Origin: a bacterium
GTDB lineage: Bacteria > Sumerlaeota > Sumerlaeia > MVZB01
Reading direction: 5' to 3'
Length of the DNA stretch: 46,052 nt
Assembly: GCA_021372575.1 (NCBI GenBank)
Contig: JAJFUE010000147.1
Coordinates: 1-46,052, forward strand
Within the stretch, counting starts at the first letter, position 1. Every line of letters starts with the position of its first letter. Below are positions 1 to 46,052 of the stretch, one piece after another. Below the pieces are notes generated by a model. It searched no databases and was not told the DNA's origin. It worked only from the letters and a program-made list of their open reading frames with translations. The translations under genes and the position numbers were made by a program.

Positions 1-800
1 AACAGATGCTCGACGACCTGGCCGGCGAAGATGCCGCCCAGTTTGCCGTCTTGCGCCCGCCGCAGCGCCTCGAGGCCGTCCATCTGGTGAACCGTGACGC
101 CGGCCGCGCGCGCCGCTTCGACCATGAGCGGATCGACTTCCGCGCCGAAGCACTCGACGCCGCGTTCGCGCAGCTTGGTCAGCAGTTCCCCGCGGCCGCA
201 GCCGATGTCCAGGACCTGCCCGGGCGCCCCGTCGAAAAGATCGACGTAATGGAACTGCCGGCCGGCGATGTCCTCGACCGTGCCGCGCGTGCGGTTGAGC
301 CCATCGAGCCGCGTCCTGGCCGGGATCGAGTTCATGAGCGGGCCGATGTCGTGCCGCGCAAGAAGCGTTTTCAGATCGGCCTCGTGCCGGCTCGACGCCT
401 GATCCAACCGGTTCACGCCGGCGTCGAGCCGATCGAGTTCCTTCGCGATCGCCGTGAGCGCCGCCACCAGCGACAGGTTCAGCGAGGATTGCTTCTCGCG
501 GATCAGGTCGGCGTAGGGGCGGCTCGCCCAGTGGATCAGCCGCTTGACCGGATCGATGAAGAACCCAAGAAGGCGCCGATGCGAGCGGATGCGGTAGGGG
601 ACATCGAGTTGGGCGACCCGCGCCATCTCCTCGGTCGAGGCGCGCAGGCTCGAAATGGCCGAGCCGTCGAGCACTCGGGGCGCGGGCGGCTCGGGCGGGG
701 CTTCGGACTGCGCATGGGCCGGCTCGACGATCTGCGTCCGAATCGATTCCATCACGCCATCGATGTTGTATGGGCCTTCGGGGACCTGAAAGGGAGTCAT
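1..800 (-). CDS. SAM-dependent methyltransferase, 3' end outside window
   Basis: The minus-strand frame is open from an ATG at 800 to the window edge, giving about 266 visible residues. The N-terminal part has a Pro/Glu-rich stretch, an amphipathic segment and a heptad-like region (residues about 85-150). A class I methyltransferase core follows with motif I VLDIGCGRGELL and, further on, the acidic ribose-binding strand (FGAEVD) and GQVVEHL near the edge. This layout of helical N-terminus plus Methyltransf_11/23-type core is common beside surface-glycan glycosyltransferases, where such enzymes methylate sugars or cap chains; that role is inferred. It is divergent from pckG. The plus-strand frame across the same bases is only its shadow. 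Confidence 0.85.
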   Translation of the reverse strand, partial: MTPFQVPEGPYNIDGVMESIRTQIVEPAHAQSEAPPEPPAPRVLDGSAISSLRASTEEMARVAQLDVPYRIRSHRRLLGFFIDPVKRLIHWASRPYADLIREKQSSLNLSLVAALTAIAKELDRLDAGVNRLDQASSRHEADLKTLLARHDIGPLMNSIPARTRLDGLNRTRGTVEDIAGRQFHYVDLFDGAPGQVLDIGCGRGELLTKLRERGVECFGAEVDPLMVEAARAAGVTVHQMDGLEALRRAQDGKLGGIFAGQVVEHL

Positions 801-906
801 AACTGAGCCGATCCAGAATTGGCACCCGGCCGGGTTTTCCGCCGCCGAAACGATTATAACCGGTGTCCCTCTCGCGTCCACCTAAATGCGGGAGTGCAAA
901 CCCGGA

Positions 907-1006
907 ACGCGAAGTGCGGAGTGAAATGTCTCAACATAAATATTGATATATAAATTGATGCATCTGAATTTAATTCCGCACTTCGCATTTCGCATTTCGC
1001 ACTTGA
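907..1006. repeat. Inverted and tandem repeats in the divergent methyltransferase/pckG intergenic region
   Basis: The 338-base gap between the divergent genes (801-1138) holds no convincing gene. CGAAGTGCGGA at 910-920 is exactly inverted at 975-985. The right arm runs into a tandem array of the heptamer CGCATTT (984-1004). The bases between the arms (about 930-972) are AT-rich and could house promoters. This is one of several boundary arrays of short tandem units in the window. Confidence 0.75.
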
Positions 1007-1138
1007 AGGGTTGCTTTTTTGGGCTTCAGCCGGTAGATTGCCGTGTTAAGAATGCGTCGAACGTGCGGAGAGTAGTCCTCCCATATCGCCGGCATCCTCC
1101 CGGGACGCGATCCCGAACACACCACGAAGGAGCCCCCG

Positions 1139-2935
1139 ATGACTTCCCCGAACACCAAACTGAACCAATGGGTCCAGTCCATGGCCGACCTGTGCAAGCC
1201 CGATCAGGTCGTCTGGTGCGATGGCTCGAAGGCCGAATTTGATCGACTTAGCGCAGAAATGGTCAAGAGCGGCACGTTCATCAAGCACAATCCCGAGAAA
1301 CGTCCCGACTGTTACCTCAGCCGGTCCGACCCGGCCGACGTCGCCCGCGTCGAGGAGCGCACGTTCATCTGCTCCAGGCGCAAGGAAGACGCCGGCCCGA
1401 CCAACAATTGGGCCGACCCCGACGAAATGAAGAAAACCCTGTTCGGGCTTTATGACGGCTCCATGCGCGGCCGGACGATGTATGTCATCCCGTTCAGCAT
1501 GGGCCCGATCGGCTCGCACATCGCGCAGATCGGCATCGAGCTGACCGACTCGCCCTACGTTGTCGTCAACATGCACATCATGACGCGCGTCGGCACGAAG
1601 GTGCTCGAGGTGCTCGGCGCCGACGGCGAGTTCGTCCCGTGCATTCACTCGGTCGGTTACCCGCTTGTCGGCCGCAAGGACGTCCCGTGGCCGTGCAACG
1701 AGCAAAAATACATCACGCATTTCCCCGAGGAGCGCACGATCATGTCGTACGGCTCCGGTTACGGCGGCAACGCGCTCCTGGGCAAGAAGTGCTTCTCGCT
1801 GCGCATCGCGTCGGTGATGGCGCGCGACGAGGGCTGGATGGCCGAGCACATGATGATCCTGGCGCTGACGAGCCCGAGCGGAAAGAAATATCACATCGCG
1901 GGGGCGTTCCCGAGCGCCTGCGGCAAGACCAACCTCGCCATGCTCATCCCGACCATCCCGGGCTGGAAGGCCACGACGATCGGCGACGACATCGCGTGGA
2001 TGAAATTCGGGGCCGACGGAAGGTTGTATGCCATCAATCCGGAGAACGGCTTCTTCGGCGTCGCCCCCGGCACCAGCAACAGCAGCAACCCGAACGCCAT
2101 TGCGACCCTCAATTCCAACACGATCTTCACCAACGTCGCGCTGACCGACGACGGCGACATCTGGTGGGAAGAGATGACGAAGGAACCGCCCGAGCACCTG
2201 ATCGACTGGAAGGGCCAGTCGTGGACGCCCGACTCCGGTCGCGTCAGCTCCCATCCGAACGCCCGTTTCACCGCGCCGGCGCGCCAGTGTCCGGTCATCG
2301 ACGGCGAGTGGGAAAACCCCAAGGGCGTCGCGATCGACGCGATCGTTTTCGGCGGCCGCCGCGCCCGCACCGTGCCGCTTGTCTATCAGTCACGCAGTTG
2401 GCAGCACGGCACGTTCGTCGGCGCCACGATGGCCAGCGAGCGCACCGCCGCCGCCGCCGGCAAGGTCGGCGAGCTGCGCTTCGACCCGATGGCGATGCTC
2501 CCGTTCTGCGGTTACCACATGGGCGATTACTTCGGCCACTGGCTGGAGGTCGGCAAGAAGGACGGCGCCAACCTGCCGAAGATCTTCCACGTCGATTGGT
2601 TCCGCCGCAGCGAGGAAGACGGCCACTTCCTGTGGCCGGGATTCGGCGAGAACAGCCGCGTCCTCAAGTGGATCGTCGAGCGGCTCGAGGGCACGGCCGA
2701 CGCCGACGAAACGGCGATCGGTTTCGTCCCGACGGCCGCGGCGCTCGACCTGGACGGCCTGGACCTTGATGCCGAGGACTTGGAAGAGATCCTGAGCGTC
2801 GATCCGCAGGCGTGGATCAGCGAGCTGCCGGCGCTGCGCAAGCACCTCGAGCAGTTCGGCGACAAGCTCCCGGCCGAGCTGTGGGCCGAGTTCCACCAGC
2901 TCGAAAGCCGCCTCAAGGCCGCCGCGACGGTGTAA
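1139..2935 (+). CDS. pckG: Phosphoenolpyruvate carboxykinase, GTP-dependent
   Basis: Catalyses oxaloacetate + GTP to phosphoenolpyruvate + GDP + CO2, the entry step of gluconeogenesis, in the cytoplasm. The 598 residues match the GTP-type family (about 600). Visible hallmarks are the substrate-binding region [17 protein letters not shown], the YGSGYGGN motif, the P-loop with catalytic cysteine [15 protein letters not shown] (about 254-268), the metal-binding GDDIAWMKF, the stretch [13 protein letters not shown] and FVGATMASE. The ATP-type enzyme has a different P-loop region, so the nucleotide choice is clear. An AAGGAG ribosome site at 1127-1132 fixes the ATG. It is followed by a hairpin terminator built from a GGTCCTATA repeat. 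Confidence 0.97.
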
Positions 2936-2956
2936 ACCTCTTTGAGAATCATCATG

Positions 2957-2998
2957 GGTCCTATAGGTCCTAGAAGTCCTATAGGACCTGTTCTTTTA
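2957..2998 (+). terminator. Terminator-like hairpin made of GGTCCTATA repeat, after pckG
   Basis: GGTCCTATAGG (2957-2967) and CCTATAGGACC (2978-2988) form a perfect 11-base-pair stem with a 10-base loop. TGTTCTTTT follows. It lies 21 bases after the pckG stop. The same unit recurs near 7320 and 10331-10360, again at gene boundaries. Confidence 0.7.
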
Positions 2999-3056
2999 AA
3001 TCGCTTGCATCTGTTTCACGCACGCCGTTCAATGGAGTCGGCCATGTTCGGGCTTG

Positions 3057-3845
3057 ATGACTATGAGCGAAACCACAGCCACGCATACCGATTCCATTAC
3101 TATCCCGATTTTGTATTACCATTTGATCGCGGCGCCGCCGGCCGGCGTCAAATCGAAATCGATTTACATGGAGCCCGAACGCTTTTCGCGCCAGCTTTCG
3201 TTGCTCAAGTTTCTCGGCTACCGCGACATCGGTTTCGATGAGTTCACGCACTACCTCGAGGCCAGCGCGCCGCCGCCGGGCCGCCGCGTCATGATCACGT
3301 TCGACGACGGCCATGCCGACAACTGCACGGCCGCGATGCCGGTCCTGAAGGAGCACGGCTTCGGCGCGACGATTTTCGTGACGGCCGGCTACATCGGCAA
3401 GCGCCTCAACATGCGCATCGGCGGCGAGGCCCCGATCGTCTCGGCCGACCAGATCAGGGAACTCGTCCGCAATGGAATCGATGTTCAATCGCACGGCATG
3501 ACGCACGCGAACCTCGCCGACATGAGCCTCGACGACGCCCGCCGCGAGATTGTCGATTCCAAGAAGATCCTCGAGGACATCACCGGCCGGCCCGTCGAAT
3601 ACTTTTCGTATCCATACGGCGTGTTCAAGCCGCGGCACATCGAGCTGCTCAAGGAGGCCGGCTACCGCGCCGCCGTCAGCACCGCGCGCGGCAAGACGCA
3701 TTTTTCCGCCGAGCGCTACTGCCTCAAGCGCATCCCGGTCCACCACGAGCGTTCGCTTTTCGGTTTTGTCCAATACCTTTGGTTCAAATCGTACGATCGC
3801 GCGCAGGCCAAGCTCGACCGCCAACGCGAGGGGAAGAAGCCGTGA
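3057..3845 (+). CDS. Polysaccharide deacetylase (NodB domain)
   Basis: A carbohydrate esterase family 4 protein that removes N-acetyl (or O-acetyl) groups from a polysaccharide; the substrate is not visible. Counting from the ATG at 3057 (262 aa), an entry strand IPILYYHLI is followed by TFDDG with the catalytic and metal-binding aspartates (81-85), the zinc-binding HxxxH at 146-150 (SHGMTH) and the FSYPYG motif near residue 181. No signal peptide or membrane helix is seen, so action in the cytoplasm or at the inner membrane is likelier than export. The start is uncertain: TTG 3054, ATG 3057 and ATG 3063 are all in frame with no clear ribosome site. The stop overlaps the next gene (GTGA), implying translational coupling. 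Confidence 0.9.
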   Translation: MTMSETTATHTDSITIPILYYHLIAAPPAGVKSKSIYMEPERFSRQLSLLKFLGYRDIGFDEFTHYLEASAPPPGRRVMITFDDGHADNCTAAMPVLKEHGFGATIFVTAGYIGKRLNMRIGGEAPIVSADQIRELVRNGIDVQSHGMTHANLADMSLDDARREIVDSKKILEDITGRPVEYFSYPYGVFKPRHIELLKEAGYRAAVSTARGKTHFSAERYCLKRIPVHHERSLFGFVQYLWFKSYDRAQAKLDRQREGKKP

Positions 3846-4981
3846 CGCATAATCATCCCCTCAACGTCGTGCGCGTGATCTCGTTCATGAACGTGGGCGG
3901 CGTGCAGCGCATGCTACTCAAGACGCTGCCGTATATCGACCGCAGCCGGTTCAACATGCGCGTCTGCGCCACGACGCGCAACGGCGAGATCGGCCGGGAA
4001 TTACAGCGGCAGGGCATTCCCGTCGATGTCGTGCGCGTGCGCGGCCGCATGAATCCGATCGATCTTTTCAGGCTCGCGCGCTGGCTCAAGGCATCGAAGG
4101 CCGACATCGTCCACACACACCAGTACGCCAGCAACATCACCGGCGTGCTGGCGGCGCGCCTGGCCGGCGTTCCCGTCATCGTCAGCCACATCCATGCGAC
4201 GCATGAATGGCGCGTCCGCTCGCGCGCCTTCGTCGATCGTTTCAACGACCGCTTCCGCGCCGGTTATCTTGCGGTCTCCGAGGCCGTGCGCGATGCGTTC
4301 CTCGATGCCACCGGCCTTGGCTGCAAGGACAAGATCAGGGTGCTTTATAACGTTGTCGATTCGGCGCCCGTGAGCCCCGGCGATCCCGCGATCCGCGAAA
4401 AATGGGGCATCCCGCCGGACGCGCCTGTCGTCGGCACGGTCGCGCGCATGGTTCCGGTCAAGGCGATCGACGTCCTGATCCGCTCGGCAAAGCTGGTCGT
4501 CGCGCGCCGGCCCGAGGTTCGATTCGTGATCGTCGGCAAGGGCAAGTTGCTGGACGAGCTCATCGGCCACGCCGCCGAACTCGGCATCGGGGAAAACGTC
4601 GTCTTCACCGGCGAGCAGCTCAACATCGCCGATTATTACGGGATGTTCGACATGTTCGCCCTCAGCTCGCGAAGCGAAGGCCTGGGCAATGTCCTTCTCG
4701 AAGCGATGCGTTATGGAAATCCGATTGTCGCCACGCGCGTCGGCGGCGTGCCGGAACTGGTCCGTGATGGAGAAACCGGCATCCTTGTCGAGCCCGAATC
4801 GCCGAAAGCGCTCGCCGACGGGATTGAAAAACTTCTGGCCGACCGCGAACTCGCCCGCTCGCTCGCGGCGAACGCCTCCGGGTTTGTCAGGCAATTCAGC
4901 CGCGAGTCCTACGTCGAAACGCTCCAGAATTATTACGAGGAGCTTTACGAAAAGGTCCGGTGCCAAAAAGGTTGCGAGTAG
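3842..4981 (+). CDS. Glycosyltransferase family 4
   Basis: A retaining GT-B glycosyltransferase of 379 aa. The N-terminal acceptor domain opens with VVRVISFMNVGGVQRML (GG loop). The C-terminal donor domain has VGTVARMVPVKAIDVL, FVIVGKGKL and the E-x7-E motif EGLGNVLLE, then IVATRVGGVPELV. The donor sugar cannot be read from the sequence. The GTG at 3842 is preferred because it overlaps the stop of the deacetylase and has GAGGGGAAGAAG just upstream; an ATG further upstream at 3779 would overlap the deacetylase by 67 bases. Co-translation suggests the two enzymes work on the same glycan. Confidence 0.93.
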   Translation: MTHNHPLNVVRVISFMNVGGVQRMLLKTLPYIDRSRFNMRVCATTRNGEIGRELQRQGIPVDVVRVRGRMNPIDLFRLARWLKASKADIVHTHQYASNITGVLAARLAGVPVIVSHIHATHEWRVRSRAFVDRFNDRFRAGYLAVSEAVRDAFLDATGLGCKDKIRVLYNVVDSAPVSPGDPAIREKWGIPPDAPVVGTVARMVPVKAIDVLIRSAKLVVARRPEVRFVIVGKGKLLDELIGHAAELGIGENVVFTGEQLNIADYYGMFDMFALSSRSEGLGNVLLEAMRYGNPIVATRVGGVPELVRDGETGILVEPESPKALADGIEKLLADRELARSLAANASGFVRQFSRESYVETLQNYYEELYEKVRCQKGCE

Positions 4982-5035
4982 CCGTCGCTTCGCCGACCAT
5001 GGACATAACAGTCCGCGCATGCGCCGTCTTTCAAT

Positions 5036-5063
5036 CAGGACTCAGCACTCAGGACTCAGGACT
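5036..5063. repeat. ACTCAGG/ACTCAGC heptamer array before a start codon
   Basis: Four tandem units of ACTCAGG or ACTCAGC lie 5 bases upstream of the ATG at 5069. The same heptamer flanks 21833-21905. The units resemble the short tandemly repeated heptamers (STRR) known from filamentous cyanobacteria. Confidence 0.8.
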
Positions 5064-5068
5064 GCCTG

Positions 5069-6127
5069 ATGTCGTTCACCCTCGAATCCACCGCCCAGTT
5101 TCCCGACGCCGAAATGATCGCCCGCGCGTGGGGTTTTGACAAAGTCACGGTCGTTCCGATGCGCCTGCATCACGGCGCGCAGGTCGTGATCCGCCCGTCC
5201 GCGGGCCCCGAATGGGTGCTCAAGCATTGCCGCGTCGAGGGCATGAACGAACGCCGGCTCGAGGCGACGCTTGCGGCGCTCGACGCCGCGGGCGCGCGGC
5301 TTGATCCCTGTTTCATCCCGACGGTCCGCCGCATGACCGACGGTCGGCGCGTTCTCGATTTCAACGGCAACCTGTTTTACGTGATGGCGCTCGTCGATGG
5401 CCGGCGCCCGACCTACCGCCGCGAGCGCGAGCTGGCTCCCGTGCTTTCCGCGCTCGGCAAACTGCACGCGCATGGCGAGGGAGCCGCCGCGGAACTCAGC
5501 CGCGCGCTCGGCCAGCCGCTTTCGGTTTCGGTCGAATCGCTTTGGCGCGAACAGATGGAATGGTTCGAGTGGCTCGATTCCAAGCTCAGCCGCCGCACCG
5601 AGGATTTGACGCCCACCGGCCGCTTTTTCGCCGCGCGCCACGGCGCGTTCGCCGAGCTCGCGAAGCAGGCCGACGACTGGCTGCGCGGGCGGCTCGGCAA
5701 GCTCAAGCGCGTTCAGTGCCCGCTTGTTTTGGCCCATGGCGACAGCTACGAGAACAATTACCTGCTTGCGAAGGACTCATCGCGGATGCCGTGGCTGCTC
5801 GACCTCGAGTCGGTGGAGCTTCGGCCGGTGGTCACCGACCTGACCGTTCCGCTCGTTACCTACGGCATGACGCACCGCTGGCCGGCCGACGGGCTGCGCC
5901 GAATGCTTGATGTATATGAGCGCGAGCGGACGCTGCTGCCGGTCGAGCGTGACCTGTTGCTTGCGAATCTCATGTTCCCGCGCCAGTGGACGCGCTCGAT
6001 GCACTGCCTCGTGCGGCGTCGCCCGCGCCAGCGCATGGACTGGGGCACGCTGCGCAACCTGACCGCCTGCATGTTGGCCTTGCCCTCGTATCGCAGGTTC
6101 ATCGATCAGATCAAATCGGGTTGGTGA
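5069..6127 (+). CDS. APH/CotS-like phosphotransferase (kinase fold)
   Basis: A 352-aa protein of the aminoglycoside phosphotransferase/choline kinase fold. The Brenner-type catalytic motif HGDSYENN is at 223-230 and the metal-binding LLDLES at 243-248; a possible ATP-binding lysine is in WVLKH (about 52). Such kinases act on small molecules or sugars, and related ones lie in LPS and spore-coat loci. The substrate here is unknown; a sugar or amino-alcohol carried by the glycan is a guess from the neighbouring deacetylase and glycosyltransferase. The ATG at 5069 follows a CTGAG-type repeat array and has no strong ribosome site. Confidence 0.8.
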   Translation: MSFTLESTAQFPDAEMIARAWGFDKVTVVPMRLHHGAQVVIRPSAGPEWVLKHCRVEGMNERRLEATLAALDAAGARLDPCFIPTVRRMTDGRRVLDFNGNLFYVMALVDGRRPTYRRERELAPVLSALGKLHAHGEGAAAELSRALGQPLSVSVESLWREQMEWFEWLDSKLSRRTEDLTPTGRFFAARHGAFAELAKQADDWLRGRLGKLKRVQCPLVLAHGDSYENNYLLAKDSSRMPWLLDLESVELRPVVTDLTVPLVTYGMTHRWPADGLRRMLDVYERERTLLPVERDLLLANLMFPRQWTRSMHCLVRRRPRQRMDWGTLRNLTACMLALPSYRRFIDQIKSGW

Positions 6128-6215
6128 GTGATTCGACTGGTGTTGGAATTCCTGTTCGGAGTTCAAACTTCAGTTTGCTCTGAAAAACAATGTCGCTTCG
6201 AGCCGAAGCGACCTA

Positions 6216-6300
6216 CTGACCGTGCCGCTCCTGACGGAGCTCGGTCAAAAGATATTGCGGTTTACTACAAACGTGTTGCTCCTGCCGGAGCTCATGTGAA
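6216..6300. repeat. REP-like palindromic repeat (GCTCC..GGAGC pair)
   Basis: Two copies of GCTCCTG(A/C)CGGAGCTC (6221-6236 and 6279-6294) are separated by an AT-richer segment containing GGTTTACTACAAACG. Each copy folds as a small hairpin. A related palindrome (CCGCTCCCCCGGAGCTGG) occurs near 18875. It looks like a dispersed extragenic palindrome, not a gene. Confidence 0.65.
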
Positions 6301-6339
6301 TACTGATTTGGATTTGCGATCTTGAATTCGAATGAGATC

Positions 6340-7320
6340 ATGACCGACACCCCGACCATCCTCGTCCTCGATGCTCCTCCGGCTCCCGTCGGCGCCGAGC
6401 TCGAAGTCTTCGCCGCGAACGGGACCGCCGTCCGCATCGTCGATGCCGTTTCGCTCGTGCCCGATCAATTCGAATCGGAATTGTCTTATGCCTCCGTTAT
6501 TCAAACGTGGCATGCCCCGATTGACGCGTCCATCCTTGAGCGCGCGCGCCGCTGCCTGCTTGTTGTGCAATACGGCCCCGGCGGCCCGAGCGCCCCACCG
6601 ATTGATATGGAAACCGCGCGCCGTCTCGGCATATACGTCACGAGCATTCCGGATTTTGCGACCGACGACTGGGCCGATGAAACGATGCTGCTCATGCTCA
6701 AATGCCTGCGCGAGACGCCGGGTCTTCCAGTCCGCTCGCTCGAGGGCCTGCGCCTCGGCCTGATCGGCATGGGCCAGGTCGGCCGCGCAATCGCGCGACG
6801 CGCACGCGCATGTTCGATGGAGCTGTGGGGTTACGATCCGTTCGCCGCGCGCGACGTGTTCGACAACGAAGGCGTCCGCAGCGCCCCGCTCGAAGACGTC
6901 CTCGGCATCGCCGACATCGTCTCGCTGCATCTGCCGCTCATCGAATCGACCGGAGAACTGATTTCCGCGCCGCAGCTGCGCCTGATGAAAACAGGTTCGA
7001 TTCTCGCGACGACCGCCGATCCGGCGCTGGTCGATCTCGACGCGCTGGCGGATTCGATGCGCGACGGCCGCCCGGCCGCCGCCGCGTTCGACGACGACTT
7101 GATAGCGCGCCTATCGCCCGATCACCCGTTATTAGCCAATCCGAATTTGCATCACGGTCTGCGTCGCGCCGGCACGAGCCGCCAGTGCGCCGAAGCCCTG
7201 CGCCGCCGCGCCGCGCAGGTCGTGCTTCACCTGCTGCGCGGCAACCGCCCCGCTCACCTCCAAATCGACCCCGCCTGCCCGCGGCACATTCTGCAACTTG
7301 CAGGGCAAGATTGGGAATAG
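6340..7320 (+). CDS. D-isomer 2-hydroxyacid dehydrogenase-like protein, catalytic residues degenerate
   Basis: A 326-aa protein with the NAD(P)-binding Rossmann motif GLIGMGQVGRAIARRA (about 140-155) and the family context DIVSLHLPLIEST. In the family the catalytic arginine lies in TARG-x2-VD; here the segment reads TADPALVD, so Asp replaces Arg. The Glu-containing DVFxxEP segment reads FDDDLIAR, and the TPH-x-AG histidine region reads LHHGLRRAGTS. The fold is intact but the Arg/Glu/His triad is not, so it may bind cofactor without the usual oxidoreduction. ATG 6340 is chosen over TTG 6322. The stop TAG is the first part of a GGACCTATAGGTCC palindrome. Confidence 0.82.
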   Translation: MTDTPTILVLDAPPAPVGAELEVFAANGTAVRIVDAVSLVPDQFESELSYASVIQTWHAPIDASILERARRCLLVVQYGPGGPSAPPIDMETARRLGIYVTSIPDFATDDWADETMLLMLKCLRETPGLPVRSLEGLRLGLIGMGQVGRAIARRARACSMELWGYDPFAARDVFDNEGVRSAPLEDVLGIADIVSLHLPLIESTGELISAPQLRLMKTGSILATTADPALVDLDALADSMRDGRPAAAAFDDDLIARLSPDHPLLANPNLHHGLRRAGTSRQCAEALRRRAAQVVLHLLRGNRPAHLQIDPACPRHILQLAGQDWE

Positions 7321-7333
7321 GACCTATAGGTCC
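7320..7333. repeat. GGACCTATAGGTCC palindrome at a stop codon
   Basis: A perfect 14-base palindrome whose first G is the last base of the TAG stop at 7318-7320. It is the second copy of the GGTCCTATA-type boundary repeat. The remaining bases up to the convergent MFS stop at 7380 are AT-rich with GAATTC/TCAT repeats and no gene. Confidence 0.7.
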
Positions 7334-7379
7334 CATTCATGATTCGGAATTTCGTTCATCATTCCGAATTCATCAATGA

Positions 7380-8750
7380 TCATTTCTTGAAGATATTCGC
7401 CGGCACATCGACCATCACGTAAGACAACACGCGGCGCGGCATGACACCGGTTTCGTTCGGCAGGCGCCGGATCATGTATTTGGCGGCCAGCAGGATCACA
7501 AGCGACACGCCGAAGAAGATCGTATAGCGATCGATTTCCATGCCCCACGCGGTCCACTTCATTTTCTTCATCACGTCGAGCGCGCCGCCCCACAGCAGCG
7601 GCGACACCCCGAACGACAGGCTGTAAAAGACCTGGATTGTCGAGAGCGCCAACACCGGGAATTTTTTCGGCGCGCTGTTCAGATACATCCGCTGGTTTGA
7701 AATGTGGAACCCGTTGAAGCCGAGGCCGAACAGCGTGTAGAACGCGCCGAGCAGCCACGGGTTGGCCGGGATCACGCCGAGCGTCAGGACGAACCAGAAC
7801 GCAAGCAGCACAAGCAGCACGCGCGTCGCCAGCGACATGATCGGCCGCGAACCGAACCGGTCCGCCAGCAGGCCCCACGGCCACGCGCTCAGCACGACCG
7901 CCATCAGCGTCGCCGCATTGAAGAACAGGATCGTGTTCTCGGAGAACTTGAGTTTATCCCTCAACATGACCGTCGTGTAGAGCCGGAACGCGCCGATGCT
8001 CAGGTAAAACAGGATCGTGACGATGATCTGCTTGCGGAATCCTTTTTCCGCCCACACGCGCGGCATCCACTTGATCACCGGTTCGGCGATGGGCTTGCCC
8101 GGCAGCGGCGGCGGCGAATCGACCTTCCGCAAAAACACGATGCTGACCCAGCCGGCGATGGCGCTCACGACGAAAATGATGCCGTACTGCGGGTCGGTCA
8201 AATCGTGCTTCATGAGCACGAGCCCCCAGCACAGCAGCATCGCCGCCGCGCTCAGGTTCGAGGTCAGTTGCTCGAGCGAAAAGTAGCGGCCGCGCCACTG
8301 CGGCGCGATGAGCGTGCGGACCCACGGCTGGTAGGCCGTTGTCGCCACCCCGCGCAGCAGGCTCCAGACGATCATGCACGCCATCGTGATCGTGAGCAGC
8401 ATGACGTGGTTGTCCGGCGTACTCAGGAACGGCAATATGCAGACGACCATCAGGACGACGGTGCGGCTCGTCCAGCCGGCCAGCAGCAGCCGGCGGAAAC
8501 CGATGTATTCGACGCGCGTCGCCATGACGAGCTGCATCGTCGCCATCAGCCACATCATCGCCGACAGCGTTCCCTTGTAAATTTCGGGCGCATTCCAGCG
8601 TTGCAGCAGCAGCACCATCGGCGTATCGGTCACGATGTTGTAGCTGACGGCGTTGAAAATCTGGAACCACAGCAGCGGCACAACGGCCGGAACGGCTTTG
8701 AAGATGGACGTGGTCTGCGGTCTCTCCGCGGTGTGCGTGCTGACGTTCAT
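7380..8750 (-). CDS. MFS transporter (paralogue 1)
   Basis: A 456-aa integral membrane protein with about 12 hydrophobic helices and the MFS loop sequence LLADRFGSRPIMSLATR between central helices (residues about 290-306). The substrate is unknown. It is about 60 percent identical by eye to the next gene on the same strand (shared FKAVPAV near the N-terminus, RVEYIGFRRLLLAGWT, QWRGRYFSLEQ, and VLSY..FKK at the C-terminus), so the pair arose by tandem duplication. The start ATG is directly preceded, in gene orientation, by a GATTAC/GAGCAC array (8753-8790). Confidence 0.9.
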   Translation of the reverse strand: MNVSTHTAERPQTTSIFKAVPAVVPLLWFQIFNAVSYNIVTDTPMVLLLQRWNAPEIYKGTLSAMMWLMATMQLVMATRVEYIGFRRLLLAGWTSRTVVLMVVCILPFLSTPDNHVMLLTITMACMIVWSLLRGVATTAYQPWVRTLIAPQWRGRYFSLEQLTSNLSAAAMLLCWGLVLMKHDLTDPQYGIIFVVSAIAGWVSIVFLRKVDSPPPLPGKPIAEPVIKWMPRVWAEKGFRKQIIVTILFYLSIGAFRLYTTVMLRDKLKFSENTILFFNAATLMAVVLSAWPWGLLADRFGSRPIMSLATRVLLVLLAFWFVLTLGVIPANPWLLGAFYTLFGLGFNGFHISNQRMYLNSAPKKFPVLALSTIQVFYSLSFGVSPLLWGGALDVMKKMKWTAWGMEIDRYTIFFGVSLVILLAAKYMIRRLPNETGVMPRRVLSYVMVDVPANIFKK

Positions 8751-8752
8751 CC

Positions 8753-8895
8753 GTTCGTGCCCGTGCTCGTTATCGTCATCGTAATCGAAAACTCTCGCGC
8801 CCGCTTGTCCCTCGCTTACGCTCGGGCTACTGCATTGAATGCCGCGTTCGGCGACCGCGGCCTACCGGGATGGGTGATCAGCAACCCCGCTCGCG
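8753..8895. repeat. GATTAC/GAGCAC boundary array (copy a) plus core repeat
   Basis: Read on the minus strand, degenerate GATTAC units then GAGCAC units end 2 bases before the MFS start at 8750. Beyond them at 8811-8895 lies a core (CCTCGCTTACGCTCGGGCTA onward) that recurs almost base for base, inverted, at about 44222-44300. Confidence 0.85.
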
Positions 8896-8926
8896 TGTCA
8901 TTTTCATTCAAGCTCCGACCCGGCGA

Positions 8927-10303
8927 TTACTTCTTAAATATCTGCGCCGGTGCGTCGAAGATCACGTAGGAGAGGACTTGGCGGGGCTTGACGTCATCCT
9001 TGTTCGGCAGGCGCCGGATCATCCATTTGGCGCTGATCATCATCAGCGCCGAGATGGCGTAGAAGATCGTGTAGCGATCGATCGGGAAGCCGGCAACCGT
9101 CCAATGCACGCCTTTCATCATGTCGAGCACGCCGCCCCAGATGATCGGGCCGATGCCCATCGAGAGGCTGAAGAAAACCTGCATCGTCGAGATCCCCAGG
9201 ACGGGAAAATTCTTGGGAGCGATGTTCAGCGCCAGCCGCTGGTTGGAAATATGGAAACCGTTGTAGCCGATCCCGTAAAGCATGAAGCAGACGCCAAGCA
9301 GGATCGGGTTGGCCGGAATGATCCGCAGCGTGATGAAGAACCAGATGACGAGCAGCGCCATGAGGACGCGCGTGGCCAGCGACATGATCGGCCGCGAGCC
9401 GAACCGGTCGGCCAGGATCCCCCAGAACCACGCGCTCAGCACGATCGCCGCCAGGTTGAAGCCGTCGATGAAGTAGATCGTCTTCTCGGGCAGGTTGATG
9501 TTTTCCTTGAGCAGCAGCTTGGTGTAGAGCGGGAATGCGCCGATCGTCAGGTAAAAGCAGATCGCCGTCAGCATCTGGTGGCGGAAAATCTTCTCCGCCC
9601 ACACGCGCGGCATCCATTTGAAAATCGGCTCGATTCTCTTCGGCCGGTCCGGCAGCGGCTCCGGCGCATCCACCTTCCTCAGGAAGAAGATGCTCACCCA
9701 GCCGGCGATGCAGCTGATGACGAGCAGGTAGCCGTACTGGAAGTCGCTCAGGTCGCGCTTGATCATCACGAACCCGCAGAAGAACAGCATCAGCGCCGTG
9801 CTCAGGTTGCACACCGACTGCTCGAGCGAGAAATATCTTCCGCGCCACTGTGGGCTGATCAGCGTGCGGATCCACGGCCAATACCCGGTGTTCGCCACGC
9901 CGCGCAGGAAGCTGTAGAGCGTCATGCAGATCATCGTCGTCCACAGCAGCGACGTGTGGCTCATGTGGCCGCTCACGAACGGCAGCACGCACACGACCAT
10001 CAGGATCATCGTGCGCGCCGTCCATCCGGCCAGCAGGAGCCGCCGGAAGCCGATGTATTCGACGCGCGGCGCCATGTAAAGCTGCATCGCCGACAGCAGC
10101 CACATCGTCGCCATCAGCGACCCCGTGTAGAGCTTGCTCGCGCCCCAGCGCTGCACGAGCAGGATCATCGGCGTGGACATGACGATGTTGAAGCTGACGG
10201 CGTTGAAAACGTTGAACCCGACCAGATTCTTGACAGCCGGAACAGCCTTGAAAATTGATTGTGATTGTGGAATTTCGGTCGTGGTTTGCGTGCTACTGCT
10301 CAT
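8927..10303 (-). CDS. MFS transporter (paralogue 2)
   Basis: A 458-aa, 12-helix MFS protein, tandem paralogue of the gene downstream of it. It has the conserved loop ILADRFGSRPIMSLATR and the same N- and C-terminal signatures (IFKAVPAV, PRQVLSY, IFKK). An in-frame ATG at 10351 would add MGPIGPAGSIG, which is a translated GGTCCTATA-type repeat, so ATG 10303 (MSSSTQ) is taken. Its job is not readable. The two transporters lie between a glycan gene set and DNA-repair genes. Confidence 0.9.
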   Translation of the reverse strand: MSSSTQTTTEIPQSQSIFKAVPAVKNLVGFNVFNAVSFNIVMSTPMILLVQRWGASKLYTGSLMATMWLLSAMQLYMAPRVEYIGFRRLLLAGWTARTMILMVVCVLPFVSGHMSHTSLLWTTMICMTLYSFLRGVANTGYWPWIRTLISPQWRGRYFSLEQSVCNLSTALMLFFCGFVMIKRDLSDFQYGYLLVISCIAGWVSIFFLRKVDAPEPLPDRPKRIEPIFKWMPRVWAEKIFRHQMLTAICFYLTIGAFPLYTKLLLKENINLPEKTIYFIDGFNLAAIVLSAWFWGILADRFGSRPIMSLATRVLMALLVIWFFITLRIIPANPILLGVCFMLYGIGYNGFHISNQRLALNIAPKNFPVLGISTMQVFFSLSMGIGPIIWGGVLDMMKGVHWTVAGFPIDRYTIFYAISALMMISAKWMIRRLPNKDDVKPRQVLSYVIFDAPAQIFKK

Positions 10304-10328
10304 GGATTCCCGGTTTCGTCCAATGCTC

Positions 10329-10359
10329 CCAGCAGGCCCTATAGGCCCCAAAAGACCTA
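10329..10359. repeat. GGCCCTATA/GGTCCTATA repeat between ruvA stop and MFS start
   Basis: Degenerate units (GGCCCTATAGGCCCC, then AGACCTA) span the gap between the MFS start at 10303 and ruvA. The ruvA stop (TAG, 10357-10359 on the minus strand) is part of the repeat, as also seen at 7318-7320. Confidence 0.65.
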
Positions 10360-10977
10360 TGCACCCTGCCTTCTGTATTTCAGCCCTTCCCTGACAAGCT
10401 GTTCAACCGTTGCGTCGTTGCCGATCGCTTCAATCGCCAGCATGATCGCGCGCCGTGCCTGCGCCGGCTTGACGTCGAGCGCCTCGAGCGCCGCGACCGC
10501 GTCGCGCGCCGCCTCGCCGGTCGGACCCGGTTCGTTGACGGTTTCCGTTCGAGCTTCGGCGGGAAGTTCGGCCGCAAGCTTTTCCGCGCGGCCCTTGAGC
10601 TCGAGCACCAGTTTCTCGGCCATTTTCTGGCCGATGCCCTTGATTTTCTTGAACCGCGCGACATCGCCGAGCATCGCCGCCTGGATGATTTCGCCGACGC
10701 TCAGGCTTGACAGCAGCGTCAGCGCCAGCGCCGGCCCGACCCCCGGCACTTCCATGATCTCGTCGAACGCCGCGCGCTCGTAAATCTGCGCGAAACCGAA
10801 AAGCCGCAGCGCGTCCTCGCGCACGTACGTGCGCACCCAAAGCCGCACCTCGCCATTGTTCGCCGCGTTTTCGGCCGTTTGCGCGGTCACGGTCACGCCA
10901 TAGCCGACGCCGCCCACGCCGACAACCAGATGGTTGCCGTTGCGCGCCAGAAGCTGTCCGTGGAGAAATTCGATCAT
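10357..10977 (-). CDS. ruvA: Holliday junction branch migration protein RuvA
   Basis: RuvA tetramers bind Holliday junctions and load the RuvB helicase for branch migration in recombination repair. The 206 aa match the family length. The N-terminal OB fold begins MIEFLHGQLL and includes GVGGVGYGV. The two helix-hairpin-helix motifs are VPGVGPALALTLLS (about 79-92) and IKGIGQKMAEKLVLEL (about 114-129). A flexible acidic linker leads to the C-terminal domain III that contacts RuvB (AVAALEALDVKPAQARRAI). No ruvB or ruvC is in the window. Confidence 0.97.
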   Translation of the reverse strand: MIEFLHGQLLARNGNHLVVGVGGVGYGVTVTAQTAENAANNGEVRLWVRTYVREDALRLFGFAQIYERAAFDEIMEVPGVGPALALTLLSSLSVGEIIQAAMLGDVARFKKIKGIGQKMAEKLVLELKGRAEKLAAELPAEARTETVNEPGPTGEAARDAVAALEALDVKPAQARRAIMLAIEAIGNDATVEQLVREGLKYRRQGA

Positions 10978-11076
10978 TGCTGGACCGCGACCCGTATCCG
11001 CCGCATGGCGGACGGCTGATTCAGCCTAACAATTTCCCATGAATCACGGTCTTTGGCCAGATAAATCACGGAGGGC

Positions 11077-11364
11077 TTATTCTTTGCGCCATGAGCCGCG
11101 TGTGTCGCGGCGCATTTCGATGGTGGTGTTATTGCCCGTTTCGCCGCTTGTGGAGGGGACGCGCGGCGACGTCTCCGCCGCGCCGAACAGCGCCAGCAGG
11201 CGTCCCAACACGCGCCGGATGCCCCAGATCAAGATCCCGAAAAAGCTGACGGCCAGCACGAACATCCCGGCAACCGAGGCAACCAGGACGCCGATGATCA
11301 AAGCCGGCAACCCGCCCAGCCTGAATGACCGTCCGCGCGTGGAACCCGTGATGAATTGCATCAT
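11077..11364 (-). CDS. Small membrane protein, hypothetical
   Basis: A 95-aa protein with one long or two close hydrophobic segments (residues about 17-50, GLPALIIGVLVASVAGMFVL onward), then an Arg-rich loop and a polar, Ser/Thr-rich C-terminus. No family is recognised. The tandem ATG ATG start is preceded by GAAGGGA at good spacing. It lies between ruvA and xer on the same strand. A single vestigial GTGCTC pair (11428-11440) lies about 65 bases upstream. Confidence 0.6.
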   Translation of the reverse strand: MMQFITGSTRGRSFRLGGLPALIIGVLVASVAGMFVLAVSFFGILIWGIRRVLGRLLALFGAAETSPRVPSTSGETGNNTTIEMRRDTRGSWRKE

Positions 11365-11583
11365 TCCATCCCTTCACACACCCATCAATCTTATCACACC
11401 GCGATGGTGTTTGCCATCTCCTCCCATCGTGCTCGTGCTCCAAACCTGGCGCAACCCGATTGCGCCGCGTGGACATAAGGCGATTGCATTCGACCTTGAA
11501 GTGCATGTGGTTTGTGCGCATTTTACATTCAATCTGACGCCTTACGGCGTAATCGCCATCGAAAACTTCATTGAACATCCAAT

Positions 11584-11603
11584 GGCCGGCGAGGGCGCCG
11601 GCC
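11584..11603 (-). terminator. GC hairpin downstream of xer
   Basis: GGCCGGCG and CGCCGGCC form a perfect 8-base-pair stem with a 4-base loop, 30 bases after the recombinase stop. There is no U tract, so it may be a Rho-independent-like pause or a REP-type palindrome. The rest of 11365-11632 holds no gene. Confidence 0.4.
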
Positions 11604-11632
11604 TTATGTCGTTCTGTGTGGGACCGCCCGGG

Positions 11633-12526
11633 CTATTGCAATTCCAGTTTCTTGACGGCGTCGTGGAGCTTGCTGTTGGAGGTGTGCGTGTAGATCTGGG
11701 TCGAGGCGATCGAGGCGTGGCCCATCAGGGCCTGGATTTCGATCAGATCCACGTCGCTGGCGTGCAGCATGGTGGCGAACGTGTGGCGCAGCTTGTGCGG
11801 GCTGATGCCGTCCTTGAAGATCCCCGACTTGAGCGCGTGGGTGCGGACGATTTTCTCGATCATGCGGCCGGTGAGGCGGTCGCCGTATTTGTTCAGGAAC
11901 AGCGCCTGGCAATCGCTGAGCGGGCGCGCCTGCAGGTAGCGGTTCAGCGCGTCGATCACGATCTGGTTGAGCGGCGCGATCCGTTCCTTGCGGCCCTTGC
12001 CCATGATGCGCAGCGTCTGGTGCGTGAGGTTCAGGTCTCCGAGATCGATGCCGACGACTTCCGACAGGCGCATGCCGGTGAAGACGAGGGCCGTCATGAT
12101 GGCGCGGTCGCGCAGGCCCTGGGTCGAGTCCGCGGCGGGCGACTCGAGCAGGCGCACGACCTCCTGCGGAACGAGGTAGATCGGCAGGCGCTTGGGCTGC
12201 TTGGGCGTGCGCAGGCGCGCGGCCGGGGACTGTTCGATGGCGCCGCGCTCGACGGCGAAATCGAAGAAGCCGCGGATCGAGGAAATCATGCGCGCGAGCG
12301 TGGTCGATTTGCACGCGCGGTCGAGCTGCATGTGGTTGAGGTATTCGCGGATGGCCTCGACGCCGACCTGGTCGGGCCGGGGCGTGCGGCCGTGAAGGAC
12401 GGTCAGGTATTCGCCCAGCCGTTCGAGGTCGTAGATGTAGGCGCGGCGCGTGCGCTCGGCAAGGTTGCGCTCGACGCGCAGCCACTGCTCGAACTGGGCA
12501 AGCAAGTCATGATATGAAACGGCCAT
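11633..12526 (-). CDS. Tyrosine recombinase XerC/XerD family
   Basis: A 297-aa site-specific recombinase, the length of chromosomal XerC/XerD, which resolve chromosome dimers at dif with FtsK. The N-terminal SAM-like core-binding domain (YHDLLAQFEQWLRVERNLAE) is followed by the catalytic domain with Arg I in TGMRLSEVVG, the box II HKLRHTFAT (His and Arg), GHASIASTQIYTH and the nucleophile Tyr in IYTH. Only one xer gene is present, so it could be either partner or a single-recombinase XerH-like enzyme. The start at 12526 (MAVSYHD) excludes an upstream 54-codon extension that reads through a GATGAAA repeat. Confidence 0.92.
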   Translation of the reverse strand: MAVSYHDLLAQFEQWLRVERNLAERTRRAYIYDLERLGEYLTVLHGRTPRPDQVGVEAIREYLNHMQLDRACKSTTLARMISSIRGFFDFAVERGAIEQSPAARLRTPKQPKRLPIYLVPQEVVRLLESPAADSTQGLRDRAIMTALVFTGMRLSEVVGIDLGDLNLTHQTLRIMGKGRKERIAPLNQIVIDALNRYLQARPLSDCQALFLNKYGDRLTGRMIEKIVRTHALKSGIFKDGISPHKLRHTFATMLHASDVDLIEIQALMGHASIASTQIYTHTSNSKLHDAVKKLELQ

Positions 12527-12554
12527 CGCGCACCTCGCGTCAGTTATATCCGGC

Positions 12555-12592
12555 AAAACATGAAATATGAAAGATGAAAGATGAAATGAGAA
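12555..12592. repeat. ATGAAAG-type tandem array upstream of xer
   Basis: Units of ATGAAAT/ATGAAAG (12560-12588) lie in the divergent gap between xer (start 12526) and the acyltransferase (start 12761). The same unit occurs at 14981-15007, after a stop. No gene is visible in the remaining 170 bases. Confidence 0.7.
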
Positions 12593-12760
12593 ATACTCAT
12601 GGTGGCCTGGCGTAAATGATCGGACACTCGGCCCTTCTTTACAGGTTTGCGGCGAAGAATGCTTAAAAATTTGTCCGCACTCGGGCACGTGGGTTATTCT
12701 TGATTATTGTTCGATCCAATTTTTCGACACGAGCCTCACGGGAAGAAGGGGGACGCGGCC

Positions 12761-13339
12761 ATGACGTTTCTGTCCAGGGAACAGCTTGAGCGGATGGGTT
12801 TCAAATCGCTCGGCGAAGACGTGAAGGTTTCCGACAAGGCCTCGATCTATAACGCGGCGAACATCTCGATCGGCGACCACAGCCGCGTCGATGATTTCAG
12901 CATCCTGTCGGCCGGGACGGGCGGGATCTCGATCGGGCGCTACTGCCACGTGGCGTGCCACAGCACGCTGATCGGCAAGGCGCCGATCGTGCTCGAGGAT
13001 TACGTCGCGCTGTCGGCGCACGTGGCGATTTTTTCGAGCACCGACGACTTCAGCGGGCGGGCGATGGCGAACCCGACGCTGCCGGAGGAGGTGCGCCACG
13101 TCATTCATGGCAACGTGACCCTGCACAGGTTCTCGGCGATCGGCGCGAACTCGGTGATCCTGCCGGGGGTCGATATGGGCGAGGGGGCGGCGCTGGGGGC
13201 GCTCAGCCTGGCGCGGGCCAGCCTGGAGCCGTTCGGCATTTACGTCGGCGCGCCGGCGCGCAAGGTATCCGAACGCAAGCGCGACCTGCTCGAGGTGGAG
13301 AAGCAATTCAGATCCATGCTCATGGCCAGGACGGCGTAG
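12761..13339 (+). CDS. Acyltransferase with left-handed beta-helix (hexapeptide repeats)
   Basis: A 192-aa protein of the WbbJ/LacA/maltose-acetyltransferase superfamily, which transfers acetyl or other acyl groups from CoA to sugars. Isoleucine-patch hexapeptides run from SIYNAANISIGDHSRVDDF through GGISIGRYCHVACHSTLIG to FSAIGANSVILPGV. The C-terminus GIYVGAPARKVSER matches the typical xPAK end of sugar O-acetyltransferases. ATG 12761 follows GAAGAAGGGGG. As first gene of the exopolysaccharide locus it probably acetylates the repeat unit or a nucleotide sugar (inferred). Confidence 0.88.
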   Translation: MTFLSREQLERMGFKSLGEDVKVSDKASIYNAANISIGDHSRVDDFSILSAGTGGISIGRYCHVACHSTLIGKAPIVLEDYVALSAHVAIFSSTDDFSGRAMANPTLPEEVRHVIHGNVTLHRFSAIGANSVILPGVDMGEGAALGALSLARASLEPFGIYVGAPARKVSERKRDLLEVEKQFRSMLMARTA

Positions 13340-13345
13340 AGGCGC

Positions 13346-13460
13346 GTGGATCGTGGATCGTGAATGGTGGATGGTGGATGACCGCCATGCATGTGTTTGT
13401 TTGGGGCGTTTTTTTGTCGATCATTTCTGAAGAAAAATCACGATTCGCAATCCACCGTTG
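13346..13460. repeat. GGATCGT/GGTGGAT boundary array with inverted partner
   Basis: Tandem GTGGATC/GTGGATG units start 7 bases after the acyltransferase stop (13346-13381). An inverted counterpart (ATCACGATTCGCAATCCACC) lies at about 13438-13457. The intervening bases are T-rich. Confidence 0.65.
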
Positions 13461-13522
13461 TGCGGCCAAGAAACTCCCCGTCCATTTCATCAATTACCTC
13501 ACTCCCAAATCAGGGAAATGCT

Positions 13523-13545
13523 GATAGCCGCGCAGGGCGGTTATC
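13523..13545 (+). promoter_or_regulatory. Leader hairpin upstream of the exopolysaccharide operon, possible ops-like site
   Basis: GATAGCCGC and GCGGTTATC pair as a 9-base-pair stem (one G-U) around loop GCAGG. The right arm, GGGCGGTTATCG, resembles loosely the ops element GGCGGTAGCG that recruits RfaH. It lies 215 bases before the first gene of a long plus-strand run that encodes its own NusG paralogue. The whole gap 13340-13759 (420 bases) has no gene. The match is loose and the role is a guess. Confidence 0.3.
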
Positions 13546-13759
13546 GATGAAAATGTCTGCCAGAATAAAAGATAGATAAATCCGTAACGCGCAGTTTTAC
13601 GGCATTGTCGATCGAAGCTGTGGCCGTTGCAGCCGTTGATCATCCATTCCGCCTTTCAAGACCGGACAGCAGCTTCGATTTCAGGCCCGCTCAGGCGATC
13701 CGGAGAAAACGGGTCGTTTGGGAGATGGGCGAAGTCCAAGCTATTTTCGAGGCGAACCC

Positions 13760-14968
13760 ATGAAAGCTTTAGTTGCATCGGACCTGGCGATCCTGGGCGG
13801 TCCGCCGGCATTCGACGAGCCGTTGCACGTCGGCCGGCCCAACATCGGCGACCGCAGGATGTTCCTTGGCCTCATCGAGGACATGCTTGACCGGCGCTGG
13901 CTCACGAACAACGGGCCTTACGTGGCGCGGTTCGAGGCGCAGGTGGCCGAGTACCTGGGCGTGCGCCACTGCATCGCGATGTGCAACGGCACGGTGGCGC
14001 TCGAGATCGCGATCCGCGCGCTCGAACTAAAGGGCGAAGTGATCGTGCCGTCGTTCACGTTCATCGCGACGGCGCACGCGCTGCAGTGGCAGGAGATCAC
14101 GCCCGTTTTTTGCGACATCGATCCCCAAACGCACACGATCGATCCCGACCGCGTGGAGGAACTGATCACGCCGAGAACGAGCGGCATCATCGGGGTTCAC
14201 CTGTGGGGGCATCCCTGTGCCGTGCGAAGGCTTGACGAGATCACCCGGCGGCGGCGGCTTACATTAATGTATGACGCGTCGCACGCGTTCGGATGCCGGG
14301 TGGGGGGGATCAAGGTCGGCAACTTCGGCCGGGCCGAGGTGTTCAGTTTCCACGCGACGAAATTCATGAACTGCCTCGAGGGGGGCGCGGTCGTCACGAA
14401 CGACGACGCGCTCGCGCGCAAGATCCGCCTGATGAAGAACTTCGGGTTCAGCGGCTACGACAACGTCGTTTACATCGGCACGAACGGCAAGATGAACGAG
14501 GCGTCGGCGGCGATGGGGCTGACGAACCTGGCTTCGATCGACGCGTTTATCGCGGCCAACCGGCGCAACCAGCACCATTACGCGACGGGGCTGGCGGGCC
14601 TGCCCGGCGTGCGGCTCATGCCGTGCGATCCGCGCGAAACCGTCAACGCGCAGTACGTGGTTGCCGAGATCGACGCGCGCGAATGCCCGCTCGGCCGCGA
14701 CGAAGTGCTTGCCGCGCTGCACGCCGAGAACGTGCTGGCGCGCCGTTACTTCTGGCCGGGCTGCCACCGCATGGAGCCGTACCGCTCGTATTTCCCGCAT
14801 GCCTCGCTGATGCTGCCGCGGACCGAGGAAGTGGCCGGCCGCGTGCTGGTGCTGCCGAACGGATCGAGCATCGGGCCCGATGAAATCGGCATCATCTGCG
14901 CGATCGTGAGGAGCGCGCTCGGCCAGGCCGACTTGGTGCGGGGCGCGCTGACGCGCAAGGCGGCGTGA
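13760..14968 (+). CDS. DegT/DnrJ/EryC1/StrS sugar aminotransferase
   Basis: A PLP-dependent transaminase of 402 aa acting on keto-sugar nucleotides. Seen are CNGTVALEIAIRAL (phosphate binding), VIVPSFTFIATAHAL, the Asp that contacts the pyridine ring in LMYDASHAFGC and the Schiff-base lysine in SFHATKFMNCLEGGAVVTND. Members make amino sugars such as Fuc4NAc or QuiNAc precursors. A WecF-like Fuc4NAc transferase lies two genes downstream, which fits a 4-amino-sugar donor (inferred). ATG 13760 is chosen over an upstream in-frame ATG at 13718. Confidence 0.92.
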   Translation: MKALVASDLAILGGPPAFDEPLHVGRPNIGDRRMFLGLIEDMLDRRWLTNNGPYVARFEAQVAEYLGVRHCIAMCNGTVALEIAIRALELKGEVIVPSFTFIATAHALQWQEITPVFCDIDPQTHTIDPDRVEELITPRTSGIIGVHLWGHPCAVRRLDEITRRRRLTLMYDASHAFGCRVGGIKVGNFGRAEVFSFHATKFMNCLEGGAVVTNDDALARKIRLMKNFGFSGYDNVVYIGTNGKMNEASAAMGLTNLASIDAFIAANRRNQHHYATGLAGLPGVRLMPCDPRETVNAQYVVAEIDARECPLGRDEVLAALHAENVLARRYFWPGCHRMEPYRSYFPHASLMLPRTEEVAGRVLVLPNGSSIGPDEIGIICAIVRSALGQADLVRGALTRKAA

Positions 14969-14970
14969 AA

Positions 14971-15062
14971 GAAATGAGAGATGAAAGATGAAAGATGAAA
15001 GATGAAAACGTAATTGGGAGATTCGATTACGATTACGATTACGAGCACGAGCACGAGCACGA
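14971..15062. repeat. GATGAAA array followed by GATTAC/GAGCAC array (copy b)
   Basis: After the aminotransferase stop comes an array of GATGAAA units (14977-15007). Then GATTAC x3 and GAGCAC x3 (15022-15062) end 13 bases before the flippase start. Read as protein this gives a run of Asp-Tyr and Glu-His, which is not part of the flippase. Confidence 0.9.
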
Positions 15063-15075
15063 AATAAGCCGCACA

Positions 15076-16542
15076 ATGGGTAATCTCAAGCAACAGACCA
15101 TCCATGCGCTCAAGTGGAACTTCGTCGGCACGGCGTCGATGCAGGCGATCCATTTCGTTATTTCAGTCGTGCTGGCGCGGCTGCTGATGCCGGCCGAATT
15201 CGGCCTGATCGCGATGTTGAGCCTGTTCATGGCGCTGGCGAGCTCGATGCTCGATTGCGGGTTCGGCTCGGCGCTGATCCAGAAGCTCGACGCCGGCCGG
15301 CGCGACATGACGACCGTGTTTTATTTCAACATCGCGATGTCGGCCGTGATGTTCGGGACGATGTGGGCCGCGGCCCCCGCGATCGCCGGGTTTTTCGGCG
15401 AGCCGGCGCTCGTCGGGCTCACGCGCTTCCTCGGGATCAACCTGATCATCAACGCGTTCGGGCTCGTACAGGGGACGCTGCTGACGAAGGCGCTCGACTT
15501 CAAGACGCAGTCGATCGTGGCCGTCATCGGGATGATCGTTTCCGGCACGGTCGGCGTGGGGCTGGCGCTGCGCGGGTTCGGCGTGTGGGCGCTGGCCGCG
15601 CAGTCGGTCACGGCCAACAGCGTGCGCGTGCTCCTTTACTGGCGCATGAATCCGTGGCGGCCAGCCTGGACGTTCAGCTTCAGCTCGCTCAGGACGATGT
15701 TCCCGTACGGGTCGCGGCTGCTCCTTTCGGGGATGCTGAACACGGTGTTCGAGAACGCGTATCCGCTCCTGATCGGCAAGCTTTACAACAAGACCGACCT
15801 CGGCTTTTATGCGCGCGCCAGCACCACGCAGCGCATGCCGGCGGGGATTCTCACGACGATCCTGGCGCAGGTGGCGTTCCCCGCGTTCGCGACGATCCAG
15901 AACGACCGGCCGCGGCTCAAGGCCGCGTACCGCAAGACGATCGTGCTGGCGTGCTTCCTGGCGTTTCCACTGATGCTGGGGCTGGCCGCGGTGGCGCGGC
16001 CGCTGTTCCTGATCGTGTTCACGGCGAAGTGGGAGGCGAGCATCGTCTATTTCCAGGCGCTGTGCCTGGTCGGGATGCTGATGCCGCTGCAGGCGCTGAA
16101 CCTGAACGTCCTGATGGCAGTCGGCCGCTCGGATATTTTCTTCCGCCTCGAGGTCCTCAAGAAGATCATCATCGTCGCGGCGATCGTGGCCACGTGCCCG
16201 TTTGGAATCATGGCGATGGTGTGGGGGCAGGTTGTGACGGCGATACTGTGCCTGGCGGTCAACACGCGCTACTCCGGGGTGATGATCGACTACCCGCTGC
16301 GCGCGCAGCTGCGCGACGTCGCGCCGAGCTTCCTGCTTGCCGGCGCGATGGCGATTGCCGTCGGCTTGATCGGACTGGGCGCCCGCGATCACCTGTGGAC
16401 GGTGCTGACGGCGCAGGTCCTGGTTGGAATCGTTTTTTACGCCATCGGGAGCGCCGTGTTCGGGCTCGGGCCGTATGCCGAGCTCAAGAAAATGGCGTCG
16501 GGCCGATTTGCGACATTCAAGCAAATGGCTGCCGGATCATGA
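15076..16542 (+). CDS. wzx: Polysaccharide flippase, Wzx/MOP superfamily
   Basis: A 488-aa integral membrane protein with about 14 hydrophobic helices, first seen in FVISVVLARLLMPAEFGLIA, the classic start of Polysacc_synt_3/WzxC-type transporters. It is expected to flip undecaprenyl-linked repeat units across the inner membrane for periplasmic polymerisation. The region YNKTDLGFYARASTTQRMP matches the conserved central part of the family. The start at 15076 (MGNLKQQ) removes 27 codons that are translated repeat. The stop overlaps the next start (ATGA). Confidence 0.93.
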   Translation: MGNLKQQTIHALKWNFVGTASMQAIHFVISVVLARLLMPAEFGLIAMLSLFMALASSMLDCGFGSALIQKLDAGRRDMTTVFYFNIAMSAVMFGTMWAAAPAIAGFFGEPALVGLTRFLGINLIINAFGLVQGTLLTKALDFKTQSIVAVIGMIVSGTVGVGLALRGFGVWALAAQSVTANSVRVLLYWRMNPWRPAWTFSFSSLRTMFPYGSRLLLSGMLNTVFENAYPLLIGKLYNKTDLGFYARASTTQRMPAGILTTILAQVAFPAFATIQNDRPRLKAAYRKTIVLACFLAFPLMLGLAAVARPLFLIVFTAKWEASIVYFQALCLVGMLMPLQALNLNVLMAVGRSDIFFRLEVLKKIIIVAAIVATCPFGIMAMVWGQVVTAILCLAVNTRYSGVMIDYPLRAQLRDVAPSFLLAGAMAIAVGLIGLGARDHLWTVLTAQVLVGIVFYAIGSAVFGLGPYAELKKMASGRFATFKQMAAGS

Positions 16543-17630
16543 TCCATCACCTGCTGCCAGGCCGCGTCGAGCACCACATCCCGGCGATGATCCGGTATTT
16601 CACGCGCATTCACGAGCGGCTGTGCACGCCCGGCGGCGAGCCGGTGTTCGTGTTCTACGGCGCCTCGGCGGCGCAGCTCGAAAAATACCGCACGCTCGTT
16701 CCGGAAGGGTGGCGCGCGATCGATATCGACAAGGGCCGGCTGCCGCTGTTCCGTTACATCTGGAATTTTGACGCGGCCGACGCGCTGATCCTGCACAGCG
16801 CGTTTTATCCGTGGCTGTGGTTTTTCCTGCTGGCCCGGCCGAGGCTGTGGCCGCGCGTGGCGTGGATCATGTGGGGCGCCGACATTTATGGCCGCGACTC
16901 GTTGCGCGGGCGCATTTACCGGCGGGTCAAGGGGATTGTCGTCAAGCGGCTCGCGGGCGTGTCGGCGCTCGTGCCGGGCGACTTCGACGACCTGCAGCGC
17001 CTCATCGGACCGTGCCGCAATTACGTGCGCGCGTTTTATTCGCCCGACTACGGCGAGGTGATCGAGCGCGCCCCGTCCGACGGCACGACGCGGATCATTC
17101 TCGGGAACTCGGGGTGGGAGCAATCGAATCACATTCCGGCGCTCGAGTGGCTCGGGCGGTTCCGCGACAAGCCGATCGAGGTCGTGTGCCCGCTCGGCTA
17201 CCCGCCGGAATCGGCCTACAAAACCGAGGTCATCGAGGCCGGCCGCAGGATCCTCGGCGAGCGGTTCCGGCCGATCGCCGGGATGCTCGACTGGGACGCG
17301 TATCACGCGTTGCTGGCCACGTGCGACGTCCTGGTGCTGAACAACACGACGCAGCAGGGGCTCGGCAACCTGTATTACATGCTGCGCGCGGGAGCGAAGG
17401 TGTATGTGCGCGGCGACTCGGCGACGTTCCGGATGCTCGCGGAGATGGGGTTCAAGATCAACGACACGCGCGACATCGAGCGCATTCCGTTCGAGGAACT
17501 CATCGCGAATTCCGGCGAGGTCGCCGACCTCAACCGGCGCTGCTTCGAGCAGCACCTTTCGACCGAGGCCAGCATCGGCAACTGGCTGGCGCTCATGAAA
17601 AAGATCAGCGTCGCGCGCCTGGCGGCCTGA
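16539..17630 (+). CDS. WecF-like 4-acetamido-4,6-dideoxy-galactose (Fuc4NAc) transferase, GT56
   Basis: A 363-aa protein resembling E. coli WecF, which adds Fuc4NAc to lipid II of enterobacterial common antigen. Shared landmarks are HHxxxxIRYF near the N-terminus, the mid-protein IMWGADIYG, GNSGWEQSNHIPALEW, CPLGYPPESAYKTEV and GMLDWDAYHALLATCD followed by QQGLGNLYYML. The comparison with WecF is from memory of its sequence. The donor could be another dTDP-amino-sugar. It is translationally coupled to the flippase (ATGA) and probably adds a later sugar of the repeat unit at the cytoplasmic face of the membrane. Confidence 0.88.
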   Translation: MIHHLLPGRVEHHIPAMIRYFTRIHERLCTPGGEPVFVFYGASAAQLEKYRTLVPEGWRAIDIDKGRLPLFRYIWNFDAADALILHSAFYPWLWFFLLARPRLWPRVAWIMWGADIYGRDSLRGRIYRRVKGIVVKRLAGVSALVPGDFDDLQRLIGPCRNYVRAFYSPDYGEVIERAPSDGTTRIILGNSGWEQSNHIPALEWLGRFRDKPIEVVCPLGYPPESAYKTEVIEAGRRILGERFRPIAGMLDWDAYHALLATCDVLVLNNTTQQGLGNLYYMLRAGAKVYVRGDSATFRMLAEMGFKINDTRDIERIPFEELIANSGEVADLNRRCFEQHLSTEASIGNWLALMKKISVARLAA

Positions 17631-17642
17631 GCGGATATCAAC

Positions 17643-18683
17643 ATGGCGACTCCACGTCAAACCAGGGCCGGCGTCTCCGTGATCATCCCGGTCTATAACG
17701 CGGCGCCGCTGATCGCCCGCGCGATCAAAAGCGCCCTGAACCAGGAACTTTCGCCGCGCGAGGTGATCGTGATCGACGACGGCTCGACCGACGGCACGGC
17801 GGACATCGTGCGGTCGTTCGGCGACCGCGTCAGGTTTATTTCGCAGGCGAACCAGGGGCAGGGGGCGGCGCGCAACGCCGGGCTGGGCATCGCCAACGGC
17901 GAGTTCATCGCGTTCCTCGACGCCGACGATTACTGGGCACCGGGGTTCCTGCGCAAGTGCGTGGAGTTCCTGGGCGCGCACCAGGACGCGATCGCGGTCA
18001 GCACGGGGATCATCGTGAGGTTGTGGGGCAAGCCCGAGCGGCGCTGGCCGCCGCCGGGAGCGCCGACCGGCGCCAATTCGCCGTTTGGCGCGCGCGTGCT
18101 GGAGAACTTCTTCGATTTCTGGGCCGAGCACGACCACATGCGCACCGGCGCGGCCGTGATCCGGCGCGAGGCGATCGACCGCGCCGGGTTCCAGCGCGCC
18201 GACCTGCGCATCAGCCAGGACCTTGAATACTGGGCTTACCTTGCGACGTGGGGGAAGTGGGGCCTCATCCCGGATCACCTGTGGATCGGCGACGCGACGA
18301 TGGCGGCGGCCGCGCAGGGGTGGAGCAGCAAATACCGCGAGCGGCGGCGGCTGTGCCCCACGATCGAGGAGTGGGAATCGCGCATCGTCCCGCGCCTCGC
18401 CCCGGAGCAGAGACGCGGTTTCGAACGGGTTCGCGGGCGCGTGGCGGCGCATTTCGCGCTGAGCCGGATCAAATCCGGGGCGCCGGCCGACGCGTGGTGG
18501 ATCGTGAGGCAATACGGCCCCGAGATGCCGCGCAACTGGTCCACGCGGCTGATGCGCTGGGGAAACAGGAGCGGCTACCCCGGCCGCAAGGTCGCCGAAT
18601 TGCTCATCAACCTGCGCGAGCGTTACAAGGCGATAAGGATCGGCTCGCACGCGCACGGCCGGGTCGCCACGCACGCGGGTTAG
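17643..18683 (+). CDS. Glycosyltransferase family 2
   Basis: An inverting GT-A enzyme of 346 aa. The nucleotide-binding start VSVIIPVYNAAPLIARAIKS is followed by VIVIDDGSTDGT, NQGQGAARNAG and the metal-binding DxD-type FLDADDYW (about 96-103). The acceptor-side region includes RISQDLEYW, with the ED-type catalytic acid (D-L-E). The C-terminal 90 residues are Arg-rich and polar, without membrane helices. It lies 12 bases after the WecF-like gene. The stop is followed at 8 bases by an inverted GATTAC/GAGCAC array. Confidence 0.93.
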   Translation: MATPRQTRAGVSVIIPVYNAAPLIARAIKSALNQELSPREVIVIDDGSTDGTADIVRSFGDRVRFISQANQGQGAARNAGLGIANGEFIAFLDADDYWAPGFLRKCVEFLGAHQDAIAVSTGIIVRLWGKPERRWPPPGAPTGANSPFGARVLENFFDFWAEHDHMRTGAAVIRREAIDRAGFQRADLRISQDLEYWAYLATWGKWGLIPDHLWIGDATMAAAAQGWSSKYRERRRLCPTIEEWESRIVPRLAPEQRRGFERVRGRVAAHFALSRIKSGAPADAWWIVRQYGPEMPRNWSTRLMRWGNRSGYPGRKVAELLINLRERYKAIRIGSHAHGRVATHAG

Positions 18684-18690
18684 ATATGTC

Positions 18691-18976
18691 CGTTCGTGCT
18701 CGTGCTCGTAATCCTAAGCTGGCGTAGCCAGAACCAAGCTATTGCATACCGTCCGGCTGTTTCTTGCCCGGCGAATTCAGCCGAGACCCGGCAGGGGTGA
18801 CACGGATTTGTATCGCTCCGTTGTGCCGCCCCTTGCCGGGGCTGGGCGTTCAACCGGGGACTCGCTACTGTACCGCTCCCCCGGAGCTGGCTGGCTTGCC
18901 TGAATCGAACGAGGGACTGACTGAGGCGGGCGATTCGATTACGATTACGATTACGATTACGAGCACGAGCACGACG
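18691..18976. repeat. Paired inverted GATTAC/GAGCAC arrays (copies c and d) with REP-like core
   Basis: This fills the 310-base gap between the GT2 stop and the GT4 start. The left array (18691-18713) is GTGCTC x2 then GTAATC; the right array (18934-18974) is GATTAC x4 then GAGCAC x2. They are inverted copies of one another for about 19 bases. Between them are GAGGGACTGACTG (core remnant, 18911-18923) and a GCTCC/GGAGC palindromic segment (about 18800-18895). No gene is seen. Confidence 0.85.
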
Positions 18977-18993
18977 AAACCGGGGGCAGGGAC

Positions 18994-20208
18994 ATGAAAG
19001 TCCTGTGGGTCAATCCTTCGTTCCTCGATTACCGCGTGCCGGTATATGCGGCGCTCAATGAGCGGCTGCGCGGCGGGCTGTGCGTGGTGTATTCGAAGGA
19101 CCGCACGCCGGAACGCGTGGTTCGCAAGATCGAGTCGGCGATCGGCGGCAACGCCGTTGGCCTGACGGGCGAACACCGGTTTGAATTCGGCCGGCGGCAG
19201 CCGTGGGCGAATTCGTTCCTGCGCGTGCCGTACCAGCCCGGCCTGATGCGCACGCTGATGAGCATCGAGGCCGACGCCGTGATCGCGGAGGGATTCTTCC
19301 AGTGGGCGCCGGCGGCGCTGATCAAGAGCGTCGTTCAGAAGCTTCCGTTCGTCGTCGCCTACGAGCGCACGCATCACACCGAGCGCAACTGCCCGCGGTG
19401 GCGCACGGCGTACCGCAGGCGCATCGTGCGCATGACCGACGCGATGCTGTGCAGCGGGACGGAGTGCTCGCTGTACAGCCAAAGCCTCGGCATGCCGGCC
19501 GGGCGCATCGTATGCGGGCACATGTGCGCCGAGACCGACGGCATCGCACGGCGCGCGCGGGCCATTTCGGACGAACGCCGCGGGGACATCCGCGCACTGC
19601 TCGGCATCGAAGGCGTCGCATTCCTGTTTGCGGGCCGGCTGATCGAGCTCAAGGGGCTGCGCCAGCTTCTCGAGTGCTGGCTTCGGTTCGAGCAGGCATG
19701 GCCCGGCGCCGGCACGCTCCTGCTGGCGGGCGACGGACCGATGCGACCCGAACTCGAGTGCCTCGTGGCGCGCGCGCGCAACGTCCGGTTGTTGGGGCAC
19801 ATCGATTACGACGAGCTCGCGGCATATTACGCCGCGGCCGACGTGTTTGTATTCCCCACGCTCGAGGACAACGGCGCGCTCGTGGTTCCCGAGGCGATGG
19901 CGTGCGGGCTGCCGATCCTGTGTTCGAAATACAACGGCATGCACGACGAATTGATCGAGGACGGCGTGAACGGATGGGTATTCGATCCACTGAATGCGGA
20001 CGATTTCTACGACCGGCTGCGCGTTTGCGCGGCCCACGCAAGCCGGTTGGCGGACATGGGCCAGCGCTCGCAGGAGATCATTCAGGATTATACGCCCGCC
20101 AGGGCCGCCGAGTCGGTCGTGGAGGGTTGCCTGATCGCCATCGAGCACCGGCGTGGCAGGAGGCCGACGATCGATTATTCGATCCGCCGGCCGATCGAAC
20201 GGGTTTAG
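18994..20208 (+). CDS. Glycosyltransferase family 4
   Basis: A GT-B enzyme of 404 aa. The N-terminus MKVLWVNPSFLDYRVPVYAAL is typical of one GT4 group. The donor domain has FLFAGRLIELKGLRQLLE, LLLAGDGPMRPEL, VRLLGHIDYDELAAYYAAAD and the E-x7-E equivalent EDNGALVVPEAMACGLPIL. Donor and acceptor are not readable. The start is 17 bases after a GATTAC/GAGCAC array. It is followed at 43 bases by the deacetylase-WecG fusion. Confidence 0.92.
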   Translation: MKVLWVNPSFLDYRVPVYAALNERLRGGLCVVYSKDRTPERVVRKIESAIGGNAVGLTGEHRFEFGRRQPWANSFLRVPYQPGLMRTLMSIEADAVIAEGFFQWAPAALIKSVVQKLPFVVAYERTHHTERNCPRWRTAYRRRIVRMTDAMLCSGTECSLYSQSLGMPAGRIVCGHMCAETDGIARRARAISDERRGDIRALLGIEGVAFLFAGRLIELKGLRQLLECWLRFEQAWPGAGTLLLAGDGPMRPELECLVARARNVRLLGHIDYDELAAYYAAADVFVFPTLEDNGALVVPEAMACGLPILCSKYNGMHDELIEDGVNGWVFDPLNADDFYDRLRVCAAHASRLADMGQRSQEIIQDYTPARAAESVVEGCLIAIEHRRGRRPTIDYSIRRPIERV

Positions 20209-20210
20209 TT

Positions 20211-20232
20211 TTCGATTACGATTGCGAGCACA
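20211..20232. repeat. Short GATTAC/GAGCAC array (copy e)
   Basis: One GATTAC, one GATTGC and one GAGCAC fill most of the 43-base gap between the GT4 stop and the next start at 20252. The orientation follows the same rule as the longer copies. Confidence 0.75.
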
Positions 20233-20251
20233 AACAGATAGGCAGACGAAA

Positions 20252-21832
20252 ATGCTGATCGTCAATGCCGATGACCTGGGGCTGGACAGCCGCACCAACG
20301 CCGCGATCATCGCGAGCCTGGAGCGGCAGTGCTGCTCGAGCGCGACGCTGATGGCGAACATGGATGGGTTCGAGGATGCGTGCGAGCTTGTGCACGAGCG
20401 CGGCCTGCTCGAACACGTCGGGATCCACGTCAACCTGAGCAACGGCGTTCCGCTCACCGGGGCGATCAGGCGCATGCCGCGTTTTTGCGACGGGGACGGC
20501 CGGTTCCGGCTCCTGCGCGGCGAACGCGTGCTGCGCCTGAGCGCCGAAGAGCGCGCCGCCGCGGCCGCGGAAATCCGCGCGCAGATCGGCCGGCTGAAAG
20601 CCAATCGCATCGGGATCACGCATCTGGATTCGCACAAGAACCTGCACGAAGAAATCGGGATTTTCGGGATCGTCACGGCGCTCGCGATCGAAGCGGGAAT
20701 CCCATACGTGCGCCGGTTCCGCAACATCGGCTGGATGACGTCGGCCATCAAAAGCGCCTACCGCTCGATGCTCAACCAGCGGCTCGAGCGGCTTGGCCTC
20801 ACGCGCACGCGGTACTTCGGGTCGATCGCCGACTACCGCTACGAGTGCGCCCGCGGCAACGGCGAGCGGCTTGGCGACTCGTGCGAAGTCATGATCCACC
20901 CATGCCTCGACCGCGACGGCAACATCATTGACAGGCTCACGCGCTGGCCGCTGGCCGAGCTGGCCCGCCAGTATGATTACCCCGGCACGACGATTTCGTT
21001 CAGCGGACACCGCTACCGGTCCCCGTCGGCCACGGAGCGCCCGTCCTCCGGTTGCGAAAAGGAACGGGCCAAGGTGGATGAATCGAAGCAACGGCTGCTC
21101 GGCCCGGTGCGGATCGACAGCCTGGACATGCCGGAGGCGCTGGCGCGGCTCGACGAGATGCTTGCCGGAACCGAGCGCCGCTATGTCTCGTTCTGTGACG
21201 CGAACCTGTTCGTGCAGGCGCACCGCGATCCGATCTTCGCCGAGGTGCTGAACCGCTCCGGGATGACGTTCGCCGACGGGGTGCTGATGACGATCCTGGC
21301 GCGGTTGATCGGCAAGCCGCTGCCGCGGCGGCTGCCCGGGCCGTCGTTCATGCTGGCCGTTTGCAATCACGGCATCAAGCGCGGCTACCGGCATTTCTTT
21401 TTCGGCGGGGCCGAAGGGGTGGCGCAGGACCTCGAGAAGAAACTGACCGAAAAATACCCCGGGCTGATCGTGGCCGGTGTTTATACGCCGCCGTTCCGGC
21501 CGCTGACGGCGGATGAAGAAGAGGATCTGCGCCGGCGGGTTCGCGAGGCGCGGCCGGACCTGGTCTGGGTCGGCCTGGGCGGACCCAAGCAGGTGTTCTG
21601 GATGGCCGATCACCTGGCTGCACTGGACGCGCCGGTGATGCTCGGCGTCGGCGCGGCGTTCGATTTCCACACGGGGCGGGTGCCGTGGGCGCCGCGCTGG
21701 ATCCGCACGATCGGGATGGAATGGGCATACCGGATGGCGACCGGCGGCCGGCGCGTGTTCCGGCGCAACCTCGAATGCGTCCCGCAGGCGTTCCTGCTGA
21801 TGATGCGCGAGGTGTGGCGGACGAGGTTGTAG
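20252..21832 (+). CDS. Fusion: YdjC/ChbG deacetylase domain + WecG/TagA/CpsF glycosyltransferase (GT26)
   Basis: A 526-aa two-domain protein. Residues 1 to about 255 are a YdjC/HpnK-like carbohydrate deacetylase, with NADDLGL (metal-binding Asp 7-8) and HxDxH at 124-128 (HLDSH). A polar linker (about 255-280) leads to a GT26 domain (about 282-526) with TFADGVLM (Asp342, the likely catalytic base), WVGLGGPKQ and GVGAAFDFHTGRVPWAPRW..GMEWAYR. The usual PKQE reads PKQV here. GT26 enzymes add the second sugar to a polyprenyl-PP-GlcNAc. The fusion suggests deacetylation coupled to that step (inferred). No internal stop separates the halves. ATG 20252 is used because upstream codons are repeat. Confidence 0.9.
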   Translation: MLIVNADDLGLDSRTNAAIIASLERQCCSSATLMANMDGFEDACELVHERGLLEHVGIHVNLSNGVPLTGAIRRMPRFCDGDGRFRLLRGERVLRLSAEERAAAAAEIRAQIGRLKANRIGITHLDSHKNLHEEIGIFGIVTALAIEAGIPYVRRFRNIGWMTSAIKSAYRSMLNQRLERLGLTRTRYFGSIADYRYECARGNGERLGDSCEVMIHPCLDRDGNIIDRLTRWPLAELARQYDYPGTTISFSGHRYRSPSATERPSSGCEKERAKVDESKQRLLGPVRIDSLDMPEALARLDEMLAGTERRYVSFCDANLFVQAHRDPIFAEVLNRSGMTFADGVLMTILARLIGKPLPRRLPGPSFMLAVCNHGIKRGYRHFFFGGAEGVAQDLEKKLTEKYPGLIVAGVYTPPFRPLTADEEEDLRRRVREARPDLVWVGLGGPKQVFWMADHLAALDAPVMLGVGAAFDFHTGRVPWAPRWIRTIGMEWAYRMATGGRRVFRRNLECVPQAFLLMMREVWRTRL

Positions 21833-21905
21833 TGCTGAGTGCTGAGTCCTGAGTGCTGAGTCTTTAGTTCTTAATGTGGATGGGCAAATAAACTCAGGAC
21901 TCAGG
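21833..21905. repeat. TGCTGAG/TCCTGAG heptamer arrays in inverted pair
   Basis: Directly after the TAG stop come units of TGCTGAG/TCCTGAG (21833-21860). TGAGTCCTGAGT (21843-21854) is exactly inverted as ACTCAGGACTCA (21892-21903), 20 bases before the next start. The pair could fold as a 12-base-pair stem in the mRNA. Confidence 0.85.
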
Positions 21906-21925
21906 CCATTCTGGGAGTGGCTGCC

Positions 21926-22738
21926 ATGACGAACCGCATCCAAATCGTCCGGCACCGATATGGAAGCATTCGCGCGATCGATTCGCACGGGACGTTTCAC
22001 CACTTTCTATTGAATGATGCCATGCAGCGCTACCGCGCGATTGTCGGCGCCGAGCGTCTTGGACGCGTTCTCGGGATATGTTGCAAGCCGTGGGAGATCG
22101 AAATCCTGGCCCAAATGCCGTTCGATGACATTGTTCTCACGGGGATCACGGATTACGAACAGAGCATGCGGCGGCTCTGCGAGATGGACAGCCGCATTTC
22201 GTTCCACAAACAGAACGCCGAGTGCCTTGATTTCGCCACGCAGAGCTTCGATTTGGTCTATTGCAAGGAGGGGCTGCATCATCTGGCGCGTCCGATCCTG
22301 GGTTTCTACGAGATGCTGCGGGTTTGCCGGCGCGGGGCGATTTTCATCGAGCCCAACCACACCTGGGTCAATCGCCTGCTGCAATCTGCCGGGTTTTCGT
22401 CGTCGTATGAACACCATCAGGTCAACATGGGCCGCCGGGATAATTTTGTTTTCCGGTTCTCGCCCGATATGTTGGTAAAATTGCTAAACAGCTATTATCT
22501 CGATTCGGGCTATCGGCTTGAACTTCGAATGGGGTGGTTGTCGTCGCGCTACCTGTGCGACACGTCGAATTTTATGCGTCGGCTGTGGAGTCTTGCCGGT
22601 TGGACGGCCGGCTGCCTGCCGGGGTCGCGGGGCAATTTCATGACCGCCATCGTGATCCCGGGCAAGAGCCTGCCGGCCGATCCGCTCAGTTACGCTTCCT
22701 TGGTCAGGTCGGCTGAAACGAGTGAATACCATGGCTAG
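21926..22738 (+). CDS. Class I methyltransferase-like protein, unusual motif I
   Basis: A 270-aa protein with Methyltransf_11-like features: FDLVYCKEGLHHLARP (motif IV region) and FYEMLRVCRRGAIFIEPN. The SAM-binding glycine loop, normally DxGxGxG, reads RVLGICCKPWEIEIL, so either SAM binding is altered or the protein is non-catalytic. The C-terminal third carries aromatic stretches (YLDSGYRLELRMGWLSSRY). ATG 21926 has GGGAG at 21913-21917; a GTG at 21917 is less likely. The stop overlaps the Wzc start, so it belongs to the same operon. Base composition looks slightly less GC-rich than its neighbours. Confidence 0.72.
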   Translation: MTNRIQIVRHRYGSIRAIDSHGTFHHFLLNDAMQRYRAIVGAERLGRVLGICCKPWEIEILAQMPFDDIVLTGITDYEQSMRRLCEMDSRISFHKQNAECLDFATQSFDLVYCKEGLHHLARPILGFYEMLRVCRRGAIFIEPNHTWVNRLLQSAGFSSSYEHHQVNMGRRDNFVFRFSPDMLVKLLNSYYLDSGYRLELRMGWLSSRYLCDTSNFMRRLWSLAGWTAGCLPGSRGNFMTAIVIPGKSLPADPLSYASLVRSAETSEYHG

Positions 22739-25004
22739 CCAGTATGACGAAAACGAACCGCGTCCGGGCCCGTGGGCGAATCCGCCGGGCGGCTACGAAA
22801 TCGTGGATGAAAGCGAGGGCGGCGGCGAGGCGGGCTTGCTTCAACACCTGGGGCGGCTGTGGCGGCGCCGGTGGCTGATCCTCGCGATCCTCATCCCGTG
22901 CTGCGCCGCGAGCGTGTACCTGGCGCGGCTCGCCGGGCCGACGTTCATCGCGACGGCCCGGCTGAGGCTCGGCGCGCAGACGCCCAAGGTTGCGCCGTTT
23001 CAGCCGGCGGAGGATCGCACCGACGCGCGGATCGAGAACCTCGTCCAGACGCAGGTCAACATTTTCCAGAACCGCACGATCGCCGCGCAGGTGGTCGATG
23101 AGCTCGGCTATAAACCGGAGCCGTCACGTTGGCCGAGGTTGAAGGCAAGAGTCTCGGACAAACTGTTCGGGCGGGACCGCCAGGCCGGGACGGTCGATCC
23201 GCAGATCGCGCGCGAGCAGGCGATCGACTCGTTCATGATGGGGCTGACGGTCGTGCCGATCGCCGAGACGCAGATCTTCGAGGCGCGTTACAACTCGCAG
23301 GATCCGGACTTCAGCGCGCGGGCCCTGAACGCGCTTTGCGAGGCTTACCTCAAGAACGATTTCCAGACCAAGTCCGCGTCGTATTCGGAGGCGCGGCGCT
23401 GGTTGCAGGAAAAAATGACTGAGGTCAAGGCCAGCCTCGCGCGCTCGGAGGAGGCGCTCTACAAATACACGGGCGCCGACGGCGCGCAGTTCATGACGCT
23501 GTCGGACGGCGGCCTGCAATACCTGAAGGAAATGGACGAACTGCGGCTCAAGATCGCCGCGCTCGAGGACGAGTTCACGAAGCGCAAGGCCGACCGCGAC
23601 CGGCTCACAGCGGGGGCTTTGCCGGACGATACGCCGGGGGCCGGCGGAACGTCGGTCGCAAGCCAGCTGCGCGCGCAACTGGCGGCGGCCGACATCGAGC
23701 TGGAAAAGGTGAAGCAGACGCTTGGGCCGATGGACTCGAGCTACAAGAACGCGGCCGCCGCGCGCGACCGCCTTGCCTCGCAATTCAGCGCCGAGAAGAA
23801 CAGGCTGTTGCAGGTCGCGAACCTGCAGTTCAAGCAGACGCAGGAGCAGCTCGCCGGGTTGCGCAAGGATTACGACGAGCGGCAGAAGCGGATCATCGCG
23901 CTGCAGCAGAGGCTTTCGGGCTACAACACGCTCAAGCGCGAGGCCGATCTGAACCGCGAAACCTACAACAACCTGAGGCAGAAATGGCAGGAGATCGGGA
24001 TCGGGCAAAGCATCCAGCCCGCCGACGCGGTGATCCTGCAGCGCGCCGAGAGGCCGCTCACGCCGATCTTTCGCGACCGCAACCGGATCCTGCTTTACGG
24101 GCTGCTCATCGGCGTGTGCCTGAGCTTCGGCGCGGCGATCCTCGCCGACCGGTTCGACGCCACGATCAAGGACGGCGACGAGGTGTGGCGGCTGAGCCGG
24201 CTCGAGACGCTGGGCGCGATCCCGGCGATTGCGAAGCCGGTGCGCTCGGGCCTGCTCATGCACGAGAAGCCCGGCTCGGCGGCGGCCGACAGCATTCGCA
24301 CGCTGCGCGGCTCGATCGAGTTCATGTGCGGCGGCCATCCGCCGAAGACGCTGCTCGTGACAAGCGCCTCGCGCGGCGACGGCAAATCGACGGTGGCCGC
24401 CAACATCGCGATCTCGCTGGCGCAGAAGGGGCGCGCGACGCTGTTGATCGACGCGGACCTGCAAGGCGGAATCCTGCGCCGCATGTTCGATCTCAACGGC
24501 GAGGCGGGGCTGGCCGAAATGCTCGCGTCGGGGCACGCGGGAGTCGAGGAATATGCCGTTTCGACGAGCATCCCGCGGCTGTGCGTGATGCCGAGCGGCA
24601 CGCCGCCGGCGAACGCGTCCGACCTGCTTGACGCCGAAGCGCTGCGCCACGTGCTTGGCTCGGCCGCGGCGCATTTTGACCACGTTGTGATCGATTCGCC
24701 GTCGCTGCGCACGCTTGCCGATGCCGGGGTGCTCGCGCTGCACGTCGATGCGGCGATCGTGGTGGCGCGGCCGAATCGGACGCCGCGCGAGGAGTTCATG
24801 GAAATCCATCGGCTCCTGAGCGTCGTCGGCGCGCGCGTGATCGGAGTCGTGCTGAACAATGCGCGGCCCGAGCCGATCCGTATCCACGAGACGCACGCGC
24901 CGGCGCGCCCGGATCGCGTCCTTCACGACGGCGACGGTTATCGCCGCAAGAGCGAACGCATGGCGGCGGCCGGCCCGGCGGGTGGGTACTACGACTTATT
25001 TTGA
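22731..25004 (+). CDS. Wzc-like polysaccharide co-polymerase with tyrosine kinase domain
   Basis: A 757-aa inner-membrane protein that controls chain length and export together with Wza. After a Pro/Gly-rich start, TM1 is at about 49-67, a Wzz domain and long coiled-coil periplasmic part follow, and TM2 is at about 453-472. The C-terminal BY-kinase has Walker A SASRGDGKST (about 543-553), Walker A' LLIDADLQGG (about 571) and Walker B HVVIDSP (about 650). The C-terminus has few tyrosines (GYRRK, GGYYDLF), a short version of the usual Tyr cluster. It overlaps the methyltransferase by 8 bases; GTG 22722 is an alternative start. Confidence 0.93.
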   Translation: MASQYDENEPRPGPWANPPGGYEIVDESEGGGEAGLLQHLGRLWRRRWLILAILIPCCAASVYLARLAGPTFIATARLRLGAQTPKVAPFQPAEDRTDARIENLVQTQVNIFQNRTIAAQVVDELGYKPEPSRWPRLKARVSDKLFGRDRQAGTVDPQIAREQAIDSFMMGLTVVPIAETQIFEARYNSQDPDFSARALNALCEAYLKNDFQTKSASYSEARRWLQEKMTEVKASLARSEEALYKYTGADGAQFMTLSDGGLQYLKEMDELRLKIAALEDEFTKRKADRDRLTAGALPDDTPGAGGTSVASQLRAQLAAADIELEKVKQTLGPMDSSYKNAAAARDRLASQFSAEKNRLLQVANLQFKQTQEQLAGLRKDYDERQKRIIALQQRLSGYNTLKREADLNRETYNNLRQKWQEIGIGQSIQPADAVILQRAERPLTPIFRDRNRILLYGLLIGVCLSFGAAILADRFDATIKDGDEVWRLSRLETLGAIPAIAKPVRSGLLMHEKPGSAAADSIRTLRGSIEFMCGGHPPKTLLVTSASRGDGKSTVAANIAISLAQKGRATLLIDADLQGGILRRMFDLNGEAGLAEMLASGHAGVEEYAVSTSIPRLCVMPSGTPPANASDLLDAEALRHVLGSAAAHFDHVVIDSPSLRTLADAGVLALHVDAAIVVARPNRTPREEFMEIHRLLSVVGARVIGVVLNNARPEPIRIHETHAPARPDRVLHDGDGYRRKSERMAAAGPAGGYYDLF

Positions 25005-25070
25005 AAGGACAAATCCCGGCGAGAGATGAAATAAGGCAGTCCAGGGCGTTCAGCCATGGGGGAAGCGGAT

Positions 25071-25110
25071 CGATTACGATTACGATTACGATTACGAGCA
25101 CGAGCACGAG
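25071..25110. repeat. GATTAC/GAGCAC array (copy f)
   Basis: GATTAC x4 then GAGCAC x2 end 28 bases before the NusG-like start. A degenerate GAGATGAAAT unit lies 20 bases after the wzc stop. The 133-base gap holds no gene. Confidence 0.88.
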
Positions 25111-25137
25111 TCAATAGGTACGAAGGTAGTACGCAGC

Positions 25138-25704
25138 ATGTACAAACTCGCCAAACGGGACCGGCAGTTCATCGAGACGTGGCGCGGCGTGTATGCGCCC
25201 GAGGTCAGGTGGTACGCCGCCATGACGCGATTCGGCACCGAGCAATCGGTGGTCCGCTCGATGCACGAGCGCTTCGGCAATGACGGCGTCGTCGAGACGC
25301 TGCTGCCCGAGATCGCCTCGGCCGATTCGCCACGCGAACTGTTGTTCCCGTGTTACGTGTTCATTCGTTGCCGGATGAGCGACGACATTTACATGGACTG
25401 GGCCGCGTGCGACGGCGTCGTGAGCGTGCTCGGCCGCGCGTGGCGCATCCCGGCGGCGCTCGACGACCGCGAAATCCGGCACTTGAAAGGCATCCTGGCC
25501 GCGCCGCAGCGGCCGCGGGTGGCGAAACCGGCCCGCGTCGGGTCGCAGGCGGAAGTCACCGCAGGGATCCTGCAGGGCCTGCGCGGGCGCGTCGTGGAGA
25601 CCTGCGCCGCGCAGGTCAAGATCGAGACGCGGTTCTCGTTCCTGGACAGCATGACGGCGATCGTCATCGCCGTCCCGCGGACGCAGATCCGCCTGCTCGA
25701 ATAA
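25138..25704 (+). CDS. NusG paralogue (RfaH/LoaP/UpxY-type antiterminator)
   Basis: A 188-aa protein with an NGN domain (RWYAAMTRFGTEQSVVRSM near 24-42, then ELLFPCYVFIRCRM) and a C-terminal KOW segment (VTAGILQGLRGRVVE). Specialised NusG paralogues in capsule and exopolysaccharide loci bind RNA polymerase and suppress termination along the long operon. Its place between wzc and wza suggests it serves this locus. It is not the housekeeping NusG: the context lacks rplK and secE and the sequence is divergent. GAAGGTAG lies about 10 bases before the ATG. Confidence 0.87.
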   Translation: MYKLAKRDRQFIETWRGVYAPEVRWYAAMTRFGTEQSVVRSMHERFGNDGVVETLLPEIASADSPRELLFPCYVFIRCRMSDDIYMDWAACDGVVSVLGRAWRIPAALDDREIRHLKGILAAPQRPRVAKPARVGSQAEVTAGILQGLRGRVVETCAAQVKIETRFSFLDSMTAIVIAVPRTQIRLLE

Positions 25705-25753
25705 AAGTTTCCATGCGATCATGACGCGATTTTTCATCTCAAGGAAGCCGACC

Positions 25754-26818
25754 ATGGTAGCCCAATTGCCGCGCCCGATGGTTGTTCTGCCGATGGCGTT
25801 GATGCTCTTGCTGGGCTGCGCCCACTCGAAGGACAAATACCCGCCGCCGCCGCTGAAGATCAACGTGACGGCCGAGCTCAACGAGCGCGCGATCAAGCGC
25901 GAGAACATGCTGCGCCAGCTCACATTGGCGCACCCCGAGTCCGGCAGCTACCGCATCGGGCCCAACGACGTGATCGACATCAAGGTGTTCGAGCAGGCCC
26001 GCATGGACGCCTCGGCGCGCGTGGGCGGCAACGGGATGATCAATTTTCCACCGCTCGGCAATCTCCGGGCCGCCGGGCTCACCGAGCGCGAGCTCGAGAA
26101 CAAAATCCAGGACGGCTTGCGCGGCGGATACATCCGGGACCCGCACGTGACGGTGTTCACGCGCGAGATCCAGGCGCGCATGTACGGCATCATCGGCGCG
26201 GTCAACCTCGCCGGGCAGTATTCGAGCTTCGGCCGCATGCACCTGGCCGACCTGATCTCGAAGGCGGGCGGACTCAAGCCGGAGGCGGGCGAAGTCGCCT
26301 ACGTGATCCGGTTCCAGCAGCCGGCCGGCGAGGATGAGGATTCCTCCGAGACGATCAAGGTCGATCTGGACGGGCTGCTCGTGCGCGGCGACCGGCAGTG
26401 GAACATCCCGCTCGAGGCGAGCGACCTCGTCAACATCCCGACCGCCGGCACGGTGTTCATCACCGGGCTTGGGATCCAGAAGCCCGGCACCTACCCGCTC
26501 GTCAACCGCATGACGCTCCAGCAGCTCGTCGATCTGGCCGAGGGGCTCAAGTTCGAGGGCGACCGGCGCATCCTGCTCGTGCGCACGAGCGAGCGCGGCG
26601 AGAAGTCGATCTACAACGTGAATTACAACGAGCTGCGCGCGTCGCGCACGGAGGACATCCAGCTGCGCGCCGGCGACAAGGTGATCGTCGATCGCACGCC
26701 GTTCAAGACCGCGCTGGCCATGACCGGGCGCGCGCTGGCCGCCGTGCTGCGCGTCGTGGTCGGGTTCGACTACAGGTATGAAGTGAACAACAACGACGAA
26801 TCATCGAATGGCGATTAA
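25754..26818 (+). CDS. Outer-membrane polysaccharide export lipoprotein, Wza-like
   Basis: A 354-aa exporter of the OPX family. From the ATG at 25754 (AAGGAAG at 25741-25747) a short lipoprotein signal ends in LLLGC, with Cys22 the lipidation site. The Poly_export domain begins YRIGPNDVIDIKVFEQ and leads to SLBB domains (ARMYGIIGAVNLAGQY; VFITGLGIQKPGTYPLV). An upstream ATG at 25721 would lengthen the n-region. A C-terminal hydrophobic segment (LAMTGRALAAVLRVVVGF) resembles the Wza amphipathic pore helix. It pairs with Wzc to carry polymer across periplasm and outer membrane. Confidence 0.94.
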   Translation: MVAQLPRPMVVLPMALMLLLGCAHSKDKYPPPPLKINVTAELNERAIKRENMLRQLTLAHPESGSYRIGPNDVIDIKVFEQARMDASARVGGNGMINFPPLGNLRAAGLTERELENKIQDGLRGGYIRDPHVTVFTREIQARMYGIIGAVNLAGQYSSFGRMHLADLISKAGGLKPEAGEVAYVIRFQQPAGEDEDSSETIKVDLDGLLVRGDRQWNIPLEASDLVNIPTAGTVFITGLGIQKPGTYPLVNRMTLQQLVDLAEGLKFEGDRRILLVRTSERGEKSIYNVNYNELRASRTEDIQLRAGDKVIVDRTPFKTALAMTGRALAAVLRVVVGFDYRYEVNNNDESSNGD

Positions 26819-26872
26819 TCGAAAGTGGTTCGATTGTTTTTCCACACCCATTCAATTCAAAGGATCTTCGCC

Positions 26873-28645
26873 ATGTCACGGGAATCGCGAATCGGGATCG
26901 ATGTCCGGCATCTGGTTTCGGCGCTGATCGCCTTGATCACGATCGGCAGCGCGAGCGCCTCGACCTGGTACGTGCGGCCGGAGGCTGCCGCCGGCACCTA
27001 CGGCAAGGAAGACGGCACCTCGTATGCGAACGCGTTCAACGGCCTCACGATCGGCGACCGCTCCAAGGGCGGGCTCAAGTGGGGGACCGGCGGGATCAAG
27101 GCCGGCGACACGCTGTACATCTGCGGCAACCACTGGCTTAATATCTCCAAGGCGTCCGACAGCTTTTTCCATGGGCGCATCCCGATCCCGGTGAACGGGA
27201 CCGCGACGGCCCCGATCACGATCCGCATGGACTCGTCGTCGGGAGCCGGCATCATCTGGGGTTATGGGCGCAACACCACACTCTCGGATTCATGGAGCGG
27301 CCCCGATTCCAACGGCGTTTATAACATCAGCCGCGACCTTGGGGCCTACATCGCGCAGGACGTGACGAAAACGAGCGCCGCCGTGTATCTCACGTCGATG
27401 TCAACCACGACGTGGACCGGCAATTACGGGGCGTTCTGCATCAAGAGCGGCAAGACGTACGTCAAGACGACCGACGGCAAAAGCCCGGCCGGGCGGCTCT
27501 ACACGGGCGACATCGCCTACCGGTTCGCGCTGTTCCGCAACTCGTACATCACGTTCAAGAACTGCAATTTCCCGGGGCTGATCATGGACGTCGATCGCGA
27601 CGAGAACGGCGAACTGGACCCGAACCTGCCGCGCAACACGCACATTACGTTCGACGGCTGCGCGTTCCGTTACGGCTCGCAGACGTTCTTCCGGCTTTAT
27701 GACGGCGACAACAACTGGATCTTCAGGAACTGCCTGTTCGAATACGCGCCGGACGCGATCGGCACGTACGGCACGCTGGGCGGCGTCGGCTCGAGCTACA
27801 TGCTGGTCACCGGCTGCACGTTCCAGCACCTGGGCGTCGGGATCTTCCCGCATCAGGACGCGCACGGGCTCGGCATCCGGCGCGGCGTCGGCAACACTTA
27901 CGAACACAACACGTTCATCGACACCGGTTCGGCGATCGAGTTCTGGACGTCGGTCGGCGCGCCCATGCGCGACATGACCGTCCGCTACAACTTCATCAAG
28001 GACATCCGGCGGAAACTGCGCACCGAGGGGGGCGGCATCGTCATTTCCGGCGACAACCCGGTCACCGGCACGACGACGATCGGCGAGCGGACGGGATTCG
28101 TGATTTACAGCAACGTCATCGTCAACTGCGACGGCGCCGGCATCAGCAGCAACAACGAGGACACCGTGACGGTCGTCAACAACGTCATGTCGAATTGCGG
28201 CATCGGCGTGCGCTTCGAGGTTTTGCGCTCGCCGGTCAAGGCCGTCTTTAAGAACAATATTATTTATAATCCCAGGCAACTGTTCGTTTCCGTCTCGGGC
28301 ATCGGCAAGCCGACGCTGAGCTGGGATTATAACGTTTATTATTCCAAGACCGGCAATCCGCTTGATGTCTGGAAACCTTACGGTGATTTCAACGGCTGGC
28401 GCCAGGAGATGGTCGTCGATCCGCACTCCTGCGAGGCGGACCCGATGATGACAAGCACATCGCCGGCGACGGATACCGATTGCAAGCCGAAGATCGGCTC
28501 GTGCGCGATCGATTCCGGCATCTATGTCGGAATCCAGAAGGATTATCTGGGCAAGCCCATCCCGCAGGGCGCTTCGGCCGACATCGGTGCGTTCGAGGAC
28601 GCCAATCCCAAGAACGGCGCACTCGGGTGGGGCGGTTACCGGTAA
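26873..28645 (+). CDS. Secreted right-handed parallel beta-helix protein (paralogue 1)
   Basis: A 590-aa protein with a signal peptide (HLVSALIALITIGSASAS) and mature start TWYVRPEA. Many short Asn/Gly-rich coils (NCNFPGLI, GCAFRYG, NCLFEYAP, GCTFQHLG, NTFIDTGSAIEF, NVIVNCDGAGISSNN) indicate a pectate-lyase-like right-handed beta-helix. Such proteins in exopolysaccharide operons are lyases, epimerases or polymer-binding proteins; the catalytic residues cannot be assigned. AAAGGA precedes ATG 26873. It is a close paralogue of the minus-strand gene at 30714-32489. Confidence 0.85.
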   Translation: MSRESRIGIDVRHLVSALIALITIGSASASTWYVRPEAAAGTYGKEDGTSYANAFNGLTIGDRSKGGLKWGTGGIKAGDTLYICGNHWLNISKASDSFFHGRIPIPVNGTATAPITIRMDSSSGAGIIWGYGRNTTLSDSWSGPDSNGVYNISRDLGAYIAQDVTKTSAAVYLTSMSTTTWTGNYGAFCIKSGKTYVKTTDGKSPAGRLYTGDIAYRFALFRNSYITFKNCNFPGLIMDVDRDENGELDPNLPRNTHITFDGCAFRYGSQTFFRLYDGDNNWIFRNCLFEYAPDAIGTYGTLGGVGSSYMLVTGCTFQHLGVGIFPHQDAHGLGIRRGVGNTYEHNTFIDTGSAIEFWTSVGAPMRDMTVRYNFIKDIRRKLRTEGGGIVISGDNPVTGTTTIGERTGFVIYSNVIVNCDGAGISSNNEDTVTVVNNVMSNCGIGVRFEVLRSPVKAVFKNNIIYNPRQLFVSVSGIGKPTLSWDYNVYYSKTGNPLDVWKPYGDFNGWRQEMVVDPHSCEADPMMTSTSPATDTDCKPKIGSCAIDSGIYVGIQKDYLGKPIPQGASADIGAFEDANPKNGALGWGGYR

Positions 28646-28708
28646 TTCAAGCCAGGGTGCAGTCCGGGCGGTGGCAAGGGTCAACCCCGCGTCGCGCTCA
28701 TGGTCATG

Positions 28709-28786
28709 TTCGTGCTCGTGCTCGTAATCGTAATCGAGAATTAACAATCCAAAGGCGAGTCCCTCGCCCGCGCTACTCCATTGCCA
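28709..28786. repeat. GATTAC/GAGCAC array (copy g) with core remnant
   Basis: Inverted orientation: GTGCTC x2 then GTAATC x2, 64 bases after the beta-helix stop. GTCCCTCGCCCGCGCTACTC (28760-28779) is a copy of the core also found near 8811, 34230 and 44275. The rest of 28646-28819 holds no gene. Confidence 0.85.
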
Positions 28787-28819
28787 TCCATCTTTGCAGA
28801 CATCAAAAGCAGTTACGCC

Positions 28820-30325
28820 ATGATGAAACCCGATTATCTCACCAGCCCAACGGTCTGGACGATCCTGTCCGGCTGTTTTTTGCTCACGCTGCTGATGACG
28901 CCGCTCATCATGCGGTTCGCGCCGCGCATCGGCGCGGTCGATCACGGCGGCCACCGCTGCGTTTATCAAGGCAAGCCGATGCCGCTCCTGGGCGGCCTTG
29001 CGATCGCCGTGCCGTTCGTGATGATCTGCCTGCTGGGCGCGGTCAAGATCAGCTTCATGTTCGGAACGATCAAGCACCACCGCGCGGGGCTGATCGCGCT
29101 GGCCGTCGGCTGCGCCGGGATTTGCATCCTCGGCGTGATCGACGACATGAAGGGCCTCGGCGCGCGGGCCAAATTCATCGTGCAGATCGCGCTTGCCTGG
29201 CTGGCGCTGGCCGCAGGCTACAGCATCAACGCGCTCGACCTGCCGTTTGTCGGCCACGTTCCGTTGGGGCCGGTCGCCGGAGCGGCGCTCACCATCCTGT
29301 GGATCGTCGGCCTGACGAACGCCTACAACCTGATGGACGGCATTGACGGTCTTTCGGCGGGCCTTGCGCTGATCGCGGCGGCGGGGCTCGCGTCGATTTC
29401 GTTGTTGAATGGCTCGACGTTCCCGGCCCTGATGTGCATCGCGCTCGTCGGGAGCCTGTCCGCGTTCCTGCTGTTCAATTTCCACCCGGCGCGCATTTTC
29501 CTCGGCGACACCGGCAGCATGTTCCTGGGATTTGCGCTGGCGAACATCACGCTCATGGGTTCGCTCAAGACCACCGGCGCGGTGATGTTCCTCGCGCCGG
29601 TGCTTGTGATGGGGCTGCCGATCATGGACACACTCAGCTCAATGCTGCGCCGCTACCTGCGCGGCCGGCCGCTGTTCTATGGCGACCAGGGGCACATCCA
29701 CCACCGCCTGCTCAAGCGCGGGTATTCGCAGCGCGAAGTGGCGCTCACGTTTTATGCGATCGCGGCGTTGATGACCGTTTCGGCCGTCGTGGGGTGGGCT
29801 TTCCCGAAGGATTCGGCAATCAAATGGCTCGCATATGCCAGTTACGCGCTGGCCGCCGCGGGGGTCATCTGGATCGCGGGCTTGTGGCCGACGATGCTCG
29901 TGCAGATGGTCGGCGCGCGCAAGCGCAACCTGCTGCTCAACGCGTTCTCGCGTTACGCGGCGTTGAGCCTCGACATCCTGCCGCGTGAAGGTTCGGCCAA
30001 CACCGACAATATCCTTCTCATCCTGTGCCGCGAGCTGCACCTGAAATTCATTCAGGTCGCCGACGGTAGCGCGCGCAAGATCGTCTCGTTCGGTGAGCAA
30101 TCTTGCGGGTCCGATCAGGTTGCCCGGATCCAGGTCCACAACGCGGGCCACCAGCAGTTCGAGTTGAGCTATCAGACGGAGGCCCCGGTTGACGAGCAGG
30201 CGCGCGCCGACATTGAATCGTGCCTTGCGATGATATTCGAGAACGCGCACTTCGGTTCCGCGCCCGCGCCCAAGCCGAGACCCAAGCGCCACCGGCCACG
30301 GTTCGAGCCGCGAACGACGTTGTGA
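28820..30325 (+). CDS. WecA/MraY-type polyprenyl-phosphate sugar-1-phosphate transferase with C-terminal extension
   Basis: A polytopic membrane enzyme (501 aa) that starts glycan synthesis by moving a sugar-1-phosphate, typically GlcNAc-1-P, to undecaprenyl phosphate. Motifs are LGVIDDMKG (Asp pair about 107), NAYNLMDGIDGL (about 168), FLGDTGSMFLG (about 227) and HIHHRLLKRG (about 293). Beyond the last helices lies a soluble tail of about 120 residues (from about 380) ending in a Pro/Lys/Arg-rich stretch, not present in E. coli WecA; tails of this kind are seen in some homologues, function unknown. ATG 28820 is taken; a TTG at 28781 would read through repeat. Confidence 0.94.
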   Translation: MMKPDYLTSPTVWTILSGCFLLTLLMTPLIMRFAPRIGAVDHGGHRCVYQGKPMPLLGGLAIAVPFVMICLLGAVKISFMFGTIKHHRAGLIALAVGCAGICILGVIDDMKGLGARAKFIVQIALAWLALAAGYSINALDLPFVGHVPLGPVAGAALTILWIVGLTNAYNLMDGIDGLSAGLALIAAAGLASISLLNGSTFPALMCIALVGSLSAFLLFNFHPARIFLGDTGSMFLGFALANITLMGSLKTTGAVMFLAPVLVMGLPIMDTLSSMLRRYLRGRPLFYGDQGHIHHRLLKRGYSQREVALTFYAIAALMTVSAVVGWAFPKDSAIKWLAYASYALAAAGVIWIAGLWPTMLVQMVGARKRNLLLNAFSRYAALSLDILPREGSANTDNILLILCRELHLKFIQVADGSARKIVSFGEQSCGSDQVARIQVHNAGHQQFELSYQTEAPVDEQARADIESCLAMIFENAHFGSAPAPKPRPKRHRPRFEPRTTL

Positions 30326-30418
30326 AACGCGATGGGACCGATATAAAAGCAGACTGATGCTCGATGTGTTTAGCGCATCGGCATCGGATTTACCGCACAT
30401 ATGTTGAGATGTGCACGC

Positions 30419-30625
30419 TGAAAGCGTAGCAAGAAAACAGCCTGGGGCAAAGCGAAGCGACGCCCCAGGTCAGGTCGCGGAAATTGCCTGAGCTCTGAAA
30501 GAGCGCAAGAAGTCCGTTTGTTTCTTTCGCGCTTTCAGCGCTCTCGCAATGTTCGTGGCATTCTTCCTGGGGCGTCGCTTCGCTTTGCCTCAGGCTGTAT
30601 TCTTTCGCGCCTTCGGCGCTCTGGT
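30419..30625. repeat. Nested long inverted repeats downstream of the WecA-like gene
   Basis: CAGCCTGGGG..CGCCCCAGG (about 30439-30470) is inverted at about 30568-30599 over 32 bases with one mismatch. Each arm is itself palindromic (CCTGGGGC/GCCCCAGG). Inside lies a second inverted pair based on GCTCTGAAAGAGCGCAAGAA and TTCTTTCGCGCTTTCAGCGC, and outside a third, weaker one. The gap 30326-30713 contains no gene. It lies between convergent genes and could act as a bidirectional terminator or BIME-like element. Confidence 0.85.
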
Positions 30626-30713
30626 TGACGCAGCGTTCGTTTACAACCAGCAAGCCTTTAAACGCATATCCGGCGCTTGCCAACGTATTCGAACGTTTCA
30701 CGAACTCGGGCGC

Positions 30714-32489
30714 TTACTCGTACTTGGTCCAGTTTTGGGCCGCGTTCTTCGTCGGGGTGACGTTGATCGTGGCGCCGTATTCGTAAGCTCCGATGTCGGG
30801 TCCATTTCCGTACGGCACCGCGCCGCCCGCGAAGTCGAGCGCGATGCCCACCGCAACGCCGCTGTCGATCGCTCGCGATGTCTCCTGCGGCATGCAATCG
30901 GCGGCCTTGGCCGGAGTCGATGAGACGAGTTTGGGATCGGTCCACAGCGAATGGGAATCGACGCCCATGGCGGATTTCCAGCCGCCGAACGATCCCCACG
31001 ACCCCCACAGGCTCGAGCTGTTGCTGGCCGCGTAGTAAATGTTGTAATCCCAATTCAGCTTGCTGCCGGTGCCGTTGCATACGATGAAAGCCGTCTTGGG
31101 ATTCAGGATGATGTTGTTCTTGACGGTGGCCTGCACCGTTCCGGAATTGACCTTCGTCCGGATGCCGGTGGCGCAGCCCACGATGACGTTGTTGTTGAGC
31201 GTGATGGGATCGGGATTGTTGCTGCTGATGCCCGCGCCCTGCGCGCCCACGACGATGTTGCTGTAGATGTTGAAACCGGTGCGCTCGCCGAGCGTGTCGC
31301 CGTTGTCGCCCGAGATCGTGATGCCGTTGCCCTCGGTGACGGACTTGATCTTGGGGTTGTTGATGTAGTTGTAGCGGACGGTCATGTTGCGCATCGGGTT
31401 GCCGACCGACGTCCAGAACTCGATCGCCGTGCCGGTGTCGTCAAACGAGTTGTGCTCGAAGACGTGGCCCAGCCCGCGCTGGATGCCGATGCCGTGCGCG
31501 TCCTGGTGCGGGAACATCAACACGCCGAGGTGGCGGAACGTGCTGCCCGCCACGTGCATGTAGCTCGAGCCGACGCCGCCCATGCGCCCGTAGGTGTAGA
31601 TGGCGTTGGGCGCGTATTCGAACAGGCAGTTGTTGAAATCCCAGTAGTCGTTGCCGTCGAACATGACGAAGAACGTGTCCGTGCCGTAGCGGAACTGGCA
31701 GCCGTCGAACTTGATGTGGTTGCTGCGCGGCAGGGTGGTGATGAGCTCGCCGTTTTCGTCGCGGTCGATGTCGGTCAAAAATCCGGGGAAGCCGATGTTC
31801 TTGAAATTGATGTACTGGTTGCGGAGGAACCACAGGCGATACGCGATGTCGCCGGTGTAGAGGCGGCCGGCCGGGCTTTTGCCGTCGGTCGTCTTGACGT
31901 AGGTGACGCCGTTCACGCGGCTGAACGCGCCGTAATTGCCGGTCCACGTCGTCGCGGACAACTCGGTCAGGTAGAAGGTGCCCTTGCCGGCGATCGTGAT
32001 GTCCTGCGCGATGAACTGGCCGAGGTCGCGGTTGATTTTATAGACGCCGTTCGAATCGGGCCCGGTCCACGAGTCGCTGAGCGTGGTGTTGCGGCCGTAG
32101 CCCCAGACCGTTCCCTTGTCGGCGGAGTAGTCGCCGCGGATCGTGATCGGGGAGTTGGCCGTGCCGTTGACGGGGAAAGCAATGCGGCCGTGCCAGAAGC
32201 TGTCGGCGACCTTGGAAATTTTGAGCCAGTGATTGCCGCAGATGTAGAGCGTGTCGCCGGCCTTGATGCCGCCGCTGCCCCAGACGGGGCCGCCCTTGGA
32301 ACGGTCGCCGATCGTCAGGCCGTTGAACGCATTTGCATACGAGGTGCCGTTTTCGGAGCCGTAAGTCCCCGTCGGCGCCTCCGGCCGCACGTACCAAGTC
32401 GCCGCGAAGGATGAGGAGGCAGTCCAAGCCAAGGCCGCACTCACCAGAAAACCCAGCATGGTGAATGAGCGGAGGTTGATTCGATGCAC
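30714..32489 (-). CDS. Secreted right-handed parallel beta-helix protein (paralogue 2)
   Basis: A 591-aa secreted beta-helix protein, roughly 60-65 percent identical by eye to the one at 26873, including GTSYANAFNGLTIGDRSKGG, DTLYICGNHWL and VKTTDGKSPAGRLYTGDIAY. The GTG at 32489 (AAGGA at 7 bases) gives a standard signal peptide, MHRINLRSF then LGFLVSAALAWTASSSFA, and a length matching the paralogue. ATG 32459 and ATG 32612 are alternatives. It is transcribed against the operon, so the two copies form an inverted pair around the WecA-like gene. The likely substrate is the exported polysaccharide (inferred). Confidence 0.85.
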   Translation of the reverse strand: MHRINLRSFTMLGFLVSAALAWTASSSFAATWYVRPEAPTGTYGSENGTSYANAFNGLTIGDRSKGGPVWGSGGIKAGDTLYICGNHWLKISKVADSFWHGRIAFPVNGTANSPITIRGDYSADKGTVWGYGRNTTLSDSWTGPDSNGVYKINRDLGQFIAQDITIAGKGTFYLTELSATTWTGNYGAFSRVNGVTYVKTTDGKSPAGRLYTGDIAYRLWFLRNQYINFKNIGFPGFLTDIDRDENGELITTLPRSNHIKFDGCQFRYGTDTFFVMFDGNDYWDFNNCLFEYAPNAIYTYGRMGGVGSSYMHVAGSTFRHLGVLMFPHQDAHGIGIQRGLGHVFEHNSFDDTGTAIEFWTSVGNPMRNMTVRYNYINNPKIKSVTEGNGITISGDNGDTLGERTGFNIYSNIVVGAQGAGISSNNPDPITLNNNVIVGCATGIRTKVNSGTVQATVKNNIILNPKTAFIVCNGTGSKLNWDYNIYYAASNSSSLWGSWGSFGGWKSAMGVDSHSLWTDPKLVSSTPAKAADCMPQETSRAIDSGVAVGIALDFAGGAVPYGNGPDIGAYEYGATINVTPTKNAAQNWTKYE

Positions 32490-32885
32490 GATCGCGTCCT
32501 TGCGAGCGGCGGCGCAGAATTCCAGCGCCGCCTCCCATGTGGTTTCGGGAAGCATCATGCTTCCAAGGGACTTGTGTAGAGATTTACCGATCGCCCCGGC
32601 AGGGCGTTTCACCAGTAAAATGTTTTTTTATTAAATATCCAATTCGAGTGAGGATGCGGACTGGCGCGATTTTACGGCCCGGTCATAACGGCGATCAACC
32701 CTGATTCCTTCGATTCTGAAGGAAGGGTTCGATCAAGACTCGGGAGTTCTACCACGTGAAATCACCTCTGTCACGCTTTATCGACATCAAAACGATAAAA
32801 AAAATTTCTTTTGCCGCGTTTCTTCGGCCATAAGCGGCCATAACCGTCAATCTATCGCGCCTTTCCGGCGCCTGGGACTGTTTCC
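32490..32885. other. Divergent intergenic region between beta-helix protein and Wzy-like gene
   Basis: It contains AT-rich blocks (TTTTTTTATTAAATATC near 32624-32640 and ATCAAAACGATAAAAAAAAT near 32787-32806) suited to promoters in both directions, plus the inverted pair CCTTCGATTC/GAAGGAAGGG (about 32706-32728). No boundary tandem array of the GATTAC type and no gene is seen. Confidence 0.45.
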
Positions 32886-34139
32886 ATGGCATTCGCCGCT
32901 CATCCCGCTTTCGTTCGCTTGCGCCCGAGGGCCTCGGCGATTCCCGCGCTCAGCCGCGCCGAATGGGGGCTGTGGCTGCTGTCGCTGGCGCTTGTCGCGC
33001 GGCTCACGATCCTCAGCCGGCGCCGCTCGCTCGAGGAATTCGCCATCGTCGATCGATTCGCCCTCCTTCAGATTCTGATCATCGCCGCGTCGATCGCGGT
33101 CGTGGTTTTTTCGACGCGCTCCACAGTGTTGTGGCGGCGCATCGCCCACGGCGCCAGCGGCCTGCTGATCGGGTATTACCTGTTCGGCGCGCTGAGCTCG
33201 CTGTGGTCGCCGCAGCCGGCCTACTCGCTTTACCGCTCCATCGAGGCCGTCAGCCAGATCGCGATCATTCACCTGGCGCTTTCGAAGGCACCCGGCTTTC
33301 CCGCCGCCGAGCGCCGCGCGCTCATCGCCGTCCTGGCCAGCATGCTTCTTGGGATGATATCGGTCATCACCACGCTCGGGTTTGAGTTCCGTTTCGATTT
33401 TTGGCACACCAACCAGTACAGCGTGCCGGCGATGCTCGCGTTCACGTATGCATTCGGCGAGCTGTTCGCGGGCCGCCGCTCCGGCAGGCCATTCCTTTAC
33501 GCCGTCGCCGTCGCGGGTTTCATCGGCATGGCGATCGGGACCAGCAGCGCGAGCTTCATCGCCGCGTTCTGCGGCATGATCGTCACCGTCATGCTGAGCA
33601 GGACCCGGCCGCAGCGGTTGTTCGCGATCGTGGCGCTGATCGGCCTGGTCGGCTTGCTCGGCGGCGGCGCGGCCGTGAAGCGGCTCGTGTTCTACGGCAA
33701 ATCCGAGGCCGGCATCGAGCGGCTCAGCGGCCGCGCGTATTTCTGGCAGGGCTACATGAAGACGTTCTCGGAGAGCCCTCTCGTCGGTCAGGGCTTTGCC
33801 GTCTCGGCCCGTATCTCGAGTTTCTGGAGAACCACCAACACGCACAACGCGATTCTGTCCGTGCTGCTCGGGACGGGGCTGGTTGGATTGGCGCTCGCGG
33901 CGCGCGCGGTGCTGCGCTGGGCCGGCGACGGCCTGCGCGCCACGCGGCGGCGACAAAAGGGGAGCGTCGGGTGCGCCGCCGCAATCTCCGCGGGCCTTGT
34001 CAACAGCATGTCCGTCGCGTTTCTCGGCGAGACATGGATGATGAGCTCGTTCTCGTTCGTCTGCATGCTGGCGCTGTTTTCGTTATTTATCGCCACGGAT
34101 ATCTCGCGCCCCGTGACGCTCACGCGGAGGGCTCACTGA
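32886..34139 (+). CDS. O-antigen polymerase/ligase-like membrane protein (Wzy/WaaL)
   Basis: A 417-aa protein with about 10-12 hydrophobic helices and a larger periplasmic loop containing LSGRAYFWQGYMKTF then SPLVGQGFAV and THNAILSVLLGTGLVGLAL, the usual Wzy_C/O-antigen ligase signature. In a Wzx/Wzy-type locus it is the candidate polymerase that joins repeat units at the periplasmic face; ligase function cannot be excluded. ATG 32886 is the first start after the AT-rich intergenic region. Its stop is one base before an inverted GATTAC/GAGCAC array. Confidence 0.87.
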   Translation: MAFAAHPAFVRLRPRASAIPALSRAEWGLWLLSLALVARLTILSRRRSLEEFAIVDRFALLQILIIAASIAVVVFSTRSTVLWRRIAHGASGLLIGYYLFGALSSLWSPQPAYSLYRSIEAVSQIAIIHLALSKAPGFPAAERRALIAVLASMLLGMISVITTLGFEFRFDFWHTNQYSVPAMLAFTYAFGELFAGRRSGRPFLYAVAVAGFIGMAIGTSSASFIAAFCGMIVTVMLSRTRPQRLFAIVALIGLVGLLGGGAAVKRLVFYGKSEAGIERLSGRAYFWQGYMKTFSESPLVGQGFAVSARISSFWRTTNTHNAILSVLLGTGLVGLALAARAVLRWAGDGLRATRRRQKGSVGCAAAISAGLVNSMSVAFLGETWMMSSFSFVCMLALFSLFIATDISRPVTLTRRAH

Positions 34140-34140
34140 A

Positions 34141-34298
34141 TCGTGCTCGTGCTCGTAATCGTAATCGTAATCGAAACCATCCCAAACACAGAAACCCATT
34201 CGATTACGTTTTCTGGATCGAGCATCCATGCAGTAGCCCGAGCGTGAGCGTATCGATTACGATTACGATTACGATTACGAGCACGAGCACGAGCACGA
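34141..34298. repeat. Paired inverted GATTAC/GAGCAC arrays (copies h and i)
   Basis: The left array, starting one base after the stop, is GTGCTC x2 then GTAATC x3 (34141-34173). The right array is GATTAC x4 then GAGCAC x3 (34252-34298), ending 8 bases before the next start. The arms are perfectly complementary over at least 33 bases, with an intervening loop of about 78 bases holding the core ATGCAGTAGCCCGAGCGTGA. Confidence 0.92.
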
Positions 34299-34306
34299 AG
34301 AAAAGC

Positions 34307-35515
34307 ATGACGATGCGTGTAATCATGGTCCACAACGCTTATGCCCGGCCGAGCGGGGAGGAGCACGCCGTTCGCGCCATCTCCGACCTGCTGGAGTCGC
34401 GCGGCGTCGATGTGGCTTGGTTCTCGAAATCCTCGGCGGAGCTCGCCCATTCGCTGTCGGGCAAATTCCGCGCGCTGGTGTGGGGCATGCACAATCCGCA
34501 TTCGCGCGCGGAGATCGCGCGCCTGCTCGACGAGTCGCCGGTCGATGTCGTACAAGTCCAGAATCTGTTCCCGCAGATTTCGCCATCGATCTTCAAGCCG
34601 TGCCGCGAGCGCGGCATCCCGGTCGTGATGCGCTGCCCGAATTACCGGCTGTTTTGCCCGCAGGGCCTGTTCCTGAGCCGCGGCCATGTGTGCGAACGCT
34701 GCGCGGCAGGCCGTGAGTGGTGGTGCGCCGCGCGCAACTGTACCGGAAGCGTTCCCAAGAGCATCGCCTATGCGGCACGCAACGCGTGGGTCCGCATCTC
34801 ACGATCGATTCTCGACAACGTCTCGACGTTCATGGTGCTGTCGAGGTTCCAGCGCGACAAATTCATCGAGCACGGAATTCCGCCCGGGCGCATCGCGATC
34901 GTGCCGAACTTCGAGATGGTTCCGCCGCGCGCCGAAGACGATGACGACCGCGCGCAGGCCATATCCTTCGTCGGCCGCGTGAGCCCGGAGAAAGGAATCG
35001 CACAATTCATCGAGGCCGCGCGCCGCCTGCCGCAATATCCGTTCGCGGTGGCCGGCGATTGCTCGCCAATGCCGAGGGCTGTTGAAACCGCGCCTTCAAA
35101 CGTCACGTTCCATGGATTTCTGGCCGGGCCCGCCCTTGACGAATTCTATCGCCGCACGCGCGTTCTGGTCTGCCCGAGCATTTGGTATGAAGGTTTCCCG
35201 AACGTCGTCGCGCATGCGATGGCCGCCGGCAAGCCCGTGATCGCGTGCCGTCTCGGCGCGTTGCCCGAAATCGTTGGCGACGGCGAAACCGGCCTGCTGT
35301 TCGATCCCGACGACATCGATACGCTGACGGCCCACATCCGAAGGCTTTTTGGGGATTCCGATCTTTGCCGCGCAATGGGCGAAGCCGGCCGCCGGAAAAT
35401 CGAGCGCGAATTCTCGCCGTCGGCGGTTTACGAGAAGCTCACGGCTGTTTATCAATCGTTGATCAAGGCGCCCACGCCCGCGAGCCCCTCGCTCACGCTC
35501 GGCCTGCAGCATTAG
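34307..35515 (+). CDS. Glycosyltransferase family 4
   Basis: A GT-B enzyme of 402 aa. The acceptor domain starts MRVIMVHNAYARPSGEEHAV and carries a Cys-rich stretch (CPNYRLFCPQGLFLSRGHVC, then CERCAAG and CAARNCTG) that looks like a metal-binding or structural knob seen in one GT4 subgroup. The donor domain has ISFVGRVSPEKGIAQFIEAA and EGFPNVVAHAMAAGKPVIA, where the second Glu of E-x7-E is His. The last 11 residues (SPSLTLGLQH) are encoded by a copy of the dispersed core repeat. ATG 34313 is an alternative start. Confidence 0.9.
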   Translation: MTMRVIMVHNAYARPSGEEHAVRAISDLLESRGVDVAWFSKSSAELAHSLSGKFRALVWGMHNPHSRAEIARLLDESPVDVVQVQNLFPQISPSIFKPCRERGIPVVMRCPNYRLFCPQGLFLSRGHVCERCAAGREWWCAARNCTGSVPKSIAYAARNAWVRISRSILDNVSTFMVLSRFQRDKFIEHGIPPGRIAIVPNFEMVPPRAEDDDDRAQAISFVGRVSPEKGIAQFIEAARRLPQYPFAVAGDCSPMPRAVETAPSNVTFHGFLAGPALDEFYRRTRVLVCPSIWYEGFPNVVAHAMAAGKPVIACRLGALPEIVGDGETGLLFDPDDIDTLTAHIRRLFGDSDLCRAMGEAGRRKIEREFSPSAVYEKLTAVYQSLIKAPTPASPSLTLGLQH

Positions 35516-35516
35516 A

Positions 35517-35547
35517 AAAAGGGGAATGCCTTCCGGCATCCCCCTTC
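35517..35547. terminator. Bidirectional intrinsic terminator between convergent GT4 and MCP genes
   Basis: AAGGGGAATGCC and GGCATCCCCCTT form a 12-base-pair stem with one mismatch and loop TTCC. A-rich bases precede it and a T/C-rich tract follows. Degenerate TCATC repeats fill the rest of the 80-base gap. Confidence 0.75.
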
Positions 35548-35595
35548 CCATCTCTCATCTTCCTTCCCATCTCAATTCATCATTCATCGTATCGC

Positions 35596-37632
35596 TTAGA
35601 ACTCGCCCATTTCCGAGTCGTTCAGCGGAATGACATGCTCGGCCTTCGCCGTATGCCCGGCGTGGACGAGGACCTTTTCGCTCTTGGCGGGCCTCGCCGC
35701 GTGAGCCGGGGCCGGGGCATGTCTTTGCGGCGCGGCCTGAGGGGTCGCGACCGTTCTCGCCAGGTTTTTCCTGTTCTCGCTGCCGCTGGAGCCGCGCACG
35801 ATGGCCACGAGCGTCCGGACCGTTTCGTTCAGTTCGTTGGCCTGGGCCGACAGCTCCTCGGCGGCCGACGCGGACTCCTCGGCGTTGGCGGCGTTGGACT
35901 GGGTGACCTTGTCCATCTGCGCGACGGCCGTGTTGATCTGGTCGATCCCCTGGGCCTGCTCGTTGCTGGCGGCCGAGACCTCGGCGTTGAGGTGCGTGAC
36001 CTTCTGGACGCCGCCGACGATCTGCTTCAGGATCTCGGCGACCTTGGCCGACACGGCGACGCCTTCCTCGGCGTTCTTCTGCGAATCCTCGATGAGCGTC
36101 GATGTGTTCTTCGCGGCCTCGGCGCTGCGCATCGCCAGGTTGCGGACCTCTTCGGCAACCACCGCGAAGCCCTTGCCGGCATCGCCGGCGCGTGCCGCCT
36201 CGACCGCGGCGTTCAGGGCCAGCAGGTTCGTCTGGAATGCGATCTCGTCGATGGTCTTGAGGATCTTGGCCGTCTGGTCGGAACTGGCCTTGATCTTGTC
36301 GATGGCCATCGACATCTGCTCCATGACCTCGCTGCCGCGTTCGGCGCCGACCTTGGCGTCGTTGGCCTGGGTGTTGGCTTCCTTGGCGTTGTCGGCGTTC
36401 TGCTTGGTCATCGAGGCCATTTCCTCAAGCGATGAGGAGACTTCCTCGAGGCTCGAGGCCTGTTCGCTGGCGCCCTCGGCCATCTGCTGGCTTGACGATG
36501 CGATTTGCGTGGAGGCCGACGTGATCTGCTCGGACGCCTGCGTCATGTTGTCGATCATCCCGTTGAACTGCTCGCCCAACTGGGTGATCTCACAGGTGCT
36601 GAACGTCTTCAGGCCCTTGAAGATGTTCTGGAACGGGCGGGTGATGTTGCGGGTGATGAAGATCGCCAGCACCACGCCGATCGCGGCGCAGCACAACATG
36701 AATGCGACGATCATCGACACGGTCCGCTTGCTGAGCGCCTGGGTGTCGGTGGAGATGGTCTGGTCGATTTTGGCGATGTTATCGACAATCGCCTTGGCCT
36801 GGGTAGCCATTTCGACGTTCACATTGCGGCCCGCAACGATCTGGTCGCGGTATTTCTGGCCGACCGCCTCGTAGTCCTTGCAATTGGTTTGGAACTTCTG
36901 AACGACCGCATCCATGTCGGGGACGCCCTTGACCATCTCGGCCCACTTGTCGATCCCTTCCTTAAACGCCTTCACGTTCGTCAAATACGTTTCGTAATCG
37001 GCGTCCGATTCGGATTTCATCAGATAGACCGCCTGCACGCGCACGAGCAGGAACGGCTGCATGATGTTATCGTTCGCGCCCTGACCGATTGCGGCCCATT
37101 TGTTGTAGGCCTGGAAGTCGCGCTTGGCGGCAGCGTCGGCGAGCGCCGGCTCGACTTTGTCCTTCTTGACTTCCGCGAGGCTCTTGGTGACGGCGGCGCC
37201 TACGCCTCTCCATTCGACAAGGATTGCATCCTTGTTCTTCTGCGCCTCGACGACGCGATCGAACGAGGTCTTGTAATCGGGCAGGATCTTCACGCCGGCG
37301 GCGGCAATATCCTGGTAAGATTTATCGACGTTCGCATCGGTCGCCAGCGCCTGCATTCCCTTGTTCAGGTCATTGTAGATGTCGTACCACTTGTCGGCTG
37401 CGTTCTTGGTCTCGCCCTGCGCGACCGCGAACTTGGTGATCGCGAAATCCCGCCGGTACTGCGCGCACTTGCTGATCTGGTCCTGGCAGGTTGACGCCTG
37501 ATCGGATATGTTAATCATGTTGCCGACATTCTTCATCCCGATCCACCCCGCCGTGCCCATGGCGATCGTGATGATGATGAGTGCGCTGAATCCCGCGAAA
37601 ATCTTCGTTCCCAACCTCATGTTGCCCAGCAT
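35596..37632 (-). CDS. Methyl-accepting chemotaxis protein
   Basis: A 678-aa transmembrane receptor. TM1 is at about 10-32, a periplasmic all-helical sensor of about 270 residues (HBM/four-helix-bundle type) follows, and TM2 is at about 306-326. A short HAMP-like region leads to the cytoplasmic signalling domain with the conserved hairpin tip [20 protein letters not shown] and [12 protein letters not shown]. Gln/Glu/Ser-rich methylation helices flank it. The C-terminus is Ala/Pro/His-rich and ends EMGEF. No cheA, cheW or other che gene is in the window. GGAGGAAGG precedes the ATG. A structured RNA with terminator lies about 290 bases upstream. Confidence 0.96.
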
Positions 37633-37671
37633 GTTCCTTCCTCCGATCGAGTTTTGAGCGGTGAATCAGAT

Positions 37672-37839
37672 TCACCACGGTTTGATATGGGCGGCGATTC
37701 CGCCCATCATGGTTTCCGGCTCTGGCTGCGTGGCGGCCCGTGTCACGCGGCCGAGCTTCTCGAAAATTCGCCTGATTTCGGCCTGCCCACATGCCGCGCC
37801 GCCGTTGTGAAAATCCTGGCGGGACATTTTGTTTTTCAT
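37672..37839 (-). CDS. Possible 55-aa protein upstream of the MCP
   Basis: A small ORF between the RNA element 1 terminator and the MCP, 39 bases from the MCP start. It starts MKNKMSRQDFHNGGAACG after GAGGGACAAATC, a reasonable ribosome site. No domain is recognised; the composition (Gly, Ala, Arg, Met) is not strongly protein-like. It could be a leader peptide or chance. An upstream in-frame ATG at 37890 is less likely. Confidence 0.4.
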   Translation of the reverse strand: MKNKMSRQDFHNGGAACGQAEIRRIFEKLGRVTRAATQPEPETMMGGIAAHIKPW

Positions 37840-37923
37840 GATTTGTCCCTCATGGGTGCGCGTCCACGGATTGTGGCATTTCCGGCTCATTCGAATTTCT
37901 CCCCGTCTTGAAAATCGCGCATG

Positions 37924-37982
37924 AAAAATAAAAAAGGCACGACCCGTTGGATCGCGCCTGCGAATCCTTCGGGTCGTGCCTT
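37924..37982 (-). terminator. Intrinsic terminator of RNA element 1
   Basis: On the minus strand AAGGCACGACCCG pairs perfectly with CGGGTCGTGCCTT (13 base pairs), extended by a GGAT/ATCC inner helix, and is followed by TTTTTTATTTTT. It is one of the strongest terminators in the window. Confidence 0.92.
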
Positions 37983-38085
37983 ACGATGCGTCGAACCTGC
38001 CGTTCGGCCCATCAAGGCGGCCTGCCCTATTTGAGCGGCCCCGTTGTTGACTACTCACCATTTCGTCAGCCGGGGCCGCGCCCTT
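37983..38085 (-). ncRNA. Structured RNA element 1 (unrecognised class), upstream of MCP
   Basis: Read on the minus strand it contains the block TGACGAAATGG (38058-38068), hairpin 1 (38019-38040; GGCCGCTC, loop AAATA, GGGC-A-GGCC), the linker GCCTTGATGGG, hairpin 2 (37992-38006; CGAAC, loop GGCAG, GTTCG) and then the terminator stem. The same order recurs in element 2 with paired substitutions in both stems. It begins just after the receiver-protein stop and precedes the MCP. No match to c-di-GMP, TPP, glycine, SAM or cobalamin riboswitch cores was found. Function unknown; a terminator-controlled switch is inferred. Confidence 0.75.
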
Positions 38086-38096
38086 GAATATTTTTG

Positions 38097-38840
38097 TTAA
38101 TTTTTATGGTCTTTCAAGAATTGCTCGAGCCTGACGCGCAGCTCGTGGAGGTCGCGCGACTTGAAATAATTCTTGGTTTTTTCGATCGTCGCGATCGTTT
38201 CGCGCAGCATCCCTTCGCACGCATTCAGCCTCGGGCAGGCGAGAAGATGGCAGGTGTGATATTCGGTTTCTTTCTCGGCGACGGCGTCGAGCAGGGTCTT
38301 GAGGTCCAGCACCGAGCCGAGGATGCGCCCGATCGTAAGCGGGACGAATTTCTGAAGCTCGAGCCGGTCCGGCTCGCCATGGTCCTGGTTCAGGTATTTC
38401 TCGAGCGTTGAGACTTCCTTCGTCCACCCTTCCATTCGTTCCAGCACACTCGAACACGCGCGGCGTTCCTGGCAGACGGACACGTTTTGCTCTACCAACT
38501 CAAGCACTTCGTCCAGGTCGAAGGGTTCGATCAGGTATGCCTTGACTCCCAGCCTCACCGCCCTGGCTGCGGATTCGACGGACGGGTTTCGCGTCACGAT
38601 CAGGACCGGTATTCCCTGATTGACCGAGTTGATCCGGCCGACGAGGTCCATGTCCGGTTCGTCGTGATGCTCGAGGCCGCAAATAAACAGGTCGAAGGCG
38701 GCACTTTTCAGCAGTGACGCGGCCGATTCGCGCGCATCGACCCATGAGCAGCGGTGGCCCCGTTCCTGCAGGGGGCAAAGAAGATTCTTAAGGCCTGACT
38801 CGATGTCGCCCGCCAGAAGGATTTTCCCCCGAATCTTCAT
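38097..38840 (-). CDS. Receiver-like (pseudo-response-regulator) protein with helical Cys-containing C-terminus
   Basis: A 247-aa protein. Residues 1 to about 120 align with CheY-type receivers (KILLAGDIESG, then IPVLIVTRNP, GVKAYLIEPFDLDEVLEL). The phospho-acceptor Asp of DLVLLD is Gly55 (DLFICG) and the conserved Lys of KPF is Glu105, so phosphotransfer is unlikely; Thr83 is kept. The C-terminal 120 residues are helical with a CHLLACPRLNAC cluster that could bind metal or form disulphides. It lies on the same strand as the MCP, with RNA element 2 upstream and RNA element 1 downstream. It may work as a phosphorylation-independent partner of the MCP (inferred). Confidence 0.82.
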   Translation of the reverse strand: MKIRGKILLAGDIESGLKNLLCPLQERGHRCSWVDARESAASLLKSAAFDLFICGLEHHDEPDMDLVGRINSVNQGIPVLIVTRNPSVESAARAVRLGVKAYLIEPFDLDEVLELVEQNVSVCQERRACSSVLERMEGWTKEVSTLEKYLNQDHGEPDRLELQKFVPLTIGRILGSVLDLKTLLDAVAEKETEYHTCHLLACPRLNACEGMLRETIATIEKTKNYFKSRDLHELRVRLEQFLKDHKN

Positions 38841-38974
38841 GCTCAGCCTCGTCTGCGTTAAACCCCAACTTCAGCCGCTCGCCACGATCAAGCACGCGTC
38901 GCTATGAATACGTTTAAACTGCGCTCAACGCTCCTTTATGCGAGGTTCGGTCGGATGCTTTTCCCGCCGGGGGC

Positions 38975-39032
38975 AAAATAAAAAGGCACAATCCAATCCG
39001 CGCGCGGTCGCGACGGATTCGAATTGTGCCTT
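38975..39032 (-). terminator. Intrinsic terminator of RNA element 2
   Basis: On the minus strand AAGGCACAAT pairs with ATTGTGCCTT (10 base pairs), extended by AATCCG/CGGATT, and is followed by TTTTTATTTT. It sits 135 bases before the receiver-protein start. Confidence 0.9.
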
Positions 39033-39125
39033 CGACAGGTTGGACCGGCCGTCCAACTCACCAAGGCGGCCGGGCTCTATTCGAGCGGCCCACCGATCCT
39101 CAATTCCCATTTCGTCAACTCGCAA
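39033..39125 (-). ncRNA. Structured RNA element 2 (same class as element 1), upstream of the receiver-like gene
   Basis: On the minus strand: TGACGAAATGG (39107-39117), hairpin 1 (39068-39090; GGCCGCTC, loop GAATA, GAGC-CC-GGCC), linker GCCTTGGTGAG, hairpin 2 (39040-39056; TTGGAC, loop GGCCG, GTCCAA), then TCGAAGGCAC entering the terminator. Relative to element 1, hairpin 2 has every stem pair but the closing ones changed in a compensated way, and hairpin 1 keeps pairing through a G-U to A-U change. A 121-codon frame across the region (39290-38925) is broken in the other copy and spans the terminator, so RNA is the better reading. Confidence 0.75.
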
Positions 39126-39502
39126 GTCTTTCATGAACGCATAATCCTTATGCTGAACCTCTTCCTGAGTGGCGCCCCGCTCGATGCCCCCTCCCAGGGT
39201 GGCACTTAGGCGATTTTGATAGACCAACTGTGGACGGATGAGATCCTTTCGGATCGCTTGTGGTTTTCTGTTACGGTCACCTCGGCGCAAGCATGGCTTC
39301 GAATTTTGTGCCGCGTCCGGCGCGGCAAAACCCCGTAACGCGCGTCGCGGCGCGTTAGCGGAAGATATTATTTGCCGTCGATCTGAATTGAATTTGCTGG
39401 TTGATTCGACAACGTCTCAAGCCGGTACGTATCGGTATTGCCACCTGAAGGCTGACATACGGGTCAAGAAACATCGCTCACCTAGAACCTAATGCTTTTA
39501 AT

Positions 39503-39531
39503 AAAATAATATATGGATGTCCATATGTCAA
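39503..39531 (-). promoter_or_regulatory. Sigma-70-type promoter with a palindromic spacer
   Basis: On the minus strand TTGACA (39526-39531) and TATTTT (39503-39508) are 17 bases apart. The palindrome ATATGGA-TG-TCCATAT (39511-39526) fills the spacer, an ideal operator position. It would transcribe RNA element 2, the receiver-like gene, RNA element 1 and the MCP. The 842-base stretch 38841-39682 has no convincing gene apart from these RNA features. Confidence 0.65.
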
Positions 39532-39645
39532 CTGTGATCGTGAGAATCAAAAAGAATTCATGAATATCACGAAATCGACTGGTCTGGCGTCACTGGCGGG
39601 CGAAACGCCGGTGTTGCCGCGCCGGCGGAAGCGCCGGAAACAGAA

Positions 39646-39670
39646 CGGCCGGTCCCATAAGAACCGGCCG
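39646..39670 (-). terminator. Hairpin downstream of tRNA-Ala
   Basis: GGCCGGT and ACCGGCC form a 7-base-pair stem, about 13 bases after the tRNA 3' end. The following bases on the minus strand (GTTCTGTTTCC) are only weakly U-rich. Confidence 0.45.
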
Positions 39671-39682
39671 CTTGAAGAGTTT

Positions 39683-39758
39683 TGGTGGACCAGAGGAGGC
39701 TCGAACTCCTGACCTCGGCGTTGCGAACGCCGCGCTCTCCCAACTGAGCTACTGGCCC
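39683..39758 (-). tRNA. tRNA-Ala (anticodon CGC)
   Basis: A full 76-base cloverleaf including encoded CCA. The acceptor stem GGGCCAG pairs with CTGGTCC and shows the G3-U70 wobble that marks alanine tRNAs. The D arm is GCTC-AGTTGGGA-GAGC, the anticodon stem CGGCG/CGCCG with loop TTCGCAA (anticodon CGC, codon GCG) and the T arm AGGAG-TTCGAGC-CTCCT. Confidence 0.97.
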
Positions 39759-39814
39759 ACAAGCCTTTCCCTTATATCGGTTTGAAGAGCTCTTGGCAAG
39801 CACTAACAACAGGC

Positions 39815-39900
39815 GAATTGACGATTTACGAATGACGATTTGCACTTAAGCCTGTGGGGAAATTTCATTTCAAATCGTCAATCTGCAATCGTCAATTCAT
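39815..39900. repeat. TTGACGA boundary repeats, inverted pair between tRNA and holA
   Basis: AATTGACGATTTACGAATGA (39816-39835) and its inverted partner ending CAATCGTCAATTCAT (39886-39900) frame the gap. The right arm directly abuts the holA stop codon. Confidence 0.75.
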
Positions 39901-40815
39901 TTACCTTTGCGCGGGCGCTCTCGACGTCATCAGCTCCGCCATGGCCTGCACGAGCAGCCCCCGGGCGTCGGCGACGTATAAATCGCCCGGTCGCGGCCGC
40001 AGGGCCCGATATACCTCGACCATTTTCTGGTAAGCCTTGATCAGGTCGGCCGTCCGATACGCCGCGCGCGCGTATTTTTTCTGGATGAAATCGTGCGCCT
40101 TGAACAGGTTGCGCTGCGGGTCCTCGGGCATCAGCCTGGTCCGCGCGTCCGCGTCCAGCCGGCGTTCGCGGCCGATGTTGGCCTCCATGTGAAAGCGCAG
40201 CGCGCGCACGACGTTGTTATAGACCGCCATGTCGCCCTTGCCGGCCTTCCACAGGTCGTCGATCGCGCCGAGCAGCCGGTCGAGGTCGCGCGCGGCGATC
40301 GCGTCCTCGATGCGGTAGGCCGCGCGCACGTCCGAAAACCCCTGCGTATAGCCGACCTTCTGGATCGCCTGAAAGAGAGGCGTGCCGGACTTGGCGTTGA
40401 CCTCGCGCCCGGCCGATTCGTCCTCGAACGCCAGGACGATCATGAAATTGCTCGTTGTCGGCAGTACCTGCGCGATCCACGCCAGCATCCGGTCGGCCTT
40501 TTCCTCCGCGCCCTTTTTGGCGCGCCCCTTCGGCCGGCCGCCGGTGCTGCTGAAAATCTCGACCGGGTTCGTCACCACCGCGCACTTGGCCACGTCAGGG
40601 AAGAACGACATCATTTCCATGTCGCCGGCGATCTCGTCGAACAGGTCGGCCAGCTTGACCGTGTCGCCGCTGCTGGTCGGGTAATATTCGGTCAGGTTTT
40701 CGTCGCGCATTTCCGGCGGGACGCGGTCGGCCAGCACCTGGTCGCGGGCGGCCGTGATCCGCTCGGTCTGGTTGCCGTAGAAAAGGTAGATCGGAACTTT
40801 GGGATAATTCGCCAT
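39901..40815 (-). CDS. holA: DNA polymerase III delta subunit
   Basis: The clamp-loader subunit that opens the beta clamp. The 304 aa start PIYLFYGNQTERITAARDQV, matching the holA start (the degenerate P-loop position of the AAA+ fold). Weakly conserved middle domains follow, then the C-terminal helical collar sequence FIQKKYARAAYRTADLIKAYQKM, close to the family signature. The family is divergent, but length, ends and context fit. ATG 40815 (MANYPKV) is chosen; an upstream ATG at 40866 adds 17 unconserved residues. Confidence 0.87.
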   Translation of the reverse strand: MANYPKVPIYLFYGNQTERITAARDQVLADRVPPEMRDENLTEYYPTSSGDTVKLADLFDEIAGDMEMMSFFPDVAKCAVVTNPVEIFSSTGGRPKGRAKKGAEEKADRMLAWIAQVLPTTSNFMIVLAFEDESAGREVNAKSGTPLFQAIQKVGYTQGFSDVRAAYRIEDAIAARDLDRLLGAIDDLWKAGKGDMAVYNNVVRALRFHMEANIGRERRLDADARTRLMPEDPQRNLFKAHDFIQKKYARAAYRTADLIKAYQKMVEVYRALRPRPGDLYVADARGLLVQAMAELMTSRAPAQR

Positions 40816-40889
40816 GCTTGCGCCAGCCGACAAGGGTCTGCCCCCATCTTGTCCGCCGGCGATCACGCAGTCAAAAGGATTTCAGCCGG

Positions 40890-41222
40890 TCAATCCACCT
40901 CATGAATGTCCAGGATCAGGTTGACCTTGGAAATATTCAGCACCTGCGCCACCGGGGAATGCTTGCGCACGATCACGCGCAGTTTCCCGTTGCGCGTTTC
41001 GAGGATGGTGTTGAACCCGATCACCAGCCCGAGCATGGGGCTTCGGATCAACTCGAGCTGCGTGAGGTCCAGTTCCCAATTCAGGCAGCCTTCGTCGATT
41101 TTTTCGCGATAGTAGTGCTCCAGCAGGACCCAGTGCCGGCTGCTGAAACCGGTGGGCAGCTTGATGCGCGTCAACTCCTTTGGATTGCCAGCAATGGATT
41201 GAAATGTCATCATCTCTGACAT
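40890..41222 (-). CDS. STAS-domain protein (anti-anti-sigma-like)
   Basis: A single-domain protein of about 110 aa. The core WELDLTQLELIRSPMLGLV then FNTILETRNGKLRVIVRK and VLNISKVNLILDIH follows the STAS pattern (strand, helix, strand, helix). The usual DSSG phosphorylation loop reads RSPMLG, so one serine remains at the expected position. Such proteins switch partners with anti-sigma kinases or act in signalling modules; no kinase is nearby. It is divergent from rsmG with 64 bases between starts. ATG 41213 is another possible start. The upstream in-frame extension to 41453 is the shadow of rsmG. Confidence 0.75.
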   Translation of the reverse strand: MSEMMTFQSIAGNPKELTRIKLPTGFSSRHWVLLEHYYREKIDEGCLNWELDLTQLELIRSPMLGLVIGFNTILETRNGKLRVIVRKHSPVAQVLNISKVNLILDIHEVD

Positions 41223-41286
41223 GGGAACCACCGTCTTGCAGTTTTGGACAACTGATTCCTTATCGATAACCGAAACGATTTTCTTT

Positions 41287-42012
41287 ATGAATGATTGGAT
41301 GAGAATCAATTTTAGTAACCGATCGGTTGACGCGGCCGCGGCCGAGGCTCTGGATAAACGGCTCGGCGGGCTTGCTTCGTTGATCCTTGCCGCTGCCGGG
41401 CGCATGAACCTGACCGCCGACCGCGATCCGGAGCTCTTTTGGGCGCGCCACATCGAGGACGGTCTTGCCGCGGGCTGGGCGGTTCAGGACGCGGCCGGCA
41501 TCCCGGCGCGCGTTCTGGACGTCGGCAGCGGCGCGGGCCTGCCGGGGTTTGTGTGGGCGCTGATGTGGCCGGAGTCGTCGGTCAGCCTGCTCGAGGCGCG
41601 CTCGCGCCGCGGCGAATTTCTCAAGCAGGCCGCGGCCGAACTGGGGCTCGATGTGCCGGTTCTCGTCGGCCGCGCCGAGACGCTCGCCAGGGACACGAAT
41701 CTGCGCGAGTCGTTTGACCTAGTCACGGCACGCGCGGTGGCCGCGCTGCCCTCTCTGCTCGAGCTGACGATTCCATTCGTCCGGGTCGGCGGTCACGTGG
41801 CGGCGATCAAGTCCACGGCCGGGGCTGATGATGAACTCGCGGCCGCGAAAAAGGCGCTGGGCGTGCTTGGCGCCGGGCCCGATCCGCGTCGCATCCCGTA
41901 TGACCGCCCCGACGGCAAGCCGTGCGAGGTGATCCTGGTCCGCAAGATCAAGCCCACGCCGCCGGCATACCCGCGCCGCGACGGCCTGCCGCAGAACAAG
42001 CCCATTCAATAA
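41287..42012 (+). CDS. rsmG: 16S rRNA m7G527 methyltransferase RsmG (GidB)
   Basis: Methylates N7 of G527 in 16S rRNA. The 241 aa carry the GidB landmarks: NLTADRDPELFWARHIEDGL, SAM motif I VLDVGSGAGLPGFVWAL, LLEARSRRGEFLKQAAAELG, SFDLVTARAVAALPSLLEL and the C-terminal YPRRDGLPQNKPI (family YPRxxGxPxKxP). ATG 41287 (MNDWMRINF) is preferred to 41221, which would overlap the divergent STAS gene's start. The stop runs directly into a GATGAAT repeat. Confidence 0.95.
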   Translation: MNDWMRINFSNRSVDAAAAEALDKRLGGLASLILAAAGRMNLTADRDPELFWARHIEDGLAAGWAVQDAAGIPARVLDVGSGAGLPGFVWALMWPESSVSLLEARSRRGEFLKQAAAELGLDVPVLVGRAETLARDTNLRESFDLVTARAVAALPSLLELTIPFVRVGGHVAAIKSTAGADDELAAAKKALGVLGAGPDPRRIPYDRPDGKPCEVILVRKIKPTPPAYPRRDGLPQNKPIQ

Positions 42013-42045
42013 ATGATGAATGATGAGTGATGAATGATGAGTGAC
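42011..42045. repeat. GATGAAT/GATGAGT tandem array between rsmG and hydrolase
   Basis: Five GATGAAT/GATGAGT units begin at the rsmG stop and run into the next start region, so the whole gap is repeat. The hydrolase start may lie inside it. Confidence 0.8.
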
Positions 42046-42963
42046 ATGCAGGACAAGGTGAATATCCCAGCCAGACCGCGCGGCTATCGGATTCGGCGGT
42101 ATGCTAAAATAGTCTTCCTGACCACTCTCCTTGTGGGGTTGGTGTTTGTGTCATTCCTTGCCGGCTGCCAGCGTCGTTTCATTTATTTTCCGAGGCCGTA
42201 TGACGCCCGCGAGCTGGGCGTCATGGCGCCCAAGGCCGTCGTGATCCAATACCGCACGAGCGCCGGGATCCAGAAGGCGTATTACATCAAGCCCGCCGAA
42301 TCGCCGGACGCGCCGCCCGACCGCCTTTGGTTGATGATCGTCGGCAATGCGTCGCGCGCGCTTGAATGGATCGAATTCACCGCCAACCCGCCCGATCCGC
42401 GCGCCGGTTTCTATCTTTTTGATTATCCCGGCTACGGCTACAACGAAGGCCGGCCGTCGCGCGCCTCGATCAACGAGGCCTCGCTTGCCGCGGTCGATGC
42501 GCTGGCCGCGCACTTGAAAATGACGCGTGCGGAACTTTGCCCGCGCATGCGGCTGATGGCCCACTCGCTCGGGACAGGCGTGTCGCTCGACCTGGCGGTC
42601 AGGCTCGATCCGCCGCCGCGGCAGATCATCCTGATGTCGCCCTACACGAGCCTGTACGCGATGGCGCGGCTGACCTTTGGCTGGCCGCTTTGCCATTTGC
42701 TGATCGACCGGTTCGACAACGAAAAGCGGCTCGCCGAGCTGGCCGCGCGCACGCCGCGGCCGGAAGTCACGATCATTCACGGCGACAGGGACCAGATCAT
42801 TCCGGTCGAAATGGGCCGCGCCCTGGCCGCGGCGCACCCGGGCTGGATTCAGTACCACGAGCTCCGATTCGTGGATCATAACTGGATCGTCGGCAGCGCC
42901 CGGCCGATCTGGTCCAGGATCATCGCTTCCGAAGCGAAACCGGCATTCACCGGCGCCAAATAA
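42034..42963 (+). CDS. Alpha/beta hydrolase, membrane-anchored (BEM46-like)
   Basis: A 309-aa protein. Residues about 25-45 form a hydrophobic helix ending FLAGC, which may be a lipobox. The hydrolase fold has the oxyanion region WLMIVGNASR, FYLFDYPGYGYNEGRPS, the nucleophile elbow AHSLGTG (Ser), the acid in HGDRDQIIP and the base His in DHNW. This is the BEM46/ABHD13-like pattern; the substrate is unknown. The start lies in a GATGAAT repeat; ATG 42034, 42037 and 42046 are all possible, and 42046 removes repeat-encoded residues. Confidence 0.85.
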   Translation: MMSDMQDKVNIPARPRGYRIRRYAKIVFLTTLLVGLVFVSFLAGCQRRFIYFPRPYDARELGVMAPKAVVIQYRTSAGIQKAYYIKPAESPDAPPDRLWLMIVGNASRALEWIEFTANPPDPRAGFYLFDYPGYGYNEGRPSRASINEASLAAVDALAAHLKMTRAELCPRMRLMAHSLGTGVSLDLAVRLDPPPRQIILMSPYTSLYAMARLTFGWPLCHLLIDRFDNEKRLAELAARTPRPEVTIIHGDRDQIIPVEMGRALAAAHPGWIQYHELRFVDHNWIVGSARPIWSRIIASEAKPAFTGAK

Positions 42964-42995
42964 ACTCCATGTCTTGGGTCCTTTTCGTCCTTTCG

Positions 42996-43025
42996 TTTCT
43001 GCTTCCCGTGACAAAGCATTATAAT
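42996..43025 (+). promoter_or_regulatory. Possible sigma-70 promoter of transaldolase
   Basis: A perfect -10 TATAAT (43020-43025) lies 31 bases before the transaldolase start. A weak -35 TTTCTG (42996-43001) sits at 18-base spacing. Confidence 0.4.
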
Positions 43026-43056
43026 GAAGTCAAAACGACAGACGCGTGGAGGCTTC

Positions 43057-44145
43057 ATGATGAACGCCACCCATTTGCTTCGGGAACTCGGCCAGAGCAT
43101 CTGGCTCGACAACATCACGCGCGAGATGCTCGGCAGCGGGACGCTCCAGAAATACATCGACGCATACTCGGTCACGGGCCTGACGTCGAACCCGACGATC
43201 TTCGACCACGCCATCCAGAACAGCTCCGATTACGACAACACGATCCGCATGAAATCGCGGACGGGGCTGTATGGCGAAGGCTTGTTCTTTGCGCTGGCGA
43301 TCGAGGATCTCGGCCGCGCGGCGGACATGTTCCGGCCGGTGTGGGATCGCACGAACGGCATCGACGGCTGGGTTTCGCTCGAGGTCTCGCCGCTGATCGC
43401 GTATGACACGAAGAAGTCGATCCAGATGGCGCGCGACCTGCACCGGCGCGCCGGCCGGCCGAACGTCTTCATCAAGATCCCCGGCACGCGCGAGGGGCTG
43501 CCCGCCGTCGAGGAATCGATTTTTGCGGGCGTGCCGGTCAACGTGACGCTCCTGTTCTCGCGCGAGCAATACATCGCGGCGGCCGACGCCTACACGCGCG
43601 GCATCGAGCGGCGGATCGAGGCGGGGCTGAACCCGAACGTGCCGTCGGTGGCGTCGCTGTTCATCAGCCGCTGGGACGTCGCGGTCGCGGACAAGGTGCC
43701 CGAGTCGCTGCGCAACCGGCTCGGGATCGCGATCGCGGGGCGCGTGTTCAAGGCCTATCGCGAGCAACTGCGGTCCCCGCGCTGGCTGAGCCTGTATAAT
43801 CACGGCGCGCACGCGCAAAGGCTGCTGTGGGCAAGCACCGGCACGAAAGATCCGCAGGCCTCGCCGCTGCTTTATGTGCAAAACCTGATCGCGCCGTACA
43901 CGATCAACACGATGCCCGAGCAGACGCTCAACGCGCTGGCCGAAGCGGACCGGATCGGCGAGCCGATGCCGGGCGACGGCGGCGATGGCGAGGAAGTCCT
44001 CGCCGAGTTCACCGGCAACGGGATCGACATCGACACCCTCGCCGAGCAGCTCCAGCGCGAAGGCGCCGAGTCGTTCTCGAAATCGTGGAACAACCTGCTT
44101 GCCGTGATCACGTCAAAGCAGGAAGCGATGGAAAAGGCGGGGTAG
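43057..44145 (+). CDS. tal: Transaldolase
   Basis: Transfers a dihydroxyacetone unit between sugar phosphates in the non-oxidative pentose phosphate pathway. The 362 aa match the long (TalB, cyanobacterial/actinobacterial) subfamily. Seen are SIWLDNITREML, GLTSNPTIFDHAI, the Schiff-base lysine in NVFIKIPGT, VNVTLLFS, ASLFISRWD and TINTMPEQTL. GTGGAGG lies 9 bases before ATG 43057; ATG 43024 is not supported. It is monocistronic between two repeats. Confidence 0.96.
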   Translation: MMNATHLLRELGQSIWLDNITREMLGSGTLQKYIDAYSVTGLTSNPTIFDHAIQNSSDYDNTIRMKSRTGLYGEGLFFALAIEDLGRAADMFRPVWDRTNGIDGWVSLEVSPLIAYDTKKSIQMARDLHRRAGRPNVFIKIPGTREGLPAVEESIFAGVPVNVTLLFSREQYIAAADAYTRGIERRIEAGLNPNVPSVASLFISRWDVAVADKVPESLRNRLGIAIAGRVFKAYREQLRSPRWLSLYNHGAHAQRLLWASTGTKDPQASPLLYVQNLIAPYTINTMPEQTLNALAEADRIGEPMPGDGGDGEEVLAEFTGNGIDIDTLAEQLQREGAESFSKSWNNLLAVITSKQEAMEKAG

Positions 44146-44165
44146 ATCCCCCCCCCGTTCATGCT

Positions 44166-44346
44166 CATACTCGTGCTCGTGCTCGTAATCGTAATCGTAA
44201 TCGAACAAATCGCTGCCTACCGGGGTTGATGATCACCATTCCCGGTAGGCCGCGGTCGCCGACCGCGGCATTCAATGCAGTAGCCCGAGCGTGAGCGAGG
44301 GACTGGCCATCGCATGGTTTACGATTGCGATTGCGATTACGAGCAC
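44166..44346. repeat. Paired inverted GATTAC/GAGCAC arrays (copies j and k) around the core repeat
   Basis: The left array (GTGCTC x2, GTAATC x3; 44171-44202) follows the transaldolase stop. The right array (GATTGC x2, GATTAC, GAGCAC; 44322-44346) lies 15 bases from the stop of the convergent glycosyltransferase. The core between them (about 44222-44305) is the near-identical inverted copy of 8811-8895, with CTACCGGG and CGCGGTCG..CGACCGCG palindromes. Confidence 0.9.
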
Positions 44347-44361
44347 AGCTTGCATGAGGCC

Positions 44362-45435
44362 CTATGACATCTTTTCAAACAGCCGCATCGTCCGCGTGCC
44401 GTATTCTTCAATCCGCGCAATCCCCGCAAGCCTCGGATGCTCTTCCCTCAAAATAATCTCGCGCTCCAATGCCTCGGCGATCGCGTTGCGCATCTCGTCG
44501 GGTTTGGTCGGATCGGCGTAGGTGTAGGCCTCGCCGCCGACCTCGCGCAGGACCGGCAGGTCGCTGCATGCCGTCGGGCACAGGCAATAACCCGCCTCGA
44601 GCGGCGGCAGGCCGTAACCTTCGAACCGCGTCGGGAAGTAATTGAGCGCCGATTCCTTGAACAGCGCGAACTTCTCCGCGCTGCTGATGTTGGTGCGCAA
44701 ATCCAGCGTGATCCCTTCGGCCTCGAACTGGCTGCGCCATTTTTCGAATGCGCCATCGGGGCCCTGCTCGAGCGTGCGGTTGATGACGAGCGTGTAGCCG
44801 CCGAGCCCCGCGCCCAGCAGCGGCGCGAGCATGTCGTAGCCCTTGTGCGGGCTCAGGCGCGTGAGGAACACGATCTGTTTTTTGCGTTCGGCGGGTTCGG
44901 GGACCTGGTCGGCGAGCACCGAGTTGATGCCGGGGTGGCAATACTCGAACAGGCAATGGCGCGGCGCGCGCGTGTAGAATTCGCGCGCCCATTTGCGGCC
45001 CTCGTCCGAGATCGAAACGATCATGTCGGCGCGTTCGCTGACAATTTCCCAGCCGAGCCAGCCGCGCGGATCGCGCTTGAACGGGCTGACCGCATTGAAC
45101 CAGTTGGGGCTCTCAAAATTAATCAGCACGACGCGCGCGCGGCATTCGATCGCGTGGCGCAGGAACTCGCCGTGGCAGTAATAATCGTTCACCGCCGGGA
45201 TGATCACGACGACGTCGATCGAGCGGTCGGCCCACGGCGACAGGTTGCGCAGGTCGGTCGTCCGCAGCCGAACGCGCGAAAACGGCCGGAATTCCTCATA
45301 CATTTCGGGCACGGCGTCGGTGAGGATATCGACGTCCGCGCCGGCCATCGCAAGCCCCTCGGCCATCGTGATCGTGGCGAGCCTTCCGCCCGAGTAGCCT
45401 TGCGCCGGCAGTCTGCAAAGGATTCGCACGCGCAT
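44362..45435 (-). CDS. Glycosyltransferase family 4
   Basis: A GT-B enzyme of 357 aa. The start MRVRILCRLPAQGYSGGRLA has the glycine-rich acceptor loop. The donor domain has QIVFLTRLSPHKGYDML, YFPTRFEGYGLPPLEAGYCL (E-x7-E intact) and VGGEAYTYADPTKPDEM. The Glu/Asp-rich tail is normal for the family. It starts 4 bases after the upstream methyltransferase-like gene, whose last codons (GAAGGAG) supply the ribosome site. It therefore belongs to a minus-strand glycan operon that enters the window from the right. Confidence 0.92.
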   Translation of the reverse strand: MRVRILCRLPAQGYSGGRLATITMAEGLAMAGADVDILTDAVPEMYEEFRPFSRVRLRTTDLRNLSPWADRSIDVVVIIPAVNDYYCHGEFLRHAIECRARVVLINFESPNWFNAVSPFKRDPRGWLGWEIVSERADMIVSISDEGRKWAREFYTRAPRHCLFEYCHPGINSVLADQVPEPAERKKQIVFLTRLSPHKGYDMLAPLLGAGLGGYTLVINRTLEQGPDGAFEKWRSQFEAEGITLDLRTNISSAEKFALFKESALNYFPTRFEGYGLPPLEAGYCLCPTACSDLPVLREVGGEAYTYADPTKPDEMRNAIAEALEREIILREEHPRLAGIARIEEYGTRTMRLFEKMS

Positions 45436-45438
45436 CGG

Positions 45439-45939
45439 CTACTCCTTCACCCCGCGGATGATCGCCGCGACCGAGCACTCATGCCCGTCGCGATTCGGTT
45501 CGCGCGGATCGGCCGACGAGCGCCAGCCGTCCTGTTCGGCGACGTACCACTCGGCCTTCGCGATCACGCCGCAGTCGGAGAGCGCCGCGAGCGCGGACTC
45601 GACCGACGCCGGATCGGCCTGCTCATCGACGACGCCGACGAGCAAACGCCCGCCCGATGACAATGACGTGCTCATCTGCCGGCAGGCGTCGGCCAGCGGG
45701 CGCGTCAAAAATAAAGCGTTTTTGCCGGGAATCGTGAAGCCGCTGAGCACGAGATTGAACTGCTTGCGCGGCCGGCACCACAGCGCAATCGCGCCGCCGA
45801 ACCGGTAGGCTTCGGGGAAGCGCTGGTAACCGTCGCAACAGCGCGCGCCGGCGTAGGTGCGCATCACCGTCGATGTGGAATCGTTGAGATTCGTGAAACA
45901 CACGCGGCCGCAGCGCGCAGCAAGCGCCTGGTTGAGCAT
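45439..45939 (-). CDS. Methyltransferase-like protein, N-terminus unclear
   Basis: At least 166 residues from the ATG at 45939. The pattern resembles the second half of a class I methyltransferase (FNLVLSGFTIP, then SSGGRLLVGVVDE) preceded by CGRVCFTNLNDSTSTVM. The open frame extends upstream of the ATG with protein-like codons (LLYIAACAHWRRYLAEGVEL) to an in-frame TAA at about 46041. The true start is thus lost to a frameshift, sequence error near the window end or an unusual start. It is coupled to the downstream glycosyltransferase. The family call is tentative. Confidence 0.5.
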   Translation of the reverse strand: MLNQALAARCGRVCFTNLNDSTSTVMRTYAGARCCDGYQRFPEAYRFGGAIALWCRPRKQFNLVLSGFTIPGKNALFLTRPLADACRQMSTSLSSGGRLLVGVVDEQADPASVESALAALSDCGVIAKAEWYVAEQDGWRSSADPREPNRDGHECSVAAIIRGVKE

Positions 45940-46052
45940 CTTGCTCGCGATCGTGCCGGAGACATCGACCAGTTCAACGCCCTCGGCAAGGTATCGGCGC
46001 CAGTGCGCGCAGGCGGCGATGTAAAGGAGCCGCTCGTCTAATTAGCGCGCGT

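Follow-up and report, generated by a model that had tools for sequence, protein, structure and literature searches.

A family of attenuator RNAs ahead of chemotaxis genes in several bacterial phyla and its possible reading by a receiver protein

Two similar RNA elements lie on the minus strand of the window (the whole stretch of DNA that was analysed, 46,052 nucleotides), at 39117..38974 (copy 2) and 38068..37924 (copy 1). They very probably represent a real attenuator RNA family for chemotaxis genes that is uncatalogued in Rfam 15. In the reading preferred here, which is given somewhat more than an even chance, the new family is probably read by a receiver protein in a way similar to the ANTAR regulators; the attenuator part of this reading is well supported, and the protein partner is what we infer. 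The computations gave a conserved RNA, mutually exclusive folds, promoters in many members, a characteristic gene context and co-occurrence with the receiver family.

Results and discussion

The two RNA elements of the window

A preliminary description of this region, made from the sequence alone, had reported two minus-strand copies with a common order of parts and paired changes in their stems, and both features were recovered at those positions. The order common to both copies is TGACGAAATGG, hairpin 1, GCCTTGRTGRG, hairpin 2, TCG(T)AAGGCAC and a terminator with its T tract. The consensus of hairpin 1 is GGCC-GCTC-RAATA-GRGC-GGCC, and hairpin 2 differs between the copies (CGAAC-GGCAG-GTTCG and TTGGAC-GGCCG-GTCCAA). 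In the hand-checked alignment of one copy against the other, hairpin 2 and the terminator each show two double compensatory changes, along with several one-sided G-U changes and no broken pairs. The folding energies of the copies correspond to z = -6.1 and -3.9 with respect to shuffles, none of the 200 shuffles folding as well.

One feature was overlooked in the preliminary description. GCCUU, located just past hairpin 1, is complementary to AAGGC. The latter closes the hairpin-2 element on its 3' side and at the same time begins the 5' arm of the terminator. This arrangement is the layout of an antiterminator/terminator pair. The coordinates of all these parts and of the downstream genes are collected in Table 1. 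Between the T tract and the start codon there are approximately 300 nt for the MCP gene and 140 nt for the receiver gene, so there is room for another promoter.

Table 1. Features of the two RNA elements and their downstream genes (positions in the window)
Feature	Coordinates	Strand	Basis
Copy 2, probable promoter: TTCATGAA (39137..39130) and GACGAAAT (39116..39109)	39109..39137	-	Geometry as in copy 1; family promoters
Copy 2, hairpin 1 (GGCCGCTC..GAGCCCGGCC), abutting the core	39068..39090	-	Hand alignment; such a hairpin in most family members
Copy 2, core/antiterminator: GCCUU (39067..39063) with AAGGC (39032..39028), enclosing hairpin 2 (39056..39040)	39028..39067	-	RNAalifold, pair counts, truncated-transcript fold
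Copy 2, intrinsic terminator AAGGCACAATTC..GGATTGTGCCTT and T tract, 5' arm overlapping the antiterminator	38974..39032	-	Folds
Copy 2, R3 model match	39067..38978	-	59.4 bits
Receiver-like protein, 247 aa, downstream of copy 2	38097..38840	-	Pfam Response_reg, E 6e-8
Copy 1, probable promoter: TTCAAGGG (38088..38081) and GACGAAAT (38067..38060)	38060..38088	-	As for copy 2
Copy 1, hairpin 1 (GGCCGCTC..GGGCAGGCC)	38019..38040	-	Hand alignment; family members
Copy 1, core/antiterminator: GCCUU (38018..38014) with AAGGC (37982..37978), enclosing hairpin 2 (38007..37992)	37978..38018	-	RNAalifold, pair counts, truncated-transcript fold
Copy 1, intrinsic terminator AAGGCACGACCC..GGGTCGTGCCTT and T tract	37924..37982	-	Terminator scan, folds
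Copy 1, R3 model match	38018..37929	-	55.3 bits
Methyl-accepting chemotaxis protein (MCP), 678 aa, downstream of copy 1	35596..37632	-	Pfam MCPsignal, E 1.5e-45

Two other kinds of repeat were observed in the window. A 35-nt imperfect inverted repeat (80%, 14-nt loop) occupies 39815-39898, just upstream of a tRNA-Ala gene (39683-39758, minus strand), and arrays of the hexamers CGATTA and CGAGCA form a dispersed simple repeat at 15024-15062, 18931-18974, 25071-25109 and 34254-34298.

Members and distribution of the RNA family

When the window was compared with 4227 Rfam families by cmscan, a single tRNA reached the gathering level and nothing credible appeared over the RNA element at E values up to 10. 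No riboswitch family, GEMM included, was among the Rfam matches listed, all of which, tRNAs apart, were below their gathering scores; this agrees with the earlier remark that the GEMM core is absent. A literature search, with most subscription papers outside its reach, retrieved neither a described motif of this kind nor a family of RNA attenuators devoted to chemotaxis genes; to our knowledge, no such family is known.

The preliminary description had proposed a covariance model built from both copies. Such a model (R2) matched only the two window copies, in their own genome, among the 61 genomes searched, a result that alone would have suggested a private duplication. The same genome contains a relative of the window receiver (34% identity) whose gene lies next to cheA and cheW, with an MCP gene at the contig end, and a third, diverged copy of the RNA is located between this relative and cheA (L046 5452-5539). 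Both receivers of this genome were used as queries in the genome collection and gave 30 loci, several of them with the same RNA near the receiver gene. From nine seed sequences, with the terminator loops trimmed for building only, a second model (R3) was built; 30 copies in total were used, and 21 of them are outside the seed.

Among the R3 matches outside the seed are one in Latescibacterota (L056, 61.3 bits, E 1e-13) and one in Verrucomicrobia (L069, 42.4 bits), and further copies came from other genomes with receiver loci, from a sample of 384 Verrucomicrobia genomes and from 150 genomes of the class of one Planctomycete. R3 found exactly three copies in the window's own genome, no convincing copy in the 40 genomes of the collection nearest to it, and nothing in Latescibacterota beyond the genome already known. 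The carriers belong to Planctomycetota, Verrucomicrobiota, Latescibacterota, KSB1 and, tentatively, Gemmatimonadota, in addition to the window's own genome, and the family is present in at least four phyla. The weakest copies, G063 and G069 (about 29 bits), are less certain, and G069 is the sole copy from Gemmatimonadota.

Some matches were left uncounted as bare terminators: G147, G230 and G239 from Verrucomicrobia (39-50 nt) and G020 (36 nt). BLAST matches of the window copies elsewhere in their own genome were also set aside, and these resemble coding sequence or bare terminators.

Covariation and alternative folds

RNAalifold, without a supplied structure, predicted the GCYUU/AAGGC helix and hairpin 2 from a MAFFT alignment of 29 natural cores. 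In the full structure, 88% of the cells are paired, compared to 26-46% in slid versions, and 29 cells are changed on both sides (8.8 +/- 2.4 in shuffles, 5-11 in slid structures). The covariation score was 0.316 versus 0.198 +/- 0.013 in the shuffles, hairpin 2 being the main site of covariation. Concerning P1a, the GCYUU/AAGGC helix, its changes are one-sided only (C-G to U-G and a few U-A to U-G), which is expected if its 3' side must serve the terminator too. Mismatches in the middle of the helix are frequent in P1b, the inner three pairs, and its support is partial. Hairpin 1 is variable in sequence, and a hairpin that abuts the core is better than in shuffles (P < 0.05) in 15 of the 30 copies. 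The loops of both hairpins vary in length and sequence, and the linkers show conservation of both sequence and structure.

In 24 of the 30 copies P1a could form with all five of its pairs, and shuffling would predict this for 0.13 copies. This helix is part of the minimum-energy fold in 22 of 30 leaders truncated just after AAGGC and in none of the 30 complete leaders, all of which contain the terminator in their fold. Two features of an attenuator are thereby present: a leader terminator upstream of a co-directional gene, and a conserved alternative helix that excludes this terminator. Moreover, the core lengths vary regardless of frame (12, 7 and 11 copies per residue class), which rules out protein-coding conservation.

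The preliminary description had proposed a new class of structured leader or attenuator ahead of signalling genes, and had named a lack of covarying homologues, a match to an Rfam family or coding conservation as grounds against it. The proposal is supported: covarying copies exist in several phyla and precede MCP, cheA, cheW or receiver genes, Rfam gave no match, and the frame-free core lengths exclude coding conservation.

Promoters upstream of the RNA

Roughly half of the copies have, 28-40 nt before the core, a site similar to those recognised by sigma-28, resembling TAAAGTTT-N11-GCCGATAA. Examples are G064 (16 of 16 matches), G062 (15) and the cheA copy of the window's own genome (13), and the summed score is 314 versus 257 +/- 5.3 in shuffles. 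The window copies have no good sigma-28 match. Instead, both of them carry TTCAWG followed by GACGAAAT, 21 nt from start to start, with GACGAAAT placed 41 nt before the core, and in other family members the sigma-28-like TAAA(G)..N11..GCCGATAA is almost equally far from the core. Hence, the TTCAWG/GACGAAAT element of the window could be a promoter variant.

Regarding TGACGAAATGG, the preliminary description had included it among the parts shared by both RNAs. The element is indeed present in both, and it is probably promoter DNA rather than a part of the RNA, since it sits where other members carry the -10 element of their promoter. The same description had suggested that the leaders meter each cistron of a two-gene operon. 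Each gene does have its own leader, and the idea of a single operon has to be revised, since a separate promoter is probable for each copy.

Genes downstream of the RNA

The majority of the copies precede MCP, cheA, cheW or receiver genes, and a chemotaxis or receiver gene is found downstream in approximately 20 of 30, as judged from Pfam or from plain translation. An MCP follows window copy 1, G072a, G072b, G065c, G463a, G155, G379, G305 (by translation) and G065b (a shortened MCP); CheA follows the RNA in the window's own genome, in G504 and, after a TPR gene, in G074; CheW follows G065a and G418 (by translation); and receivers follow window copy 2, G463b, G061, G073a and G073b. Often no more than about 100 nt separate the start codon from the T tract. 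G463, from the search of the Planctomycete class, has exactly the order of the window, RNA-receiver-RNA-MCP. As exceptions, G071a and G473 have no co-directional chemotaxis gene, and G063, G069 and G071b precede other genes.

In three Phycisphaerae the RNA is followed by a small protein family of 113-142 aa with no Pfam match (L148 6137-6475, L149, and L153 6113-6517). The shortened MCP of G065b (L156 / L129) is a remnant of 95 aa in which the N-terminal and extreme C-terminal parts are joined and the middle is missing; it is either an assembly collapse or a real mini-protein. It should also be mentioned that only three matches to the MCP signalling domain were detected in the window's own genome (G000), two of them at contig ends (C108, C109). 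These two may be halves of one gene, and the window MCP would then be one of only two.

The receiver protein and its link to the RNA

The receiver protein of the window presents a degenerate receiver domain and an uncharacterised helical C-terminal domain that, as a profile of this domain showed, also accompanies the RNA elsewhere. AlphaFold2 modelled it as a receiver, a long helix and three more helices, and the model of the C-terminal domain alone is weak (pTM 0.38). This domain gave no Pfam match (17 domains scanned) and no significant sequence match in the PDB, and NCBIfam matches only the receiver part. In Foldseek searches against the PDB, the matches of the whole protein were all of receiver type, and those of the domain alone were not significant. 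An ANTAR domain was absent from the window protein and the 17 C-terminal domains in the Pfam scan, and no ANTAR structure was among the 50 best Foldseek matches. The end of the domain carries the conserved motif EKTK..FKS.EL..LR..LE.

The position of the phospho-acceptor Asp is occupied by Gly in the window protein and by Glu in the G463 protein, and by Asp in the other 18 aligned members; the cheA-linked receiver of the window's own genome keeps its phosphorylation site intact. The two receivers without Asp (window 38097-38840 (-); G463, L166 6499-7386 (-)) are those of both RNA-receiver-RNA-MCP loci, and they are possibly phosphorylation-independent readers or decoys.

The linkage at the seed loci is biased because these loci came from the receiver search. 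Among the 384 Verrucomicrobia, all five genomes with a full-length RNA are within the 15 that have the C-terminal domain (P about 4e-8), two of the five (G072 and G070) being known beforehand, and the three genomes with bare-terminator matches do not have the domain. Furthermore, all six inspected genomes that the RNA model had been the first to pick out, in unseeded samples (G155, G379, G305, G463, G504 and G473), have a domain gene adjacent. The search in the opposite direction, from the domain genes, located RNAs not listed before beside the G418 gene and beside both domain genes of G215. The receiver locus of G065 (L060) has no RNA, and three RNAs are found elsewhere in this genome. In both G065 and G070 the receiver gene is on another contig than the RNA, a separation that suggests a partner acting in trans. 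A domain gene or receiver relative without a detected RNA was seen in G067 and G068 (E 0.01) and in the Verrucomicrobia G089 and G280, with none near the domain gene in the latter two.

This linkage could reflect common membership of a chemotaxis gene cluster rather than binding. The co-occurrence with the RNA and the precedent of ANTAR are the reasons to propose that the C-terminal domain binds RNA, and the chance that the receiver protein is the reader of the leader could be put at even or slightly above.

Alternative explanations

The same attenuator could be a small-molecule riboswitch, with the core (GCYUU-nnC-GG, hairpin 2, AAGUCGAAGGC) as the aptamer of a metabolite or second messenger and the receiver family merely in the same regulon. 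The conservation of the linkers would agree with this, many riboswitches have the attenuator layout, and genes of this type are often under second-messenger control. Nevertheless, the core is small (about 45 nt) and its hairpin-2 loop is variable, it has no likeness to any of the Rfam families compared, and so close a tie to one protein family would be unusual; a riboswitch is considered rather unlikely. The preliminary description had allowed for a ligand-sensing or a protein-bound leader, and the tight tie to the receiver speaks for a protein reader no less than for a metabolite. The RNA might also be a stand-alone sigma-28-dependent sRNA with its own promoter and terminator that acts elsewhere, the chemotaxis genes being simply its neighbours in the flagellar regulon. 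Such sRNAs exist in E. coli (PMC10578931), promoter and terminator tightly flank the RNA here, and in G071a and G473 no chemotaxis gene follows in the same direction. In many genomes, however, the MCP, cheA, cheW or receiver gene starts less than about 100 nt from the T tract, with little room for a promoter, and a conserved GCYUU that competes with the terminator would have no evident purpose in a plain sRNA, so that this explanation seems quite improbable.

Two other explanations have very little in their favour. In ribosome-driven attenuation, the ATG within TGACGAAATGG would start a short peptide that controls the terminator; this ATG is present in both window copies and its frames are open through part of the core, but it falls within the probable promoter element and the core lengths of the family disregard frame, and leader-peptide attenuation is already largely refuted and highly unlikely to be correct. 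Least credible of all is that an ordinary terminator was duplicated locally and regulates nothing, as the two R2 matches in the genome might suggest; the held-out homologues in several phyla refute it, and the covariation and the conserved context also stand against it. CsrA-type binding to GGA was dropped because GGA is missing from hairpin 2 in several copies, and an integron attC site, prompted by the copy-gene-copy order, was rejected since the terminator, the core and the family context explain this order.

Comparison with known systems

The closest parallel in organisation is given by the ANTAR regulators (EutV, NasR, AmiR), in which a receiver-type regulator acts on a two-hairpin leader. 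EutV binds a pair of hairpins of which the second overlaps the terminator, and such terminators occur throughout the operon; the ANTAR target consists of two hairpins with hexanucleotide loops that have A at position 1 and G at position 4 (PMC3369931). In the family described here, AAGGC is common to hairpin-2 element and terminator, and the predicted model of the protein also contains a receiver, a long helix and a helical end. On the other hand, this family has no ANTAR domain or structure, its targets are chemotaxis genes and its hairpin loops are not hexanucleotides with A1/G4.

In BglG/SacY-RAT and TRAP the antiterminator and the terminator also share bases, and there a protein decides between them. 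PTS-regulated proteins read RAT, which is one element of about 30 nt, and TRAP reads triplet repeats (PMC3369931), but neither type of protein is linked to the RNA here. GEMM (c-di-GMP-I) is alike in its layout, an aptamer and a terminator ahead of motility or signalling genes, and differs in that the present RNA has no Rfam match. In the E. coli sRNAs UhpU, MotR, FliX and FlgO the flagellar sigma factor also drives a short structured RNA (PMC10578931); these are derived from UTRs and act by base pairing, whereas the RNA of this family is in most copies a leader directly upstream of chemotaxis genes.

Proposed mechanism and significance

In the preferred reading, each copy would be the 5' leader of its gene and would work as a transcription attenuator. 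RNA polymerase would start at a flagellar-type (sigma-28-like) promoter and produce hairpin 1 and then the GCYUU..AAGGC stem closed over hairpin 2, and this stem would tie up the bases with which the 5' arm of the terminator begins. If the leader were unbound, the longer terminator would win and transcription would stop ahead of the chemotaxis gene; if the element of hairpin 1 and hairpin 2 were held, the terminator would not form and the gene would be made. The likeliest holder could be the accompanying receiver protein family, through its helical C-terminal domain, much as a two-hairpin leader is held by response regulators of the ANTAR type. Each of the two window genes, for the receiver and for the MCP, would be served by its own RNA copy. 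In this scheme, regulated read-through, RNA binding by the receiver and the direction in which the switch works are inferred.

A broader and more tentative proposal, to which slightly less than an even chance is given, is that a response-regulator family with a new, non-ANTAR RNA-binding output domain acts in trans, in at least four phyla, on a dedicated family of sigma-28-driven leaders and decides whether the genes for chemotaxis receptors, kinases and coupling proteins are transcribed. If this is true, bacteria of several little-studied phyla would set the numbers of their receptors and kinases by an RNA decision taken after transcription start, under the control of a response regulator. 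ANTAR would also be joined by a second, independent kind of response-regulator output that binds RNA, for which a list of target leaders is already at hand.
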